From the NCBI RefSeq assembly GCF_026914305.1, contig NZ_CP113866.1:876183-940182 (forward strand): a DNA stretch of 64,000 nt. Direction: 5' to 3'. Both the position numbers and the translations under genes were made by a program. Below the pieces are notes generated by a model. It did no database searches, was not told the DNA's origin, and was given only the letters and a program-made list of their open reading frames with translations. Source of the DNA: Caldicellulosiruptor acetigenus. GTDB lineage: Bacteria > Bacillota > Thermoanaerobacteria > Caldicellulosiruptorales > Caldicellulosiruptoraceae. Below are positions 1-64,000 of this stretch, piece by piece; positions within the stretch are counted from its first letter, which is position 1, and the number at the start of each line of letters is the position of its first letter.

Positions 1-134
1 ACCTTGCTATCAGTGGTGGAAGCGACTTTCACGGGGAAAACAAACCAGAGATTTGTATAGGAGTTGGAAAGGGAAATTTAAAGATAGATGATGAAATTTT
101 CTACATGTTAGAAAGCAGGGTACTCAAACCATGA
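1..134 (+). CDS. PHP-domain phosphoesterase, C-terminal end (partial)
   Basis: The first 134 bases read in one frame (from base 3) and encode the last 43 residues of a protein that begins outside the window. The peptide contains SGGSDFHGENKP, which matches the last metal-binding segment (SDxH) of PHP-family phosphoesterases of the TrpH/YciV type. Those enzymes act on nucleotides or short RNA and DNA ends. The stop codon overlaps the ATG of comEC by four bases (ATGA), so the two genes are probably translationally coupled. The family call rests on this tail alone. Confidence 0.7.
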   Translation, partial: LAISGGSDFHGENKPEICIGVGKGNLKIDDEIFYMLESRVLKP

Positions 135-2389
135 CAAGAAAGGCGTTATTTGTTGCCGGTTTTATGATGATAGGAATTGTTCTGGGCAGAAATATAAAAG
201 AAATTGAGGCACTTGTATTTTGCCTTTTGCTAATTTTAGGAGTGTTTTGCGCAGCCTACTATTTTCTTCCTCAGTACTTTAAAAAAGAAAAACTTTTGTT
301 TATTTTAGGTTTTCTTTTTCTCACGCTGCAGCTTTTCAGGACTTATTACATTTTCAATATCCTTGAGCCTCAAAAAAATCTGGATGGGAAACATGTTTAT
401 ATTGTTGGCAATATCTGCTCATTTCCCGAGATAAGCGATAAAAAGACTTCCTTTTACCTTAAAACAAAGCTAAATTCAAAGGCTGTTGCTATTAGAGTCA
501 CAACAGAGTCTAAAAAAAGTATTTTTTATGGAGATACTGTAAAAGTTTCTGGAAAACTTAAAATTCCAAAAGGAAAGACAAACAGATTTGGATTTGACTA
601 CAGAGAATATTTGAAAGGCAAAGGTGCTATTTATACACTTTACTCAAAAGATGTAGAGGTTATTTCTCAAGGCAAAAATGTTCTCAGTCTTCTCAATAGA
701 TTTTCTGCAATGCTAAATAATCTCATAGATAGGTCTTTTAAAAATGATATATCTTCACTTTTGAAAGGTCTAATTCTTGGCAACAAATCCACAATTCCAG
801 ATGATGTGTACAAAGATTTTCAGCGAAGCGGACTTGCTCACCTTCTTGCGGTCTCTGGTGGAAATGTAGGAGTGCTTTGCGCTTTTGTTGAAATTTTGTT
901 CAGAAGAATATTAAAGGTTTATGGTAAGGGAGTGAACTTTTTAATAATAGGTGTCATAATTGTTTTTGCTATCGTCACAGGTATGTCGGCATCTGTTGTT
1001 AGAGCTTCGATTATGGCGGCAATCTTCTATACTGGAAGGATTATTTACAGAAATCCTGATACCCTCAACAGCTTGGCAGTATCAAGCGCTTTGATGCTGC
1101 TTGTAAATCCGCTTTTTCTTTTTGACATTGGGTTTCAGCTGTCTTTTTTGAGTGTTCTTTCAATAATTCTGTTTTATAAACGGATATATGAGTATTTTGC
1201 GAAGTTAAAGATACCAAGAGGTGTATCTTCACTTATTGCAGTTTCAATCTCTGCTCAAATTTTAATATTGCCATTGATGGCTTATTATTTTTCTGAGGTC
1301 TCAGTTATTTCTTTCTTGACAAATATAGTTGCTGTGCCAGTTGCAGGTGCTGTTGTGCCGGCTGGACTGATGTATTGTCTATTTTTGGTTTTCAATGCGA
1401 ATGTACTACCACTTAAATGGTTTTTAGAAATCTGTGTGAAAATGCTAATGTACCTTTCAAAATTATCTCATGTAGGGTTTTCGCATGTGAAATTCATTTT
1501 ATGGGATGAGAAGCTAATATTTTGTTACTATCTTGTTGTAGCTTATTTAATTTTTAAAAGCTTTATGAGCAGGCAACTAAAATATGTGATTTATTTGAGC
1601 ATTGGTGGGTTACTTGTAGCATTCATTTTCCAGATGCTCCTAAATTACAATAGGCTCATCATAAACGTAATAGATGTAGGACAGGGAGACAGTACCCTTA
1701 TTACATACAAAGGGTTTTCAATGCTGATTGATACAGGACCTGAATATGAAGATTTTAGCAGCTTGAAAAGAGTTGTTCTTCCGTATATACTCAAAAGAGG
1801 AGTAGCAAAACTTGATATTCTGGTCTTGACACACAAGCACAGTGACCATATTGGAGACTTTGATTATCTGCTCGATGAGATGAAAGTTGACAGGATTGTA
1901 ACATCAAAAGAAGTCTATCTTGAAAATGCTCAAAAGCTCAAAGAACAAAAGGTTGTGTTAGTAGACAACTTGAAAGTTTATCGCTACAAGGATTTAAAAG
2001 CCTATTTTATCCCACCTGTAGAAGAAGATGAAAATAATTCTGTGGTTGTAAAGCTTACATTTGGCAATTTTTCTATGCTTTTTACAGGTGATGCTTCGTA
2101 TGAGTCTGAAAAGGAATATGTAAAGAAATATAACTTGCATGCAATAATCTTAAAAGTAGGGCACCATGGAAGCAGCACAGCAACATCTGAAGAGTTTTTG
2201 GAAAATGTAAAGCCGAAAGTTGCAGTAATTTCAGTAGGGAAAGACAACATCTTTGGGCATCCTTCGAATGAGGTCTTGCAAAGACTCAAAGACAGGAATA
2301 TTAAGGTGTATAGAACAGATTTAAATGGAACCATAGACATAGTGGTTGACAAAAATAAGGTGATGATAAACCCGTATATTGTGAGGTGA
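131..2389 (+). CDS. comEC: ComEC/Rec2 DNA-uptake channel
   Basis: 752 residues, the full length for ComEC, the inner-membrane channel that brings single-stranded DNA into competent cells. Several hydrophobic N-terminal segments come first, then a soluble OB-like region, then the multi-spanning competence domain (about residues 200-510, including the conserved SGLAHLLAVSGGNVG stretch). The C-terminal part is a metallo-beta-lactamase-fold domain with DVGQGDS, THKHSDH near residue 567 and VGHHGSS, the metal-binding motifs expected of the proposed ComEC nuclease domain. It overlaps the upstream PHP gene and is followed after 10 bases by holA, a common neighbour of comEC in Firmicutes. A type IV pilus operon and a ComFB gene lie later in the window. 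Confidence 0.96.
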   Translation: MTRKALFVAGFMMIGIVLGRNIKEIEALVFCLLLILGVFCAAYYFLPQYFKKEKLLFILGFLFLTLQLFRTYYIFNILEPQKNLDGKHVYIVGNICSFPEISDKKTSFYLKTKLNSKAVAIRVTTESKKSIFYGDTVKVSGKLKIPKGKTNRFGFDYREYLKGKGAIYTLYSKDVEVISQGKNVLSLLNRFSAMLNNLIDRSFKNDISSLLKGLILGNKSTIPDDVYKDFQRSGLAHLLAVSGGNVGVLCAFVEILFRRILKVYGKGVNFLIIGVIIVFAIVTGMSASVVRASIMAAIFYTGRIIYRNPDTLNSLAVSSALMLLVNPLFLFDIGFQLSFLSVLSIILFYKRIYEYFAKLKIPRGVSSLIAVSISAQILILPLMAYYFSEVSVISFLTNIVAVPVAGAVVPAGLMYCLFLVFNANVLPLKWFLEICVKMLMYLSKLSHVGFSHVKFILWDEKLIFCYYLVVAYLIFKSFMSRQLKYVIYLSIGGLLVAFIFQMLLNYNRLIINVIDVGQGDSTLITYKGFSMLIDTGPEYEDFSSLKRVVLPYILKRGVAKLDILVLTHKHSDHIGDFDYLLDEMKVDRIVTSKEVYLENAQKLKEQKVVLVDNLKVYRYKDLKAYFIPPVEEDENNSVVVKLTFGNFSMLFTGDASYESEKEYVKKYNLHAIILKVGHHGSSTATSEEFLENVKPKVAVISVGKDNIFGHPSNEVLQRLKDRNIKVYRTDLNGTIDIVVDKNKVMINPYIVR

Positions 2390-2399
2390 AGTAGTTAAC

Positions 2400-3407
2400 A
2401 TGGCTGAAAAATCAAAAGAGATTATAAAAGAGTTAAATTCTCAGCTTTTGAAAAAAGATTTCAAGAGGATATACCTTTTTTATGGTCAGGAAATATTTTT
2501 GATTGACGAATATACGAGGCGCTTTAGCCATGCCATCGTGGGTGGGAATTTGAACAACATAGTAAGGTTTGACGGTGAGACTGCAAATTATAACGATATA
2601 ATAAACGAAATGTTTTCAATATCTTTTGATTTAGAGCCAAGAGTGCTAATCTTCAAAAACTTTTTCAAATATGCATCTACAAACTCCAGCCTTAATCTTT
2701 CTGCCATCATAGATAATCTCAAGAATTTTAAAAGTGACAGTACTTATATAATCTTCAAAGAATACGAAGCAAAAGAAAACAAGTTGTTTTCCGCCCTCAA
2801 ACAAATAGCATTTTCTGCAGAACTTGTGCAGCCGTCCATGCCCGATTTAGTAAAGTGGGTTCAAAATGTAATGTCAAAAGAAGGGAAAGCAATCTCTGAA
2901 AATATGGCACAGGAGATTATTCTTCATTACAACAAGGACATGATGCTTATTTACAACTATTTACAAGTTCTCATTTCATATCTTGGCAAAAGAAGCAAGG
3001 TTACGCATGATGATATATTAAAGACCTTGACCGACAACCCACAAGACCATATATTCCAGATGCTTGATGCTTTTGCGACAAAGGATTTGGAAAGTGGGTA
3101 TAAATATCTGAGAGAGCTGTATCAGCTCAAAACAAGTGTCAGCAAGATTTTGGCTTTGATTTTGCGACATTTTAAAATACTTGGGATGCTAAAAGAGATG
3201 CAGGAGACAAACAAAAAACAGATTGCAAAACAGCTTGGCATTCTTGAGTTCTTTGTTGACAAGTACAAAAAACAGGCAGAAACCTTTACCCTTGATAAAA
3301 TAAAAACTATAATTCAAAAGACCATAGAATACGAGTACATGATAAAAAGAGGGCAAATTGATGATGAGACAGCGCTTGAAATGCTTTTGTATCAAATTGT
3401 AAAATAA
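2400..3407 (+). CDS. holA: DNA polymerase III delta subunit
   Basis: 335 residues, the normal length for HolA, the clamp-loader subunit that opens the beta sliding clamp. The N-terminal segment IYLFYGQEIFLIDEY matches the start of delta-subunit domain I, and the downstream helical region resembles clamp-loader domain III. The ATG lies 10 bases after the comEC stop, so it is cotranscribed with comEC. A bidirectional hairpin follows immediately. The order comEC-holA facing rpsT is conserved in many Firmicutes, which supports the call beyond the weak sequence motifs of this family. Confidence 0.93.
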   Translation: MAEKSKEIIKELNSQLLKKDFKRIYLFYGQEIFLIDEYTRRFSHAIVGGNLNNIVRFDGETANYNDIINEMFSISFDLEPRVLIFKNFFKYASTNSSLNLSAIIDNLKNFKSDSTYIIFKEYEAKENKLFSALKQIAFSAELVQPSMPDLVKWVQNVMSKEGKAISENMAQEIILHYNKDMMLIYNYLQVLISYLGKRSKVTHDDILKTLTDNPQDHIFQMLDAFATKDLESGYKYLRELYQLKTSVSKILALILRHFKILGMLKEMQETNKKQIAKQLGILEFFVDKYKKQAETFTLDKIKTIIQKTIEYEYMIKRGQIDDETALEMLLYQIVK

Positions 3408-3412
3408 AATAC

Positions 3413-3454
3413 AAAAAGGCTATCCATTTGAAAGTGACTGGACAGCCCTTTTTT
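3413..3454. terminator. Bidirectional intrinsic terminator between holA and rpsT
   Basis: Inverted repeat AAAAAGGCTATCC / GGACAGCCCTTTTTT around a 14-base loop, with one internal mismatch. A run of T follows on the plus strand and, because of the A run on the left, on the minus strand too. It sits between convergent genes and can serve both. Confidence 0.85.
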
Positions 3455-3455
3455 A

Positions 3456-3755
3456 TTATTGAGCTTTTGATTCTGGCTGTGGCGAAGACAGAGCAGCATA
3501 CTTGTTGATGAGCTTCATAAGTCTTGATTTCTTTCTTGAAGCATTGTTCTTATGAATTACGCCTTTTGCAGCTGTTTGGTCAATGAGCTTTGCAGCTTTT
3601 GAGTAAAGTTCCTTTGCCTTTTCGATGTCACCGCTAAGCAGTGCTTTTTTGACCTCTTTTATAGCTTTTTTCATTTTAAACTTTTGAATCTTATTTTCAA
3701 TAGTTCTACGTCTTATAACCTTTATCTTCTTTTTAGCAGACTTTGTGTTTGCCAA
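3456..3755 (-). CDS. rpsT: 30S ribosomal protein S20
   Basis: 99 residues, very basic, beginning MANTKSAKKKIKVIRRRT, the recognisable N terminus of S20, which binds 16S rRNA during 30S assembly. The start is a TTG at 3753-3755, with the strong Shine-Dalgarno GGAGGTG a few bases upstream; no ATG fits the conserved N terminus. A TTG start is notable because E. coli rpsT also uses a UUG start, which there matters for autoregulation. A monocistronic arrangement is likely, with a promoter at 3794-3822 and the terminator shared with holA. Confidence 0.97.
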   Translation of the reverse strand: MANTKSAKKKIKVIRRRTIENKIQKFKMKKAIKEVKKALLSGDIEKAKELYSKAAKLIDQTAAKGVIHKNNASRKKSRLMKLINKYAALSSPQPESKAQ

Positions 3756-3793
3756 AACTTTTCACCTCCACTCAAAATTTAAGACTAATTGCT

Positions 3794-3822
3794 ATTTTAT
3801 CACGACAAAAGCAAAATTGCAA
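3794..3822 (-). promoter_or_regulatory. Promoter of rpsT
   Basis: Read on the minus strand: TTGCAA (3817-3822), a 17-base spacer, then TAAAAT (3794-3799) preceded by TG one base away (extended -10). It lies about 40 bases upstream of the rpsT start. Read by eye. Confidence 0.6.
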
Positions 3823-3847
3823 CAACTCAAAGTGGCAAATAAAATAA

Positions 3848-3876
3848 AGCAAAAGGCAAGGTTTTTGCCTTGCCTC
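3848..3876 (-). terminator. Intrinsic terminator of ldh
   Basis: On the minus strand, AGGCAAGG / CCTTGCCT with a short A-rich loop, followed by TTTTGCTTTATTTTA. It starts just after the ldh stop codon. Confidence 0.8.
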
Positions 3877-3877
3877 A

Positions 3878-4822
3878 TTATAATTTTAAAGACTCTATTA
3901 CACTTTTTATTATCTGAGCAGAGTTTTTGAGCTTTTCTTTTTCCTCATCTGTCAGAGGAATATCAAATACTTTTACAACTCCGCTTTTATTGACAATCGC
4001 AGGAAGTGAAATTGCAACATCTTTTACACCATATACATCATCAACTATTGATGAGACAGGCAGTATAGAATTTTCATCTCTGATTATAGCTTCAACAATT
4101 CTTCTAACAGCCAATGCAATGGCGTAATATGTTGCTCCTTTTCTTTCAATTATTTCATATGCAGCATTCTTTACTTTGTTGAAAATTTCCTCTTTTACTT
4201 CAGGTGAGCAGTTTTTCCCGCACAAAAGACATTCTTGCATAAAATTCACGCCACCTATGTTTGTAAGCGACCATGCAGCAATTTCACTGTCTCCATGTTC
4301 GCCCAAGATATATGCATGAACATTTCTCACGTCAACCTGGCAATGCTGTGCCAAGAGGTATCTGAATTGCGATGAGTCTAAGACTGTTCCAGAACCTATA
4401 ACCTGATTTTTTGGCAGGCCTGAAACTTTATACATTACATACGTGAGAACATCAACAGGGTTAGTGACCATTAAAAGTATTGCATCTTGCGTATATTTGA
4501 TAATATTTTCAACTATCGACTTTGTAATCTGTGCATTTTTATGAGTAAGGTCAAGCCTTGTTTCGCCAGGCTTTTGGTTAGCACCAGCAGTGATTATTAT
4601 TATATCAGCATCTTTACAATCCTCATAGTCACCTGCCCATATCTTGACGGGTTTTACAAAGGATATTCCGTGATTTAAATCCATCGCTTCACCTTCAGCT
4701 TTTGCACGGTTTACGTCAATCAGAACAAGTTCTGTTGCAAGCCCAGCATCTACAAGAGCAAAAGCAGTTGATGCACCCACAAAGCCTGTTCCAATTATCA
4801 CAATTTTACCCGGTTTTCTCAT
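3878..4822 (-). CDS. ldh: L-lactate dehydrogenase
   Basis: 314 residues, the standard length for the NAD-dependent enzyme that reduces pyruvate to L-lactate and regenerates NAD+ during fermentation. The N-terminal Rossmann motif IGTGFVGAS and an acidic residue ending strand 2 (LVLIDV) indicate NAD binding. [10 protein letters not shown] and LGEHGDSE, carrying the catalytic histidine, are typical of L-LDH rather than malate dehydrogenase. The Shine-Dalgarno GGAGG lies 9 bases before ATG 4820-4822. It is monocistronic, with its own terminator. A malate dehydrogenase alternative is less likely because of the EHGDSE context and overall similarity. Confidence 0.96.
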
Positions 4823-5068
4823 AAAATTTTTCCTCCCAAGCCCATTTGTTTTCTATCATAATTTTACCCTCAAAAGGATAGTTCAAAACACACAAAAATT
4901 TTTATGCCGCTTAAGAGTATAAATATTAATGAACCAAAATGTACTAAAATGAAAACTTTAAGATATTATCCTTCATTTTGAGCAATACAGCAGCCGGAAA
5001 TTTAAGAAAAACTTTAATAAGTATAAACAGATACATGCATACAATTCAAACGATTGACAAAAAATTGA

Positions 5069-5083
5069 TATTTTCAGAAAATT
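5069..5083 (+). promoter_or_regulatory. CodY-like operator upstream of opp operon
   Basis: The 15-mer TATTTTCAGAAAATT matches the CodY consensus AATTTTCWGAAAATT at 14 of 15 positions. It ends 17 bases upstream of the -35 hexamer of the opp promoter. CodY represses peptide and amino-acid uptake genes in bacilli and clostridia when branched-chain amino acids and GTP are plentiful, so the target makes sense. Whether this genome encodes CodY cannot be seen here. Confidence 0.55.
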
Positions 5084-5100
5084 AAACGCACACAAATGTA

Positions 5101-5129
5101 TTGATTATGCAAGCACATAGTGCTATAAT
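5101..5129 (+). promoter_or_regulatory. Promoter of opp operon
   Basis: TTGATT (5101-5106), 17-base spacer, TATAAT (5124-5129). The hexamers and spacing fit the housekeeping sigma factor. It leaves a leader of about 100 bases before oppB. Confidence 0.7.
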
Positions 5130-5232
5130 TATCAACGAGAATTTTGAAATAAATAATTTTATAAATATTCAAACAATTGCATAAATGTGCATTGGTTGTT
5201 TAACAAATTAATTACCAAAGGAGAGATTACGC

Positions 5233-6153
5233 GTGGCAAGATACATACTCAAAAGGATAGTGTGGTCCATTGTATCATTATTCGTTATAATTACTGTTAC
5301 ATTTTTTCTAATGAGAATGATACCTGGTGGTCCGTTCACCGGAGAAAAGACTTTGCCTGAGCAGATTTTGCAAAACCTAAACGAAAAATATGGACTTAAC
5401 AAACCGCTTGCAGTCCAGTACGTTAAGTATTTAAATAGCCTTTTGCACGGTGATTTGGGAATTTCAATGAGAAATCAGGGCAGAACTGTCAATGAAATTA
5501 TCGCAGAGACATTTCCAGTCTCTGCAAAGGTGGGGATTTTAGCTATAATCTTAAGCCTTTTGATAGGGATACCTCTTGGTATTTGGTCAGCTGTGCATCA
5601 GGGAAAGTGGCAAGATAACTTGTCTATGGTGATAGCCACAATTTTCATTACAATACCTGGATTTGTGCTTGCGGTAATTTTGATGTATATCTTTGGTGTA
5701 AAGCTGCAACTTGTACCTATTATGGGGTTAGATGAACCAAGAAGTTATATTCTCCCGGTTGTGACGCTGGCAGCTTATCCAATATCCTTTATTGCAAGGC
5801 TTATTCGAAGCAGTATGCTTGAAAGTTTATCACAGGACTATATAAGAACTGCACGAGCGAAAGGACTTTCAGATTTCATAGTCATATACAAACATGCGCT
5901 GAAAAACTCTTTGATTCCTGTTGTAACGTACTTAGGACCTTTAATTGCTGGAATACTCACTGGTAGTTTTGTGGTTGAAAAGATTTTCTCAATCCCAGGA
6001 ATGGGAAGGTTCTATGTTGATAGTATATCAAACAGGGACTATTCACTTGTGATGGGAACCACAATATTTTATGCAGCATTTTTGATATTTATGAACCTAA
6101 TTGTTGACATTATCTATGTATTTATAGACCCGCGTATAAAACTTGAGGACTGA
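5233..6153 (+). CDS. oppB: Oligopeptide ABC transporter permease OppB
   Basis: 306 residues with six apparent membrane segments. The N terminus MARYILKRIVWSIVSLF and the binding-protein-dependent permease (EAA) loop around RTARAKGLSDFIVIYKHALKN are hallmarks of the OppB/DppB family. It forms half of the membrane channel with OppC. The start is GTG 5233, after the Shine-Dalgarno AAAGGAGAG. It is the first gene of oppBCDFA. Peptide versus nickel or sugar specificity cannot be settled from the permease, but the binding protein at the operon end is of the peptide type. Confidence 0.93.
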   Translation: MARYILKRIVWSIVSLFVIITVTFFLMRMIPGGPFTGEKTLPEQILQNLNEKYGLNKPLAVQYVKYLNSLLHGDLGISMRNQGRTVNEIIAETFPVSAKVGILAIILSLLIGIPLGIWSAVHQGKWQDNLSMVIATIFITIPGFVLAVILMYIFGVKLQLVPIMGLDEPRSYILPVVTLAAYPISFIARLIRSSMLESLSQDYIRTARAKGLSDFIVIYKHALKNSLIPVVTYLGPLIAGILTGSFVVEKIFSIPGMGRFYVDSISNRDYSLVMGTTIFYAAFLIFMNLIVDIIYVFIDPRIKLED

Positions 6154-6175
6154 TTTTAAGGGGGAAAAGAAGATA

Positions 6176-7153
6176 ATGGAGAATATATCAAAAGAACTAT
6201 TTGTACCAGTTCCGAAAGAGGAGAGGCAGCAAGAGACAATTGTCAGGCCAAGCATGAGCTACTGGCAGGATGCATGGAGAAGACTTAAAGCTAATAAAGT
6301 AGCAATGGCATCAATGTGGACAATAGTGTTTTTTATATTGCTTGCCATAATTGGTCCAATAGTTATGCCATACAAATATGATCAGCAGATTAGAGGGCAT
6401 GAAGCACTGCCACCGTCACTTACTCATTTATTTGGAACTGATGAGCTTGGTAGAGATTTGTTTGTAAGATGCTTGTATGGTATGAGAATCTCTCTTTCCA
6501 TAGGAATTGTTGCAACAATTATAAATATTGTGATTGGTGTTTTATATGGGGGCATCTCGGGGTATATAGGTGGCAGAGTTGACAACATAATGATGAGAAT
6601 AGTTGATATCCTGTACAGTATACCTTTGATGATTTACGTTATTCTTCTTTCAGTATCGCTAAAGCCTGCTTTGGAAGAGCTTTTCGATAGATATTCATTT
6701 TTAAGCGGACTTCAGACAGTGGGTGCACCACTTGTTTGTATATACATTGCATTGGGACTTACTTACTGGATTTCGATGGCGAGGATTGTGCGTGGCGAGA
6801 TATTGAGCTTGAAACAGCAAGAGTATGTTACAGCGGCAAAGACAATTGGTGCAAGTGGTTGGAGGATTTTGCTCAGGCACCTGATTCCAAACAGCATGGG
6901 GTCAATTATAGTCACTGCTACATTGCAAATTCCAAGCGCTATTTTTACTGAGTCTTTCTTGAGCTTTATTGGTCTTGGTGTTGACGCACCTGTTCCATCG
7001 CTTGGTTCTTTAGCATCAGACGGTGTTAACGGGTTTATATCGTACCCTTATAGACTATTTTTCCCATCACTTTTGTTGTGTTTGATAATACTTGCATTCA
7101 ACTTGTTTGGGGATGGGCTCAGAGATGCACTTGATCCACGAATGAGAAAGTAA
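6176..7153 (+). CDS. oppC: Oligopeptide ABC transporter permease OppC
   Basis: 325 residues from ATG 6176, chosen because AAGGGGGAAA lies just upstream; a longer frame from 6143 would overlap oppB and lacks a ribosome site. It has a cytoplasmic N-terminal tail, the OppC_N segment (SYWQDAWRRLKANKVAM), then HLFGTDELGRDLFVR and six membrane segments. The EAA loop is YVTAAKTIGASGWRILLRHLIPN, slightly over the usual core, and contacts the ATPases. It pairs with OppB to form the inner-membrane pore. Confidence 0.93.
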   Translation: MENISKELFVPVPKEERQQETIVRPSMSYWQDAWRRLKANKVAMASMWTIVFFILLAIIGPIVMPYKYDQQIRGHEALPPSLTHLFGTDELGRDLFVRCLYGMRISLSIGIVATIINIVIGVLYGGISGYIGGRVDNIMMRIVDILYSIPLMIYVILLSVSLKPALEELFDRYSFLSGLQTVGAPLVCIYIALGLTYWISMARIVRGEILSLKQQEYVTAAKTIGASGWRILLRHLIPNSMGSIIVTATLQIPSAIFTESFLSFIGLGVDAPVPSLGSLASDGVNGFISYPYRLFFPSLLLCLIILAFNLFGDGLRDALDPRMRK

Positions 7154-7195
7154 CTTTTTTAAAACATAATTTTCCAGAATTTGAGGTGAAAAGAG

Positions 7196-8212
7196 TTGGC
7201 TGAAAAATTGTTAGAAGTAAAGAATTTGAAAACGTCATTTTTTACTCATATTGGAGAGGTAAAGGCAGTAAACGATGTTTCGTTTGATGTATATGAAGGA
7301 CAGACTGTGGGTATTGTAGGCGAATCTGGAAGTGGTAAAAGTGTGACTTCAATGTCCATCATGAGACTTATTGCACCGCCTGGAAAAATAGTTGACGGTC
7401 AGATAATATTTGAAGGTAAGGACTTACTTAAACTTTCTGAGAAAGAGATGAGAGACATAAGAGGAAACAAAATCAGTATGATATTTCAGGACCCGATGAC
7501 CTCTTTAAACCCTGTTTTTACAATCGGAAATCAGTTAATAGAGGCGATAAAGATACACAACAAAGTTTCAACAGCTCAGGCTAAAAAAAGAGCGGTTGAA
7601 ATGTTAAAGCTTGTTGGTATTCCAAGTCCTGAGCGAAGACTTTCACAGTACCCGCACGAGTTTTCGGGTGGTATGCGCCAGAGAGTTATGATAGCGATGG
7701 CTCTTTCGTGCAACCCCAAGCTTTTAATTGCAGATGAGCCAACAACTGCACTTGACGTTACCATCCAGGCTCAGATATTGGACCTTTTGAAAAAACTTCA
7801 ACAGCAGCTTAAGATGTCAATTATACTTATTACTCATGACCTTGGTGTTGTGGCAGACATATGCCAAAAGGTAATTGTAATGTACGGTGGAATTATTGTT
7901 GAGGAAGGAACTGTTGATGATATATTTTACAACCCCAAGCATCCGTACACATGGGGGCTTTTGAGGTCTGTGCCAAAGATGCATTTAGGTCTTAAGAAAA
8001 GGCTTGTGCCGATTGAAGGCCAGCCACCAGACCTTCTAAAACCGCCGAAAGGATGTCCGTTTGCGCCAAGGTGTGAATATGCAATGAGAGTGTGCTTGGA
8101 AGTAAGACCACCACTTTTCGAAGTTGGGGATGGCCATAGGTCAAGGTGCTGGCTGAATCACCAGTATGCTCCACAGAGCTTGCTGGAAAAGGCAAAAGCA
8201 GCAAACGAATAA
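7196..8212 (+). CDS. oppD: Oligopeptide ABC transporter ATPase OppD
   Basis: 338 residues, start TTG 7196 after the Shine-Dalgarno GAGGTG. Walker A is GESGSGKS, the signature is SGGMRQR, and Walker B ends in [12 protein letters not shown]. The C-terminal oligopeptide-transporter motif (about residues 240-325) carries four cysteines in [14 protein letters not shown] and the following SRCW, the usual OppD/OppF tail that can hold an iron-sulfur cluster or metal. It powers import together with OppF. Confidence 0.95.
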
Positions 8213-8244
8213 GTAAGTTGCAATTCAAGAGGCAGGTGGAAAAG

Positions 8245-9210
8245 TTGAATGAGGTTTTGATTGAAGTAAAAAATCTAAAAAAGTATTTTCCAGTAAAGAT
8301 GGGACTGGGGAAAAAAGCATATATAAAAGCGGTAGATAGCGTGAGCTTTTTCATAAAAAAGGGTGAGACGCTGGGACTTGTTGGTGAAAGCGGCTGTGGC
8401 AAGTCTACAACGGGAAGAACCATCATAAGGCTTTATGAACCAACAAGCGGGCAGATTATTTTCAAAGGAGAAGATATAACAAAAAAGGACATGCTTCCTT
8501 ATAGAAAATCAATGCAGATGATTTTCCAGGACCCGTATGCTTCACTCAATCCAAGAATGACAGTTGGTGATATAATAGGCGAGCCGCTCGAGATACACAA
8601 CATTGCAAAGGGCAACGAAAAAAAAGAAAGAGTTCAAGAACTTTTAAGACTTGTAGGACTCAGCAGCGAACATGCAAACAGGTATCCACACGAGTTTTCT
8701 GGAGGACAGAGACAGCGAATTGGAATTGCAAGGGCTTTAGCGGTTGAACCTGAATTTATCATCTGCGACGAGCCAATTTCAGCACTTGATGTTTCAATCC
8801 AGGCTCAGATTGTTAATATGCTTGAAGATTTGCAGCAGCAGCTGGGACTTACCTACCTTTTCATTGCTCATGACCTTTCGATGGTAAAACATATAAGCAG
8901 CAGGGTAGGTGTAATGTATTTAGGAAAGCTTGTGGAACTTGCAGAAAGTAACGAGCTTTACAGCAATCCTTTGCATCCATATACACAGGCACTGCTTTCT
9001 GCAATACCAATACCTGACCCGAAAATTTCTAAGGAGAGAACAAGGATTATATTGGAGGGAGATGTTCCAAGCCCTCTAAATCCTCCAAGTGGTTGCAGGT
9101 TTAGAACAAGATGCAGGTATGCGTTTGACAGGTGCAAAGAGGAAGAGCCAGTACTTAAGGATGTAGGTTCTGGTCATTACGTAGCCTGCCATTTGATGGA
9201 CAGAAAATAA
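8245..9210 (+). CDS. oppF: Oligopeptide ABC transporter ATPase OppF
   Basis: 321 residues from TTG 8245, preceded at five bases by AGGTGG. I chose this start over an in-frame ATG at 8146 because that one would overlap oppD by 67 bases and add a non-conserved leader. Walker A is GESGCGKST, the signature is SGGQRQR, and Walker B is [12 protein letters not shown]. The C-terminal cysteine-containing oligopeptide motif ([16 protein letters not shown]) is present. It heterodimerises with OppD. Confidence 0.94.
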
Positions 9211-9262
9211 GGCAGGCTGCGTAAAGATATATAAAAAATTTTATGTGAGGAGGAGAGTGTGT

Positions 9263-10873
9263 ATGAAGAAACGTATTATTGCTACCTTTATTTTGGTCGT
9301 GTTCCTTGTGACAGGGTTATTTCTAAGCTCAAATTACAGGGGAGCAGAAGCTGCTTCATCAAAACAGGTTTTCACGTACATCAATGGTGCTGAACCAAGA
9401 TACCTTGACCCAGCACTCAACACTGCTGCTGATGCTGCAAACATTATAATCAATGTTTTCGAAGGTTTGACAAGAGTAAATGTAAAAGGCGAAACTGTTC
9501 CTGGGATGGCTGAAAAATGGACAGTTTCTAAGGACGGGCTTACTTACACATTCTATATAAGAAAGAATGCAAAGTGGTCGGACGGAAAACCTGTTACAGC
9601 ATACGATTTTGAGTATGCATGGAAGAGAGCTTTGGACCCAAAAACAGCGTCTGAGTATGCATACCAGCTTTACTACATCAAAAATGGTCAGAAATTCAAT
9701 GAAGGCAAAGCAAAAGCATCTGACGTTGGTGTGAAGGCGTTAAATGCTACAACTTTACAGGTTACATTGGAAGCACCTACACCATACTTCTTAGAACTTA
9801 CAAACTTCCCAACATACTTCCCAGTTAGAAAGGATATAATAGAAAAGTATGGTGACAAATGGGCAACAGATCCAAAAACATATATTGGTAATGGTCCATT
9901 TATCATGACAAAATGGGTACACAACTCATATATTGAGTTTAAGAAGAATCCAAAATATTGGGATGCAAAATCTATAACACTTGAAAAGATTGTTTACAAA
10001 CTTTCAGAGGATGACAAAGCAAACCTTCTTGCATACGAAGCAGGTCAGGTTGACGGTGCAGAGTCTGTGCCAACTGACGAGATTCCAAGATTAATCAAAG
10101 AAAAGAAATTGAAGATATGGCCACTTCTTGGCACATACTACTATGATGTAAACTGCAAGGTAAAACCATTTAATGACAAGAGAGTAAGACAAGCTCTTTC
10201 GCTTGCAATTGACAGAACATATATCGTAGAAAATATTGGTAAGCTTGGTCAAAAGCCAGCAACAGGCTTTGTGCCATACGGTATAAAAGGTATTTCTAAA
10301 GATTTCAGAGACGAATCAGGACACTTTTTACCAGTAAAAGCTGATTTAGCAAAAGCAAAGAAGCTTTTGGCAGAAGCTGGATATCCGAACGGAAAAGGCT
10401 TCCCAGAAATAGAGATTATATATAACACAAGTGAAGGACATAAGAAGATTGCAGAAGCTATTCAAAACATGTGGCAGCAACTTGGAATAAAGGTAAAACT
10501 TTCTAACATGGACTGGAAGGTTCTGCTTGAAAGAAGACATAAAAAGGATTACATGGTTGCAAGAGACGGCTGGCTTGGCGACTATGTTGACCCGATGACA
10601 TTCTTGGACTTGTTCACATCATACAGTGATAACAACAACACTAACTGGAGCAATCCAAAATATGATGAGCTTGTAATTAAGGCAAAGAAGACATCAGATA
10701 GAAAGCAGAGAATGCAGTATATGATGCAGGCAGAGAAGATTTTGATGCAAGATTATGCAATTATTCCGATTTACTTCTATGTAAAAGGTCATGTACTCAG
10801 AGACTATGTAAAGAACTATTACATTTCGCCGCTTGGATTTAACTACTTCATGTATGCTAAGATTGAAAAGTAA
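9263..10873 (+). CDS. oppA: Oligopeptide-binding protein OppA (family 5 solute-binding)
   Basis: 536 residues from ATG 9263, chosen because GAGGAGGAG lies just upstream; a GTG at 9245 would place that site inside the gene. The signal peptide is MKKRIIATFILVVFLVTG followed by a polar stretch and AEAA, which looks like a signal peptidase I site. I see no lipobox cysteine, which is unusual for a monoderm OppA. The mature protein has the SBP_bac_5 pattern (GLTRVNVKGETVPGMAEKW, then YTFYIRKNAKWSDGKPVTAYDFEYAW). It captures peptides and delivers them to OppBCDF. It is the last gene of the operon, with a terminator 20 bases on. Confidence 0.94.
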   Translation: MKKRIIATFILVVFLVTGLFLSSNYRGAEAASSKQVFTYINGAEPRYLDPALNTAADAANIIINVFEGLTRVNVKGETVPGMAEKWTVSKDGLTYTFYIRKNAKWSDGKPVTAYDFEYAWKRALDPKTASEYAYQLYYIKNGQKFNEGKAKASDVGVKALNATTLQVTLEAPTPYFLELTNFPTYFPVRKDIIEKYGDKWATDPKTYIGNGPFIMTKWVHNSYIEFKKNPKYWDAKSITLEKIVYKLSEDDKANLLAYEAGQVDGAESVPTDEIPRLIKEKKLKIWPLLGTYYYDVNCKVKPFNDKRVRQALSLAIDRTYIVENIGKLGQKPATGFVPYGIKGISKDFRDESGHFLPVKADLAKAKKLLAEAGYPNGKGFPEIEIIYNTSEGHKKIAEAIQNMWQQLGIKVKLSNMDWKVLLERRHKKDYMVARDGWLGDYVDPMTFLDLFTSYSDNNNTNWSNPKYDELVIKAKKTSDRKQRMQYMMQAEKILMQDYAIIPIYFYVKGHVLRDYVKNYYISPLGFNYFMYAKIEK

Positions 10874-10894
10874 ACTAAAGCGAAGTAAAATAAT

Positions 10895-10936
10895 AAGGGA
10901 AGGGCAAAGAAAGAATTTTTTGCTCTTCCCTTTTTT
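10895..10936 (+). terminator. Intrinsic terminator after oppA
   Basis: Inverted repeat around AAGGGAAGGGCAAA / TTGCTCTTCCCTT followed by TTTTTT. It lies 20 bases after the oppA stop. Confidence 0.88.
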
Positions 10937-10982
10937 GCTTTAGAATCGAAAAAATCTTACTTTTGGGCAGGTGAGATGGGCA

Positions 10983-11576
10983 ATGGAATTTGTTTTAAAA
11001 ATTAAAAAAGTTTTGCTAATACTTACTCTTGCAAGTTTTTTGATGCTTATTGTGACAGGATGTTCAAGCAGTCAAGACGATATAAACAAAAAGGTTAGGA
11101 TTGTGCTTGTTGGCAATTTCATTGGTGATGAAAACGCTCAAAAGCTGATTTCAGAGCTTGAGAAAAAATCTGGTGATCAAGTTTACATTGACCAGATACT
11201 TTACACAGGTGATACTCCTAAATCCGAGCAGGAGTTTGCGTTCATGCAAAAACTTATGGTGATGCTTGCTGCGGGCGAGGGAGATATTTATATCCTTGAC
11301 AAAAAACTATTTACAAACTATGCCCAAAATGGAGCGTTTTATTCTCTAAAGTCTTTTGTGAGCAAAAATAAACTGGATAAATTTGTAGATGATACATGTT
11401 ATGTTAAAGAGAAAGACAAATCAACAAAAGATTTGTATGGTATAAAAGCAGACCAAGTCTTCTTGCTCAAAAAATACGGGTTTGAAACAAAGAACAAATA
11501 TATAGCCATCTATGTCAGAAGCAACAAGTTCTCACGTGCACAGAAAGTCCTGTTAGCTCTTTTGAATAGCAAGTAA
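10983..11576 (+). CDS. Small lipoprotein of unknown function
   Basis: 197 residues from ATG 10983 (AGGTGAG about 8 bases upstream; an in-frame GTG at 10971 overlaps that site). The N terminus is a lipoprotein signal with lipobox LIVTGC, so it should be anchored to the outer face of the membrane. The mature part (VRIVLVGNFIGDENAQKL, then GEGDIYILDKKLF) vaguely resembles the first lobe of sugar-type ABC binding proteins, but it is half their length and has no partner permease here. It follows the oppA terminator and its end overlaps the convergent M20 gene by 24 bases. No function is assigned. Confidence 0.7.
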   Translation: MEFVLKIKKVLLILTLASFLMLIVTGCSSSQDDINKKVRIVLVGNFIGDENAQKLISELEKKSGDQVYIDQILYTGDTPKSEQEFAFMQKLMVMLAAGEGDIYILDKKLFTNYAQNGAFYSLKSFVSKNKLDKFVDDTCYVKEKDKSTKDLYGIKADQVFLLKKYGFETKNKYIAIYVRSNKFSRAQKVLLALLNSK

Positions 11577-12689
11577 ATACCCTGCCAGAAGAAATATACC
11601 GTAAAAGATGCTGTCTTCTGATGCATTAAAATATGGTGAGTGCAAAGGATTTTCTCCTTTGCCTTTTTCTTTTATGCCAAGCCTGAAATAAACTGAGGGA
11701 ACTTTTTGACAGTAAAATGCAAAGTCTTCTGCTGTAAAGCTTGGGATAGCCTTTTTTACATTCTCAGGGCCAAGAAGTTTTTTTGCTACATCAAGAAATT
11801 CTTCGGTAGCTTGATGGCTATTTATCAAAGGTGGATATTGAAAATAATAATTTATATTTACATGGCAATCGTATTTTTGAGCAGAAAGTTTTGCAAGTTT
11901 TTTTATGTTCTTATAGATAAATTGTTGCATACTGCTATCAAACGTTCTTGCAGTTCCTTTTATTTTGCACGTTTCAGAGATGACGTTAAATGTTTCTCCA
12001 CTATTTATCGAAGAAAAAGAGATGTGAAAAGAAGATAACTTATTGGAAAATGCACTGAAAAAGTTGTTACTACTTTGGATAAAATCAGTGGCAGGATAAA
12101 TTGGATTTTTAGTAACTTCTGGCATTGCAGCATGTCCACCTTTTCCAATAAATTCAATCTCAAAATCATCCACACTTGCCATGATAGCACCACTTGAAAC
12201 CTCAATTGTTCCAACATCAACACCTGGCCAGACGTGAAATCCCAAAAGCTTTGTCACTTTTGGATTTTCAAGTCCGCCTTCTTCGATTACTCTTTTTGCC
12301 CCTCCTGGCCCTTCCTCAGCAGGCTGAAATAAAAACTTCACACATCCTTCAAAGCCCATGTCAACAAGAACCTTTGCTGTCCCCAGTACCACTGCCATAT
12401 GAAAGTCGTGACCACAGCAGTGTCTTGGCTGACCTTCCACCAAAATAGCGTCCATGTCACTTCTTATTCCAATACATTCATCAGACCTATTTATAATTCC
12501 AATCACGCCTGTTTTTGCTATTGGAAAGTTTTCAATGCCCCACTCTGAAAGTCTTTCTGTTATATATTTTTGTGTCTTAAACTCTTCGTACGAAAGTTCG
12601 GCGAGTCTATTTAAATCTCTTCTAATGCTAATAAAAAGCTCCATATTTTTTCTGATAGTATCTTTTAGATGTTCGATATTTAAAATCAA
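11553..12689 (-). CDS. M20-family amidohydrolase/peptidase
   Basis: 378 residues. Metal-binding motifs of the M20D group are clear: IRSDMDAI, CCGHDFHMA and FQPAEEGPGGA. These are typical of N-acyl-amino-acid or N-acetyl-diaminopimelate deacetylases and hippurate hydrolases. A dimerisation domain lies between, and TAEDFAFYCQKVPSVYFRLG near the end matches the last metal region. The start is TTG 12687-12689, with its GAGGAGG site lying inside the 3' end of the regulator gene just upstream, four bases apart, so the two are translationally coupled. The substrate is unknown. The coupling to a PdxR-like regulator is unexplained. Confidence 0.85.
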   Translation of the reverse strand: MILNIEHLKDTIRKNMELFISIRRDLNRLAELSYEEFKTQKYITERLSEWGIENFPIAKTGVIGIINRSDECIGIRSDMDAILVEGQPRHCCGHDFHMAVVLGTAKVLVDMGFEGCVKFLFQPAEEGPGGAKRVIEEGGLENPKVTKLLGFHVWPGVDVGTIEVSSGAIMASVDDFEIEFIGKGGHAAMPEVTKNPIYPATDFIQSSNNFFSAFSNKLSSFHISFSSINSGETFNVISETCKIKGTARTFDSSMQQFIYKNIKKLAKLSAQKYDCHVNINYYFQYPPLINSHQATEEFLDVAKKLLGPENVKKAIPSFTAEDFAFYCQKVPSVYFRLGIKEKGKGENPLHSPYFNASEDSIFYGIFLLAGYLLAIQKS

Positions 12690-12693
12690 TTTT

Positions 12694-14082
12694 TCATACC
12701 TCCTCTTTTTGGTAAGCTGAATTCAAAACATTTTGAATTTTCTGCATGGCTATTTGAAGCTCATCATCTCTGCAATCTAAAAAACTTATTCTGAAAAAGT
12801 TTGTGGAAGCAGGTTTGTGGTAAAAACAAGTGTGTGGCTGAACTAAAACCTTTTGCATTTTGAGCTTGTTATAAATAGAGGCAGATGACATCTTTGGAGG
12901 AAGGTAGAAAGAAACAAATATTCCCTGAACATCTTGAGTAAACAGCCTGTCATCTATTTGCAGGTCTTTTGCTAATCTTAAAAATAGTTTTTGTCTTTGG
13001 TTTATGTATGCTTTCAAGTTTTCTATGTGTTTATCAAAGAAGTTTTTCAAAAAATAATAAAAAGATACCTGTATCAAAAGCGATGTTGAGATATCTGCCA
13101 TTGACTTGTAGTATGCAACCTCTTCTGCAAGATGCCTTGGTGCGACAACAAATCCGATTCTCAGTGCAGGCATTGTAACTGTTGAAAAACTCTTTATGTA
13201 AAATACCCTGTCATATTTGTCATATGCTTTGATTGGTAAAATTCCTTCATCCACCCCTATATCACTTAAAAAATCATCTTCGATGATGTAAAAATCATAT
13301 TTTTGTGAAAGCTCACACAGATACTCCTTGTACTCTTTGTTGTATGAAACCCCGGTTGGATTTTGGGAAAAAGGAATAATGTATATGGCCTTTGGCGAAA
13401 ACTTTTTAATGTAATCTTCTATGTTTTGCATCTGGTCAATATCAATTCCGACAATGTTCAGGTGCATATTGCTAAAGATATGATATGCACCTAAGTACGA
13501 AGGATTTTCTAAAAATATTGTATCGCCGGGCTTTAAAAAACTTTTTGTTGTAATTTCAATTCCCTGCTGAGCACCTGATACAACCGTGAGCTCTTGAGGG
13601 GTTGTAACAATTCCAAACTTTTTAAGATATTGAGCTACCAGGTACTCTTTTAGAGGATTTTTAAAATGTTCGATATAATCAAAAATCTGCGGTGAATACT
13701 CTTCAATTGCACAGTTTAAAGAATTTTTGAACCATTCGATAGGATATAGGCTATATGGAAGCTTTGATGAAGCCAAATTGATGTAACCTTGAGCATCTAC
13801 AAGGTTTTCTTCCTCAAAAATGATTTTATCTTGATACTCACTGTACACAACGTAATAGCCGCTTCCAGGGGTTGCTTTGATATAGCCTTCATTTTCAAGC
13901 TTGCTCAGAGCCTTTGTCACAGTAGAAAGATTAACATTTAACATTTTGCAAAGACTTCTCACAGACGGAAGCCTCTGCATGTATTGAAGCTCACCTGACA
14001 AAATCTTTTGCTTTATATCTTCATAAAGCTGAAGGTAAAGAGGCTTTTTTGAATTCTTGTCAATCTGTATCGATACACTCAT
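12694..14082 (-). CDS. pdxR: MocR-type (GntR/aminotransferase) regulator, probable PdxR
   Basis: 462 residues. An N-terminal GntR-type winged helix (PLYLQLYEDIKQKILSGEL, then LPSVRSLCKMLNVNLSTVTKAL, about residues 14-75) is fused to a class I aminotransferase fold. The PLP-lysine region is FYIKSFSTVTMPALRIG. MocR proteins sense pyridoxal phosphate. The gene is divergent from pdxS across only 92 bases, and an AAAGTGGAC box lies between, so control of pdxST is the natural inference. It is cotranscribed with the M20 gene. Confidence 0.86.
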   Translation of the reverse strand: MSVSIQIDKNSKKPLYLQLYEDIKQKILSGELQYMQRLPSVRSLCKMLNVNLSTVTKALSKLENEGYIKATPGSGYYVVYSEYQDKIIFEEENLVDAQGYINLASSKLPYSLYPIEWFKNSLNCAIEEYSPQIFDYIEHFKNPLKEYLVAQYLKKFGIVTTPQELTVVSGAQQGIEITTKSFLKPGDTIFLENPSYLGAYHIFSNMHLNIVGIDIDQMQNIEDYIKKFSPKAIYIIPFSQNPTGVSYNKEYKEYLCELSQKYDFYIIEDDFLSDIGVDEGILPIKAYDKYDRVFYIKSFSTVTMPALRIGFVVAPRHLAEEVAYYKSMADISTSLLIQVSFYYFLKNFFDKHIENLKAYINQRQKLFLRLAKDLQIDDRLFTQDVQGIFVSFYLPPKMSSASIYNKLKMQKVLVQPHTCFYHKPASTNFFRISFLDCRDDELQIAMQKIQNVLNSAYQKEEV

Positions 14083-14095
14083 TACCCATCCCGTC

Positions 14096-14123
14096 TTTAC
14101 ACGCAGTTTATTTTAATTATAAT
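14096..14123 (+). promoter_or_regulatory. Promoter of pdxST
   Basis: TTTACA (14096-14101), 16-base spacer, TATAAT (14118-14123). Its -10 overlaps the -10 of the divergent pdxR promoter. Confidence 0.65.
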
Positions 14124-14144
14124 AAAGTGGACAGAAGACTTCAA
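14116..14144 (-). promoter_or_regulatory. Promoter of pdxR-M20 operon
   Basis: On the minus strand: TTGAAG (14139-14144), 17-base spacer, TATAAT (14116-14121). It shares the ATTATAAT core with the pdxST promoter on the other strand. Confidence 0.6.
14124..14134 (+). promoter_or_regulatory. Candidate PdxR-binding half-site
   Basis: AAAGTGGACAG resembles the AAAGTGGWCTA-type box I recall for PdxR of Corynebacterium (9 of 11 positions). It falls directly after the pdxST -10 and inside the pdxR promoter spacer. I see only one copy, whereas MocR sites are often repeated. Confidence 0.45.
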
Positions 14145-14174
14145 CAAATTATATCGATACGGAGGTGCTAAATT

Positions 14175-15065
14175 ATGAGCGAGGTTGTAAATGAGAGATA
14201 TGAGCTCAACAAAAACCTTGCGCAGATGTTAAAAGGAGGTGTCATCATGGATGTGACATCTCCAAAAGAGGCTGAGATTGCTGAAAAAGCAGGTGCTGTT
14301 GCTGTTATGGCTCTTCAAAAAGTTCCTGCAGACCTGCGAAAAGAAGGCAAGGTTGCGAGAATGGCTGACCCGAAAATCATTTTGGAAATTAAAAGCGCTG
14401 TTTCAATACCTGTTATGGCAAAGGTAAGAATTGGACATTTTGTTGAAGCCCAGATTTTGGAAGCACTTGGCATAGACTATATTGATGAGAGCGAGGTCTT
14501 AACCCCTGCTGATGAAGAGCATCACATTGACAAGTGGAAGTTCAAAGCTGCGTTTGTGTGCGGTGCAAGAGATTTGGGTGAGGCTTTGAGAAGAATTCAA
14601 GAGGGTGCTTCCATGATAAGAACAAAAGGTGAGGCTGGGACAGGAAATGTTGTTGAGGCGGTAAGACACCTTCGCAGAATAAACAAGCAAATTAGCTATG
14701 CTGCATCGCTGAATGAAGATGAGCTTTATGCATATGCAAAAGAACTCGGCGTGTCATATGAACTTTTGAAAAAGACAGCTCAGCTCAAACGTCTTCCTGT
14801 TGTCAACTTTGCAGCGGGTGGAATTGCAACACCGGCTGACGCAGCTTTAATGATGCAGCTTGGTGCAGATGGCGTGTTTGTCGGCTCTGGCATTTTCAAG
14901 AGCAAAAATCCTGAGAAAAGAGCAAGGGCAATTGTGATGGCAACAACATATTACAATGACCCAAAAATCTTGGCAGAAATATCATACGACCTTGGAGAAG
15001 AGATGGAAGGTATAGATTTGAGAACTCTTTCCGAGCATGAACTTTTGCAATTTAGGGGGAATTAA
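14175..15065 (+). CDS. pdxS: Pyridoxal 5'-phosphate synthase subunit PdxS
   Basis: 296 residues, a highly conserved TIM-barrel enzyme. It condenses ribose 5-phosphate and glyceraldehyde 3-phosphate with ammonia to give PLP directly. [14 protein letters not shown] and [10 protein letters not shown] carry the two active-site lysines, and [30 protein letters not shown] matches the phosphate-binding end in family members (written here as one conserved region near residues 212-241). The Shine-Dalgarno GGAGGTG precedes ATG 14175. It is followed after 3 bases by pdxT. Confidence 0.98.
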
Positions 15066-15068
15066 AAA

Positions 15069-15635
15069 TTGAAGACAATAGGAGTTTTGGCGTTTCAAGG
15101 CGGCGTTATAGAACATGTGAAAAAGATAGAAGAGCTTGGGGCAAAGCCTCAGCTTGTTAAGAAAAAAGAGGACTTGAAAAACCTTGATGGCTTGATTTTA
15201 CCTGGTGGAGAAAGTACTACAATTGGAAAATTTTTGATTGAAACTGGCTTAAAAGATGAGATTTTAAGCTTGATACATGAAGGTATGCCAGTTTGGGGAA
15301 CATGTGCAGGTGCAATTTTGCTTTCTAAAAATATCAAAAACCAGGGAAGTGGTGTTCTTCCCGCACTTAGCATAGTGATAGAAAGAAATGCCTATGGAAG
15401 CCAGCTTGACAGTTTCAAAAAAGAGGTTTTTGTCCCAAGGTTCAACATAGCCACAGAGTGCGTTTTTATAAGAGCGCCAAAGATTGTTGAGGTAGCAGAA
15501 GGTGTTGAGGTTTTGGCAGAGCTTGAAACTCCAATTGCTGTTCTCCAAAAAAATATCTTAGCTACGACATTTCATCCAGAGCTAACATCTCAAAATTATT
15601 GGCATTCTTTCTTTGTGGAGAATGTGGTAAAATAA
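15069..15635 (+). CDS. pdxT: PLP synthase glutaminase subunit PdxT
   Basis: 188 residues, a class I glutaminase that supplies ammonia to PdxS. N-terminal IGVLAFQGGVIEH, GGESTTIGK, the nucleophile in VWGTCAGAI and the His-Glu pair in TTFHPELT complete the catalytic set. The start is TTG 15069, preceded by TTAGGGGGAATT. It is cotranscribed with pdxS. Confidence 0.97.
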   Translation: MKTIGVLAFQGGVIEHVKKIEELGAKPQLVKKKEDLKNLDGLILPGGESTTIGKFLIETGLKDEILSLIHEGMPVWGTCAGAILLSKNIKNQGSGVLPALSIVIERNAYGSQLDSFKKEVFVPRFNIATECVFIRAPKIVEVAEGVEVLAELETPIAVLQKNILATTFHPELTSQNYWHSFFVENVVK

Positions 15636-15638
15636 ATT

Positions 15639-15803
15639 CTAAAGGTTTTCTTTTTCTTTCTCTTTTTTTCTCTTAACATTTTCTCCCGGTTCAAAGAATA
15701 GGCAAAATTCAGTACAGTATTTTGAGGGTGGGCAAACGTGGGTTTTTAAACAATATCCATCTTTCTGGTATTTGCAAGGATATGAACATGTAATAAAACT
15801 CAT
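15639..15803 (-). CDS. 54-residue cysteine-rich small protein
   Basis: An ORF of 54 codons plus TAG, start ATG 15801-15803, with a near-perfect Shine-Dalgarno GAGAGGAGGG seven bases upstream. The peptide begins MSFITCSYPCKYQKDGYC, holds seven cysteines in the first 34 residues and ends in a highly charged Lys/Glu tail. Tiny proteins of this style (CxxxCxYQxDGxC) occur in clostridia, often under misleading enzyme names. A metal-binding role is possible but unproven. It is convergent with pdxT, ending 3 bases away, and divergent from acpS. Confidence 0.7.
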   Translation of the reverse strand: MSFITCSYPCKYQKDGYCLKTHVCPPSKYCTEFCLFFEPGENVKRKKEKEKENL

Positions 15804-15890
15804 GTTTAGTCCCTCCTCTCAATATAATATTTTTTGCTGTTTTTCACACAAAAATTATAAAATGTTTGGCTTTAAAAGGAGAAATAACTA

Positions 15891-16256
15891 ATGATATTTA
15901 ATATTGGAATTGATATTGTTGAAGTTGATAGGCTCAAAAATATGAAAAGATTTGACCAATTTTTAAAAAGGGTATTTACTTCCGGTGAGCTTGAATATAT
16001 AAAAGAAAGGCGATATAACCCTGAGACAATAGCAGGGTATTTTGCCGCAAAAGAGGCAGTTGCAAAAGCTCTTTCAACAGGAGTTGTTTTTTGCTTCAAA
16101 GACATAGAAATACAAAAAGGGAAAACTGGCTGTCCAATGGTAAAGCTTTATAACAGGGCACAGGCTCTTTGTTTAGAGCTTGGAATTAAAAATATTGTGG
16201 TGAGTATATCTCACCAAAAATCGGTTGCAGTTGCAGTTGCCATTGCTGAAAAATAA
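15891..16256 (+). CDS. acpS: Holo-[acyl-carrier-protein] synthase
   Basis: 121 residues, the usual size of AcpS, which transfers 4'-phosphopantetheine from CoA to acyl carrier protein. GIDIVEVDRL carries the magnesium-binding aspartate, and GYFAAKEAVAKALSTG is the second family motif. ATG 15891 follows AAAGGAG. It opens the acpS-nnr-lipoprotein-alr run, an order also known in Bacillus. Confidence 0.96.
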   Translation: MIFNIGIDIVEVDRLKNMKRFDQFLKRVFTSGELEYIKERRYNPETIAGYFAAKEAVAKALSTGVVFCFKDIEIQKGKTGCPMVKLYNRAQALCLELGIKNIVVSISHQKSVAVAVAIAEK

Positions 16257-16278
16257 AAAAACAAAGAAGGGATGATAA

Positions 16279-17814
16279 ATGTTTGTTTTGACCTCATCAC
16301 AGATGAGGGAAATTGACAGGAAAGCTCTACATGTGATTGGGATACCTGAGGTTGTGTTGATGGAAAATGCAGGTTTTTGTGTTTTTGAAGAGATAAAGAA
16401 GGATTTTGGAGAGCTCAAAGATAAAAACATTGCAGTTTTTTGCGGGAAAGGCAACAATGGAGGAGATGGATTTGTTGTTGCAAGGTATCTTGCCCAGGTT
16501 TGTCCAAATGTAAAGGTGTTTTTGTTCGATGAGAATGTGACTTTGACATCCAAAGTTTTCCTTGATGTTTTAAAAAAGTTGGAAGTTGATATTAGCATTT
16601 TGTCAGAAGAACTATTATCATCCCTCAAAACACAGAGATTTGACATAATAGTTGACGCAATCTTTGGGATTGGTCTTTCAAAAGACATTGAGGGGCTTTA
16701 TAAAAAGGCAATTGAGTATATAAATAGTAGCGGTGCTTATGTATATTCGGTTGACATTCCAAGTGGAATTTGCTCTGATTCGGCTCAAGTTAAAGGCTGT
16801 GCTGTACGTGCTAATAAGACAGTAACTTTTGTTTACCCCAAAATAGGTCATATCTTGTATCCTGGTAGCTATTATTGTGGTAAAGTAATTGTAAAAGACA
16901 TAGGTATTCCTGAAAAGATTATCAAAGATATCAAAGTAAAGATTTTAACAGTTGAAGATTTAGATGTATCCAAATTTTACAGATATCCCGACTCTCACAA
17001 AGGCGATTATGGCAAGGTGGGAATAGTTGCAGGGTCAAAGTATTATCCTGGCGCGGCGGTTTTGTGCAGCAACGCTGCGCTGCAAAGTGGCTGTGGACTT
17101 TGCTATTTAATAACACCAAAAGAAGCGCTTTATTTTCAGAATTTCAGAAGACCGGAGATAATAGTGCTGCCTCTTGAGGGCAAAGAAGGTGTTATATCTT
17201 TTGATGGTTTTGTAAAATTTGACGAATTCTTTGCCAAGTTTGATGTTTTGGGGTTTGGCTGTGGACTTACGAAGAATGAAGAAGTTGAAAAGATATTGAT
17301 TCATATTTTAGAAAATTTCCAAATACCTATTGTAATAGATGCAGATGGACTAAATACTTTGTCATCAAGCCAAAAAGCAAAAAAGCTTTTGGCAAGCTAT
17401 AAATCTCAAAAAGTTTTAACTCCGCATTATATGGAAGCTGCAAGGATACTTAACGTTGATGTAAAAGATATTGCTAAAAATCCTATTGATGCTGCTACAA
17501 AGATTGCAAGTGAATTTAAAGCTATATGCGTCTTAAAAGGTTCAAGGACGATAATTACAGATGGGGATGAAGTTTTTATAAACGTCCTTGGCAATCCTGG
17601 CATGGCAAAAGGCGGAAGTGGAGATGTTCTGACAGGTATTATTTTGTCTATGATTGCTCAAGGCTGCTCTGCTTTTGAGGCGGCAAAACTGGCGGTATAT
17701 CTTCATTCTCTTTCGGCAGATATCTTGCTTGAAAAAAAGACAATGCAGACAATTTTGCCCTCAGAGATTATAGACGGGCTGGACAATGCTATTAGGAGAT
17801 TAATTAAAGGTTAA
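16279..17814 (+). CDS. nnr: Bifunctional NAD(P)H-hydrate epimerase/dehydratase
   Basis: 511 residues, a two-domain fusion that repairs hydrated NADH and NADPH. The N-terminal YjeF_N epimerase domain (about 1-215) shows VLMENAG, CGKGNNGGDGFVVARYL and VDAIFGIGLS. The C-terminal ribokinase-like dehydratase domain shows HKGDYGKVGIVAGSK, VIDADGLN, TPHYMEAARI and GNPGMAKGGSGDVLTGI. Both halves look complete. It follows acpS by 22 bases. Confidence 0.96.
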   Translation: MFVLTSSQMREIDRKALHVIGIPEVVLMENAGFCVFEEIKKDFGELKDKNIAVFCGKGNNGGDGFVVARYLAQVCPNVKVFLFDENVTLTSKVFLDVLKKLEVDISILSEELLSSLKTQRFDIIVDAIFGIGLSKDIEGLYKKAIEYINSSGAYVYSVDIPSGICSDSAQVKGCAVRANKTVTFVYPKIGHILYPGSYYCGKVIVKDIGIPEKIIKDIKVKILTVEDLDVSKFYRYPDSHKGDYGKVGIVAGSKYYPGAAVLCSNAALQSGCGLCYLITPKEALYFQNFRRPEIIVLPLEGKEGVISFDGFVKFDEFFAKFDVLGFGCGLTKNEEVEKILIHILENFQIPIVIDADGLNTLSSSQKAKKLLASYKSQKVLTPHYMEAARILNVDVKDIAKNPIDAATKIASEFKAICVLKGSRTIITDGDEVFINVLGNPGMAKGGSGDVLTGIILSMIAQGCSAFEAAKLAVYLHSLSADILLEKKTMQTILPSEIIDGLDNAIRRLIKG

Positions 17815-17823
17815 ATATAAAGA

Positions 17824-18345
17824 ATGAGGTTTTTACTCAAAAAACTTTGGCTGTTAGTAGCAGTTGTGCTGCTTTTTGAACTCACTGCGTGTAAAAAGAC
17901 AGCTCAAAGTCCTCCTTTGAAGATTTTTCCTGACTATATTGCAAAAGGCTATGTAGAAATCTCTTCAAAAGATGGTGTTTCAAGGTACTCATTTTCAGAA
18001 AAGAGAATTGATGGGAAGGTTGAGGCAGAGTTTATAAAAGGCACAAGGAAAATAAAATTGACAAAAGAGGATGGAAATGTTTTGCTGGATGGTAAAAACA
18101 TAAAAAGTATTGCCCAGGACATATTTTTGGACTACTATATAGATAAGCTGATAAATGCTGAAAAGTACTCAATTGTAACCGAGCAGAATCAAACAATTGT
18201 CACATTGGAGCTGAAAGGTGATATAAGGTACCTTCACTTCTACTTTGTAAACCGAGAGCTAAAAAAGATAGGGGTAATATACCAGGATAAAAGATTTATG
18301 AAAACCATTTACCTTACAGAATACAAAAAGTATAGAAAGGGATGA
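17824..18345 (+). CDS. Lipoprotein at the YdcC position between nnr and alr
   Basis: 173 residues with a lipoprotein signal (MRFLLKKLWLLVAVVLLFELTAC, lipobox LTAC). The mature part is a run of short beta strands such as GYVEISSKDGVSRYSF and GTRKIKLTKEDGNVLLDGK. In Bacillus the gene between acpS and alr (ydcC) encodes a LolA-like lipoprotein, so this could be its shorter counterpart; that rests mainly on position. Ribosome-binding sequence is weak. Its stop overlaps the alr ATG by four bases. Confidence 0.75.
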   Translation: MRFLLKKLWLLVAVVLLFELTACKKTAQSPPLKIFPDYIAKGYVEISSKDGVSRYSFSEKRIDGKVEAEFIKGTRKIKLTKEDGNVLLDGKNIKSIAQDIFLDYYIDKLINAEKYSIVTEQNQTIVTLELKGDIRYLHFYFVNRELKKIGVIYQDKRFMKTIYLTEYKKYRKG

Positions 18346-19514
18346 ACAAATTGTCGCTCTACAACAGGGTGTGGGCAGAGATTGACCTTGACAATTTGGT
18401 ATACAATCTTGAAAATATCAAGAAAAAGATTTTACCCCAAACTCATATAATGGCCGTTGTGAAGGCTGATGCATATGGACACGGAGCGGTTGAAATTTCA
18501 AGAGTGCTTGTCAAAAATGGCGTTAGCATGCTTGCTGTGGCAATAATTGACGAGGCATTGCAGCTGAGACATTTCAATTTTGATGTTCCCATTTTAATTT
18601 TGGGTTTTACCCCTTTTGAGCTTTCTGAGCAGGTTGTTGAAAACGAGATAAGCCAGACTGTTTACACGTATGAACAGGCATATTATCTTAGCCAGGCAGC
18701 ACAAAAGATAGGGAAAAAAGCCAAGATACATATCAAAGTTGATACTGGAATGGGGAGAATTGGATTTTTATGTTGCAATGAGAGTATACAGACAGTACTA
18801 AATATTGCAAAGCTTCCGAACATCGAACTTGAAGGAATATTCTCTCATTTTTCATCTGCAGACGACCCGGACTCAGACCATTTTACGCATGAGCAATTTA
18901 TGAAATTTGAAAACTTTGTGAAAGAACTCAATAAAAATGGGGTATACTTTAAATATAAGCACATTGCAAATAGCAGTGCGGCAATCCGTTTCCCCCAGTA
19001 TCAACTTGATGTTGTAAGGCTTGGTCTTATTCTATACGGGCTTTATCCAAGCAGCAGTTTGAAAGAACACCTAAGTATTAAGCCTGTGATGTCTGTCAAG
19101 GCAAGGGTTATCAATGTAAAGGAGGTGCCGGAAGGCTTTCCGATAAGCTACAACAGAAGGTATATAACCACACGCAAAAGCAAAATTGCCACCATACCTA
19201 TCGGTTATGCAGATGGTTTTACGCGTGTTGGAAGTAGTCAAAGGCATGTTCTCATAAAAGGTGAGTTTGCCAAGGTTGTTGGGAGTATATGCATGGACCA
19301 GTGCATGGTAGATGTGACTGATATTGAGGATGTGAAGATTGGTGATGAAGTTGTCATTATAGGAAGACAAGGGAAAAATGAGATTTTGGCTGACCATTTG
19401 GCTGAGCAGATTGGAACTATCAACTATGAGGTTGTATGTTCTTTTAGCAAGCGAATTCCACGGGTTTATATCAAGGATGGGCGAGTTGTCAAAATATTAA
19501 ACTATATCTTATGA
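18342..19514 (+). CDS. alr: Alanine racemase
   Basis: 390 residues, PLP-dependent. It makes D-alanine for peptidoglycan. MAVVKADAYGHGAVE carries the PLP lysine, KVDTGMGRIGF and IANSSAAIRFP follow, and IPIGYADGFTR carries the catalytic tyrosine of the second half. ATG 18342 overlaps the preceding stop (ATGA). mazEF lies downstream, as in bacilli, but here has its own promoter. Confidence 0.97.
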   Translation: MNKLSLYNRVWAEIDLDNLVYNLENIKKKILPQTHIMAVVKADAYGHGAVEISRVLVKNGVSMLAVAIIDEALQLRHFNFDVPILILGFTPFELSEQVVENEISQTVYTYEQAYYLSQAAQKIGKKAKIHIKVDTGMGRIGFLCCNESIQTVLNIAKLPNIELEGIFSHFSSADDPDSDHFTHEQFMKFENFVKELNKNGVYFKYKHIANSSAAIRFPQYQLDVVRLGLILYGLYPSSSLKEHLSIKPVMSVKARVINVKEVPEGFPISYNRRYITTRKSKIATIPIGYADGFTRVGSSQRHVLIKGEFAKVVGSICMDQCMVDVTDIEDVKIGDEVVIIGRQGKNEILADHLAEQIGTINYEVVCSFSKRIPRVYIKDGRVVKILNYIL

Positions 19515-19524
19515 AAAATTTACA

Positions 19525-19554
19525 TTGATTTATTCTTTTCAAAAACCGTATAAT
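19525..19554 (+). promoter_or_regulatory. Promoter of mazEF
   Basis: TTGATT (19525-19530), 18-base spacer, TATAAT (19549-19554). It starts ten bases after the alr stop, about 75 bases before the antitoxin start. Confidence 0.6.
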
Positions 19555-19629
19555 GATAATAAGCTCATCCGCTTATTCCTACACTTTAAATTTGTTTTTT
19601 TATATTTTGTTTTGCAAGGGGGAAATGAG

Positions 19630-19944
19630 ATGCCGCAAATACGATTTGTGAAATTCCTTTTGCAGTATAAAAGCAGTTCATTTGACGACAGTTTTATGCG
19701 GGCAGCTATTGAAAAAAGAAGGCTGAAAAAGATTGAAAGAGAGCTTGAAAGCTGTTATAAAAAATATGCAGAGCTAAATAGAAACATTGCAAACGAATGG
19801 CTTGCACTTGACTTTGAAGGACTTTTAAAATATGAGAATATAATTTACGATGATTTTGGGTATGATTTTTATAGAATAGAAGAAAGTAGGGTAGCGGAGA
19901 GTGGAGAAAGTGATACAGCAAAATCAAAATCAACCACCACTTGA
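19630..19944 (+). CDS. MazE/EndoAI-like antitoxin, divergent N terminus
   Basis: 104 residues from ATG 19630, which has AAGGGGG seven bases upstream; a longer TTG frame at 19525 would begin in the -35 box. The segment [24 protein letters not shown] resembles the toxin-binding C-terminal helix of EndoAI. The N-terminal part ([20 protein letters not shown]) does not show a standard ribbon-helix-helix DNA-binding domain. It ends with a Ser/Thr/Lys-rich tail. It overlaps the mazF reading frame by 44 bases. The antitoxin call depends strongly on position. Confidence 0.68.
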
Positions 19945-20344
19945 AATCAAAAGGGGAGACATATTTTATGCTGACCTTGCTCCGCATGTTGGTTCTGAGC
20001 AGGGCGGCATAAGGCCAGTTCTGGTAATTCAAAATGATATAGGAAACAAATACAGCCCAACTGTGATTGTGGCTGCGATAACTTCACAGATTGGCAAAGC
20101 TAAATTTCCAACCCATGTTGAGATTCGTGCGGGTGAGTTTGGCCTGAGCCGTGACTCTGTCATTTTACTTGAGCAGATCAGAACAATTGACAAAGTGCGG
20201 CTTAAAAATAAGGTTGGCAAGCTTTCTGATGAGGTTATGGAAAAAGTAAACCAGGCAATTCTGATAAGCCTTGGGCTAATAGAATGGACAGCGGAGGGAT
20301 ATGATTGGAAAAAGAAAGAAGGCGCAGGTTTAAAAAAGGCATAA
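19901..20344 (+). CDS. mazF: MazF/EndoA endoribonuclease toxin
   Basis: 147 residues. [27 protein letters not shown] (given as a region, residues 16-42), [19 protein letters not shown] and [13 protein letters not shown] are the conserved parts of MazF/EndoA, an mRNA interferase that cleaves specific short sequences. The start is GTG 19901 (or GTG 19910), both inside the antitoxin gene. The C terminus is 25-30 residues longer than Bacillus EndoA and ends in a lysine-rich tail that overlaps the next gene by 40 bases. Confidence 0.93.
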
Positions 20345-20952
20345 ATTTTTTGGTCCTTGTTTTGGTCGCTGGAGTGCTGAGCATGGGGGTTATATTTGCC
20401 TCTTCACAGTCGATTGACAGTAGCGCCCTTGTCACATACGGTTTTTTAAAAAAGCAGGTTGACCAGTTAAAGGCGTACATAGACAATAAAATAAATGAGC
20501 TGGATAAGAAAATAAAGGACACAAATGTTTCTTCAGAACAAGCACAGGATATTTCAAAGCTGCAAAGCCAGCTTGCAAATTTGTCTTCTGAGATTGAAAA
20601 GTTAAAATTGCAAACCACACAGCTTGATGCCAAATTAAAAAATATCTCAAGTTCTTCAGGAGTAAAAAAAGGTGACTTTATATACACCAAAGGTTATGAG
20701 GTTATAAAGGTACCGAAAGGCAAGACCATCTTGTTTGATGCGTCAACAGAGTTTGTTGTGCGGGTTGGGAAGGCTGCAACTATTGTGCCAAAAGGAGCAA
20801 CAATTATTGATTTGACAAGCGCAAAAGATGTAGGAGCAAACCAGCAACTTTTGTTTAACCATTTTTATTTAGTTGCAAGAAGTGATGGCAGAGGATTCAA
20901 AGCACTGGATGACGTGTGGGTAATTGTAAATGGTGGGTACAAAATTAAGTAG
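20305..20952 (+). CDS. Membrane-anchored coiled-coil protein of unknown function
   Basis: 215 residues from TTG 20305, with GGAGGG ten bases upstream inside mazF. A basic N terminus ([12 protein letters not shown]) precedes one membrane segment near residues 13-32. Residues about 45-110 form a clear heptad coiled coil ([18 protein letters not shown]). The last 100 residues form a compact beta-rich domain ([18 protein letters not shown], then NGGYKIK at the end). Similar clostridial proteins exist with no known role. It should sit on the outer face of the membrane. Confidence 0.72.
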
Positions 20953-20969
20953 TAGAGGGGAAGAAAATT

Positions 20970-21617
20970 ATGAAAATAGATATTTTAGCGGCGGCGACAG
21001 CCGGTTTTTTGTCTTTTTTCTCACCCTGTATTTTGCCGCTTATACCTGTGTACGTCCTATATCTTTTTTCTCAAAAGGGTGGCAGGTTAAAAAATAGCCT
21101 TTTGTTTGTTCTGGGATTTTCAATTGTCTTTGTTGTACTTGGGATGACTGCAGCGGCGGTAGGAAGTGTCTTTTCTGGGTACAGTTTTCTATTGAAGAAG
21201 ATAGCAGCAATAGTTATTGTTTTGATGGGTCTGGTGATGCTTGAATTGTCACCAGATTTTTTAAAAAGACTTTTTATACCTATACAGGGTAAAGGTAATT
21301 TGGATATTAATGCTTCACCGCTGATTTTGGGGATGGTTTTGAGCATAAGCTGGACACCCTGTGTAGGACCAGTTTTGACGTCAATTTTGAGTATGGCGGC
21401 TATTTCTGAGACGTTTTTAAAAGGAGCGATGCTGCTTCTTATCTATTCGATGGGTTTTGCTGTGCCGTTTTTGATCTCAAGCTTTTTAATAGACAGGCTC
21501 AAAACTTTTTTTGGAATGTTGAATAGGTACAGCAGGGCAATAGAGTATTTTACAGGAGCGCTTTTGATTGCATTTGGCATACTTGCGTTTTTTGACAAGA
21601 TAAATTTCTTCAGGTAG
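20970..21617 (+). CDS. ccdA: CcdA-type thiol-disulfide membrane transporter
   Basis: 215 residues with six membrane segments. The two conserved motifs, FFSPCILPLIPVY and SWTPCVGPVLTS, each carry one redox cysteine. CcdA passes electrons from cytoplasmic thioredoxin to extracytoplasmic thioredoxin-like proteins. The partner is encoded next door. The Shine-Dalgarno AGGGGAAG precedes ATG 20970. Confidence 0.93.
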   Translation: MKIDILAAATAGFLSFFSPCILPLIPVYVLYLFSQKGGRLKNSLLFVLGFSIVFVVLGMTAAAVGSVFSGYSFLLKKIAAIVIVLMGLVMLELSPDFLKRLFIPIQGKGNLDINASPLILGMVLSISWTPCVGPVLTSILSMAAISETFLKGAMLLLIYSMGFAVPFLISSFLIDRLKTFFGMLNRYSRAIEYFTGALLIAFGILAFFDKINFFR

Positions 21618-21651
21618 AAAATAGAAAAATTCAAAAAGAGGTGAATATTTC

Positions 21652-22152
21652 ATGTTGAATAATAGAATCAAAAGTGTTATCTTTATATTGATAAGCGCCA
21701 TTTTGATTGGGCTTTTGGTATACCAGATTATGTCGCGCTCAAAAGAAAATAGAGCTCTAGAGAGCGCAGTTAATTTTAAGCTTGTATCAGTGGATGGCAA
21801 AGAATATTCATTATCAGATTTTAGAGGCAAAAAGGTTTTGCTCAACTTTTTTGCAACATGGTGTCCACCCTGCAGGGCTGAGATACCCGATTTTGAAAGA
21901 TTCCATCGAGAAAACAAGGATGTTGTTTTACTTGGCATTAACATTCAAGAGGATAAAGCCACAGTTGAGGAATTCTTAAGTTCAATGGGAGTTACGTACC
22001 CAGTACTTCTTGACAGGGATGGGAAGGTTTCTGCACAGTTTGGGATTGAAGGAATACCTACAACATTTTTGATTGACGAAAATGGCAAAATAGTTGCAAG
22101 AAACGTTGGTATGATGACTTATGAGCAGCTTAAAAGATTTGCTGGAAAGTAA
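21652..22152 (+). CDS. TlpA/ResA-type membrane-tethered thioredoxin
   Basis: 166 residues. One N-terminal membrane anchor (residues about 8-27) is followed by an AhpC/TSA-thioredoxin domain with the redox motif FFATWCPPCRAEIPDF and the cis-proline region GIEGIPTTFLI. It should reduce disulfides outside the membrane, with electrons from CcdA. No cytochrome c maturation genes are nearby, so its client in this organism is open; the adjacent importer or GcvH-like protein are candidates only by position. Confidence 0.92.
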   Translation: MLNNRIKSVIFILISAILIGLLVYQIMSRSKENRALESAVNFKLVSVDGKEYSLSDFRGKKVLLNFFATWCPPCRAEIPDFERFHRENKDVVLLGINIQEDKATVEEFLSSMGVTYPVLLDRDGKVSAQFGIEGIPTTFLIDENGKIVARNVGMMTYEQLKRFAGK

Positions 22153-22182
22153 AAATACTTTTAAAAAAGGAATGAAAAAAGG

Positions 22183-22503
22183 ATGCTGTACGGTGAGAGA
22201 CTTCTTTTTGGGGATATGTGGGTTGAAGTTAATGGCTCGATTGCTTCAGCAGGTATAACTAAAAATTTGGAGATGGAACTTGGAGATATTGTAATTTTTG
22301 AGTTTTTCAAAACATCAGGGTATATTCAAGAAGGAGAAGAGTTTGCAAGAATTGAGTCAATTTACAAGACGTACACCTTGAAATCCCCAGTTAGTGGTTA
22401 TATAAGGTGGGTAAACCGTGAACTTCCTTTTGACCCTACCTTGTTAAATTTATTGCCAGAAGAAACAGAAATAATTAGTATAGACATCCAGCAACTTGTG
22501 TGA
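22183..22503 (+). CDS. GcvH-like protein lacking the canonical lipoyl lysine
   Basis: 106 residues that align along their length with glycine cleavage H protein: MWVEVNGSIASAGIT, LGDIVIFEF, then EGEEFARIESIYKTYTLK and SPVSGYI. In GcvH the lipoylated lysine sits in ESVKA; here the equivalent position is tyrosine (ESIYK), with a lysine one residue later. No gcvT or gcvP is nearby. It may be a degenerate carrier or use the shifted lysine. The promoter of the next operon lies in its 3' end. Confidence 0.75.
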   Translation: MLYGERLLFGDMWVEVNGSIASAGITKNLEMELGDIVIFEFFKTSGYIQEGEEFARIESIYKTYTLKSPVSGYIRWVNRELPFDPTLLNLLPEETEIISIDIQQLV

Positions 22504-22509
22504 TATAAT
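22481..22509 (+). promoter_or_regulatory. Promoter of the FecCD-type importer operon
   Basis: TAGACA (22481-22486), 17-base spacer, TATAAT (22504-22509) with an upstream TG (extended -10). It overlaps the last codons of the GcvH-like gene. Confidence 0.62.
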
Positions 22510-22545
22510 AATGCAAGCAAATTATTACATACAAAGGGGTTGAAT

Positions 22546-23496
22546 ATGCCGATGAAGTTTTCTAAAAAGTTAGTTGCAATACTTGTTTTGATTGCATTTG
22601 CGGTAGCTTTAATTCCATTTTATTCTCATGCTGCAGACTTTCCTGTCACAGTTAAAGACGGGAAAGGCTATAGCATAACTGTAAAGCAAAAGCCTCAGAG
22701 GATTTTGTCTCTTGCACTTCAAACAGATGAGATTTTGCTCAATATGGTATCAAGCAGCAGAATTGTTGGGCTTTCAATATTTGCTGATGACAAGAACAAT
22801 TCCAATGTCGTAAATCTTGCTAAGAATGTAAAAGGCAGATATTCGAGCAACGACATTGAAAAGATAATTGCGGCAAATCCTGACCTTGTGATAGTGCCTT
22901 ATTACATTGACAAGTCAAAGTACGACCTTTTGAAGAAGGGTCTTAAGTGTCCTATATATGTCAGCTTAAATCCAAATTCGATTGCAAATATCAAACAGGA
23001 GATTATAAATCTTTCAAAGCTAACTGGTGAAATCCAGAAAGGCCAGGCTCTTATAAAGTACATGGACGATAAAATTAACTTTGTGCAGAAAAAGGTAAAA
23101 TACTTGAGAAAGAAGAAGTATGTGCTCTTTTACACATACTATTTCAACTCAACATATGGCAAGAATACAACCCAGCATGAGATTGCAAAGTATGCAGGGG
23201 TTATAAATATAGCAGCTGTTGCTGGATTGAAAGGCTGGCCAACTATATCAAAAGAACAGATTTTAGAGTGGGACCCTGACATCATTGTTATTCCGTCTGC
23301 GTCGTACAATCCAAAAAAGACTTCTCAGCAGTATGTAGAGGAGTTCAAAAAAGACCCTGCTTTCAAAAACTTAAAAGCTGTAAAGAACAACAGCGTAATT
23401 ATTCTTGATGATAGGCACGTTCAAACAGTTTCGCACTATATTGTTGAAGGTATTTATGACTTAGCAAAAGCTGCGTATCCGTATCTTTTCAAATAA
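22546..23496 (+). CDS. Periplasmic-binding-protein-2 (BtuF/FhuD class) solute-binding protein
   Basis: 316 residues from ATG 22546, six bases after AAAGGGG. A signal peptide ends in YSHAADF, a signal peptidase I site; no lipobox is present. The mature part opens with FPVTVKDGKGYSITVKQKPQ, typical of binding proteins for cobalamin, haem or ferric siderophores, and continues with IIAANPDLVIVP and ILEWDPDIIVIPS. It delivers substrate to the FecCD permease next door. The ligand cannot be told from sequence. Confidence 0.9.
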   Translation: MPMKFSKKLVAILVLIAFAVALIPFYSHAADFPVTVKDGKGYSITVKQKPQRILSLALQTDEILLNMVSSSRIVGLSIFADDKNNSNVVNLAKNVKGRYSSNDIEKIIAANPDLVIVPYYIDKSKYDLLKKGLKCPIYVSLNPNSIANIKQEIINLSKLTGEIQKGQALIKYMDDKINFVQKKVKYLRKKKYVLFYTYYFNSTYGKNTTQHEIAKYAGVINIAAVAGLKGWPTISKEQILEWDPDIIVIPSASYNPKKTSQQYVEEFKKDPAFKNLKAVKNNSVIILDDRHVQTVSHYIVEGIYDLAKAAYPYLFK

Positions 23497-23507
23497 GGCT
23501 TTTATAA

Positions 23508-24530
23508 GTGGTGGTGCAGTTGAAAAAGGTTTTGATTATTTTATTCTTTCTGCTTTTGACAGTATTTATAATATCCATAGGGGTGGGAAGTGTTTTTATC
23601 CCTCCCCTTCGTGTTTTAAAGGCACTTTTATCGCTCATAGGCATCAATTTAGGTCCAGCGAATGATATGGATTTGACAATTGTCGGGCAGATAAGACTTC
23701 CAAGAATAATAATTGCAATGATTGTTGGGATGAGCTTGAGCATAGCTGGTGCGCTTGTTCAAGGACTTTATAGAAACCCCATGGCAGACCCAGGGATTAT
23801 CGGAACGTCAAGCGGTGCAAGTTTAGGTGCTATTATTTGCATAGCCTTTTCGCTCAACACCATAAACATATTTTATTTACCATTGTTTGCTTTTGCAGGT
23901 GCGCTTTTGATTTCTTTTTTAGTGTACAGACTTTCGACTAAGAACAACAAAACTCCCATTACAAACCTCATTTTAATTGGTATTGCAGTTTCAACTTTTG
24001 TGTCTTCTATAAACTCTTTGATTCTTTCAAACATAAATCAGTATCAGGTAAGCGAATACATATTTTGGATGCTTGGAAGCTTAGACGGCAGAAGCTGGGT
24101 ACATGTGAAGATTAGCTTTGTTCCTCTTTGTGTCTTGATACTGTGTTCTTTGCTATTTGCAAAGAGGATAAATATTTTGATACTTGGTGAGGAAGAGAGC
24201 TTTACAATTGGTGTAAATCCAGAAAAGCTAAAAAAAGCCTTGCTTTTTCTTGTTTCGCTCATAACGGGGATAGCAGTTTCAGTCTCAGGACCGATCAGCT
24301 TTGTTGGGCTAATTGTACCACACATGCTCAGACTCATTGTTGGAAGCGATTATAGAAGGCTGATACCTGCTTCGGTTCTGAGTGGTGGAATATTTTTGAT
24401 TGTGTGTGATACAATTGCAAGAGTATTGTTTTCACCAGTTGAAGTAAAAGTTGGGATTATAACCTCTTTGGTGGGGGTACCATATTTTTTGTACCTTCTG
24501 AAAAAGCGTGAAAATGAGGTGAGTGTATAG
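23508..24530 (+). CDS. FecCD/BtuC-family ABC permease
   Basis: 340 residues (start GTG 23508; a TTG at 23520 behind GGTGGTG is an equally good alternative). It has about ten hydrophobic segments. The family motifs RLPRIIIAMIVGMSLSIAGALVQG (residues about 65-88) and GPISFVGLIVPHMLRLIVGSDYR, read as regions, mark the FecCD group that imports iron chelates and cobalamin. It lies between its binding protein and ATPase. Confidence 0.92.
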   Translation: MVVQLKKVLIILFFLLLTVFIISIGVGSVFIPPLRVLKALLSLIGINLGPANDMDLTIVGQIRLPRIIIAMIVGMSLSIAGALVQGLYRNPMADPGIIGTSSGASLGAIICIAFSLNTINIFYLPLFAFAGALLISFLVYRLSTKNNKTPITNLILIGIAVSTFVSSINSLILSNINQYQVSEYIFWMLGSLDGRSWVHVKISFVPLCVLILCSLLFAKRINILILGEEESFTIGVNPEKLKKALLFLVSLITGIAVSVSGPISFVGLIVPHMLRLIVGSDYRRLIPASVLSGGIFLIVCDTIARVLFSPVEVKVGIITSLVGVPYFLYLLKKRENEVSV

Positions 24531-24534
24531 AATA

Positions 24535-25767
24535 ATGCCTCTTTTTGTTGAGAACCTCAAATGCGGCTACTCTTATCCAATTGTCGAGATAAACGGAAGG
24601 CTTAAGTTTGAAGAAGGAAAAGTCTATGGATTTGTTGGGCCAAACGGAAGTGGTAAAAGTACGCTGATAAAGGCTTTAGCAGGACTTGTCAAAATTCTTG
24701 AAGGAAGGGTTTATTTTGATAATGTGCAGATAACCAAGCTTTCTGACATAGAAAGAGCAAAGCTTATTTCGTACATGCCACAGCACATCTTTTCAAGCTT
24801 TCCATTTACAGTTCTTGATGTTGTGATGATGGGAAGATTTCCCTATGAAAAGAGCAGGTTTTTTGCTACCTGCGAGAGCAAAAAAATTGCAGAGGAGAAG
24901 ATAGAACAGGTTGAGCTTTCAAGCAAAAAGCTTTCAAGCATACTAAAGATTTCAGGTGGTGAGAGGCAAAGAACATCATTTGCGCGTGTGCTTGCTCAAA
25001 GTAGCAAAGTTTTGCTTTTAGATGAGCCAAACTCAAACTTGGACATCTCTCACCAGGAAAAGATTTTAAGGATTGCAAAACAAGAAGCGCTTTCTGGCAA
25101 GATTGTCATAATGGCAATTCACAATCTAAAAATTGCAGCAAAAGTGTGTGACAGCATTATTATGATGAAAGATGGTAAAATTGTGGATATTGGAAGGCCA
25201 GATGAAGTTCTAAACCAGCAGAACATCAAAAAGGTGTACGGAGTTGAGGCAGTTGTTTACAAAAATCCTTTCGGGATATTTGATATAGAACTTATCCAAA
25301 CAGAAGCTCCAAAAGCTTTTCACGTTCATGTTATTGCAGGAGGTGGGAGCGCACAGCTTCTTTACAGGATGCTCATTGAAATGGGATGTAAAGTCACAAC
25401 AGGTGTACTTTCCACAAACGACACAGACTTTGAAACAGCTCAGCTTTTTTCCATCTACACAGTATTTACAAAACCTTTTATGCCAATTGGAGAAAAAGAG
25501 TATATTGAAAATGTTCAGCTAATCAGCAAGGCAGACCTGTGCGTGCTGTGCAGTATTCCGTTTGGTGTTCAAAACCTGAAAAACTTAGAGGCACTGAGAT
25601 ATGCTAATAAGCTTTGCATAATTGAAGAGGAGGATATTTCAAAGCGCGATTTTACAGGCGGTTTGGCAACAAATCTTTACAATTGCTTGAGGGAAAAAGC
25701 ATTGGTTGTTTCAAGCATTGAGAGCTTGAAAGATTACATCCTAAAAGAGACAAATGGTAAAATGTGA
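24535..25767 (+). CDS. FecE/BtuD-type ATPase with extra C-terminal domain
   Basis: 410 residues from ATG 24535 (GAGGTGAG upstream; a GTG at 24523 is less well placed). The first 240 residues are a standard ABC ATPase: Walker A GPNGSGKST, signature ISGGERQR, Walker B KVLLLDEPNSNLD. About 165 further residues follow, beginning FHVHVIAGGGSAQLLYRML and containing KADLCVLCSIPFG. This tail looks like an alpha/beta nucleotide- or corrinoid-binding fold, and it makes the protein much longer than the usual 250-residue ATPase. Its role is unknown. Confidence 0.88.
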   Translation: MPLFVENLKCGYSYPIVEINGRLKFEEGKVYGFVGPNGSGKSTLIKALAGLVKILEGRVYFDNVQITKLSDIERAKLISYMPQHIFSSFPFTVLDVVMMGRFPYEKSRFFATCESKKIAEEKIEQVELSSKKLSSILKISGGERQRTSFARVLAQSSKVLLLDEPNSNLDISHQEKILRIAKQEALSGKIVIMAIHNLKIAAKVCDSIIMMKDGKIVDIGRPDEVLNQQNIKKVYGVEAVVYKNPFGIFDIELIQTEAPKAFHVHVIAGGGSAQLLYRMLIEMGCKVTTGVLSTNDTDFETAQLFSIYTVFTKPFMPIGEKEYIENVQLISKADLCVLCSIPFGVQNLKNLEALRYANKLCIIEEEDISKRDFTGGLATNLYNCLREKALVVSSIESLKDYILKETNGKM

Positions 25768-25781
25768 AGGGGTGATTTAAA

Positions 25782-26423
25782 ATGAATCCAAACAAGGCAT
25801 GGTGGATAGATACTAACTTTGAAACTGTAAAGAAAAACTTGGAAGCAAGAAACTTTGAATGTTTTGTTGTTGAGAAAAAAGAAGATGTTGTGCCTCTTTT
25901 AGAAAAGCTCATTTCAAAAGGTAGTGTGGTATCGTGCGGTGGGTCAATGACACTTTTTGAGTGTGGTGTGATAGATTTTCTGAGAAATGGCAGTTACAAC
26001 TTTTTGGATAGATACAAAGAAGGAATAACACCTGAGGAACTTGGTGAGATTTACAGAAAATCTTTCTGGGCTGACTACTATCTTATGTCAACAAACGCAA
26101 TAACACTTGACGGAAAGCTCATAAACATAGATGGAAACGGCAACAGGCTTGCAGCACTTCTTTTTGGTCCCAAAAACGTAATAGTGATTGCCGGCAAGAA
26201 CAAGCTTGTTTTAAACGAAGAGCAAGGTTTGTTGAGGGTAAGGAACATAGCATCTCCTATGAACTCAAAAAGACTTTCTCGAAACACGCCATGTACTCAG
26301 GATGGAAAATGCCATGACTGTTTGAGTAGCGATAGCATCTGCAGCCATATTGTTGTGACAAGAAGGTCTCCAGCAAAGGGAAGAATCAAAGTTGTGCTGG
26401 TCAAAGAAGACCTGGGCTTTTGA
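25782..26423 (+). CDS. LUD-domain protein (LutC/YkgG-like)
   Basis: 213 residues, beginning NKAWWIDTNFETVKKNLEARNF, with VSCGGSMTLFECG and ADYYLMSTNAITLDGKLINIDG (region near 93-115), then GNRLAALLFGPKNVIVIAG. This is the LUD fold found in lactate-utilisation proteins LutB/LutC. A cysteine cluster near the end (NTPCTQDGKCHDCLSSDSIC) could bind a metal or iron-sulfur cluster. LutA and LutB are not present. It is the last gene of the importer operon, 14 bases after the ATPase. Confidence 0.85.
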   Translation: MNPNKAWWIDTNFETVKKNLEARNFECFVVEKKEDVVPLLEKLISKGSVVSCGGSMTLFECGVIDFLRNGSYNFLDRYKEGITPEELGEIYRKSFWADYYLMSTNAITLDGKLINIDGNGNRLAALLFGPKNVIVIAGKNKLVLNEEQGLLRVRNIASPMNSKRLSRNTPCTQDGKCHDCLSSDSICSHIVVTRRSPAKGRIKVVLVKEDLGF

Positions 26424-26477
26424 GGATGTGGTTGTAATATTTTAGAAATATTTGCGTAACAATTCTGTAAAAAAGGG

Positions 26478-26507
26478 TTGACAGAATAAAGTGACTTGTA
26501 ATAGAAT
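26478..26507 (+). promoter_or_regulatory. Promoter of the riboswitch-controlled NlpC/P60 gene
   Basis: TTGACA (26478-26483), 18-base spacer, TAGAAT (26502-26507), about 20 bases before the aptamer. Confidence 0.65.
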
Positions 26508-26527
26508 AATAACATCAAAATAATAAA

Positions 26528-26674
26528 TCACAAAGGCTGAATGTCTGAGCAAATTGTAAAAATTGCTCAGGCAGCGGGAGACCCACAGTAGCCTTTGGGG
26601 TGAATCGGCAAGAAAAAACTTGCCGTAGGGATAGCCTTCTTGTCCCGAACCCGTCAGCTAATCCCGTAAGCCTC
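26528..26674 (+). promoter_or_regulatory. ydaO/yuaA-type c-di-AMP riboswitch
   Basis: The stretch carries the conserved blocks of the ydaO aptamer: AGGCTGAATG, then GCAGCGGGAGACCCA, GGGGTGAATC, GTAGGGATAG and CCGAACCCGTCAGCTAA. This class binds c-di-AMP and usually shuts off wall-hydrolase and potassium genes. The downstream gene is a wall hydrolase, the textbook target. The expression platform is the 15-20 bases between the aptamer end and the start codon, which include the ribosome site GAAGGGAG. Translational control is therefore possible; I saw no separate terminator. Confidence 0.93.
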
Positions 26675-26691
26675 AAGAAGGGAGTTTTTGC

Positions 26692-27651
26692 ATGAACACT
26701 AAAGCTTTAATAGCTCTTTTGGTTGGAATTTTTCTGATGTTTTTTTCTGCAAAGGCCTTTGCCCAGTCAGCCCAGGCAAAATCTACAATAAATATAAGAA
26801 GTGCACCTTCAACAAGTAGCAAGATTTTAGGAGTTTTCCCAAAAGGGTTTAAAGCACAGGTTTTGTCAAGTGCTGGTGGATGGGTAAAGATTTCGTATGA
26901 TGGAATTGTTGGGTATGTAAAGTCTGATTACATAAAACTTACAAATGATAAAACAAGCTCAGCTTCAAATACTTCAAGGTCAAGTGTTGCAAAGACGGTT
27001 GCTAAAGCTGTACAAGCTACAGTTTTAAAAGACAATGCGCGTTTGAGAAGTGATATGTCGACTTCATCAAAGGTGCTAAAGACATTAAAAAGTGGCAGCA
27101 AGGTCTATGTTTTGTCGAAAGAAGCAAATGGCTGGGTGAAGGTAAAGACGCTTGATGGGACAGTAGGATATATGGCTTATTACCTTTTGAGGATGCCATC
27201 GCAGCTTGCATCAAAGACAGTGTCACGTGGTGGCTTTGAAAGAAGTCAAGAAGAAGCTTTTGGAAATCTTAGCCTGGTACAGAGAATTTTAGAGTTTGCT
27301 CAAAGATTTCGTGGTATAAGATACTCGTATGGTGGGACATCACCATCAACGGGTTTTGACTGTTCAGGATTTGTTCAGTTTGTGTTCAAAAACTTTGGGA
27401 TACATCTTGAAAGAACGGCAGCTGACATGGCAAGGACAAATGGTGTGAGAATTTCGTATAGTGAAATTAAACCGGGGGACTTGCTTTTCTTTGATACAGA
27501 CGGTGGGAAAAATTATATAAATCATGTTGGTATATATTTAGGCGGTGGCAAGTTCATTCATGCATCGAGTGCAAGGGGACGCGTAATAGAAACTGACCTC
27601 AATTCATATTATGGAAGATTTTTTATGATGGCAAAAAGAGTCATAAGATGA
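26692..27651 (+). CDS. Secreted NlpC/P60 peptidoglycan hydrolase with two SH3 domains
   Basis: 319 residues. A signal peptide ends in SAKAFAQ. Two bacterial SH3 domains follow (about 30-82 and 104-168), each with the INIRSAPSTSSKILG or ARLRSDMSTSSKVLK type motif. The C-terminal NlpC/P60 domain (about 195-319) has catalytic Cys224 (FDCSGF), His278 (NHVGIY) and His290 (FIHASS). Such enzymes cut the D-Glu/diaminopimelate bond of wall peptides. It lies under a c-di-AMP riboswitch and ends at a strong hairpin. Confidence 0.95.
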   Translation: MNTKALIALLVGIFLMFFSAKAFAQSAQAKSTINIRSAPSTSSKILGVFPKGFKAQVLSSAGGWVKISYDGIVGYVKSDYIKLTNDKTSSASNTSRSSVAKTVAKAVQATVLKDNARLRSDMSTSSKVLKTLKSGSKVYVLSKEANGWVKVKTLDGTVGYMAYYLLRMPSQLASKTVSRGGFERSQEEAFGNLSLVQRILEFAQRFRGIRYSYGGTSPSTGFDCSGFVQFVFKNFGIHLERTAADMARTNGVRISYSEIKPGDLLFFDTDGGKNYINHVGIYLGGGKFIHASSARGRVIETDLNSYYGRFFMMAKRVIR

Positions 27652-27655
27652 AAGT

Positions 27656-27701
27656 AAAAAGGGGCTTTTTCCTGAAAATCAGAAAGGAAAAAGCCCCTTT
27701 C
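27656..27701. terminator. Long bidirectional hairpin terminator
   Basis: AAAGGGGCTTTTTCC and GGAAAAAGCCCCTTT form a 15-bp perfect stem around a 13-base loop. The better T tract is on the minus strand, so it serves the convergent mutarotase-like gene at least as well as the hydrolase. Confidence 0.88.
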
Positions 27702-27718
27702 AAGTTTAAAAGTACTTT

Positions 27719-28618
27719 TTACTTTTTTATCAAAGGCAAAATCAGGTTTTTGACATCCTCTTCACTTTCAATGGTAGCATCAACTTTCTTGAGCTGCCAA
27801 ACCTCAAGATGAGAAATCTCTTCGCCCGGTGCCACAGTATAAAGTGGGCTTAGAGTTTCCATCTCAAGCATGAAATCGGTTGTATATGTTTCGTAAGAAC
27901 ATCCAAAGTCAGGGTACTCTGCACCATCTATGTGTTTGTATTGTTTTATAAAAAGACTTCCATCGTTTAAATAGCAAACCCAGCCGTCCAAATTTGGGTA
28001 TCCAATCTTAAATGCTGGCTTGCAGTTTTTATCCTGTTTTAGAATAATGAAATCTTCACCCCACAAGACTCTATGGTCGTTAAGTTTTGTATATGGCCAC
28101 ATGACCAAAGGATAGCTTGGTAAAAGCCCTGTATCAATCTTTGGAATTGGCATAACCTCAACTCCACCTGGTGCCATTACAGAAAGCGCCCAGATTGCAA
28201 ACTTGACCTCAAAAAGACCATTGTTCTTGATTTTATATGTTACATAAGCTTCTGCTTCGGTTGGGTGAAACTTTAGTTCAATTGTTTTTTGCAAGAAAGT
28301 TGTGGTTTCCATGGGTTGTTTTAGCACAATTCCATTTTCCACAATTTCAAAGTCTATTTTGTGATTGTCGGGGAAATATGTGCGCGGCATGGCTTCCGGG
28401 CTATGCCACAGTCTTGTACCGCCGTATATTCTCCACTCGTCACCGCCAACTTTTCCTGCTTGGTCTTCCACCACACAAAAAACGTTCTTACCACCTTCAA
28501 ATGCAAAATGAATTATTCTTGGTCCCACGTCTGTTGTAACAATTGCTTCAATTTTTCCATTAGAAATTTTGTAGCAGTTTTCCCAGCCCATATACTCGAC
28601 TTTCTTTACCTCAACCAT
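27719..28618 (-). CDS. Galactose-mutarotase-fold protein of unknown function
   Basis: 299 residues. GWENCYKISNGKIEAIVTTDVGPRIIHFAF (region at the N terminus) and the following beta-rich sequence resemble aldose-1-epimerase-like proteins of the DUF4380 type. These have the super-sandwich fold but often lack the epimerase active site. HSPEAMPRTYFPDNHK may hold ligand-contact residues. It has no signal peptide, so it is cytoplasmic. It stands alone with its own promoter and terminator. Sugar binding is plausible, catalysis uncertain. Confidence 0.7.
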   Translation of the reverse strand: MVEVKKVEYMGWENCYKISNGKIEAIVTTDVGPRIIHFAFEGGKNVFCVVEDQAGKVGGDEWRIYGGTRLWHSPEAMPRTYFPDNHKIDFEIVENGIVLKQPMETTTFLQKTIELKFHPTEAEAYVTYKIKNNGLFEVKFAIWALSVMAPGGVEVMPIPKIDTGLLPSYPLVMWPYTKLNDHRVLWGEDFIILKQDKNCKPAFKIGYPNLDGWVCYLNDGSLFIKQYKHIDGAEYPDFGCSYETYTTDFMLEMETLSPLYTVAPGEEISHLEVWQLKKVDATIESEEDVKNLILPLIKK

Positions 28619-28681
28619 TTTTAACCTCTTTCCCCCTTCTCAATTTATTTTGAAAAATATAAAGGCTTAGAATATAATTAA

Positions 28682-28711
28682 ATTATACCTTATCAGGTTG
28701 TATTTTCACAA
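28682..28711 (-). promoter_or_regulatory. Promoter of the mutarotase-like gene
   Basis: On the minus strand: TTGTGA (28706-28711), 18-base spacer, TATAAT (28682-28687). Confidence 0.58.
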
Positions 28712-28792
28712 ATCAAAAAACAAAAAAGTTGTGTAGATTCATTTTTTCTTTGACAATTTTTAGATGGCAAAAGGGAGAGAAAGGGTATAGAG

Positions 28793-29302
28793 ATGCTAAA
28801 AAAGTTCAAACCTGATATGATATGCAAAAGTATATTGGATATTGACCTTGAAACTCTTATAAAAAGAGGAATAAACTATCTCATTATCGACATAGACAAC
28901 ACCATAGTTGCGTGGGGTGAATTTGAGGTAAGAGACGAGATTATTGATTGGCTTGAAAAGGCTCGAAAGATGGGATTTAAAATTTGCCTTGTTTCGAACA
29001 ACCAGAAGGATAGAGTCAAAAAAATAGAAAGTATACTTGGCATTCCTGCTATCTATAATGCCAAAAAACCTTTGAAATCTGGATTTTTAAAAGCTTCATA
29101 CCTGCTTCATCAGGGCAAGAAAAATCATCAAACAGCTGTGATAGGTGACCAGTTCTTTACAGATGTCATAGGCGCAAAAAGGTTAAAACTTTACGTAGTT
29201 TTGGTCCGACCTTTGGAAGAAAAGGAGTTTTTTGTAACTAGAATAAACAGGATTTTTGAAAGGAAAATATTAAAATACTACGAAAAGGATGAGAGGGAAT
29301 GA
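28793..29302 (+). CDS. YqeG-family HAD phosphatase
   Basis: 169 residues with the HAD motifs of class IIIA: YLIIDIDNTIVAWG (nucleophile and acid Asp pair), LVSNN, the lysine in NAKKPLKSGF and IGDQFFTDVIGAKR. YqeG proteins are phosphatases, with phosphatidylglycerophosphate-phosphatase activity known for some relatives. Its stop overlaps the aroE start by four bases, so the two are cotranscribed. Confidence 0.92.
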   Translation: MLKKFKPDMICKSILDIDLETLIKRGINYLIIDIDNTIVAWGEFEVRDEIIDWLEKARKMGFKICLVSNNQKDRVKKIESILGIPAIYNAKKPLKSGFLKASYLLHQGKKNHQTAVIGDQFFTDVIGAKRLKLYVVLVRPLEEKEFFVTRINRIFERKILKYYEKDERE

Positions 29303-30150
29303 AAAAACTTTTTTTGATTGGCAAGAGCTTAAAACACTCGATTTCACCTTTTATTCATAACAGGATTCTATCTGAGCTGAATATTGATGCAGTTTATTCA
29401 AATGTAGAACTCTCTGATACTGAAGAGCTAAAAGAATTTGTTGAGATGGTAAGAAAAGATGAGGATGTTGTTGGATTTAACATAACAATTCCTTACAAGG
29501 AAGATATTTTGGAGTTTTGCGATGAAGTCTCAGAAGATGTCAGAATAATAAACGCGGCAAATACTGTGAAAAAAGAAGATGGGAAACTTTTGGCTTACAA
29601 TACCGATTGGATAGGGTTTAAAAAAAGCTTGGAGCATGTGGGGGTTGATGTAAAAGACAAAAAAATATTGGTGCTCGGTAGCGGTGGTGCAGCAAAAGCT
29701 TGCATCTACGGGCTTTATAAAATGGGAGCAAAGGAAGTTTTTGTTGCAAACAGGACATATGAGAAGGCTGAAAGATTAAAAGAGGTTTTTCAAGACATTT
29801 TAAAAATCCTTCCAGTAGAATGGCTAAGAAGATATGAGTTTAAGTACGATATAATTATTAACACAACATCTGTGGGAATGTTTCCGAATATTGAAAACAG
29901 TCCTTTTGACTTTGAAATTTATGATCAAAGCCTGCCAGTTTTTGTATATGATATGATATACAATCCTCTTAAGACCGCCTTTTTGAAAGAGGCTGAAAAG
30001 AGAGGAATAAAGACTGAAAACGGACTTAAGATGCTTGTGTACCAGGCAGTTGAAGCAGAAAAAATTTGGTTTGGCGGCATTGATATTGTCTCAAATTTGA
30101 TTGTTGAAATACTGAATGAATGTGAGAGGAAAGTAGCCCGAATTGAATAG
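29299..30150 (+). CDS. aroE: Shikimate dehydrogenase
   Basis: 283 residues. It reduces 3-dehydroshikimate to shikimate with NADPH. GKSLKHSISPFIHN is the substrate loop, FNITIPYKEDI carries the catalytic lysine, AANTV and YNTDWIGFK carry the paired Asp, and VLGSGGAAKACIYGL is the nucleotide-binding loop. All key residues are in place. It is coupled to yqeG through an ATGA overlap, an arrangement common in Firmicutes. Confidence 0.96.
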   Translation: MKKLFLIGKSLKHSISPFIHNRILSELNIDAVYSNVELSDTEELKEFVEMVRKDEDVVGFNITIPYKEDILEFCDEVSEDVRIINAANTVKKEDGKLLAYNTDWIGFKKSLEHVGVDVKDKKILVLGSGGAAKACIYGLYKMGAKEVFVANRTYEKAERLKEVFQDILKILPVEWLRRYEFKYDIIINTTSVGMFPNIENSPFDFEIYDQSLPVFVYDMIYNPLKTAFLKEAEKRGIKTENGLKMLVYQAVEAEKIWFGGIDIVSNLIVEILNECERKVARIE

Positions 30151-30178
30151 GTATTTTTGTAATTTTCCCAAAAATTTT

Positions 30179-30206
30179 TTTACATCATGTAATTTTGTGG
30201 TATAAT
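30179..30206 (+). promoter_or_regulatory. Promoter of the type IV pilus operon
   Basis: TTTACA (30179-30184), 16-base spacer, TATAAT (30201-30206). It lies 36 bases before the first gene. I see no other strong promoter until 46.9 kb, so it may drive the whole pilus cluster. Confidence 0.62.
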
Positions 30207-30241
30207 TTATATAAGGACATAAATCGAGGGGTGTATCAAAA

Positions 30242-33200
30242 ATGAAAATTATGATAGTTGATGATGCTGTGTTTATAAGAAAGGTGTTAAAAGGTATTTT
30301 AGCCGAGCTTGGATACAATGTTGTAGCAGAGGCATCGACAGGCAAGGATGCAGTAGAACAAGCTGCAAAGGTAAAGCCGGATATAATCACGCTTGATATA
30401 ACCCTTCCAGACATGAGTGGCATTGATGTTTTAAAAGAGATAAAAAGAGTGCTTCCATCTGTTCAAGTGGTAATGGTCTCTGCACTTTCTGGGCAGGAAG
30501 CTGTGATGCAGGCTCTTAGAGAAGGTGCGGTAAATTATATTACAAAGCCGTTCTCAAAAGAAAAAATAGAGAGTGTATTGAAAAGTGTGTGTGAAAACAT
30601 AGAACCTAAGATAGATGAAGAAACCAAGGATGAAAGGGAAGAAAAAGAAGTTATAGAACTTCAAATGGTTAACTCAAAAGAACCTTCAGAAGGACTAGAA
30701 TTAGAAGAAACTATAACGCCTGACCTTGAAATAAATAATTTGGAAGAGGAGTTAGCAGCAGAAAAATTGGCAGCAAAAGAATTAGTGGAAGAACAGCCTA
30801 AAAATGAGCCATTTTATGAGAACATAAATGTGGAAGAAAACAAGAAAGTTGAAAATGAAGAGATACATATTGATTTTAAGTTAAATTTGCGAGAAGAAAA
30901 TGGAAAAGCAAGGCTTGAGGACGTAAGGGTATTCGAAAAGGACGAAGGATATGTTTTGTCCCTTTATTTCAGTGAACCTGTGACATACAATTTTGGTAAG
31001 ATGAAGATTGGCAATGGTTTTATAATCAATGTGGAGGATTGTAAAATTGAGCCAAATGTCAAAGAAACCATAAAGGTTTCTGATGAGGGCTTAAGAGAAA
31101 TAAAAGTAGAAGAGATTTCAGGCAATGTTTATATTGCAATTAAAACCGATATAAGAAAGTTCAACATACAAGAAAATGACAGAATAATTGAGATATTATT
31201 GCAAAAAGAAATTGCTCATCTATCCTACAATCCTTTGACAAAACTTTTGCTGATAGAAGGGATATCTTCAAAAGCAATAGAAGTAGAAAGAGCAGAAAAT
31301 AACTTAAAAATAAATATCCTGAACAAGGATACAATGCTAAAAGAGGAAAGAATAGAAATAAACGATGGATTGGTTGAAACCATTGAGGTACTGAAGACCT
31401 TTAAGGGATATGTAGTGCTGGTTAAAAGTTCTAAATTCTTGGAATATGAAAAAATTGAAGGAAGAAGTTCGTTTGGCATAAGATTAAAAGAAGCAAATGT
31501 AATCAAAAGATGGAATGTATATACCAAGGAAGATATGACAATAGTCGAAATAATTTCGTCATCTGGGGATGCACAGCTTCAAATGGATCACGACAAAGAA
31601 AATGATAAGGTATATGTATATTTTAGTGATTTAGAGGTTCCAGATGAACTTCTGAACCAGCGATATGAATATGAAGAGGGCTTTATTGAATGGATAGAGT
31701 TTAAAAAAGATTATGCAGAGAAAAAGTGCTTTATGATGATATCTACTCCAGTAAATAAGGTAAGTGTATCCAAAGAAGATGGCAGAGTTCTTATTTTATG
31801 CAGGGCAATAAGAGCGTTTTTGCTTTATGATAATTTACAGACAAGACTGATTTTCCAGAATATCAAACCGTCTGAGATAGAACTTGAACTTATTGAAGAC
31901 AAAAAATTAAGATTCAGTATACTCAATAGATTTGTAAATCTAATAAAAGATTCTATGGTGGAAGACAATCAGTTTATTGAAAAGGTAGAGATCGAAAAAG
32001 TTAAAAATGGCTATGAAGGTCTAATCTACCTTAAAAAGAGATGCAGTTTTTATTCCCTCTTGGCCAAAGATAAGGTATCAACAGATGTTTACCTGACACC
32101 TTTAAAAGCTCAGAATAAAATCAACTTTTATGAGTACGAAGAGAAAGATAATAAAGCTATCTTACATATAAGAGGAGAAGGAAAGTTAGATAAAGAGATT
32201 AGGCAAGAAGATGGAGTAGTCAGAATAGAAATTTTTGATGCTCAGTTAGAAAACATATCCACCTTACCTGTTGAGCTTGAGAGTTGTTGCATAGAAAAAA
32301 TCATTTTTAAAGAAGCAGAAAATGATAAAGTAGTAATAGAGGTCTATCCTTTCAAAGATGATTTTATTGTAAGCGACTATGCAAACGGCTTTGATTTAGA
32401 ATTTGCTCTGGATACAATAGAAATTCTGGTATCTAATAATTCTATCCAGCTTGAGGGACTTGACAAAAATGATATTAGTTTCAAAGAAGACAAAGAGAAC
32501 AATCAATTTGAAGTAGAGATTAGGAAAAAAGGTATTTTTATTTCCACCGGGCTGTTCAAAGTTGAAGATAGCCTTATCAAAAGCTATCAGGTTTACAAAT
32601 CTAAGGGAAGTTATGGAATTATTATAAAGACTAATAAAAAAGCAGTTGCTGTTGTAAACTCTGATAAAGAAAAAGCCGTTGAAATTGTAATGAAAAAACT
32701 GCCTGAACTGACAACGTGTGAAGTTGTTGTAAACAGCGAAACTGAAGCATATTTAAAACTTGGCATTGATGGCGAGCTGTTTAAAGAGCCTGAGGTCGAG
32801 CAAATTGGAAAAGGTGTAATAGAAGTAAAGCTATCAAAAATTGTATATGATCAGATTGAGTTGACTTCTCAGTATTACGAGAATGGAATAGTAAAGCTCA
32901 TAGAGTTTATACCTGCTGAGGAAAATCTGAGCATAAGAATAAGCTTTAACCGTGCACATTGGGAAATTGAATCTGGCCTATCACAACTTCTTTTGAAATT
33001 TGAAAAGGCAACTTCAAAAATTGAAGTGGATGATAGTGGTGTTGTTATAAGGTATATAGATGCAGAGGATGTTTCCTATAGGATCTTTGAGGAAAATGGT
33101 GTAATAGTATTAGATGTTCCTTCTTATGCAGGGGATTTTGCTAATACCATTCCTGCTATAAAGAGCGAAAAGGCTGTGAAATTCATCAGCATAGAAAAGA

Positions 33201-33328
33201 TAGAATCTGGATGGAGAATATATTTGATTACAATGACCGGTATTAAATTCCAACTTGAGAGAAAACAAGAGGAGATGAAGGTAGAATTTTTTGAAGAAAA
33301 AGGTGTCTTGAGCGAGGTTGCAGGCTAA
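30242..33328 (+). CDS. Response regulator fused to eight ~100-residue beta repeats
   Basis: 1028 residues. Residues 1-118 are a CheY-like receiver with acid pocket Asp7/Asp8, phospho-acceptor Asp52, Ser80 and Lys102. An acidic linker (about 120-220) follows. The remainder is made of repeats that begin near residues 281, 374, 478, 577, 681, 775, 879 and 975. Each has the pattern G-h-h-E-x-I-E-h, then a loop and G-x-h-h-I, then alternating strands. They resemble AMIN domains, which usually work outside the cell, yet I see no signal peptide or membrane segment. It opens the pilus operon. Confidence 0.8.
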   Translation: MKIMIVDDAVFIRKVLKGILAELGYNVVAEASTGKDAVEQAAKVKPDIITLDITLPDMSGIDVLKEIKRVLPSVQVVMVSALSGQEAVMQALREGAVNYITKPFSKEKIESVLKSVCENIEPKIDEETKDEREEKEVIELQMVNSKEPSEGLELEETITPDLEINNLEEELAAEKLAAKELVEEQPKNEPFYENINVEENKKVENEEIHIDFKLNLREENGKARLEDVRVFEKDEGYVLSLYFSEPVTYNFGKMKIGNGFIINVEDCKIEPNVKETIKVSDEGLREIKVEEISGNVYIAIKTDIRKFNIQENDRIIEILLQKEIAHLSYNPLTKLLLIEGISSKAIEVERAENNLKINILNKDTMLKEERIEINDGLVETIEVLKTFKGYVVLVKSSKFLEYEKIEGRSSFGIRLKEANVIKRWNVYTKEDMTIVEIISSSGDAQLQMDHDKENDKVYVYFSDLEVPDELLNQRYEYEEGFIEWIEFKKDYAEKKCFMMISTPVNKVSVSKEDGRVLILCRAIRAFLLYDNLQTRLIFQNIKPSEIELELIEDKKLRFSILNRFVNLIKDSMVEDNQFIEKVEIEKVKNGYEGLIYLKKRCSFYSLLAKDKVSTDVYLTPLKAQNKINFYEYEEKDNKAILHIRGEGKLDKEIRQEDGVVRIEIFDAQLENISTLPVELESCCIEKIIFKEAENDKVVIEVYPFKDDFIVSDYANGFDLEFALDTIEILVSNNSIQLEGLDKNDISFKEDKENNQFEVEIRKKGIFISTGLFKVEDSLIKSYQVYKSKGSYGIIIKTNKKAVAVVNSDKEKAVEIVMKKLPELTTCEVVVNSETEAYLKLGIDGELFKEPEVEQIGKGVIEVKLSKIVYDQIELTSQYYENGIVKLIEFIPAEENLSIRISFNRAHWEIESGLSQLLLKFEKATSKIEVDDSGVVIRYIDAEDVSYRIFEENGVIVLDVPSYAGDFANTIPAIKSEKAVKFISIEKIESGWRIYLITMTGIKFQLERKQEEMKVEFFEEKGVLSEVAG

Positions 33329-33378
33329 GTTTTAAAAAAGGTTAAAAAATGGTAAAGACTAAAAGAAGGTGAATTCAG

Positions 33379-35076
33379 TTGCCGGTAAACGAAAAGAGAA
33401 AAATAGGTGAGCTTTTATTAGAGGCAGGAATTATCACAACGAAGCAGTTAGAAGAAGCACTTCAAATTCAGAAAAAGACAGGAAAAAAAATAGGCGAAAT
33501 CCTTGTTGAAAAGGGATATGTCACAGAAGATGAAATTTTAGAGGTTCTGGAGTTCCAGCTGGGAATACCTCATGTTAAGCTTGACCAGTATGTAATTGAC
33601 CCAGAGGTTGTGAATTTAGTTTCTGAAAGCATAGCACGAAGACATACTCTTATTCCAATCCAGCTAAAGGATGACAAACTTGTTGTTGCAATGGCTGACC
33701 CGCTGAACATTTTTGCAATAGAAGATGTTGCAATTTTTTCTGGCAAAAATGTTCAGCCAGTCATTGCAAAAGCTTCTGAGATAAAAAGACAGATAGAAAA
33801 GTTTTACGGAAAGCAAGAAGCCTTAAAGGCTATTGAAGAGCTCAAAAAAGAGGGTGCTGCTCAAAGAAGGGTTCAGACAACGAGAATGCAGATAAGTTCT
33901 GAAGATGACGCAGAAGGTCCTGTTGTCAAGCTTGTAAACTCCATATTTGAGCAGGCAATAACATCTAGAGCAAGCGACATTCACATTGAACCCTTTGAAA
34001 ATGAAATAAGAGTAAGATTTAGGATAGATGGCATACTATATGACATTCTTCAGCTTGAAATTGAGACCCTGCCATCTCTTGTTGCAAGGATAAAGGTTAT
34101 AGGTAACATGGATATTGCTGAAAAAAGAGTGCCGCAGGATGGCAGAACCACATTCTTGTTTGCTGACAAGGTATATGACATGAGAATTTCTTCTCTTCCA
34201 ACTGTTTATGGTGAGAAGATAGTTATAAGAATTGCTGACAAGGGAGCATTTATCAAATCCAAGACAGAACTTGGATTTACAGAAGATGACTTAGAAAAAT
34301 ATAACAGGATTATTTCAGCACCCCACGGTATAATTCTTGTGTGCGGACCAACTGGAAGCGGGAAAACTACTACCTTGTATACCATATTAAATGAGCTTAA
34401 CACAGGGCTTAAGAACATCATAACAGTAGAAGACCCTGTTGAGAGCACGATTTATGGCATAAATCAGGTTGAAGTAAATCCAAAAGCAGGGCTTACATTT
34501 GCAGCAGCACTGCGTTCTATCTTGAGACAGGACCCTGACATCATTATGATAGGAGAGATTCGAGATAAAGAGACAGCTGACATGGCAGTTCGAGCTGCTA
34601 TAACAGGGCACTTGGTGCTCTCTACAATCCACACAAACGACGCACCATCTGCTGTTACAAGACTTGTTGATATGGGTATTGAAAGCTTTTTGATAAGCTC
34701 ATCGCTTGTTGGTGTTATATCTCAAAGACTTATTCGCAAGATTTGTCCGTACTGCAAAGAAGAGTATCTTCCTACAGAACCAGAACTAAAAGCTCTTGAC
34801 ATAGAAGAAAATTACAATGTAAAATTATACAGAGGAAGAGGTTGTGCACTTTGCAATAATAAAGGATATTACGGCAGGTCTGGAATATACGAAATAATGA
34901 TTGTTACAAACCAGCTAAAAAGATTGATTGTGAAAAAAGATGTAAGCAGTGATGAAATAAAACAGCTTGCGATAAAAGAAGGAATGAAGACACTAAAAGA
35001 TGCATGCAAAGAAAGAGTCTTGAACGGGACAACAACAGTGGAAGAGTTTTTGAGAGTTACATTTTCACTTGAATAA
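33379..35076 (+). CDS. pilB: Type IV pilus extension ATPase PilB with MshEN domain
   Basis: 565 residues, start TTG 33379 after AGAAGGTGA. An N-terminal MshEN domain contains two copies of the c-di-GMP-binding pattern RLGxxLVxxGxxxxxxLxxxLxxQ, at 8-31 and 37-60. Both fit at the Gly, Leu and Gln positions, with Lys-Ile in place of Arg-Leu. The ATPase core has Walker A GPTGSGKTTT (near 325), Asp box and Walker B RQDPDIIMIGEIRD. A four-cysteine zinc motif lies at about 456-492 (CPYC, CALC). It drives pilus assembly with PilC. Confidence 0.95.
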   Translation: MPVNEKRKIGELLLEAGIITTKQLEEALQIQKKTGKKIGEILVEKGYVTEDEILEVLEFQLGIPHVKLDQYVIDPEVVNLVSESIARRHTLIPIQLKDDKLVVAMADPLNIFAIEDVAIFSGKNVQPVIAKASEIKRQIEKFYGKQEALKAIEELKKEGAAQRRVQTTRMQISSEDDAEGPVVKLVNSIFEQAITSRASDIHIEPFENEIRVRFRIDGILYDILQLEIETLPSLVARIKVIGNMDIAEKRVPQDGRTTFLFADKVYDMRISSLPTVYGEKIVIRIADKGAFIKSKTELGFTEDDLEKYNRIISAPHGIILVCGPTGSGKTTTLYTILNELNTGLKNIITVEDPVESTIYGINQVEVNPKAGLTFAAALRSILRQDPDIIMIGEIRDKETADMAVRAAITGHLVLSTIHTNDAPSAVTRLVDMGIESFLISSSLVGVISQRLIRKICPYCKEEYLPTEPELKALDIEENYNVKLYRGRGCALCNNKGYYGRSGIYEIMIVTNQLKRLIVKKDVSSDEIKQLAIKEGMKTLKDACKERVLNGTTTVEEFLRVTFSLE

Positions 35077-35143
35077 GTTTTTAAGTGTTCGAGGGGTTAA
35101 AGATGACAGAGAGTAGAGGATAGAGGAAGGAGGAAAAGCCAAA

Positions 35144-36199
35144 ATGGATATCAATGAGATTTTGAAAGAGGCATTTTTGAAAGGCGCATCTGATATACAT
35201 ATCACGGCAGGTTCACCCCCTATCATGAGGGTGCACGGTGTACTTACACGCATGAGCGATTTGAGCCTCACACCAGAGATAACTGAAAGGTTTGTAAAAG
35301 AAATTACAAACGAATACCAGTACAAACGTTTGCAAGAAGCTGGTGAGGTTGACTTTTCTTACAGCATTAGAGGTTTGAGCAGGTTTAGGGTAAATGCATT
35401 TAGGCAAAGAGGTTCTTATGCTATTGCATTCAGAGTCATATCTCAGGATATACCAAAGTTTGAGACATTGGGACTTCCTCCGGTTCTGAAAGATTTTACA
35501 AAGCTCAACAAAGGGCTTGTTCTTGTTACTGGTCCAACCGGTTCAGGGAAATCGACCACGTTAGCATCGCTTATAGATATAATAAATGCTGAGAGGAACT
35601 TACATATTATCACATTGGAAGACCCTATTGAATATCTTCACAGGCACAAAAAGAGTATTGTCAATCAAAGAGAGATAGGAAACGACACACAAAGCTTTGC
35701 AGCAGCCCTGAGAGCTGCTCTTCGTGAAGACCCTGATGTAATTCTGGTTGGCGAGATGAGAGATTTAGAGACAATTTCCATAGCACTTACCGCTGCAGAG
35801 ACCGGACACTTGGTTTTTTCAACACTTCACACTGTTGGTGCAGCAAAGACCATTGACAGAATCATCGATGTTTTCCCACCATATCAGCAGCAGCAAATAC
35901 GTGTTCAGCTTTCTACAGTTCTTCAAGCAGTTGTATCGCAACAGCTTTTGACAAGGAGAGACGGCAGGGGCAGGGTTGTTGCGGTTGAGGTTATGATAGC
36001 AAACGCGGCAATAAGGAATCTCATAAGAGAAGCAAAGACGTATCAGATACAATCAATTATTCAAACACATACGAAAAATGGAATGATAACAATGGAACAA
36101 TCTCTTGTTGACTTGTACAAAAGAGGGCTTATAACAAGAGAAGATGCAATAATGTATGCATCTGATCATGAGCTTATAAACAAGCTTTTGATATTCTAA
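35144..36199 (+). CDS. pilT: Type IV pilus retraction ATPase PilT
   Basis: 351 residues, the usual PilT length. The PAS-like N-terminal domain starts ILKEAFLKGASDIHITAGSP. Walker A is TGPTGSGKSTT, Walker B is REDPDVILVGEMRD and TGHLVFSTLHT is the His box. The short C-terminal region (AIRNLIREAKTYQI, then GLITREDAIMYASDHE) is the PilT retraction motif. It depolymerises pili, giving twitching and DNA uptake. The Shine-Dalgarno GGAAGGAGG precedes ATG 35144. Confidence 0.96.
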   Translation: MDINEILKEAFLKGASDIHITAGSPPIMRVHGVLTRMSDLSLTPEITERFVKEITNEYQYKRLQEAGEVDFSYSIRGLSRFRVNAFRQRGSYAIAFRVISQDIPKFETLGLPPVLKDFTKLNKGLVLVTGPTGSGKSTTLASLIDIINAERNLHIITLEDPIEYLHRHKKSIVNQREIGNDTQSFAAALRAALREDPDVILVGEMRDLETISIALTAAETGHLVFSTLHTVGAAKTIDRIIDVFPPYQQQQIRVQLSTVLQAVVSQQLLTRRDGRGRVVAVEVMIANAAIRNLIREAKTYQIQSIIQTHTKNGMITMEQSLVDLYKRGLITREDAIMYASDHELINKLLIF

Positions 36200-36217
36200 A
36201 GGGGTAGGAAGGTTAAA

Positions 36218-37429
36218 ATGGCAGAGTATGTGTACAGTGCAATGGATGTATCTGGCAGAAGAATAAATGGGACTGTTATAGCCGAGGATGAAAAAGCGGC
36301 AATTGAGATGTTGAAAGCCAGAAATGTGTTTGTGATAGAAATAAAAGAAAAAGGAGCACTCCAGAAAGAGATAAAACTGCCCTTTGGACAAAGAGCAACA
36401 GTAAAAGACCTTTCAGTCTTTTGCAGGCAGTTTGCAACAATGCTCTCTGCAGGTATTTCAATTTTAAGCTGTTTGGATGTTTTGAGGCAGCAGTACAGGG
36501 GAAGACCTTTTGGCAGGGTAATAGATGACCTTTACGAAAAGGTGGAAAGGGGCACTCTTTTATCGAGTGCTATGAGAGAACATCCAAGATTTTTCCCGCC
36601 AATTTTAGTGAACATGGTTGAAGCAGGAGAGGTTGCAGGTTCTATTGACAAGTCAATGGACAAAATGGCAACACATTTTGAAAAGGAACTAAAACTCAGG
36701 CAGAAGATTGTAAATGCTCTCATGTATCCTGCAATTGTTATAAGTGTGGCTGTAATTGTGCTAATAATTCTTTTGACATATGTTATTCCAACCTTTGTTG
36801 GACTTTTTGAAGAGCTCAATGTTGAACTTCCTGCAACAACAAGGTTTGTTATAAATTCAAGCAAATTTATGCAGCAAAATGGGATTTATCTTCTTTTTGC
36901 TATTGTAGCTTTGGTATTTGGGTATAAAGTATTCAAATCAACACCAACAGGTGGTATCATTGTCGGAAAAATAAAAATCAGAATACCAGTGATAGGCAAG
37001 CTTGTATTGGGTCAGGTAACCAGCCGTTTTACAAGGACGCTGGCAACACTTTTGAATGCTGGTGTTTCCTTGATAACGGCTTTGGATACAACAAAAAACA
37101 TCTTGTCAAACGCCTTTATTGAAAGGGAGTTTGAGAAGGTTATTGAGAGGGTGAAAGGTGGTGAGGGGTTAAGCTATCCGATTGAGGAGATGGGGATTTT
37201 TCCAAAGCTTATGAACATCATGTTAAAGACAGGCGAAGAGACAGGACAGCTTGAGTACATGCTTGAAAAAGCAGCAGATTACTACGAAAATGAGGTTGAA
37301 AATCAGGTCACAAGACTGACATCACTGTTTGAGCCTGTTATGATTGTGCTGCTTGCTTTGATGGTTGGATTTTTGCTTGCGTCAATTATCATGCCGATGT
37401 TCAAACTCTATGGCAGCATCGGCACATAA
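36218..37429 (+). CDS. pilC: Type IV pilus platform protein PilC
   Basis: 403 residues, the inner-membrane platform that couples PilB/PilT to pilin. It has two GspF domains, each with FCRQFATMLSAGI or TSRFTRTLATLLNAGVSL and three hydrophobic segments in total (about 165-195, 215-240 and 370-395). The start YVYSAMDVSGRRINGTVIAED is typical of the family. It follows pilT by 18 bases. Confidence 0.96.
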   Translation: MAEYVYSAMDVSGRRINGTVIAEDEKAAIEMLKARNVFVIEIKEKGALQKEIKLPFGQRATVKDLSVFCRQFATMLSAGISILSCLDVLRQQYRGRPFGRVIDDLYEKVERGTLLSSAMREHPRFFPPILVNMVEAGEVAGSIDKSMDKMATHFEKELKLRQKIVNALMYPAIVISVAVIVLIILLTYVIPTFVGLFEELNVELPATTRFVINSSKFMQQNGIYLLFAIVALVFGYKVFKSTPTGGIIVGKIKIRIPVIGKLVLGQVTSRFTRTLATLLNAGVSLITALDTTKNILSNAFIEREFEKVIERVKGGEGLSYPIEEMGIFPKLMNIMLKTGEETGQLEYMLEKAADYYENEVENQVTRLTSLFEPVMIVLLALMVGFLLASIIMPMFKLYGSIGT

Positions 37430-37444
37430 AAAGGGCGGTGGCTT

Positions 37445-37867
37445 ATGAAAAGAAAGTTTTATGGCTTTACTTTGATTGAACTTGTTGTTGTGATTGCTAT
37501 AATTGGAGTGATTGTAGCAATTGCAACGCCACAGGTTTTAAGGACAATCCAGAATGCTCAAAAAAGAGCAGACAGCCAAACAGCCCGCCACATTGCATAT
37601 GCATTTTTGATGTGGCAGGAGGAAACAGGTAAGAATTTGAGCGAAATCATACCAGATTCAAACATTCACAAAATTAGTAGTAATTTAGTAGGGAATCCAC
37701 CTGAGCTTGATTTAACAAGGTATATCCAGGGAAGCCTGCCAAGGCCAAGGTTAAATAAAAATTATTATTTTTACTACAAGTATGAGTCATCAGTTTTAAA
37801 GATTTATGCGGGTGATGATTCAAACCAGTGGGAACTTTTTCCCGAGTTTGACGAGAATTATAAATAA
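37445..37867 (+). CDS. Type IV prepilin (minor pilin)
   Basis: 140 residues. The class III signal MKRKFYG^FTLIELVVVIAIIG has a seven-residue leader, Phe+1 and Glu+5, followed by a hydrophobic helix. The C-terminal head is short and has no cysteines. It lies next to the likely major pilin and shares the RPR(L/V)..N..(Y/F)YY head motif with it, so the two look like duplicates. Confidence 0.9.
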   Translation: MKRKFYGFTLIELVVVIAIIGVIVAIATPQVLRTIQNAQKRADSQTARHIAYAFLMWQEETGKNLSEIIPDSNIHKISSNLVGNPPELDLTRYIQGSLPRPRLNKNYYFYYKYESSVLKIYAGDDSNQWELFPEFDENYK

Positions 37868-37891
37868 AAACTGTAGGAGGTTGATTTTGAC

Positions 37892-38326
37892 ATGATGGCT
37901 TGGTTGGTAAAGCAGGTTAATAAGAAAAATAAGGGTTTTACATTGATTGAAATGGTTGTTGTTTTGGCGATTATTGCAATATTGATTGCAATTGCTGTTC
38001 CGCAGGTGTTGAGGCAGATTAACAGAGCAAAAATTAATGCTGATAAGGCAAACGCAAGGACGATTGCTACAGCAATTCAGCAGTATGTAGGAGACGGATA
38101 CACTGTAACACAAACTAACCCAACTGCAATAAATGGTTCTGAGCCATGGGTAACTCAATATATGACAGGTGGAGTACCAAAAGTAAGATACAACAGTTCA
38201 TGGCAGTTCTATTACTGGACAGATACTACTGGAAATGCTGTATATGTTGGGGCGGGTTCGAGTGGTTCAGATGCACAAAATAATGAACTTTATCCAGAAC
38301 TTAAGGGCGTTTATGCGAATCCATAA
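37892..38326 (+). CDS. pilA: Type IV prepilin, likely major pilin
   Basis: 144 residues. The leader is long (MMAWLVKQVNKKNKG^FTLIEM), with Phe+1 and Glu+5. The globular head is rich in Ser, Thr, Gly and Asn, with aromatic residues (WQFYYWTDTTGNAVYVGAG) and no cysteines. Its place straight after pilBTC and before pilD, plus its composition, suggest the main subunit; this is inference. An AGGAGG ribosome site precedes it. Confidence 0.86.
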   Translation: MMAWLVKQVNKKNKGFTLIEMVVVLAIIAILIAIAVPQVLRQINRAKINADKANARTIATAIQQYVGDGYTVTQTNPTAINGSEPWVTQYMTGGVPKVRYNSSWQFYYWTDTTGNAVYVGAGSSGSDAQNNELYPELKGVYANP

Positions 38327-38332
38327 TGAAAA

Positions 38333-39097
38333 ATGGTGTTTTGGATAATTAGTGATATTATAATTTCCCTCATCCTTGGCAGCTTCCTGAATGTTTGTAT
38401 ATACAGAATTCCTCGGGGGGAGTCGATTGTGTTCCCCCCGAGCCACTGCCCGAAATGCAAAAGAAGAATAAAGTGGTATGATTTGATTCCTGTTGTAAGC
38501 TATATAATCTTAAGAGGAAGGTGCAGGTTCTGCAAAGAAAGGATTTCTATAAGATATCCCATTGTTGAGCTTTTAACAGCAGCAGGCGGCCTTTTGTGCT
38601 ATTCCAAATATGGTTTTTCGCCAGAGATGTTTGTTGCCTTCTTTATTTATTGTATTCTTCTTTATATCTCAGCAGTTGATATTGACACCATGGAGATTTC
38701 AACAAAGAGCATCTTTTTGCTGTTTGCTGCAAGATGTGTGCAGGTGTTTTTGGAAAGAGGAGTTAGCATAAAAACTGCTTTGAGCATCTTTTCAGGAATG
38801 ATTTTCTCAATGCTTTTAATTTTAATAGTTTACATTCTATCTAAAGGAAGAGCAATGGGATTTGGAGATGTACTTTTAATTGCAGCGGGTGGCGCTGGAT
38901 TTACAGCAGTAGAAGCTATTTTAGCAAATTTTCTGGCATTTGTTCTGGGTGCTGTGTTTGCAGCATTTGTATTGGTAAAGAAGAATAAGAATTTGAAGAG
39001 TGAAGTCCCCTTTGGACCGTTTATATCCGCTGCTCTAATTATCACAATACTATATGGTGATACTATTTTAAAGATGTACTTAGAGTACATAAGATAG
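38333..39097 (+). CDS. pilD: Prepilin peptidase/N-methylase PilD
   Basis: 254 residues, a membrane aspartyl protease that trims prepilin leaders and methylates Phe+1. [23 protein letters not shown] and the second cysteine pair (CRFCKER) form the zinc-binding N-terminal loop. The catalytic aspartates are in [10 protein letters not shown] and [10 protein letters not shown]. About eight hydrophobic segments. The ribosome site is weak, and the start is seven bases after the pilin stop, so translation may depend on coupling. Confidence 0.95.
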
Positions 39098-39135
39098 CCT
39101 AAAAAGATTGAGATAATAGCAAGGGGGCAAAAGTT

Positions 39136-39402
39136 GTGTATACAATAAAAAACTATATGGAAGAAGCAGTAGGGAATATGATAGATAAAGTTCTTGAAAA
39201 CATTGATGTTTGCAAGTGTCCAAAGTGCAAGCTTGACATTATGGCTTTAGCACTCAACAGGCTTCCGCCAAGGTATTTTGTCACAAAAGAAGGAGAGCTT
39301 TTTGAAAGGCTTGCAGAGCTTCAGGAACAGTTCACAGTTGACATCACAGCTGCAATTGCAGCAGCTGCTTTTATTGTTAAAAACAATCCAAAACATGATT
39401 AA
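39136..39402 (+). CDS. ComFB-family protein
   Basis: 88 residues, start GTG 39136 after AAGGGGG. The ComFB pattern is clear: NYMEEAVGNMIDKVLEN, then CKCPKCKLDIMALALNRLPP and RYFVT, ending in IVKNNPKHD. The CxCxxC set could bind zinc. ComFB was named from a late competence operon in Bacillus, and members in cyanobacteria are reported to bind cyclic dinucleotides. Sitting inside a pilus operon, a role in messenger control of pili or competence is a fair inference. Confidence 0.88.
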   Translation: MYTIKNYMEEAVGNMIDKVLENIDVCKCPKCKLDIMALALNRLPPRYFVTKEGELFERLAELQEQFTVDITAAIAAAAFIVKNNPKHD

Positions 39403-39431
39403 AGCTTTTAGAAAATAAAAAGAGGGATAAG

Positions 39432-40034
39432 ATGAAAAGGTTTAAAGGCTTTACCCTGCAAGAAATGGCAATTGTTTTGGCGATTTTGGCAATCCTTTTG
39501 GCAATTGCAGTTCCAAATTATATAGCAATGAAGAAAAGAGCTGATGTAAACAGCGTTGCAACCCAGTTTGCTGCAATGATAAGAGAGCTTTATGAGAAGG
39601 TTGACTCTGAGATGGAATATGACACGTATTCGTCAGCAACAGGTGGGCATATGTCAAAGTATTACATAAGGATTGACAATCGTCAAATTCCTGATCCTGT
39701 AACAGGCGAGAAGTCTTTGAAAATCCAGCTGATAAAATTAGATACAAGTTCAACACCCCACCGAGAAATTGTATTAAAAGAGATAAAATCGAAAACAGTA
39801 CAAATTGCTCCGACCTCAACAATAGTAATGAGTAATACAGGCGTTGCGACATACCTTACATTCGGGCCCAAAGGAGAGATTATAGAATTTACAGGTTCTA
39901 TAGTAGCAAGAGGATCTGTTCATACACCATATACCGCCCAAAAAACAATAGAAATAATTCCTATTTCAGGTTCTAGCTACAAAAAGACAATAGTACTTAA
40001 CAGCATACCACCGGGGAGCGTTGAAGTGCAATGA
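39432..40034 (+). CDS. Type IV prepilin-like protein with Gln+4
   Basis: 200 residues. Prepilin signal MKRFKG^FTLQEMAIVLAILA, where +4 is Gln instead of the usual Ile or Val but Glu+5 is kept. The head is polar with no cysteines. Its stop overlaps the start of the next prepilin gene by four bases. Probably a minor pilin of the GspH/PilE type. Confidence 0.87.
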   Translation: MKRFKGFTLQEMAIVLAILAILLAIAVPNYIAMKKRADVNSVATQFAAMIRELYEKVDSEMEYDTYSSATGGHMSKYYIRIDNRQIPDPVTGEKSLKIQLIKLDTSSTPHREIVLKEIKSKTVQIAPTSTIVMSNTGVATYLTFGPKGEIIEFTGSIVARGSVHTPYTAQKTIEIIPISGSSYKKTIVLNSIPPGSVEVQ

Positions 40035-40516
40035 GGAAATTTTTAAAAGGTTTTACACTTATTGAGATAATAGCTGTTGTTGCAATTGTTGGAATAATCA
40101 TTGTTGCTCTGTACAGCTTTTTTATGAACAATTTCAAGGTAGCTCAGGAAGAAGCAAAGATTGCTTCAATTGAGTCTCAGGCAAAAAGGCTTCAAGATAC
40201 AATAAAGCAGTGGCTTCAGATGGCAGACCAGCAAAGTATTGTTGGAAATTCTTCTACTGAGAGGGTTGATATGATTGTATACGAAGATAATTCGTCAACC
40301 TCAGGCACAAGCGTAACTATAAAGTATGAGCCATCAACAAAAGGTATAAGAATCACCAAAGATGGTGTAATTACACCTTACCTTGAGGGGAAAGTCACAA
40401 ATTTTGATGTTGATGACAATCCGCCTCAGATAGTCATTCAGTACACAGTGGATTTGGGTGTTCGTGGTCAGACAAGGACTTACAAAATTGTTTATAACAG
40501 ACGTTATGACTGGTAA
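40031..40516 (+). CDS. Type IV prepilin-like protein (minor pilin)
   Basis: 161 residues. Signal MRKFLKG^FTLIEIIAVVAIVG with Phe+1 and Glu+5. A long amphipathic helix (EEAKIASIESQAKRLQDTIK) leads to a small beta head. Coupled to the preceding pilin gene (ATGA). Likely part of the tip or priming complex. Confidence 0.87.
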   Translation: MRKFLKGFTLIEIIAVVAIVGIIIVALYSFFMNNFKVAQEEAKIASIESQAKRLQDTIKQWLQMADQQSIVGNSSTERVDMIVYEDNSSTSGTSVTIKYEPSTKGIRITKDGVITPYLEGKVTNFDVDDNPPQIVIQYTVDLGVRGQTRTYKIVYNRRYDW

Positions 40517-40546
40517 AAATTCTATTTTGAGGGGTTTAAGAAGAAT

Positions 40547-41512
40547 ATGAGCACAAAAGTAGCTATAGAACTTGGGAAAAACTACATAAAGGTTGCTGAA
40601 GGAAGCTTTTCAGGAAGTATTCATATAAATAAATTTGCTGAAGAGCAGCTGAAAGATAATGTCATCATAAACGACATGAAACTTGAACCAAATCTTTTTT
40701 ACGAAACGCTGGGCAATATCTTTTTAAAAAATAATTTTCCAAAAAACAATATAACTTTTGTTTTGTCAGGTATTTCTAACATGATTATCAGAGAATTAGT
40801 AGTGCCGTACCTCAATGAAGACAAGACGTTTAATCTTATTACATTTGAAGCAAGACAGTACTTTCCAACAAGCATTGAAAATTATGTTATTGATTATAAA
40901 CAGCTGAAGGTGTTTAATGAAGGAAAAACAAAGAAGCAAAAGATTTTGCTTGTGGCTCTTCCTAAAAGTCTTGTCGAAGATATAGTAACAGTTACGAAAA
41001 AACTTGGTTTTAAGGTTAAGAAAATTGATATTGAGCCAAATACAATATCTAAACTCGTAGGTTTAGAAAGAAAGGTTAGAAAAGAAAAAGATAAAGAGCT
41101 TATAATGATTGTAAACATTGTAAGGTCTTATATAACAGTTGTGATAGTCAACGAAGATGAAATTGTTCTTTCTAAAACGTTTCCAAATTATGATTTGGAA
41201 AGAATGTTCAGTGAGGAAGAAGGTTCTGAAGCTTTCATAGAATATTTTTATACCTACACTATCAATGAGATTGTTGAAAATATTTCAAAGTTCTATGAAT
41301 TTTATAAAAGCAGGGAACAGGACAGCAAAAATCTTTCGAAGGTATATCTTATGGGTGAGGTTTGCCAGCATATAGATATAAGCGATATTCTGCGAACAAA
41401 GATAAATGCTGAAATGGTCTTACTCACTGAACTGCAATCGATTGATAAGAAGATAATAATGACAAAAAGTGAAGTTTGCAATTATTCCACTACAATCAGT
41501 GGGCTTATTTAG
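40547..41512 (+). CDS. pilM: Type IV pilus assembly protein PilM
   Basis: 321 residues, actin-like ATPase fold. It begins TKVAIELGKNYIKVAEG, the phosphate-1 motif of PilM, then contains VPYLNEDKTFNLITFEARQYFPTSIENYVIDYK (region at about 88-120), a PilM hallmark. The second half matches the SHS2/ASKHA layout. It works in the cytoplasm and links to the N terminus of PilN, encoded next. The usual DLGS-type first motif is replaced by IELGKN. Confidence 0.88.
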   Translation: MSTKVAIELGKNYIKVAEGSFSGSIHINKFAEEQLKDNVIINDMKLEPNLFYETLGNIFLKNNFPKNNITFVLSGISNMIIRELVVPYLNEDKTFNLITFEARQYFPTSIENYVIDYKQLKVFNEGKTKKQKILLVALPKSLVEDIVTVTKKLGFKVKKIDIEPNTISKLVGLERKVRKEKDKELIMIVNIVRSYITVVIVNEDEIVLSKTFPNYDLERMFSEEEGSEAFIEYFYTYTINEIVENISKFYEFYKSREQDSKNLSKVYLMGEVCQHIDISDILRTKINAEMVLLTELQSIDKKIIMTKSEVCNYSTTISGLI

Positions 41513-41546
41513 TTTTTGAGTTTTGAGATTTTAAGGAGAGGTAATA

Positions 41547-42086
41547 ATGGCAAAAAATCTCAAGGATATAAACCTGTTGTTGGCTTATGAAAGAGGAATA
41601 AAAAAGAAAGATGCAACGCTGAGAATTTATTTTTTGGTATTTGTTTTAGAAATATGCGTATTTGCTCTGATTGCCTCAATTTTTTTAACCAGAATAATGA
41701 CGACAAATAATGATATCAGAAGGTTGAATGATGAGATAAGAATAAAACAGCAACAGATGGATGAAGCGCAGAAGCTTGTCGAAAAGAAAACCTTGTATAC
41801 TCAAAAAGAAGCTTTACTTGAATATGTGTCAAGTGGGCATATAAAACTTTTAGAGATTTTAGATAAACTTGAATCTTTGACACCTTCAAATCTCAAGTTT
41901 GAGAGCCTGAACCTTTCAACCGAAAAGGTAACGTGCACTGTCAGGGCTGATAAGCTTGAAACTGTCACACAGTTTGTCTACAACCTTCAAACAAGTGGTT
42001 ACTTTACAAACATAAGCTTTAGCAGCGTAACTGGAGATGAGAATTCCAAAATGTCAACAATATCGGCTGATATAGCAAGGAAGTGA
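41547..42086 (+). CDS. pilN: Type IV pilus assembly protein PilN
   Basis: 179 residues. A short cytoplasmic tail, AKNLKDINLLLAYER, holds the INLL motif that binds PilM. One membrane helix (about 25-50) and a coiled coil (NDIRRLNDEIRIKQQQMDEA) follow, then a ferredoxin-like domain (LKFESLNLSTEKVTCTVRA). The Shine-Dalgarno AAGGAGAGG precedes ATG 41547. Confidence 0.9.
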   Translation: MAKNLKDINLLLAYERGIKKKDATLRIYFLVFVLEICVFALIASIFLTRIMTTNNDIRRLNDEIRIKQQQMDEAQKLVEKKTLYTQKEALLEYVSSGHIKLLEILDKLESLTPSNLKFESLNLSTEKVTCTVRADKLETVTQFVYNLQTSGYFTNISFSSVTGDENSKMSTISADIARK

Positions 42087-42092
42087 GATAAA

Positions 42093-43355
42093 GTGCGAAT
42101 TACAGAGAGAGATAAAAAGCTTTTATTAATTCTTGGTATGGTGCTTTTAGGATTTTTGTTTTACAATCTTTTTTACAATCCATATTCCCAAAAGCTGAGC
42201 AGCTTGCTTTCAGAAAAGCAGCAATTGGAAAATAGACTGAGCGAGATAGAACAGAAAATTGCTATGTATAATGTTCAAAAAGCAAAGCTTAAAGAAATAG
42301 AGAAAGACTACACAATAATCAGTCAAAAAATTCCACCAAATCAAGACGAAAAGTTTTCAATGCTTGACCTTCAAAGACTTGCTCAAATGGTAGGAAGTAA
42401 AACTTCGGATTTTACCTTTTCACAAAAACAAAATCTGAATGTGAATTATAACAATGTAAATATTGCAAAAGCGTATTTTTATTCATCTAAACAGAACTGG
42501 CAGATGACGTATGCAAACTTTAAAAAGCTTTTGTTCCTGCAAAAAGATTTTTCACCTTTGTATTCTCTTGATACAATTTCTTTATCAAGTGGCAACAATA
42601 ATATGGTTACAGCGAGCTTTGAGATAAGATTTTATGGATATGAAGATAACCTTGCACCTGCAAGACAATGGCAAAACTTTGCAATTCCTTCTGGAAAAGG
42701 TGATTTGTTCAGCGGTGGCGCTGGACAAAAGGTGAAATTTAATTATACTCCAGAGGACTTAAAAAAAAATGAACCAGGACCGCCGCCTGCAGTAAAGGTT
42801 GAAAGAACAGATAATTTATCTGTTGCTAATTCTGAGCAGAAAACAACTTTGCCGCAAACTTCTTCTAATACTTCTTCCAACAAGCCCAATTCAAATAAAC
42901 CAGAGCAGGAACAGACTCAATTGTCAGAGGAAAAGGTTGATTACACAAAAGCTGATTTTGTTGTTACAGTGTCAACGCTCTATTCTCCAACAACAAATAT
43001 ATCTATCGAAAAGAGTGGAAAAGGTTCTATTTTTGGGGCAAAAAAGAAAAATGAAAATGCATATATAGCTATCAAAAAAGAAGGAGACAAGTATTACTAC
43101 AAAATAGGTACTGAAGCAAGTGTGTATCCGCAGGGGGATGATTTTGACCAGCTAAATTTTCAAAGCAGTGGTCAGATTTTAATTGTTGTTTTTTCAAGTC
43201 CAAGAAAGTATAAAGATGACGATAATGTAGTGACACTTAAGATAACCAACAACTCTGATAAGCCAGTTAAGGTTTATGTATCTAATGATGATAAACAAAA
43301 ACCAAGAGTTAATATTGTGACAAATGGTTCAAAAGTCAGTGTGACAAGAAAATGA
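42093..43355 (+). CDS. pilO: PilO-like pilus assembly protein with long C-terminal extension
   Basis: 420 residues, start GTG 42093. The first 200 residues fit PilO: short tail, one membrane helix (LLLILGMVLLGFLFYNLF), coiled coil (LENRLSEIEQKIAMYN), then a ferredoxin-like part. A Pro/Ser/Asn/Gln-rich linker (about 225-285) joins an extra beta-rich domain of about 130 residues that PilO normally lacks. That domain faces the outside and might stand in for PilP-type contacts, which is speculation. Confidence 0.82.
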   Translation: MRITERDKKLLLILGMVLLGFLFYNLFYNPYSQKLSSLLSEKQQLENRLSEIEQKIAMYNVQKAKLKEIEKDYTIISQKIPPNQDEKFSMLDLQRLAQMVGSKTSDFTFSQKQNLNVNYNNVNIAKAYFYSSKQNWQMTYANFKKLLFLQKDFSPLYSLDTISLSSGNNNMVTASFEIRFYGYEDNLAPARQWQNFAIPSGKGDLFSGGAGQKVKFNYTPEDLKKNEPGPPPAVKVERTDNLSVANSEQKTTLPQTSSNTSSNKPNSNKPEQEQTQLSEEKVDYTKADFVVTVSTLYSPTTNISIEKSGKGSIFGAKKKNENAYIAIKKEGDKYYYKIGTEASVYPQGDDFDQLNFQSSGQILIVVFSSPRKYKDDDNVVTLKITNNSDKPVKVYVSNDDKQKPRVNIVTNGSKVSVTRK

Positions 43356-43373
43356 TGTGGGGTGGCGAGTAAG

Positions 43374-44174
43374 ATGAGAAGAACTTTTAAAGGGTATACT
43401 CTTGTTGAGGTTATTGTGACAGTGGCAATATTTGCTCTGCTTGTCACCCCGATTGTGTTACTTATTCAGCAGTCTCTCAAAGTAAACGTGAGTGCAAAAA
43501 CAAACCTTGAGGTTGCTGAGGTCATCAACCAAGCCGTTGAGACTCTTGTGTATCAAAATGTTTATGGGACTGGAAGTATGAACGTAAATGGGTATACTGT
43601 AAACTATGATATAGATGATTCTTTTAAAACAGGAACCATTCAAAATATTGAAAATAGCCAGATTGATTTTAGGATGTTCTTAGACTCAGCAGGAAAATTA
43701 ACGATAGAAGATTTAACAACCCATAATACGTATGAAAGAAACATATCTTCAAGTTCATATGACAAGCTCAAGATTGAGATAAGATATGATGAAGTAGGGA
43801 AAAAGGCTACTTATACCTTCATCCTAAATGGTGCAACAATTGCCACTTTTATAAATGGCAATAGTACAGAACCAGCCAAGCTGGGAGCCGAGTTTGTCTC
43901 AGATACATTATCACATTATCTTTATGTGATCGTGGATGGCGTATACGACCTTTCGAACCATCTTACAACCACTATGTTCAATTTGTGGCTGACAAATGTA
44001 AATAACAATATAAAAGTTATAGCTACAACTCCATTTATAGTTTATGATAATTCTCCACGGCATGCTATTCTCACGGGTGTAGAGAAAGTAAGACGAATTC
44101 ATCTTAAGATATATGACCCTAAAGGTCAATTTGTGAAAGAGTATACGACCTATTATTCATATAGGGTGAAATGA
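43374..44174 (+). CDS. Prepilin-like protein (PilV/GspJ type)
   Basis: 266 residues from ATG 43374, chosen because GGGGTGG lies upstream and it gives a normal seven-residue leader; an in-frame GTG at 43362 is the alternative. The signal is MRRTFKG^YTLVEVIVTVAIFA, with Tyr rather than Phe at +1 and Glu+5 kept. The head is about 220 residues and cysteine-free. Likely a tip-complex minor pilin paired with the giant protein encoded next. Confidence 0.85.
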   Translation: MRRTFKGYTLVEVIVTVAIFALLVTPIVLLIQQSLKVNVSAKTNLEVAEVINQAVETLVYQNVYGTGSMNVNGYTVNYDIDDSFKTGTIQNIENSQIDFRMFLDSAGKLTIEDLTTHNTYERNISSSSYDKLKIEIRYDEVGKKATYTFILNGATIATFINGNSTEPAKLGAEFVSDTLSHYLYVIVDGVYDLSNHLTTTMFNLWLTNVNNNIKVIATTPFIVYDNSPRHAILTGVEKVRRIHLKIYDPKGQFVKEYTTYYSYRVK

Positions 44175-44175
44175 T

Positions 44176-46872
44176 ATGAGAATTAAAAGTAAGCATAAAG
44201 GTTCGACTTTGGTTTTAACCATAATTTTCATAGCAGTAATGTTTGTGATGTCAGTTGCACTGATTGAAGCTGCAATGTCGTCACTAAAAATTAGCAAGGG
44301 GTACTATGCAAAAAACAGGGCATATTACGACGCTGAGAGTGTTTTTGAAAGAGTAGTGTACTATCTTGACATGGTTGCAGACAGGGCAAGAAAAATGGCT
44401 GATAACTATGTTTTTATGGAAAGTGGTGTTCTCAATACTCAAAATCCTGATGTTGCAGATATATTGAGAGACTATCAGGAAAGGGAAAATCAATATTATG
44501 TTCAGTATATGAATGGACTGATATCAAAAACTGACTATGACAGTGCAGTTGCTGCAATCAATCAGGATTATCAAAAAAAGGTCAAAGAAAAGTTCTTGGA
44601 AAAGTTCAAAGAATACATGAACAATTTCTTTACAGCTTCGGGTTCTTCAAACGAAAGACCAGCAATTGAGTTTACTGTATCAGGTGTAACTTATACTGTT
44701 GACAATTGGAAAGGTGCTTCTAATGACCTATATTCTTTCATGAAGATGGTTGATTTTAACAATCCTGACGTCGACGTTGAAATAAAATTTGATCCAGCTG
44801 TTGATATGAACTTGCATATGTCAACCCTTGACATAGAAAATCCAATTGATGTGAAAATGGAGGTTATTGTTAATCTTTTAAAAGAAAAGACCAAAAGAAT
44901 TTTGAGAGTAGATTTTAACATCTTTCCTTACAAAAGTAGTGCTTTAAATTTTACAACAAGGATTATAAAAAGGAGTTTTAATCACATACTTGACTATACT
45001 CTTTTTGCTGGAAGAAATCTCATTGTAATTAATGATTCGAATTTATTTAGTATAAAAGGTGGCAAGGTATATGTAAGAGGGACAGCAAACGATGTAAGAT
45101 ATTCAAACCCTTCTGAGTACTTTGGCGGAATTTTGGCTGGTATTACACAGACACAGCTTGATAACTTGGCGTCAAGTTCAAGGGTAAATCCAATTGATTC
45201 TGCAGTTAAAAGTAGGATAGAGAGTATTATAGGAAGTTCAGGTATTAAAAGTGGTAATATAAAAATTGAGAGTGCTCCTGTTTTTGTGGGTTATACTGAT
45301 ATTAATCCTAATGCTCCTTCAACTCCAGTTGGGTTGAGAGATAAGTATGCACTTTATGGTGGATTTATAAAAACATGTGCGCCAAATTCTCAGGTTGCAG
45401 TCACAGATGAGGTATATTGCCATAGCATTGTTACAGAAAATACTGCTGGCAGTTCAGCGATAACTATAAACAAAAATGCATATATAATGGACAACGTATC
45501 AATGTACGCACAAAACAGCAATATCGAGATCTCAGGTTCGCTGATAGGACTTGGTACAGGTGACACTCCATACAATTATAACAGCAGTTCTTCCATAGTT
45601 ATTAATGAAGATACAGCAAAATTGACCATAGGAAGAAATATTGTACTTATGGGTGTTGCATATGTAGATGAAATTCACAGAACTGATGAAACTGGTAAAG
45701 AAAAACTTTTCAGAATGCCTGAAAGTTCCTCTTTAATACCAAATTTTACTATTTATCAGTATTTTAATCTTCCTCTGGCTGACCTGACCGACCTTCTTAA
45801 TACGCTTGGTTTGAATGGAAGTATTGGTGCTTTTACAACTGCTGATTTGTTTGCACCGGATTATTTTAAGCCATTTAAAGTTAAGGTAAGTCCAACTGAT
45901 GAAGTGGATGTAAATCTTTATGATATGGATGTTCCAACGGTTAGTGGTTTTACTATTTCGCCTGAAGAAAGAGCAATTAACTTTGTTCTGCATTACCTTA
46001 CAGCACATGTAAAGGACCCCGATGATTTTGATACGCCATATAATATGGGAGCATCAAATATAACTGTTGGTGGTGGAAGCATAAACTTTAATCCGTCCAA
46101 TCCCCATGATACAAGTTATTTTCATTATTTTTTAAATGCAAACGGGAAACTTTATTTAGCAAGGAAAATACTTAACATTTTAAACGAGGGTGTTATTAAC
46201 TCAACCATTGGGCCAGCAGGATCTGGTGAATTTATAAACTTGGGAGCTACCATTTCGTCTTCAGACTTCTTAAGACAGGCAGTTGTTGATAACGTGATAG
46301 ACCCAACTGTGGAGCAGTTTTTCAAAGAACTCAACCTTGTGGACAAGGGATTGTTAGATACAACCAGAGACAAATTTGATCTGACTGATTTTGTTGATTT
46401 TGACCAGCTTTTATCTGACAGACTTGTAATTAATGATGATAAGAATCTTATAGTGATTAGCAAAAATGATGTAGAAGAAATTGACTTTGGTCTGCCCAGC
46501 TGGAACGGGGTTCCGCTTGGAGATATAGAAAATGTTTTGATTGTTTCAAAAGGAAGCATTGTTCTGAAAAACAGCAGTACAACAGAAAAAAATCTGAAAG
46601 GCAATATAATAGCAGGGGGGGATATAGTAATAGCTGGGAATGGTAATCTGAAAATTGAATATAGTCGAGGGGTTTCAAGTCAGCTTATGTATTACTTTAA
46701 TTATGCAAACTTTAGCAGCATCTCAGACAGGTTAGGACAGCTTTATAATTTCTTCATAAAAGGGATTGATACAAACGACATTATAGAAATACCGTTTGTT
46801 ACCACATTTTATGAGACTACAGTCAAAACAAATATTAAAATTAAAAGTAAAAGACAGGTTGTTAGTGATTGA
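44176..46872 (+). CDS. Giant GspK/PilX-like pseudopilin lacking Glu+5
   Basis: 898 residues. It starts MRIKSKHKG^STLVLTIIFIAVMFVM, a prepilin-type leader, but +5 is Leu, not Glu. Loss of Glu+5 is a mark of GspK/PilX-type tip pseudopilins, which cap the fibre. The region after the helix is helical and charged (to about 160), then beta-rich. Near 410-460 and 770-835 there are short turn-rich repeats such as ENVLIVSKGSIVLKN, like polymer-forming or beta-helix proteins. It is three times larger than typical GspK. It is the last gene of the pilus operon. Confidence 0.78.
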   Translation: MRIKSKHKGSTLVLTIIFIAVMFVMSVALIEAAMSSLKISKGYYAKNRAYYDAESVFERVVYYLDMVADRARKMADNYVFMESGVLNTQNPDVADILRDYQERENQYYVQYMNGLISKTDYDSAVAAINQDYQKKVKEKFLEKFKEYMNNFFTASGSSNERPAIEFTVSGVTYTVDNWKGASNDLYSFMKMVDFNNPDVDVEIKFDPAVDMNLHMSTLDIENPIDVKMEVIVNLLKEKTKRILRVDFNIFPYKSSALNFTTRIIKRSFNHILDYTLFAGRNLIVINDSNLFSIKGGKVYVRGTANDVRYSNPSEYFGGILAGITQTQLDNLASSSRVNPIDSAVKSRIESIIGSSGIKSGNIKIESAPVFVGYTDINPNAPSTPVGLRDKYALYGGFIKTCAPNSQVAVTDEVYCHSIVTENTAGSSAITINKNAYIMDNVSMYAQNSNIEISGSLIGLGTGDTPYNYNSSSSIVINEDTAKLTIGRNIVLMGVAYVDEIHRTDETGKEKLFRMPESSSLIPNFTIYQYFNLPLADLTDLLNTLGLNGSIGAFTTADLFAPDYFKPFKVKVSPTDEVDVNLYDMDVPTVSGFTISPEERAINFVLHYLTAHVKDPDDFDTPYNMGASNITVGGGSINFNPSNPHDTSYFHYFLNANGKLYLARKILNILNEGVINSTIGPAGSGEFINLGATISSSDFLRQAVVDNVIDPTVEQFFKELNLVDKGLLDTTRDKFDLTDFVDFDQLLSDRLVINDDKNLIVISKNDVEEIDFGLPSWNGVPLGDIENVLIVSKGSIVLKNSSTTEKNLKGNIIAGGDIVIAGNGNLKIEYSRGVSSQLMYYFNYANFSSISDRLGQLYNFFIKGIDTNDIIEIPFVTTFYETTVKTNIKIKSKRQVVSD

Positions 46873-46887
46873 TGAAAGTGGTATAAT
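46859..46887 (+). promoter_or_regulatory. Promoter of the VWA-protein gene
   Basis: TTGTTA (46859-46864), 17-base spacer, TATAAT (46882-46887), overlapping the end of the upstream coding sequence. The transcript would have a leader of about 80 bases. Confidence 0.58.
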
Positions 46888-46972
46888 TTAAATTAGAAGA
46901 TATTTGAAATTAGAATAGGATTTTATGGTTTTAAATAAAGTGTTTGCATTGTGAGAAAAAGGAGGGATTAAA

Positions 46973-48937
46973 ATGAAAAGGAGATTTTTAGCGTGGTTCA
47001 GTATTGTGCTGATTATAATGACAGTAATAGGAGGATTAGCTTACTTTTCGCCAAAGGCAAAAGCTGGAGATACATCTTCGGTAAGTATCAGTTTAAGTGG
47101 AGGACTTGTAAAAAGTAAGAGTTATATTGGAAATGACATTGAAGTAAAGCTCAAACTTACCCCCACAGGGTCAATTAATGTTTCAAGGTCACCTGTTTCT
47201 GTTGTGCTTGTTATTGACTCTTCTGGTTCTATGGACAATAATGGAAAGATGACTGCTGCAAAGAATGCTGCGAAAAATCTTATTGACAGTTTCAAAAACT
47301 CAGCAAAAAGTGGAGATAAGCTTGGTATAGTAGATTTCGATTCATACGTAAATGATGGTTCGAGTTATTACCTAAAGCAAAATTATTATTATTATTTTAG
47401 AACAACATCGTCTACCTCAACGAATACTCTTGTGGATTTAACGAATTCAAATGCTGTCAACAATACAAAATCATTAATTGATAGTATGGTAGCTCAAGGC
47501 GGAACAAATATGGAAGCTGCTTTGAACAAAGCAAAGACTCTGCTTGATTCTTCTCCTTCTGGCAATGACAAATATGTAGTATTTATTACTGACGGTATGC
47601 CCACATATTACTTAAATGGAACCAGAAATGGATATCCTGTAGTAGATGGACCTGGCTCAGCGCCAAATAACACTACAAAGTCAAAAACTCTTTCAGCTGT
47701 GCAGTCACTTTCGCAAAGTGGAGCAAAGCTTTTTGTTGTTGGTGTTGATACAACTGGTGCTGATGTAGATAAAACTTTTATTGAGTTGATGGCAAGCACT
47801 GCAAATGGTAAATCATATTATATTTCAACCGCAAACGCTTTAAATACCATTTTGCAGGATATATTTAAGATAATCAACTTAGCAGTAACATATGACAATC
47901 TTACAGTTGAATACCCTATTCCGTCAGGACTTACAGTTACTTCTATGCCAGCAGGGTGGAGAATAGAAAATGGCAAATTGATAGGTACATTTAATCCTGT
48001 TACCTTTGAGAACGGTGGCGGAACTCCAGCTGCTCAAGAGATTTCGTTTAAGATAACTTCGAACACAGAAGGAATATATAATCTTGGAAAGGCTACTTTA
48101 ACATTTAGAAAGTATGACACAGTAAATGGTGAAAGCACAGGTAGCTTGGAAGTCAACCTTGGTCAGGTGGAATTTGTAAGGCAGCCTGGAATTAGTGCTA
48201 CATTTCAGGTAATAGGCAGCGGAAACATATTTGTACCCAACACTCCTTATGATGCTAAGCTTACAATAAGTGCATATGGTAAGTCGCTTGATATTACTAC
48301 TGTTATTAACAATTTTGCACTTTCGATTAATAATCCTTACGTTACACTGCAAAAGGTTACCACAACAAATCCATCGTTCAATTATGCAGTTGATTCAGGT
48401 CCAACACCGACAAGTTTGACTATTGATTACAAGGTCACATTCTTGCGTGAAGGTACGATATCATTTACACCTGTGTTATCGTATAACATAAATAGCACTG
48501 CAAATTCAATGAATTTAACACCACTTAATTTCTTTGTTATTGATGCAGCTAATATGATTAAAAGCTTTTCTATCACCAAAAAGATAATTTCGGATAATTC
48601 AAGTGCTAATTTGTCGCTTAAAGTTGATGATATGGGCCTTTTCGATTATGATTCTGCTGCAAAAATAAAGATTTATGTTGAAATGAGTCCAACTGATACA
48701 TTAAATACAAATGTAACATTTCCACTGCAACTTGTTGTTGATACCTCAACAAGAGTATCAAATGGTTTGAGGGTTTTGTCAAAACCTGTAACATTCAAAT
48801 TAAAGCCTAATTTGACGGCAACAAAAGTTAACTTTAATATCTCCCGCATCGACATTATAAGTAGTGGTGTAACATATACAACTGCATTTGAAAAGAAAAT
48901 TAACGATGTTGTTGTTAAAAAAGTTACATTAAGATAA
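46973..48937 (+). CDS. Secreted von Willebrand factor A domain protein
   Basis: 654 residues. A signal peptide ends in PKAKAG (cut near Ala31). The VWA domain (about 75-300) has a full MIDAS: Asp82-x-Ser84-x-Ser86 (VIDSSGSMD), the Thr in GGTNME and ITDGMP. Three or so beta-sandwich domains follow, the first beginning LTVEYPIPSGLTVTS. I see no LPxTG, SLH or lipobox, so its anchoring is unclear. Position right after the pilus operon suggests an adhesin that works with the pili, like VWA tip adhesins in other systems; this is inference. Confidence 0.86.
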   Translation: MKRRFLAWFSIVLIIMTVIGGLAYFSPKAKAGDTSSVSISLSGGLVKSKSYIGNDIEVKLKLTPTGSINVSRSPVSVVLVIDSSGSMDNNGKMTAAKNAAKNLIDSFKNSAKSGDKLGIVDFDSYVNDGSSYYLKQNYYYYFRTTSSTSTNTLVDLTNSNAVNNTKSLIDSMVAQGGTNMEAALNKAKTLLDSSPSGNDKYVVFITDGMPTYYLNGTRNGYPVVDGPGSAPNNTTKSKTLSAVQSLSQSGAKLFVVGVDTTGADVDKTFIELMASTANGKSYYISTANALNTILQDIFKIINLAVTYDNLTVEYPIPSGLTVTSMPAGWRIENGKLIGTFNPVTFENGGGTPAAQEISFKITSNTEGIYNLGKATLTFRKYDTVNGESTGSLEVNLGQVEFVRQPGISATFQVIGSGNIFVPNTPYDAKLTISAYGKSLDITTVINNFALSINNPYVTLQKVTTTNPSFNYAVDSGPTPTSLTIDYKVTFLREGTISFTPVLSYNINSTANSMNLTPLNFFVIDAANMIKSFSITKKIISDNSSANLSLKVDDMGLFDYDSAAKIKIYVEMSPTDTLNTNVTFPLQLVVDTSTRVSNGLRVLSKPVTFKLKPNLTATKVNFNISRIDIISSGVTYTTAFEKKINDVVVKKVTLR

Positions 48938-48941
48938 GACT

Positions 48942-48991
48942 AATAAAGAGGCTAACTTTGCAGAGTGTAAAGTTAGCCTCTTACTTTATTT
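48942..48991. terminator. Bidirectional terminator between VWA gene and cyclase gene
   Basis: GAGGCTAACTTT (48948-48959) and AAAGTTAGCCTC (48969-48980) form a 12-bp perfect stem with a nine-base loop and T-rich flanks on both strands. The stop codon of the cyclase gene lies inside the right arm. Confidence 0.87.
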
Positions 48992-51900
48992 AAAAGACAC
49001 ATAATCAAAAATTTTATAGAACATTCTTCATCTATTTTTTCAGCCCACAGGGAAGCTAATTTTATACTCTCTTCAAATTCTTTTTTATTTCCCAAAAGTA
49101 GATGGATATTTGCTATTTCGTAGTATATCTTTGCAAACTCTAAAAACGAAACTGTTTGACTTGCAAGCTTTTCACACATTTTAAGAGTTTCTAGTGCTTT
49201 ATTAAATTCTTTTTTATGTTTGAGTACCTGTGAATACATTCTAAATGTCTTGATACGGATTAGAAGATTTTTCAGCTGCTCTACCGTTTTCATTGCCTGT
49301 TCTATAGCCGTTGTAGCTTGCTCAATGTCATTTTGAAGAAGATGCAGCTTGGTTTTTGCTAAAAGATATTCCAGTTCAACCCTGTTTTCTTTGTTCTCTG
49401 ACAAGGCGTTTAAAGCCTCATTCAAAAATTCTTCTGCACCTGATAGATTAGATTTTTCAAGCATTGCTTTTGCCATTCCTATCAATGATAGAGCTTTTTC
49501 TGGTATGAAATTGAATTTATTTGCCAAATCAAAGCTCTGTGAAAAGAGATTATAACTTTCGATAATATTTCCTTTTTCAAGATATAATTCAGCAATATTT
49601 TGAAGAGTTATACACTCTTCGTATACCAATTTCCACTCATGTGCATATGAAAAAGCTTCAGAAAAATTTTCTAATGCCTTTTTTAAAAGACCTTTTTCAA
49701 AATAGATAATTCCAATGTTATTTAATAGAATCAACTGTAGGTGACGATTTGATAAAACCTTAGCAAGTTCAAAAGCACTGGTTAAAAATTTCAATGCCTC
49801 TGAAGGATTGCCATTTTCATAATTTAGGATGCCAAGGTTTGTCAGAATTTTGGCTTTCAAGAGCAAGTTTTTAGACTTGTTTGCATAATTTAGAGCTTTT
49901 TTAAGATAGAGAATAACCTTTTTGGTCTCAGAGGTAAAAGTGTAAAGTGAGTAAGAAACTATATTTAGAATTTGGGCTAAATCTTCAAAGTTATTGCTTT
50001 CTTTTAGTGCAGCCTCAAGCTGACTTACCAACATCAGAAGATCAGAACTTCCTGTATAGCTTTTATAAAGACATTGCAGATACAAGACTTTTGTTCTTGC
50101 AAAGTTACTTGGCAATAACTTTTTTTGGAGCTCATTTAAAATGACTTCAGCTTTTTTAAAGTTGTTTTGAAGGATAACACACTCGCATATCTCAGTTTCA
50201 AGTAAAAACTTTTCTTCATCTGTTTTGGCAAACTGGAAAAGTTTATTATAATGTTGTAAAGCCTTTTCATAGTTGCCAAAAGATTTTTCTAAAGCTGCCA
50301 GTTGCTCTAAAGAAGAAACAAAGAGAGAAAGGCAATCAGGGGAATTTTCGGCTTTAATCTCATCAAGCAATTTATAGAGCCATTCTACAGCAAACTTGCC
50401 AAGCTGCATCTTTTTATATTGCATTGCCAGCTCAAAAAGATAGTTTGCAGCTCTTAAAACTTCCCCTGCTTCTTTGAAATGGTAATATAGAGTTTCGTAG
50501 TAGATTGTCAAATCTTTCTGAGCAATCATTTTTTCAATTGTGGTAGCAATCTTCAGGTGGATCATTCTTTTGGTTTGCTGAGGAATAAAATCAAGGAGGA
50601 TTTTAACAATTTCTGGTTCGACAAATTCGTAAATTTTATCGGTGAAATTTGAGTTATAAACTGTATCAATGAGCCTTATTAAATTTAACTTTTGCACTTG
50701 GCTAAGCAGATAAGTATGTTCAATTTTAGGCTGAAGAATATTAAAAATAATCTTGCTGCTAAATCTGTAGCCATATACAGCTGCAATTTTTAAGTATTCT
50801 AATACTTCATCATCAATATTTGAAAGTTTGTCAAGTATAATGTTTCTTCTAATGCTTTCAATATTTTGCTGAGAAAGATTGATTTTAAAAATGCCGTTTG
50901 AAAGTGAAAAAAGTTTATTTGTATCTAACCATTTTAACGTTTCTATGAGATAGTCCAATTTTCCTTCAGAGATGTTCATAAGCAGGTGTAAAGATGACTC
51001 TTCAACCTCTTTTGCGTTGAATTGAATTTCCACAGCAGTTTTTATTTCTTCATTGGATAATTTTTGTATTTTAAAATGTAACCCTTTTGGAACCTTATGT
51101 ACTTCTGAGCTTGAGGAGAAGATAAAAAACGGCTTATTTTGTAGTTGTTTTGATAGAAAATCAAGGATAAAATTAAACGATTCTTTGTCTGCAAAATTTA
51201 TATTATCAATTATTACAACCGCAAATTCAGATTCAAAAATTTTTTTCAGGAAAGATGAAATAACCTCAAAAATTTTGAATTCAATATCTTCTTGGGTCAT
51301 ATAAGAGAGAAACTGCTTGAAATCTTCATTCAAATCTATTTGAAGTACAAGGGAAAGGTAATTGAAACATCTTTCGGCCATTTTATAGTCTTCTTTGAAA
51401 AGGTAATCTAAAAAAGATATAAGTCTGTTCTTCTTCAAAATTACAGAATCTTCAAAGTTGACGTTTAATATTTTTAGGATTAGCAGAGATAATAAGTAAA
51501 ATGGTTTTGAAAAATTATTGTTAGATAAACTTATAAAATAGTATCTCAGATTGCTCCTTTCTAACTTAGAGATTATGTTTTGAAAAATATATCGTTTTCC
51601 GCAGCCATCAGGACAAACAATTACCAAAAAATCTGAACTTCTATTAACTATACTATCTATAACATTAGTTGTATATTTAGCCGTTAATGTTTCTACAACT
51701 TTGTTGTAATCGACTTGTTTGGACGTATTTATAGGTATATAACACCTCACCATTTGTGATTTATTTTTGACATTCAATTCAATAGGGCCGATATACTCTA
51801 TATTCTCATATGTTTCTTTATATACGTTTTCGGAAACGTAAATAGTATCTGGGGGTGCTGCTGTTTGAAGACGCTGAGCTGTGTTTACAACATCACCCAT

Positions 51901-52455
51901 GACGGTATAATCTTTTTCAAAAAGTCCACCAATTTTACCCACTGCAACAAGTCCATAGTTTATTCCAATTGAAAGGGATAACTCAACGTTCTTTGTTTTT
52001 GAAAATTCTTTTGAGAGCTTTAGCATTTCCAGTGCACACAGAACGCTTCTCAGTGGAGCATCCATCTGGGCGCTTTTTAGCCCAAAAAGGATAAGTGCAC
52101 AATCACCTATAAATTTATCTACGATTCCATTTAAATTGTAAACTGGTTTTAGAATAAACTCAAAAAATTCATTTATCAACTTTTTGACCTCATCGGGCGA
52201 TAATTTTTCAGAGAATTTTGTAAAGCCAGAAACGTCGGCAAACATCACAGCAACTTTCTTGAGTTCTTCCGTTCTAAAATATTCTCTTGATTTTGTGATG
52301 TAGCTGCCACAATTAGGGCAAAAATTTGCAAAAGAAGGTACAGGGAAAGTGCAATTTTGACAAAACTTATCAAATTTGATACCACATACAACACACTTTT
52401 GTGCAAGCTTTTCTTGCAACTTACTTCCGCAATTGAAGCAGAACAATCTCACCAC
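48973..52455 (-). CDS. Zinc-ribbon, class III nucleotidyl cyclase, ATPase and TPR protein
   Basis: 1160 residues, start GTG 52455. Two zinc ribbons (CFNCG..CVVCG and CQNC..CPNCG) fill residues 6-50. The cyclase domain (about 65-240) has metal ligands Asp74 (FADVSGFT) and Asp118 (KFIGDCA), substrate Lys114, and Thr184, Asn191 and Arg195 in YTVMGDVVNTAQR. Thr in place of Asp at 184 is typical of class IIIb adenylyl cyclases. An STAND/AAA-like ATPase follows, but its P-loop is CPDGCGKR and so looks degenerate. The C-terminal half is TPR repeats (about 680-1150). No membrane segment. Probably cAMP-forming; the regulator is unknown. Confidence 0.88.
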   Translation of the reverse strand: MVRLFCFNCGSKLQEKLAQKCVVCGIKFDKFCQNCTFPVPSFANFCPNCGSYITKSREYFRTEELKKVAVMFADVSGFTKFSEKLSPDEVKKLINEFFEFILKPVYNLNGIVDKFIGDCALILFGLKSAQMDAPLRSVLCALEMLKLSKEFSKTKNVELSLSIGINYGLVAVGKIGGLFEKDYTVMGDVVNTAQRLQTAAPPDTIYVSENVYKETYENIEYIGPIELNVKNKSQMVRCYIPINTSKQVDYNKVVETLTAKYTTNVIDSIVNRSSDFLVIVCPDGCGKRYIFQNIISKLERSNLRYYFISLSNNNFSKPFYLLSLLILKILNVNFEDSVILKKNRLISFLDYLFKEDYKMAERCFNYLSLVLQIDLNEDFKQFLSYMTQEDIEFKIFEVISSFLKKIFESEFAVVIIDNINFADKESFNFILDFLSKQLQNKPFFIFSSSSEVHKVPKGLHFKIQKLSNEEIKTAVEIQFNAKEVEESSLHLLMNISEGKLDYLIETLKWLDTNKLFSLSNGIFKINLSQQNIESIRRNIILDKLSNIDDEVLEYLKIAAVYGYRFSSKIIFNILQPKIEHTYLLSQVQKLNLIRLIDTVYNSNFTDKIYEFVEPEIVKILLDFIPQQTKRMIHLKIATTIEKMIAQKDLTIYYETLYYHFKEAGEVLRAANYLFELAMQYKKMQLGKFAVEWLYKLLDEIKAENSPDCLSLFVSSLEQLAALEKSFGNYEKALQHYNKLFQFAKTDEEKFLLETEICECVILQNNFKKAEVILNELQKKLLPSNFARTKVLYLQCLYKSYTGSSDLLMLVSQLEAALKESNNFEDLAQILNIVSYSLYTFTSETKKVILYLKKALNYANKSKNLLLKAKILTNLGILNYENGNPSEALKFLTSAFELAKVLSNRHLQLILLNNIGIIYFEKGLLKKALENFSEAFSYAHEWKLVYEECITLQNIAELYLEKGNIIESYNLFSQSFDLANKFNFIPEKALSLIGMAKAMLEKSNLSGAEEFLNEALNALSENKENRVELEYLLAKTKLHLLQNDIEQATTAIEQAMKTVEQLKNLLIRIKTFRMYSQVLKHKKEFNKALETLKMCEKLASQTVSFLEFAKIYYEIANIHLLLGNKKEFEESIKLASLWAEKIDEECSIKFLIMCLLNKVRG

Positions 52456-52570
52456 ACCTTTTTATTCCATAAATAGAAATAAAAAATATTGCAAAAAAAG
52501 AAATAGTGTGAGATAATTTTACTGAAAACACTTATTATCAATTATATCAAAATCAAAAGAATAAAAACAG

Positions 52571-52677
52571 TAGCATATGTCGACAAAGGCAAACCTGTCG
52601 AAAGGCAGGGGCGCAAAGCCATGGGCCTGTCGGAAGCAAATCTTCCTATGGTCGCCAGGCTGCCGAAGCATATGCTA
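52571..52677 (+). promoter_or_regulatory. Cyclic di-GMP-I (GEMM-I) riboswitch aptamer
   Basis: The GEMM-I signature is plain: AAAGGCAAACCTGTCGAAAG (GNRA tetraloop in a CCTG/CAGG stem), then GGGCGCAAAGCCATGGGCC with the conserved CGCAAAGCC block, the P3 arm, and CGCCAGGCTGCCGAAG. The closing P1 stem is a perfect nine-bp pair, TAGCATATG (52571-52579) with CATATGCTA (52669-52677). It binds c-di-GMP. A terminator follows at 52699. Confidence 0.95.
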
Positions 52678-52698
52678 AAGATGTGTTATCTTTGGCAT

Positions 52699-52736
52699 AA
52701 AGGCACCTGGCAAGAACAGGTGCCTTTAAGTTTTTA
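52699..52736 (+). terminator. Riboswitch-controlled terminator
   Basis: AAAGGCACCTG (52699-52709) and CAGGTGCCTTT (52717-52727) form an 11-bp stem with a seven-base loop, followed by AAGTTTTTA. Its left arm (52702-52711) can instead pair with 52654-52664 of the aptamer (ten pairs, one bulged C), so it is the likely expression platform. Confidence 0.85.
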
Positions 52737-52799
52737 TAGGTTTTGTTTGCGGGCAGTATATATAGTGTATTAGCCCGAAAAAAAAGGAGGTGGAAAATT

Positions 52800-53219
52800 A
52801 TGAAGCCTCAGGGATTTAAGAAAATTGTCTTAATAGCTATTATAGTGTTGGTATTTTCGCTGATAACAACCTCTGTTGTACTGGCTGAGAACGAAAATCC
52901 TGTGCTGTTCAATGGTAGCTTTACAGTTACAAACGAAGGAGGAAAATTCCAGGTAGGTTTTGTTGAGATTGATTTTAAGAAAGATTCGCTACCTGATGGC
53001 ATAAACTCAATGACGTTCAATGCTCAAATCTATGCAGAAAACGGTGATGTATATATTGAATTTTCACCAGATGCTAAATTCAAAAAAGATGTTCATCTTA
53101 AATGTTTAGGATATGAAGGTTACATTTATGACAGGTCTGCGGGGATTAATATTTTTGTAAAGATTAAAAAACAGCAGTTAAAAACAGACCATTTTTCACG
53201 CTTTATTTGGGCAAGATAA
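52800..53219 (+). CDS. Small secreted protein under c-di-GMP riboswitch control
   Basis: 139 residues from ATG 52800, directly after a near-perfect AAAAGGAGGTGG site; an earlier ATG in frame (52743) would lie upstream of that site and is not used. A signal peptide (IVLIAIIVLVFSLITTSVVLAE) ends near residue 30. The mature part is beta-rich and acidic to neutral: FNGSFTVTNEGGKFQVGF, then FNAQIYAENGDVYIEFSPDA. It has no lipobox and no anchor. I do not recognise the family. Its only clue is the riboswitch, which suggests an envelope or surface role tied to lifestyle switching. Confidence 0.8.
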   Translation: MKPQGFKKIVLIAIIVLVFSLITTSVVLAENENPVLFNGSFTVTNEGGKFQVGFVEIDFKKDSLPDGINSMTFNAQIYAENGDVYIEFSPDAKFKKDVHLKCLGYEGYIYDRSAGINIFVKIKKQQLKTDHFSRFIWAR

Positions 53220-53261
53220 TCCCTCTATCCTCATAACCCCTCGAACTCCTAAAAATAAATT

Positions 53262-53300
53262 TTGCCCCTCTTATAGCTTTTAAGAGGGGCAACTTTTTTT
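53262..53300 (+). terminator. Terminator after the secreted-protein gene
   Basis: TTGCCCCTCTTA (53262-53273) and TAAGAGGGGCAA (53281-53292) form a 12-bp stem with a seven-base loop, then CTTTTTTTC. The stop codon of the convergent GGDEF gene is inside it. Confidence 0.87.
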
Positions 53301-54488
53301 CTTTTTTTTCTCTTTTTTCATTTTATACATATTTTCGTCCGCTATCTTTATTAAGTCTTCAGCCGTAAAATTTGATTCAGGGGAATATTCAGCAAATCCA
53401 TAACTTATCTCAATTTTATATGCATGTGAAGACGACATATTAAATTTGGTTATCTTATCTTGAATTCTTGAAAAAACAATATTTGCTTCTTTTAAAGTGG
53501 CTTTCGAGAGGACCACAACAAATTCATCTCCGCCGTATCTGAACGCAATGTCATAACTTCTTATACTTTCCTTTAAAATTTGTGAAAAATTTTTCAAAAG
53601 TTCATCGCCTGTCTGATGCCCGTATGTATCGTTTACCCATTTCAGGCCGTCAACGTCAACAAAACACACTACAAAATGTGATTCGTTCATTTTTGAAAGC
53701 TGAATTTGTTTTTCTAAGTAGACCATTCCTTCATTTCTTGTAAAAAGTCCTGTGAGGCTATCGAGGGTTGCAAATTTTTTGAATTCCTCCTGCTCAATAA
53801 GAATATCTTCACTTAGGTTGGCTATTACCTGCTTCATGGAGTTGAATAAGCTTATTAAAGCATAGCGCGTGTTTGCGATATTTTTTTCTATTCGCTGGTA
53901 AAGGTGAATTCTTTCAATTAAAAGTGATGCTTGGGATGCCAAAGACAGAACAATTTCTTCATCTTCATTAGTGTAATCGACAATGCTGTAGAGAATATTT
54001 TCTGGTGTAAGTTTTATTTCCTTACTCTTCTTTTTATTTACCACTTGAAGAACTCCGATGACATTTCCCTGATAGTCAATCATGGGAACAGCCATGACAT
54101 TTATTGTTGTATATCCTAATGTTTTGTCAAAAAGTTTAAACTGCTGCAAATGAGAGTTTTGAGAAGATTGTACATTGTTTATTGTAACAGGGATAGCATT
54201 TTTTGCAACAAACCCAACAATACTCTTTTCATCTAAAGGAATTTTATAGCCTATAAATTGAAAATCGACAGAGTAGTTTTTTGCAAATGTTATAACAAGG
54301 TATTTCTGGCCTTCAAATTCTTTTACAGTGTAAATAGTTCCACCATCACTGTTTGTAATATCAATGCTTTCATTTAATATCATCTCTAAGATTGAATCAA
54401 CATTCTTTTCACGCGAAATCGCAATGCCTATTTTGCTAAGTTTTCTAATTAGATTTTTAAGTTCTTGGGAAGCTGTACGCTCACTCAT
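53280..54488 (-). CDS. GAF-GGDEF diguanylate cyclase
   Basis: 402 residues. A GAF domain (about 25-195) precedes a helical linker and a GGDEF domain (about 238-395). The domain is complete: FVDVDGLKWVNDTYGHQTGD carries the metal and guanine contacts, RYGGDEFVVV holds GGDEF at 319-323, and the inhibitory-site motif RSYD sits at 310-313, exactly five residues before. It should make c-di-GMP and be feedback-inhibited. Cytoplasmic. Last gene of a three-gene operon with its inactive paralogue. Confidence 0.95.
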   Translation of the reverse strand: MSERTASQELKNLIRKLSKIGIAISREKNVDSILEMILNESIDITNSDGGTIYTVKEFEGQKYLVITFAKNYSVDFQFIGYKIPLDEKSIVGFVAKNAIPVTINNVQSSQNSHLQQFKLFDKTLGYTTINVMAVPMIDYQGNVIGVLQVVNKKKSKEIKLTPENILYSIVDYTNEDEEIVLSLASQASLLIERIHLYQRIEKNIANTRYALISLFNSMKQVIANLSEDILIEQEEFKKFATLDSLTGLFTRNEGMVYLEKQIQLSKMNESHFVVCFVDVDGLKWVNDTYGHQTGDELLKNFSQILKESIRSYDIAFRYGGDEFVVVLSKATLKEANIVFSRIQDKITKFNMSSSHAYKIEISYGFAEYSPESNFTAEDLIKIADENMYKMKKEKKKKKSCPS

Positions 54489-54504
54489 GGATTTGCTCCT
54501 TCTT

Positions 54505-55221
54505 TCAAATTTGTATTTGTTCTGGAATCCTGAAACCTAAACTTGAAGCAAGATTAAAGTTAAATTTTATATCAAGATGAATACAAAAAACATAACTTCT
54601 CTTTTCTGGTGGGATAAGCTGGGAAAGCTCTGCTAATGAAAGATGAGGGTGGTTTCCATTAAAGTTTTCAGAACATGTATCTTGATACAAAAAGTCAATT
54701 TCACCTTTTAAGAATTTGTCAAGTATTAGCTGATTTATGGTTTTTGAATCACCGCTGTAGAAAAAACGAGATTCTCCTGTTTCAATTAGATAGCCAAAAC
54801 AGGGAATTTCATGAACATGTGCCTGTTCTATAGATATTATCGTAAGCTTCTCTTTATATATAAAGATGTCATTCAATTTCACTAAATCATAAATATCTTT
54901 TTCCACGCCCATACTACTTAGCAGAGAAGAAATTAAAGACTCTTCTGGGAAAAAGACTTTAACTTTTTTGTTTAGCTCATAAAAACAGTAAAGAAGTAAA
55001 TGTCCTAAAGTTGCTACATGGTCTGAATGGGTGTGAGTGATAAGGACATTGATTGTTTTGTATCTTTCAAGTAACTTGAGTTTGTAAAGGTTTGAAAACA
55101 CACCTTCTCCACAGTCAATTAAAAATAGTTCTGTGTCAAATTCGAAATAAGCAGAAGTATTGTTAAAGTAGGGATTAAAGGCGCTTCCTATTCCTAAAAA
55201 CTTCAATACAGGTATTTTCAT
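54505..55221 (-). CDS. Metallo-beta-lactamase-fold hydrolase (RNase Z-like)
   Basis: 238 residues. LKFLGIGSAFNP opens like RNase Z/AtsA-type proteins; ITHTHSDHVATLGH is the metal motif, with later metal residues in SGDSKT and CIHLD. RNase Z's long exosite arm is absent, so tRNA processing is doubtful. The gene lies between two GAF-GGDEF genes and overlaps the upstream one by four bases. A phosphodiesterase-like role in the same pathway is a guess from context. Confidence 0.82.
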   Translation of the reverse strand: MKIPVLKFLGIGSAFNPYFNNTSAYFEFDTELFLIDCGEGVFSNLYKLKLLERYKTINVLITHTHSDHVATLGHLLLYCFYELNKKVKVFFPEESLISSLLSSMGVEKDIYDLVKLNDIFIYKEKLTIISIEQAHVHEIPCFGYLIETGESRFFYSGDSKTINQLILDKFLKGEIDFLYQDTCSENFNGNHPHLSLAELSQLIPPEKRSYVFCIHLDIKFNFNLASSLGFRIPEQIQI

Positions 55222-56387
55222 GTTATAATTTCACCTTCGCTTTCTTTAGCTATTTTTTGCAAATAATTGAGTATCTCTTCAATACTTTTTTCTTCGTCAG
55301 GTTTTAATTCATAAAAGCTCCAGTGAAATTTTAATGAGGAAGATGGCATATCGTTCAATCGCAATTTTTCAAAAACTTTTCGCTCTATTCTTTTGGCAAT
55401 CATGCGTGCTTTTATTATGTCAACATTGTGAAGAAAAATTACATATTCGTTTTCATTTACTTTCACAGGTATATCATAAAGTCTTATTTCTGTTGAAATT
55501 ATCTCATGCAGAACATCTGTAGCCTTTATATCCCCATTTTTTGTTATCAAATATGCTATGCTCATAATTGTTTCGGTGATTTTGGAAAGTTCATATTGTT
55601 TTTTAAAAAGTTCTATTCCTTCTTTAAGAGCAAGAAGCTTTTCTTTCTTTTCGGCTTGTAAAGACTCTATGAATTTTTGCTGACCGCTCACTAAAATATC
55701 ATTTAAAACTGAGATAGACTTTTTTACAGAGTCAAACATATTAGCCAGCATCTTTTGCGTATTGGTAACAGCTGTTTCAATTTTCTCATAAGTTTTAGCT
55801 CTGTCAAGAAGAGTACCTACGAAAGAGGAAATTGCCAGTATGAGCTTTATATCTGTTTCAGTGTAGCTAATAGTAAAGAGTGCAGCATTATTTTCGTCTA
55901 ATTTTATATTTGGTTTTGCTTTCTTATTAATTACCTGCAACACTCCTAAGAGATTGTTACTAAAATCAAATATGGGAGCGGTTATGGTATTGATTGTAAT
56001 ATAATGTAAACTCTTGTCAAAGAATTTGAACTGTCTAAATTCGTGATTTTCAGGCAAATTTAAGGTATCGTTTATTACAACAGGTTTTTGATATACTGCG
56101 GCATATCCGCAAAGGCTAATTGGGGAAATAGGCAGGGAATATCCTAAATAGAATTCAAAGTTAACAGACAGATTTTTTGTAGCTCTTATAACAAGTTTTT
56201 CTTCTTGGTCTATCGTTTCCTTTAGATAAATTGTTGCACCGTCGCTTCCAGTCAGTTCTATGCAGGCATCAATGCTCATAAGAAGTATTTCATTTATATC
56301 TTTTTCAGAAGAGGTAGTAACGATAAAACTACTAAAACGTTCAATTGTATTTTTAAGCTTTGTAATCTGTTCATATACCTCAAGCAT
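55218..56387 (-). CDS. GAF protein with degenerate GGDEF domain and intact I-site motif
   Basis: 389 residues, paralogous to the 402-residue GGDEF protein two genes on: both have GAF domains with FKFFDKSLHYITINTITAP or FKLFDKTLGYTTINVMAVP. In the C-terminal domain the GGDEF motif is NENEY (311-315) and the metal-binding FVDVDG stretch is replaced by SIAYLI. The I-site motif RLYD (302-305) is retained, five residues before. It should not make c-di-GMP but could bind it, so a receptor or regulator role is likely. First gene of the operon. Confidence 0.88.
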   Translation of the reverse strand: MLEVYEQITKLKNTIERFSSFIVTTSSEKDINEILLMSIDACIELTGSDGATIYLKETIDQEEKLVIRATKNLSVNFEFYLGYSLPISPISLCGYAAVYQKPVVINDTLNLPENHEFRQFKFFDKSLHYITINTITAPIFDFSNNLLGVLQVINKKAKPNIKLDENNAALFTISYTETDIKLILAISSFVGTLLDRAKTYEKIETAVTNTQKMLANMFDSVKKSISVLNDILVSGQQKFIESLQAEKKEKLLALKEGIELFKKQYELSKITETIMSIAYLITKNGDIKATDVLHEIISTEIRLYDIPVKVNENEYVIFLHNVDIIKARMIAKRIERKVFEKLRLNDMPSSSLKFHWSFYELKPDEEKSIEEILNYLQKIAKESEGEIIT

Positions 56388-56425
56388 GTCAAACTCACCG
56401 AGATTTTACTGTTGTGTATATTAAA

Positions 56426-56454
56426 ATTATCTCAAAAATTTGGATAGGTTTCAA
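56426..56454 (-). promoter_or_regulatory. Promoter of the GAF-GGDEF operon
   Basis: On the minus strand: TTGAAA (56449-56454), 17-base spacer, GATAAT (56426-56431) with an upstream TG. Confidence 0.58.
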
Positions 56455-56474
56455 TGTAAAAAACAAAAATAAAA

Positions 56475-56503
56475 TTTACATAGATTTGTAATAATATCAT
56501 AAT
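56475..56503 (+). promoter_or_regulatory. Promoter candidate of the SLH gene
   Basis: TTTACA (56475-56480), 17-base spacer, CATAAT (56498-56503). A second -10-like TATAAT at 56525-56530 lacks a good -35 partner. Confidence 0.45.
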
Positions 56504-56577
56504 GTGAATTACATAAATATTGGATATAATGTTATTGTGTAAAAAATCATCTCATTTTAGAAAGGGGTTGGAGGAGT

Positions 56578-58305
56578 GTGAAAGGGTATTGCAAAAAGCT
56601 GTTGGCAAGTTTTCTGGTGATAGTTTTTATGATTTCTATTTTTAGCACAATTTCTTTTTCTCAAGAACAATCAAACACAATTTTTTCTGACCTTCCTCAA
56701 AATCATTGGGCTTACAATGCGGTGAAATTCATGGTAGAAAGAGGAATTATAACAGGTTATCCGGACAACACATTCAGACCTGACAATCCAGTCACAAGAG
56801 CAGAATTTGCAAGGATTATGGTAATAAGTTTGAATCTTCCAATCAAAGTGACAGATAATCCATCCTTTAGAGATGTTCCAAAAGACCACTGGGCATATCC
56901 TTATGTAGAAACTGCAAAATATTATTTAACAGGTTTTAGAACTCAAAATGGCGACTACTTTAAACCATCTGATTATGCGGTAAGAGAGGATATGGCAGTT
57001 GCTCTTGTAAAAGCAAAGGGACTACAGAATGAAAATGTTGACATGAATATTTTAAACAACTACATTGACAAAGACCAGATATCAAAGAATCTTGTTAAAT
57101 ATGTTGCAATTGCCATTGCAAAAGGTATCATGGTAGGAAGCCCAGTTCCAAATTCTAATCAATATAAATTCGAACCACAAGGAATTCTTACCCGTGCTCA
57201 GGCAGCAGTACTATTGTACAACGTTATTAATACTCAATCAACCGAAGAAAAAGTTACCTATGATGATAATTCCTCATCAGGTTCTAATCAGCAATATACT
57301 TATCCTGTACCAAATGTTACCGCCTATACAAAGGGGGACAGAGTTGTCCTGATATGGAATAGAATAAATGATAGAAAACTGAAAGGATACGCAGTTGTTA
57401 TCTCAAAGAACAATAGCCAGCCGGGATATCCGCAAGATGGTTATCTGACTATACTGTCGGACAGAAACGCTAATTATATAGAAATTGGAGTAAATTCAAA
57501 GTATAATGGTGGCGACTTTGGAGTTTATGTGAAAAGCGGAGAAGAGTATTATTTCAGTGTTACAGCAATTTATGAAGGGAATGTTTATGTAAAAGGCAAT
57601 GCTATAAAAATGAGAATGCCAGTTATACCAAATTATTTTGAAAAACCTTCTGTAAAGTATGAATATAGAGACAATAAATTTGTTTTGAGCTGGCAGCCTA
57701 TAAATGATTCACGACTTGTAGGATATTGGGTTGTGATATCTAAAAAGACAAGTGAACCTAAATATCCAGACAATGGTTATCTTGTTTTTATCAATGACAG
57801 AAATACAACCCAGATTGTAATTGACAACACAATTCCTTACAAAGGTGGAGATTTTGGCGAGTATTTAAAAGATGGTGAAGAATATTATTTTAGTGTAACA
57901 GCTCAGTATCAAGATAGACTCATCCCTGGGAATAGCATCAAGGCCATTTATTACTCTAATTTAGAGATTGCAAAGTTAAGACCAAAGTTGCAGGCAAAAA
58001 CAGTAAGATGGTGGGGACAATCGTATATTAACTTAAAATGGGACAAAATAGACAATGATAAGCTTCAAGGGTACAGAGTTGTTGTATCTGATTCAAACCC
58101 ATCACCTGACTTCAATAAAGACGGTTTGCTTGCAGCAATTTCGGATAGAAACATAACTTCAATAAATGTCAAAGCAAAAGATAAGTATTTGATAAATGGG
58201 GAATATAAAGAACTCAAGAAAGGACATTACTATTACTTTACAGTTTATGCCATCTACTCAGATAGAATAGTGGGTGGCAATGTAATTAAAGTAAAGATAC
58301 CATAA
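56578..58305 (+). CDS. S-layer homology protein with three Fn3-like modules
   Basis: 575 residues, start GTG 56578 after GGAGGAG. A signal peptide ends near FSQEQ. Three SLH motifs follow (about 35-80, 95-140 and 165-215), with FSDLPQNHWAYNAVKFMVERG and TRAEFARIM in the first, so the protein binds secondary wall polymer. After a Ser/Asn linker, three copies of a roughly 100-residue Fn3-like module occur, each with KGYxVVIS or similar, then YPxxGYL and (S/N)DRN. It should be displayed on the surface. The binding target of the modules is unknown. Confidence 0.9.
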   Translation: MKGYCKKLLASFLVIVFMISIFSTISFSQEQSNTIFSDLPQNHWAYNAVKFMVERGIITGYPDNTFRPDNPVTRAEFARIMVISLNLPIKVTDNPSFRDVPKDHWAYPYVETAKYYLTGFRTQNGDYFKPSDYAVREDMAVALVKAKGLQNENVDMNILNNYIDKDQISKNLVKYVAIAIAKGIMVGSPVPNSNQYKFEPQGILTRAQAAVLLYNVINTQSTEEKVTYDDNSSSGSNQQYTYPVPNVTAYTKGDRVVLIWNRINDRKLKGYAVVISKNNSQPGYPQDGYLTILSDRNANYIEIGVNSKYNGGDFGVYVKSGEEYYFSVTAIYEGNVYVKGNAIKMRMPVIPNYFEKPSVKYEYRDNKFVLSWQPINDSRLVGYWVVISKKTSEPKYPDNGYLVFINDRNTTQIVIDNTIPYKGGDFGEYLKDGEEYYFSVTAQYQDRLIPGNSIKAIYYSNLEIAKLRPKLQAKTVRWWGQSYINLKWDKIDNDKLQGYRVVVSDSNPSPDFNKDGLLAAISDRNITSINVKAKDKYLINGEYKELKKGHYYYFTVYAIYSDRIVGGNVIKVKIP

Positions 58306-58312
58306 AAAGCCA

Positions 58313-58358
58313 AAGGAGCAGACAAAATCTTGTGGTCTGCTCCTTAAATTTATTTTTT
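58313..58358. terminator. Bidirectional terminator between SLH gene and UDG gene
   Basis: AAGGAGCAGAC (58313-58323) and GTCTGCTCCTT (58335-58345), an 11-bp stem followed by AAATTTATTTTTT. Confidence 0.87.
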
Positions 58359-58366
58359 ATTAATCA

Positions 58367-58924
58367 CTACTTTATCTTCTCCAGCTTTTCCTTCACACTT
58401 TTCAAGTCCCTGTAAAAATCCTCTCTTTTGCCTGGGTCTCTTAAAAGTGCTGCTGGATGGTATGTAGCCATAATCCAAAAACCACCTTTTTCAAACCACT
58501 TCCCCCTGTCTTGGGTGATTTTAAGGTCTTTGCCAAGAATATATTTCATAGCTGTTGCACCAAGACAGACAATTATTTTTGGTGCGATGAGTTTTATCTG
58601 GGCTCTCAAAAAAGGCAGGCAGTTTTGAGCTTCAACCTCTGTTGGAACACGGTTGTTTGGAGGTCTACACTTTAGAATGTTGCAGATATAAAAATCTTTT
58701 TCTCTTGAAAGCTCCAAAGAGGTCAAAGCCAAGTCTAAAAACTTTCCTGCCCTGCCCACAAAAGGTTTCCCTTGCTTGTCTTCTTCCTCACCAGGAGCTT
58801 CACCTACAAACACAAGCTTTGCATTTTTGTTGCCATCACCCACAACAACGTTTGTACGATTTTTGGAAATAGGGCACTTTTCACATGAAAGACACGCACT
58901 TTCAAGCTCTTCCCATGTCAGCAT
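58367..58924 (-). CDS. Family 4 uracil-DNA glycosylase
   Basis: 185 residues, thermophile-type UDG that removes uracil from DNA. Motifs [20 protein letters not shown] and [11 protein letters not shown] are the two active-site regions. Four cysteines, Cys14, Cys17, Cys86 and Cys102, match the iron-sulfur ligands of family 4. Deamination is frequent at high temperature, which fits. It overlaps the end of argD by 23 bases. Confidence 0.94.
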
Positions 58925-60107
58925 ATCTTTTCACCACATCTTTGAAGATTTCCAAAGCTTTATCTATGTGAGTTTTTTGAACAATCAAAGGTGGAGCAAA
59001 TCTTATTACGTTTCCACCTCCGCAACTGCTTGTCAAAAGTCCGGCTAAAGCTAACTCTTTTACAAGTTCTTTCACAGGGAAAGAAAATTCAACACCTATT
59101 AAAAGGCCCAAACCTCTGACATCTACCATAAAATCGAATTGTTCTTTTAGCTCAAGAAGCTTTTGTCTTAGGTAATTCCCCATCACATTTACATTTTCAA
59201 TTATATTTTCTTCTTCAATTATTCTCAACACCTCTAAAGCTGCTCTTGTTGCAAGCAAATTTCCACCAAAGGTTGAGCCATGCTCACCTGGTTCAAATGT
59301 AGCAACCTCTTTTTTGCAAAGCATAGCTCCAATCGGCACACCATTTCCAAGCCCTTTTGCAAGAGTAATTATGTCAGGAGTTATATCATACTGCTCAAAA
59401 CAAAAAAGACTGCCGCACCTACCAATACCTGTTTGAACCTCGTCAATTACAAATAAAAGCCCATGTTCTTTGCAAAGGCTATAAAGCTTTTGTACAAACT
59501 CTTTTGAAAGCACCTTTATTCCGCCTTCTGCCTGAACAAGTTCAATCATAACCGCTGCTGTTTTGTCATCTATAGCACTTTTTATCTTTTCAATGTCTGC
59601 CTCAACGTTTATAAATCCTTCTGGCATTGGCTCAAATGGCTTTTGATACTTCTTTTGACCTGTTGCAGCGGTTGTTGCAAGTGTTCTTCCATGGAATGAA
59701 TTTTCAAGTGTAATTATTTTATATTTAGAAAGCCCTTTTTTATAAAAATAATTTCTCACAAGCTTTATGGCAGCCTCGTTCGCCTCAGCGCCGGAGTTAC
59801 AGAAAAATACCTTGTCAAATTTAGAAACTTCAGCAAGTTTTTTTGCCAAAAGTGCTTGAGGTTCAATGTAAAACAGGCTTGATGTGTGTATGAGCCTTTC
59901 AATCTGAGCCTTTAAAGCAGCCACAAATTTTGGATGACTGTGCCCTAAATTGCACACAGAAATTCCAGAGATAAAATCAAGATACTCTTTGTTTTGGCTG
60001 TCATAAAGAATACACCCTTCTCCTCTTTCAAAAGCAAGTGGTATCCGACTGCCAAACACGTTGACATAGTACTGTGAATCATAAGAGATTATTTCATCTA
60101 TGTTCAT
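58902..60107 (-). CDS. argD: Acetylornithine aminotransferase
   Basis: 401 residues, PLP-dependent class III aminotransferase of arginine synthesis. [17 protein letters not shown] binds the PLP phosphate, [14 protein letters not shown] contains the cofactor Asp and [14 protein letters not shown] the PLP lysine. [15 protein letters not shown] is the N-terminal family motif. Ornithine or GABA aminotransferase activity is possible, but length and motifs favour ArgD. No other arg genes are here. ATG 60107 is preceded by GAGGGAG. Confidence 0.93.
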
Positions 60108-60139
60108 AATTTTGCTCCCTCACTAAAAATTTTTTAATA

Positions 60140-60168
60140 ATTATACATCAATATTTATATTTATTCAA
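60140..60168 (-). promoter_or_regulatory. Promoter of argD-UDG
   Basis: On the minus strand: TTGAAT (60163-60168), 17-base spacer, TATAAT (60140-60145). The -35 lies at the dedA stop codon. Confidence 0.62.
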
Positions 60169-60787
60169 CTTCAGCTGACTTTTTGCCTTTGAAGATTTTA
60201 TAGACAACATAACCCACAATTGCAGCAATTATTAAGGCTAATATGAGATAGTCAAAGCCTTTTAAATGCTCTTCAATTGACTTCCAGTTATCGCCAAGTT
60301 TTTTACCAAGATAGACAAAAAGCAAACACCAAGGAAATGACCCAAGGATTGTGTAGATACAAAACTTTACAAAGTTCATCTTTGCAATACCAGCAGGAAG
60401 CGAGATAAATGTCCTTATGACAGGCAGAAGCCTGCTCAAAAATATAGTAATTTCCCCTCTTTTTTGAAAAAATTTTTCTGCTCTTTCAAAGTCGTGCTTT
60501 GAGATAAAAAAGTATTTGCCGTACTTGAGTATAAATGGTCTTCCGCCAAAGTACCCTACTACATAGGCTATTATGGAGCCGGCAAGACCTCCTAAGGTAG
60601 CAACAATAGTCATGGAAAGCACGCTTCCAATTCCTTTGTATGCGAGGTATCCACCAAGCGGCAGGATGACCTCAGAGGGTATTGGAATGCAGGCAGACTC
60701 AAGCGTCATCCCTATGAATATGCCTAAGTGGCCAAACTGAGAGAGGTATTCAGCAATTGATATAAATATCTGTTTTATAAACTCCAT
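60161..60787 (-). CDS. DedA-family membrane protein
   Basis: 208 residues with about five hydrophobic segments. The motifs of the SNARE-associated/DedA family are seen: ESACIPIPSEVILPLGG, GGLAGSIIAYVVGYFGGRP and FLSRLLPVIRTFISLPAGIAKM. DedA proteins help maintain the membrane and recycle lipid carriers; some flip undecaprenyl phosphate. Undecaprenyl-diphosphatase is encoded nearby at 61830-62627, which fits. Ends in a basic tail. Confidence 0.92.
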   Translation of the reverse strand: MEFIKQIFISIAEYLSQFGHLGIFIGMTLESACIPIPSEVILPLGGYLAYKGIGSVLSMTIVATLGGLAGSIIAYVVGYFGGRPFILKYGKYFFISKHDFERAEKFFQKRGEITIFLSRLLPVIRTFISLPAGIAKMNFVKFCIYTILGSFPWCLLFVYLGKKLGDNWKSIEEHLKGFDYLILALIIAAIVGYVVYKIFKGKKSAEVE

Positions 60788-60883
60788 TTTTTATTCCTCC
60801 AGAATTCTTTCATATAGTATTTTGAATCTAAATATCATGTAATTTGAGAAATATATGAAGGTATCAAGGGGAAATAATCACCT

Positions 60884-61864
60884 ATGGGAAGAATTTTCGC
60901 AATCATTTCGACAATCCTTGGGTCGATAATAGGCGCTGGTTTTTCTACCGGTCAGGAGATTTTCTATTTTTTCTCTCAGTTCAAAGAAAAAAGTTTTTTC
61001 TATATCGGCTTTTCTTCCATTTTGATATTTCTAATTCTACTTTACCTTGTGAACATCAGGATTAAAAGCAGAATAATTTTAATAATATTCAAATTTTACA
61101 TCTTGCTCTTTTCTGTAATAACACTAATAGTTATGTTTTCTGCATTTGGTCAGCTAGGAAGAGAATTTTTGGGAGTAAGCAGGTATATATTTACTCTGCT
61201 TTGTTTTGTCATGAGCATTGCAATTTTCAAACATGGTTTGCTGGCAGTCATAAATATGAATAAGGTTGTGGTTAGTATTTTAATTACAGCGCTTATTTTT
61301 GTCTTTCTAAAGGCTTGGCATAAAAATGAGATAATGTTTCAATTTGAAAGTCTAAGATGCACTTTGCCAAAAGATATTTTAAATCATCTTATATTTCCTC
61401 TACTTTACTCCACTTACAATTCGTTGCTTGCCTTTCCTGTAGTAAATGGCCTTAAAGAAAGATTTTGTCAAAAAGAGATTAAAATTTCAATAGGGATATC
61501 ATCTATCATAATTTTTTTTCTGCTGAGCATTATAAACGTCATGCTACTTTGGGAAGCTAACCTTCAAACTTCCCAGATGCCTCTTTTGAAAGTTGAAAAG
61601 AATATTATTTTGCAGTTTGTCCTTATTACATGTGCACTTTTAGAAATACTTACAACTACTCTTGCAAACTACATGGGGCTTTCCTATTCTATAAAAAATC
61701 CAAAAGCTGAGTTTGTAATTATTATCCTTTCGCTTATTTTGGGCTTTAATGAGTTTCAGGAGCTGCTGAGAAAACTTTACTCTCTCATGGGATACATCGG
61801 TCTTGGCGTTATAGCAATGCTGAGCTTATCTACACTGCTCTTAAAAGATAGAAGGCTAAAATGA
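60884..61864 (+). CDS. YkvI-like membrane transporter
   Basis: 326 residues with about ten hydrophobic segments. The N-terminal [20 protein letters not shown] is the YkvI hallmark, related to the unwound first helix of LeuT-like transporters. Substrate unknown; amino acids are a fair guess from superfamily. Start ATG 60884 after AAGGGGAAA. Its last 35 bases overlap the convergent uppP gene. Confidence 0.82.
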
Positions 61865-62627
61865 CTGCTGCCAAGAAAAATCTGTAATATGCAAAAATTT
61901 TAAAACCACTTTTTTTGACAATACCAAGCAAAAAATGAATTGCAAGAAAACCTACTATAGCAGATGTAAAAAATCCAATTGCAAAGTTTGAAAACTCAGC
62001 AGACACATGATTGATGTTTTTTAAAAGCGACACAGCTCCTGCACCAAGTATAATGGGTGCTGACATCAAGAACGAAAATTTAGCTGCAGCTTCTTTTTTA
62101 AGACCAAGCAAAAGTCCTGTTGTCATTGTTATGCCAGATCGCGAAATTCCGGGGAAAAGGGCAAATGCCTGCGAGACACCAATTAAAGCTGCCTGCAACA
62201 CATTCATCTTTGAAAGCTCTATTTTATTTTTTGCAATTGAGTCTACGTAGTACAAGATAAACCCGAACACTGCAAGCACAATTGCAATCAAAAGATATTG
62301 TTTTCTAAAAACTTCCTCTACAATATTTTCAAAAAGATATCCAAAAAGTGCGCCGGGAATTGTTGCAACTATTATGAACCAAAGCAATTTTCCTTTTTCT
62401 GACTTTGGCTTTGCTATTCCTTGTACCACGATATCCAAGTAATCCTTCCAAAAATATACAAGTACTGCCAAGAGTGTTCCAAGGTGTAGAGCAACATCAA
62501 ATACAAGAGAGTGTTCTTTCCAGCCAAAAAGCCATGGAAAGATTATCAAGTGTGCAGAGCTTGAAATTGGCAAGAATTCTCCAAGTCCCTGCAGTATTCC
62601 TAAGAAGATTGCCTGAAATGCTGTCAA
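61830..62627 (-). CDS. uppP: Undecaprenyl-diphosphatase
   Basis: 265 residues, start TTG 62627 after [22 protein letters not shown] and [17 protein letters not shown] are the two catalytic motifs of UppP/BacA. The enzyme regenerates the lipid carrier for peptidoglycan and raises bacitracin tolerance. Six to eight membrane segments. Overlaps the ykvI-like gene end to end. Confidence 0.96.
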
Positions 62628-62713
62628 GTCTATAACCTCCTCTTGAGAATGTTTCGGACTAATTTATTATATCAAAAATATGTGATAGAAAAAATTAAAA
62701 TTCTATGAGAATT

Positions 62714-62722
62714 TGGTATAAT
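62714..62722 (+). promoter_or_regulatory. Extended -10 promoter of tsaD
   Basis: TGGTATAAT, a TGnTATAAT extended -10 element, 45 bases before tsaD. The -35 region (ATTAAA at 17 bases) is poor, as is common with extended -10 promoters. Confidence 0.5.
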
Positions 62723-62766
62723 AAAAGGGTGTCAAAGTTTCTAAGTAAGGAGCTGAGAACTAAAAG

Positions 62767-63777
62767 ATGCTTGTGCTTGGGATCGAGACATCATGCGACG
62801 AGACTTCAGCTGCAATTGTAGAAGATGGAAGAAAGGTTCTGTCAAATGTGATATACTCCCAGATTGATATTCATCATCAATTTGGTGGTGTTGTGCCAGA
62901 GATAGCTTCTCGCAAGCATGTTGAAAAGATTTCATATGTTGTTGACATGGCGTTCAAACAGGCAGGTCTGACAGTAGACACTATAGATGGTATTGCTGCA
63001 ACGTACGGACCTGGGCTTGTAGGTTCGCTTCTTGTTGGGCTTTCGTTTGCAAAGGCACTAAGCTATGCCAAAAAGCTTCCGTTTGTTGCTGTGAATCACA
63101 TTGAAGGGCACATTTATGCCAATTTTATAACATACCCTCAGCTCACACCACCACTAATTGTTCTTGTGGTCTCTGGAGGGCATACTAATCTAATTATTTT
63201 AAAAGATTTTGAAGAGTATGAGGTGGTTGGGAAAACAAGAGATGATGCGGCAGGCGAGGCTTTTGACAAGATTGCAAGGTACTTGGGGTTGGGGTATCCT
63301 GGCGGGCCTGCCATAGACAAAATTGCAAAGCTGGGTGATGAGGATAAATATAAATACCCAATTGCCGATGTTGATGGATACAATTTTAGTTTCAGCGGAT
63401 TGAAATCTGCTGTGATAAACCATGTTCATAGCCTTTGGCAAAAAAAAGAGGAATTTAAAATAGAAGATGTTGCTGCGTCTTTTCAGAAGACAGTTGTGAG
63501 CATACTTGTGGAAAAGACAATCAATCTTTCACTTGAGACAAATATAAAAAAAATAGCGGTTGCCGGTGGAGTTGCTGCAAACTCAAGGCTAAGAAGCGAA
63601 TTTTATAAAAAGTGTGCCGAGCACAATATTGAATTTTTTGTGCCGGAATTTAAGTACTGTACAGACAATGCAGCTATGATTGCTTCCTGCGGCTACTTTA
63701 AGCTGCAAAAAGGAATTGTGTCGTCTTATCGAGAAAATGCTGTACCTTATATAAGTCTTGTAAGCAAAAAAAGTTAA
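62767..63777 (+). CDS. tsaD: tRNA threonylcarbamoyladenosine synthase subunit TsaD
   Basis: 336 residues. It transfers threonylcarbamoyl to A37 of ANN-decoding tRNAs with TsaB and TsaE. GIETSCDETSAAIV is the phosphate-1 motif, the iron-binding histidines are in VNHIEGHIYAN and the last metal/ATP loop is YCTDNAAMIA. SGGHTNLI and VAGGVAANSRLR complete the set. An in-frame stop lies just upstream, so ATG 62767 is the first possible ATG. TsaB and TsaE are not in the window. Confidence 0.97.
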   Translation: MLVLGIETSCDETSAAIVEDGRKVLSNVIYSQIDIHHQFGGVVPEIASRKHVEKISYVVDMAFKQAGLTVDTIDGIAATYGPGLVGSLLVGLSFAKALSYAKKLPFVAVNHIEGHIYANFITYPQLTPPLIVLVVSGGHTNLIILKDFEEYEVVGKTRDDAAGEAFDKIARYLGLGYPGGPAIDKIAKLGDEDKYKYPIADVDGYNFSFSGLKSAVINHVHSLWQKKEEFKIEDVAASFQKTVVSILVEKTINLSLETNIKKIAVAGGVAANSRLRSEFYKKCAEHNIEFFVPEFKYCTDNAAMIASCGYFKLQKGIVSSYRENAVPYISLVSKKS

Positions 63778-64000
63778 TAGTTGATTACATCAATAATTTC
63801 CCTTTTATGATCTTGAGAGAGGTCCACAAAATAAGGAATGAGCACAGGTGGGCCTTCTTTTCTTGCAACAACCTTCACTATTGGTCTTGTCTTGTTGAAA
63901 GGATTTTCTTCGTACACAATAGCAATCTCACCCGTATTTAGAACAACAAAGCAACCCACCGGGTATTTTACCACCATCTTTAAAAACCTTTGAACAATGT
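63774..64000 (-). CDS. C-terminal end of probable HD-GYP phosphodiesterase (partial)
   Basis: The frame runs off the window edge without a stop: after 7 codons upstream of an internal ATG (63977) it is still open. The peptide IVQRFLKMVVKYPVGCFVVL continues NTGEIAIVYEENPFNKTRPIV, which matches the tail after the HD-GYP domain in c-di-GMP phosphodiesterases (FLK..xxYPVGxxVxLNTGE). It is thus probably the last 75 residues of a longer protein, not a 67-residue one. The catalytic HD-GYP motifs are not in view. Its stop overlaps that of tsaD. Confidence 0.68.
   Translation of the reverse strand, partial: IVQRFLKMVVKYPVGCFVVLNTGEIAIVYEENPFNKTRPIVKVVARKEGPPVLIPYFVDLSQDHKREIIDVINY

Follow-up and report, generated by a model that had tools for sequence, protein, structure and literature searches.

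What does a structured leader RNA in a thermophilic bacterium recognize, and in which direction does it act on the gene downstream? This question is raised by an element in a 64,000-nucleotide stretch of the Caldicellulosiruptor acetigenus genome (the window; all coordinates are window positions). We conclude that the element is very probably a canonical c-di-GMP-I riboswitch that exerts transcriptional OFF control on a single gene for a small secreted protein.

Identity of the aptamer and its predicted ligand

A preliminary description of this DNA had assigned the element to the c-di-GMP-I class. We searched the entire 2.74-Mb genome with Rfam covariance models. The aptamer core was found at 52579-52668 on the (+) strand, and its score for RF01051 (81.3 bits; gathering threshold, 35) bore out the assignment, as did the pocket nucleotides G20, A47 and C92. 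RF03167 (c-di-GMP-I-GGC) also scored above its gathering threshold of 59 (73.7 bits, E = 1.4e-15). Each model had exactly one match in the genome, and both matches are this element. The bit score was higher for RF01051, and the label with the best E-value after clan competition was c-di-GMP-I-GGC. In the class I numbering (PMC3764141), the pocket comprises G20 in J1-2, A47-A49 in J2-3 and C92 in J3-1. G20, A47 and C92 correspond to 52588 (G), 52615 (A) and 52663 (C), and the ligand-contacting nucleotides of the RF01051 class are all present. P2 carries the GAAA tetraloop, and its receptor in P3 is CCUGUC opposite UAUGG, where the class form is CCUAAG opposite UAUGG. The receptor strands lie at 52622-52632 and 52646-52652. 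CCUGUC opposite UAUGG occurs genus-wide, in most of the copies compared (L001-L030); this variant is rare elsewhere in the phylum, and the sister genus keeps CUAAG.

Two other ligand assignments were weighed. The element might belong to the c-di-GMP-I-GGC variant class and sense another signal molecule: the RF03167 label survives clan competition by E-value, and the RF03167 cut-off is passed in 13/13 genomes of the order. However, the RF03167 consensus at positions 47-49 is CGC-G-AA, whereas both RF01051 and the window read CGC-A-AA. The conserved G47 of the RF03167 model is absent from the window, and for this reason the variant-ligand reading, which we consider very unlikely, was dropped. 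We take the "GGC" in the RF03167 name to mean G20/G47/C92; given this, the window aptamer would be a canonical c-di-GMP-I aptamer. The higher RF01051 score also speaks against the variant class, and near-identical related copies are divided between the two labels. This split fits a model artefact, of which the P3-side difference (CCUGUC versus CCUAAG) is a likely cause. The other assignment, that the element senses cGAMP as Geobacter GEMM-I variants do, seems extremely unlikely. It draws on the common scaffold and on the tolerance of Cd1 from Clostridioides difficile for substitutions at the G20 equivalent (PMC9262584). However, cGAMP has been tied to G20A (PMC6274999) and the window keeps G20; because a cGAMP-type GEMM-I aptamer needs A20 and 52588 is G, this candidate was also rejected. 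Six GGDEF proteins of the organism argue against cGAMP as well. The genome encodes 11 GGDEF proteins, of which four contain EAL-type sequence by inspection (L065, L069, L070 and L072). Six of the 11 match the active-site motif, and all six have Gly-Asp, the usual form. In cGAMP synthases, Ser or Thr is found instead. From the pocket and the GGDEF/EAL set of the genome, we infer that the ligand is c-di-GMP. Measurements of this nucleotide in cultures of Caldicellulosiruptor have been published (PMC9933333).

A cluster of nucleotide-signalling genes occupies the opposite strand at 48973-56387 (-). It encodes a class III cyclase that carries TPR repeats (48973-52455), a GAF-GGDEF protein that is the convergent neighbour of the controlled gene (53280-54488), a protein of the metallo-beta-lactamase fold, weakly similar to enzymes that degrade cyclic nucleotides (54505-55221), and a GAF protein with a degenerate GGDEF domain (55218-56387). 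The window also holds a c-di-AMP (ydaO) riboswitch at 26525-26687 (+), which scored 90.7 bits.

Architecture of the expression platform

Every string quoted in the preliminary description was found where it had been placed, and each helix consists of standard pairs throughout. All parts of the platform are on the (+) strand. The 5′ strand of P1 (52571-52579) forms nine standard pairs with the 3′ strand (52669-52677), and P1 covaries among relatives. Nucleotides 52673-52677 are common to P1 and an anti-P1 hairpin (52673-52697), in which TGCTAAAGAT at 52673-52682 pairs with ATCTTTGGCA at 52688-52697. This hairpin can be extended to 52671-52699 and shows covariation among 24 distinct copies. The 5′ strand of the antiterminator, GCCAGG-C-TGCC (GCCAGGCTGCC, 52654-52664), is made of the 3′ strand of P3 plus C92. 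It pairs, with one bulged C, with GGCACCTGGC at 52702-52711, which according to the pairing and folding analysis is also the left arm of the terminator. The presence of an intrinsic terminator was supported by the sequence and a terminator scan; its extent, however, had been described slightly short, as 52699-52727, and the actual hairpin spans 52698-52728 with 12 pairs. Downstream of it, AG is followed by TTTTT at 52731-52735, giving an interrupted U-tract (UUUAAGUUUUU). An intrinsic terminator with an antiterminator built on aptamer sequence is present, as in transcriptional OFF riboswitches. Upstream, a promoter-like site (TTGCAA-17-GATAAT with an extended -10 TG; 52489-52517, +) was recognized purely by consensus match; its hexamers are the same in L005 and L013.

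To estimate the likelihood of such pairings by chance, we shuffled the 83 bases 3′ of P1 4000 times by dinucleotides. A terminator of any kind appeared in 19 of the 4000 shuffles. A left arm that paired with 52654-52664 at -15 kcal/mol (the cut-off) or below appeared in none (0/4000), and the real left arm reaches -19.2 kcal/mol. A chance origin of the pairings was ruled out by these shuffles.

Folding energies and the proposed switching mechanism

By constrained folding at 37 °C, the OFF state (P1, aptamer and terminator) had -67.1 kcal/mol and the ON state (anti-P1 hairpin and antiterminator) -67.9 kcal/mol. At 70 °C, the values were -26.0 and -28.7 kcal/mol, respectively. Thus, the competing pairing in the preliminary description withstood the folding check: it is comparable in stability to the OFF state, with a gap of at most 1 kcal/mol at 37 °C and at most 3 kcal/mol at 70 °C. 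We also folded the growing transcript. When its end lay at 52676-52697, the aptamer with P1 was about 2-4 kcal/mol from the whole ensemble. When the end was at 52712 and the right arm of the terminator was still unmade, the antiterminator led the aptamer by 13 kcal/mol at 37 °C and by 7 kcal/mol at 70 °C; the folding model omits tertiary contacts and understates aptamer stability. Because the two states differ so little in energy and the antiterminator is ahead before the right arm of the terminator is made, ligand-induced OFF is the best reading.

The following sequence of events is proposed. In the absence of c-di-GMP, the anti-P1 hairpin (52673-52697) would form in the nascent RNA and open P1, which would place 52702-52711 onto 52654-52664. 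The resulting antiterminator would capture C92 and the 3′ strand of P3, and RNA polymerase would read on to the gene at 52800. If c-di-GMP binds before about position 52705, the aptamer would retain 52654-52677. The left arm (52698-52711) would then be free, and the terminator would halt transcription. The direction of control, from ligand to termination, is suggested by this anatomy together with the precedent of Cd1.

Several observations count against the OFF-switch reading: the interrupted U-tract, the presence of the terminator in the ligand-free minimum free energy structure, the scant covariation of the antiterminator (see below) and the behaviour of a Bacillus element of this class. 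The full-length unconstrained ensemble had -71.1 kcal/mol, and the minimum free energy structure at 37 °C is a hybrid in which the anti-P1 hairpin and the terminator coexist. This hybrid implies that read-through without ligand is kinetic and that the ON state relies on co-transcriptional timing; some ligand-free termination is expected. The same hybrid could be taken as the mark of an attenuator, constitutive or vestigial, in which the two hairpins form together whatever the ligand does. There is a possible parallel in Bc1, a c-di-GMP-I element of Bacillus thuringiensis, which gave no c-di-GMP response in vivo and behaved as if locked OFF (PMC11218506). However, the strands that the antiterminator needs are exactly those that the ligand stabilizes, and both alternative helices are conserved genus-wide with covariation, which would not be expected of a vestige. 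We consider a vestigial attenuator highly unlikely and retain the ligand-responsive OFF switch.

Conservation of the switch among relatives

Copies of the switch are present in 13/13 genomes of the order, with one to four per genome. The covariation analysis drew on 24 distinct copies in which a terminator could be identified, and its tests overstate independence because the copies are related. The anti-P1 helix had an energy of -9.2 kcal/mol with both strands from one copy (matched) and -5.3 kcal/mol with partners from other copies (mismatched; permutation p = 0.0002); shuffled partners gave -3.2 kcal/mol. The P1 helix behaved similarly (matched, -9.5 kcal/mol; mismatched, -6.3 kcal/mol). The antiterminator pairing was strong in nearly all copies (-20.3 kcal/mol versus -9.4 kcal/mol for shuffled partners), although it gains little support from covariation: the aptamer strand is near-invariant, so matched and mismatched values differ little. 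Relative to the window, compensatory changes were found at 52675-52695 (C-G to U-A in L007) and at 52681-52689 (A-U to G-C in L004). In two divergent copies, L022 and L024, the terminator scan detected no terminator, so not all paralogues share the platform. In L022, the Shine-Dalgarno region ACTCCATATAAGGAGG has a potential pairing partner, CTCCTTATATGGAGT, beside the aptamer; this copy may therefore act on translation.

The controlled gene

The predicted target of the switch, which the preliminary description did not name, is the gene at 52800-53219 (+), identified by its orthologues downstream of switch copies. It encodes a 139-aa protein with a signal-like N-terminus, most likely a small secreted protein. 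A Shine-Dalgarno sequence (AGGAGGTGG) lies at 52785-52793 (+). A further hairpin (CGGGC/GCCCG; 52750-52777, +) separates the terminator from the ribosome-binding site. When the leaders of orthologues in the genus were compared, most showed a hairpin of different sequence at the same place. The unit ends at a terminator-like hairpin (53262-53292, +), which the convergent GGDEF gene could also use.

An orthologue is present in 12/13 genomes of the order, each time just 3′ of a switch copy, and is interrupted by a stop codon in two of them (G007 and G008). The thirteenth genome (G005) has kept the switch and lacks the gene. The 139-aa protein had no noteworthy sequence match in Pfam, NCBIfam or the PDB and no match in a phage comparison, and comparison of a single-sequence structure model (pLDDT 68) with known folds yielded nothing meaningful. 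The sole match outside the order, in Lachnospiraceae (L087), is short and lies inside a GGDEF protein; it was set aside as probably unrelated.

A sister switch at the cellulase locus of relatives

In seven genomes (G001, G002, G003, G006, G008, G009 and G011), a sister copy of the switch lies about 530-610 nt 5′ of a GH9 cellulase gene. All seven encode GH48, and the genome of the window has none. Near the cellulase locus, another sister copy (L016, L017, L019, L021 and L025) precedes a gene whose product has a pilin-like hydrophobic N-terminus. This gene gave no Pfam match, and by eye a type IV pilus function might be assigned to it.

Downstream of the sister terminator there is a near-invariant block with CTATCCCCTAACCCCCTC, followed by a GC-rich hairpin with a weak U-tract (loci L018, L026, L027, L028, L029, L030 and L106). 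An 18-mer of this C-rich block occurs once per genome, with zero mismatches, in all seven genomes that have the sister copy; with up to two mismatches allowed, it is absent from the other six. The C-rich segment is predicted to be single-stranded in 7/7 genomes. The reverse complement of the last 11 bases of the 18-mer is GAGGGGGTTAG or GAGGAGGTTAG (GAGGRGGTTAG). This complement forms the Shine-Dalgarno region, 6-8 nt 5′ of the start codons, of genes (L119-L142) for GH9, GH5, GH10 and CBM-bearing secreted enzymes, which include multidomain cellulases and xylanases; the leaders are otherwise different. The sites in L123 and L138 were without a clear ATG start in the scan. Beyond the cellulase locus, each genome has at most one match, and the celA sites in G008 and G009 depart from the pattern (AAGGAGGTTAG). 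The predicted duplexes have energies of about -21 to -36 kcal/mol, compared with a mean of -12 kcal/mol for 48 control genes, although these energies carry no independent weight, because the targets were picked by the motif. In G007, where GH48 genes are present but this switch is not, the exact sites are missing and one gene has a near match.

On balance, we favour the proposal that the sister OFF switch controls a candidate C-rich small RNA (CUAUCCCCUAACCCCCUC), which would mask the Shine-Dalgarno sites (GAGGGGGUUAG) of several genes for multidomain cellulases and xylanases in the glucan degradation locus. In some genomes, celA has its own promoter-like sequence (TTGGCA-17-TATAAT) close to the start; therefore, the C-rich RNA is probably transcribed separately from celA. 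Alternatively, the C-rich segment may act in cis on celA. The GH48-free genome of the window is without this branch.

Discussion

The switching logic of the window element is that of the known Cd1 riboswitch from C. difficile (PMC9262584). In both, a class I aptamer couples ligand binding to termination (a direction that is deduced for the window element), and the antiterminator pairs with the pocket C and its neighbour and thereby unfolds the pocket (C87 in Cd1, C92 in the window). The differences are matters of detail: the nine-pair P1 of the window is undone by a separate, covarying anti-P1 hairpin, whereas a P1 helix was not detected in Cd1 (PMC9262584). The controlled gene also differs, and the lineage is thermophilic. 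Vc2 from Vibrio cholerae, as described in PMC9262584, shares the class I aptamer and the central role of P1 in switching, but is a translational OFF switch, whereas the window element has an intrinsic terminator. The c-di-GMP-I-GGC class (RF03167) shares the scaffold and differs from the window element at the conserved G47 of its model.

For annotation, this case shows that clan competition by E-value in Rfam can put the label of a variant class on a canonical aptamer. For the organism, the switch points to a dedicated, uncharacterized secreted target of c-di-GMP OFF control that is kept across an order of thermophiles. The glucan degradation locus has been reported without a dedicated regulator (PMC8579813), and a C-rich candidate small RNA aimed at cellulase genes looks to be unreported. 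If our proposal is true, high c-di-GMP would stop synthesis of the candidate small RNA and release cellulase translation, and the riboswitch with the C-rich RNA beside celA would be a specific regulator that links c-di-GMP to cellulose degradation.
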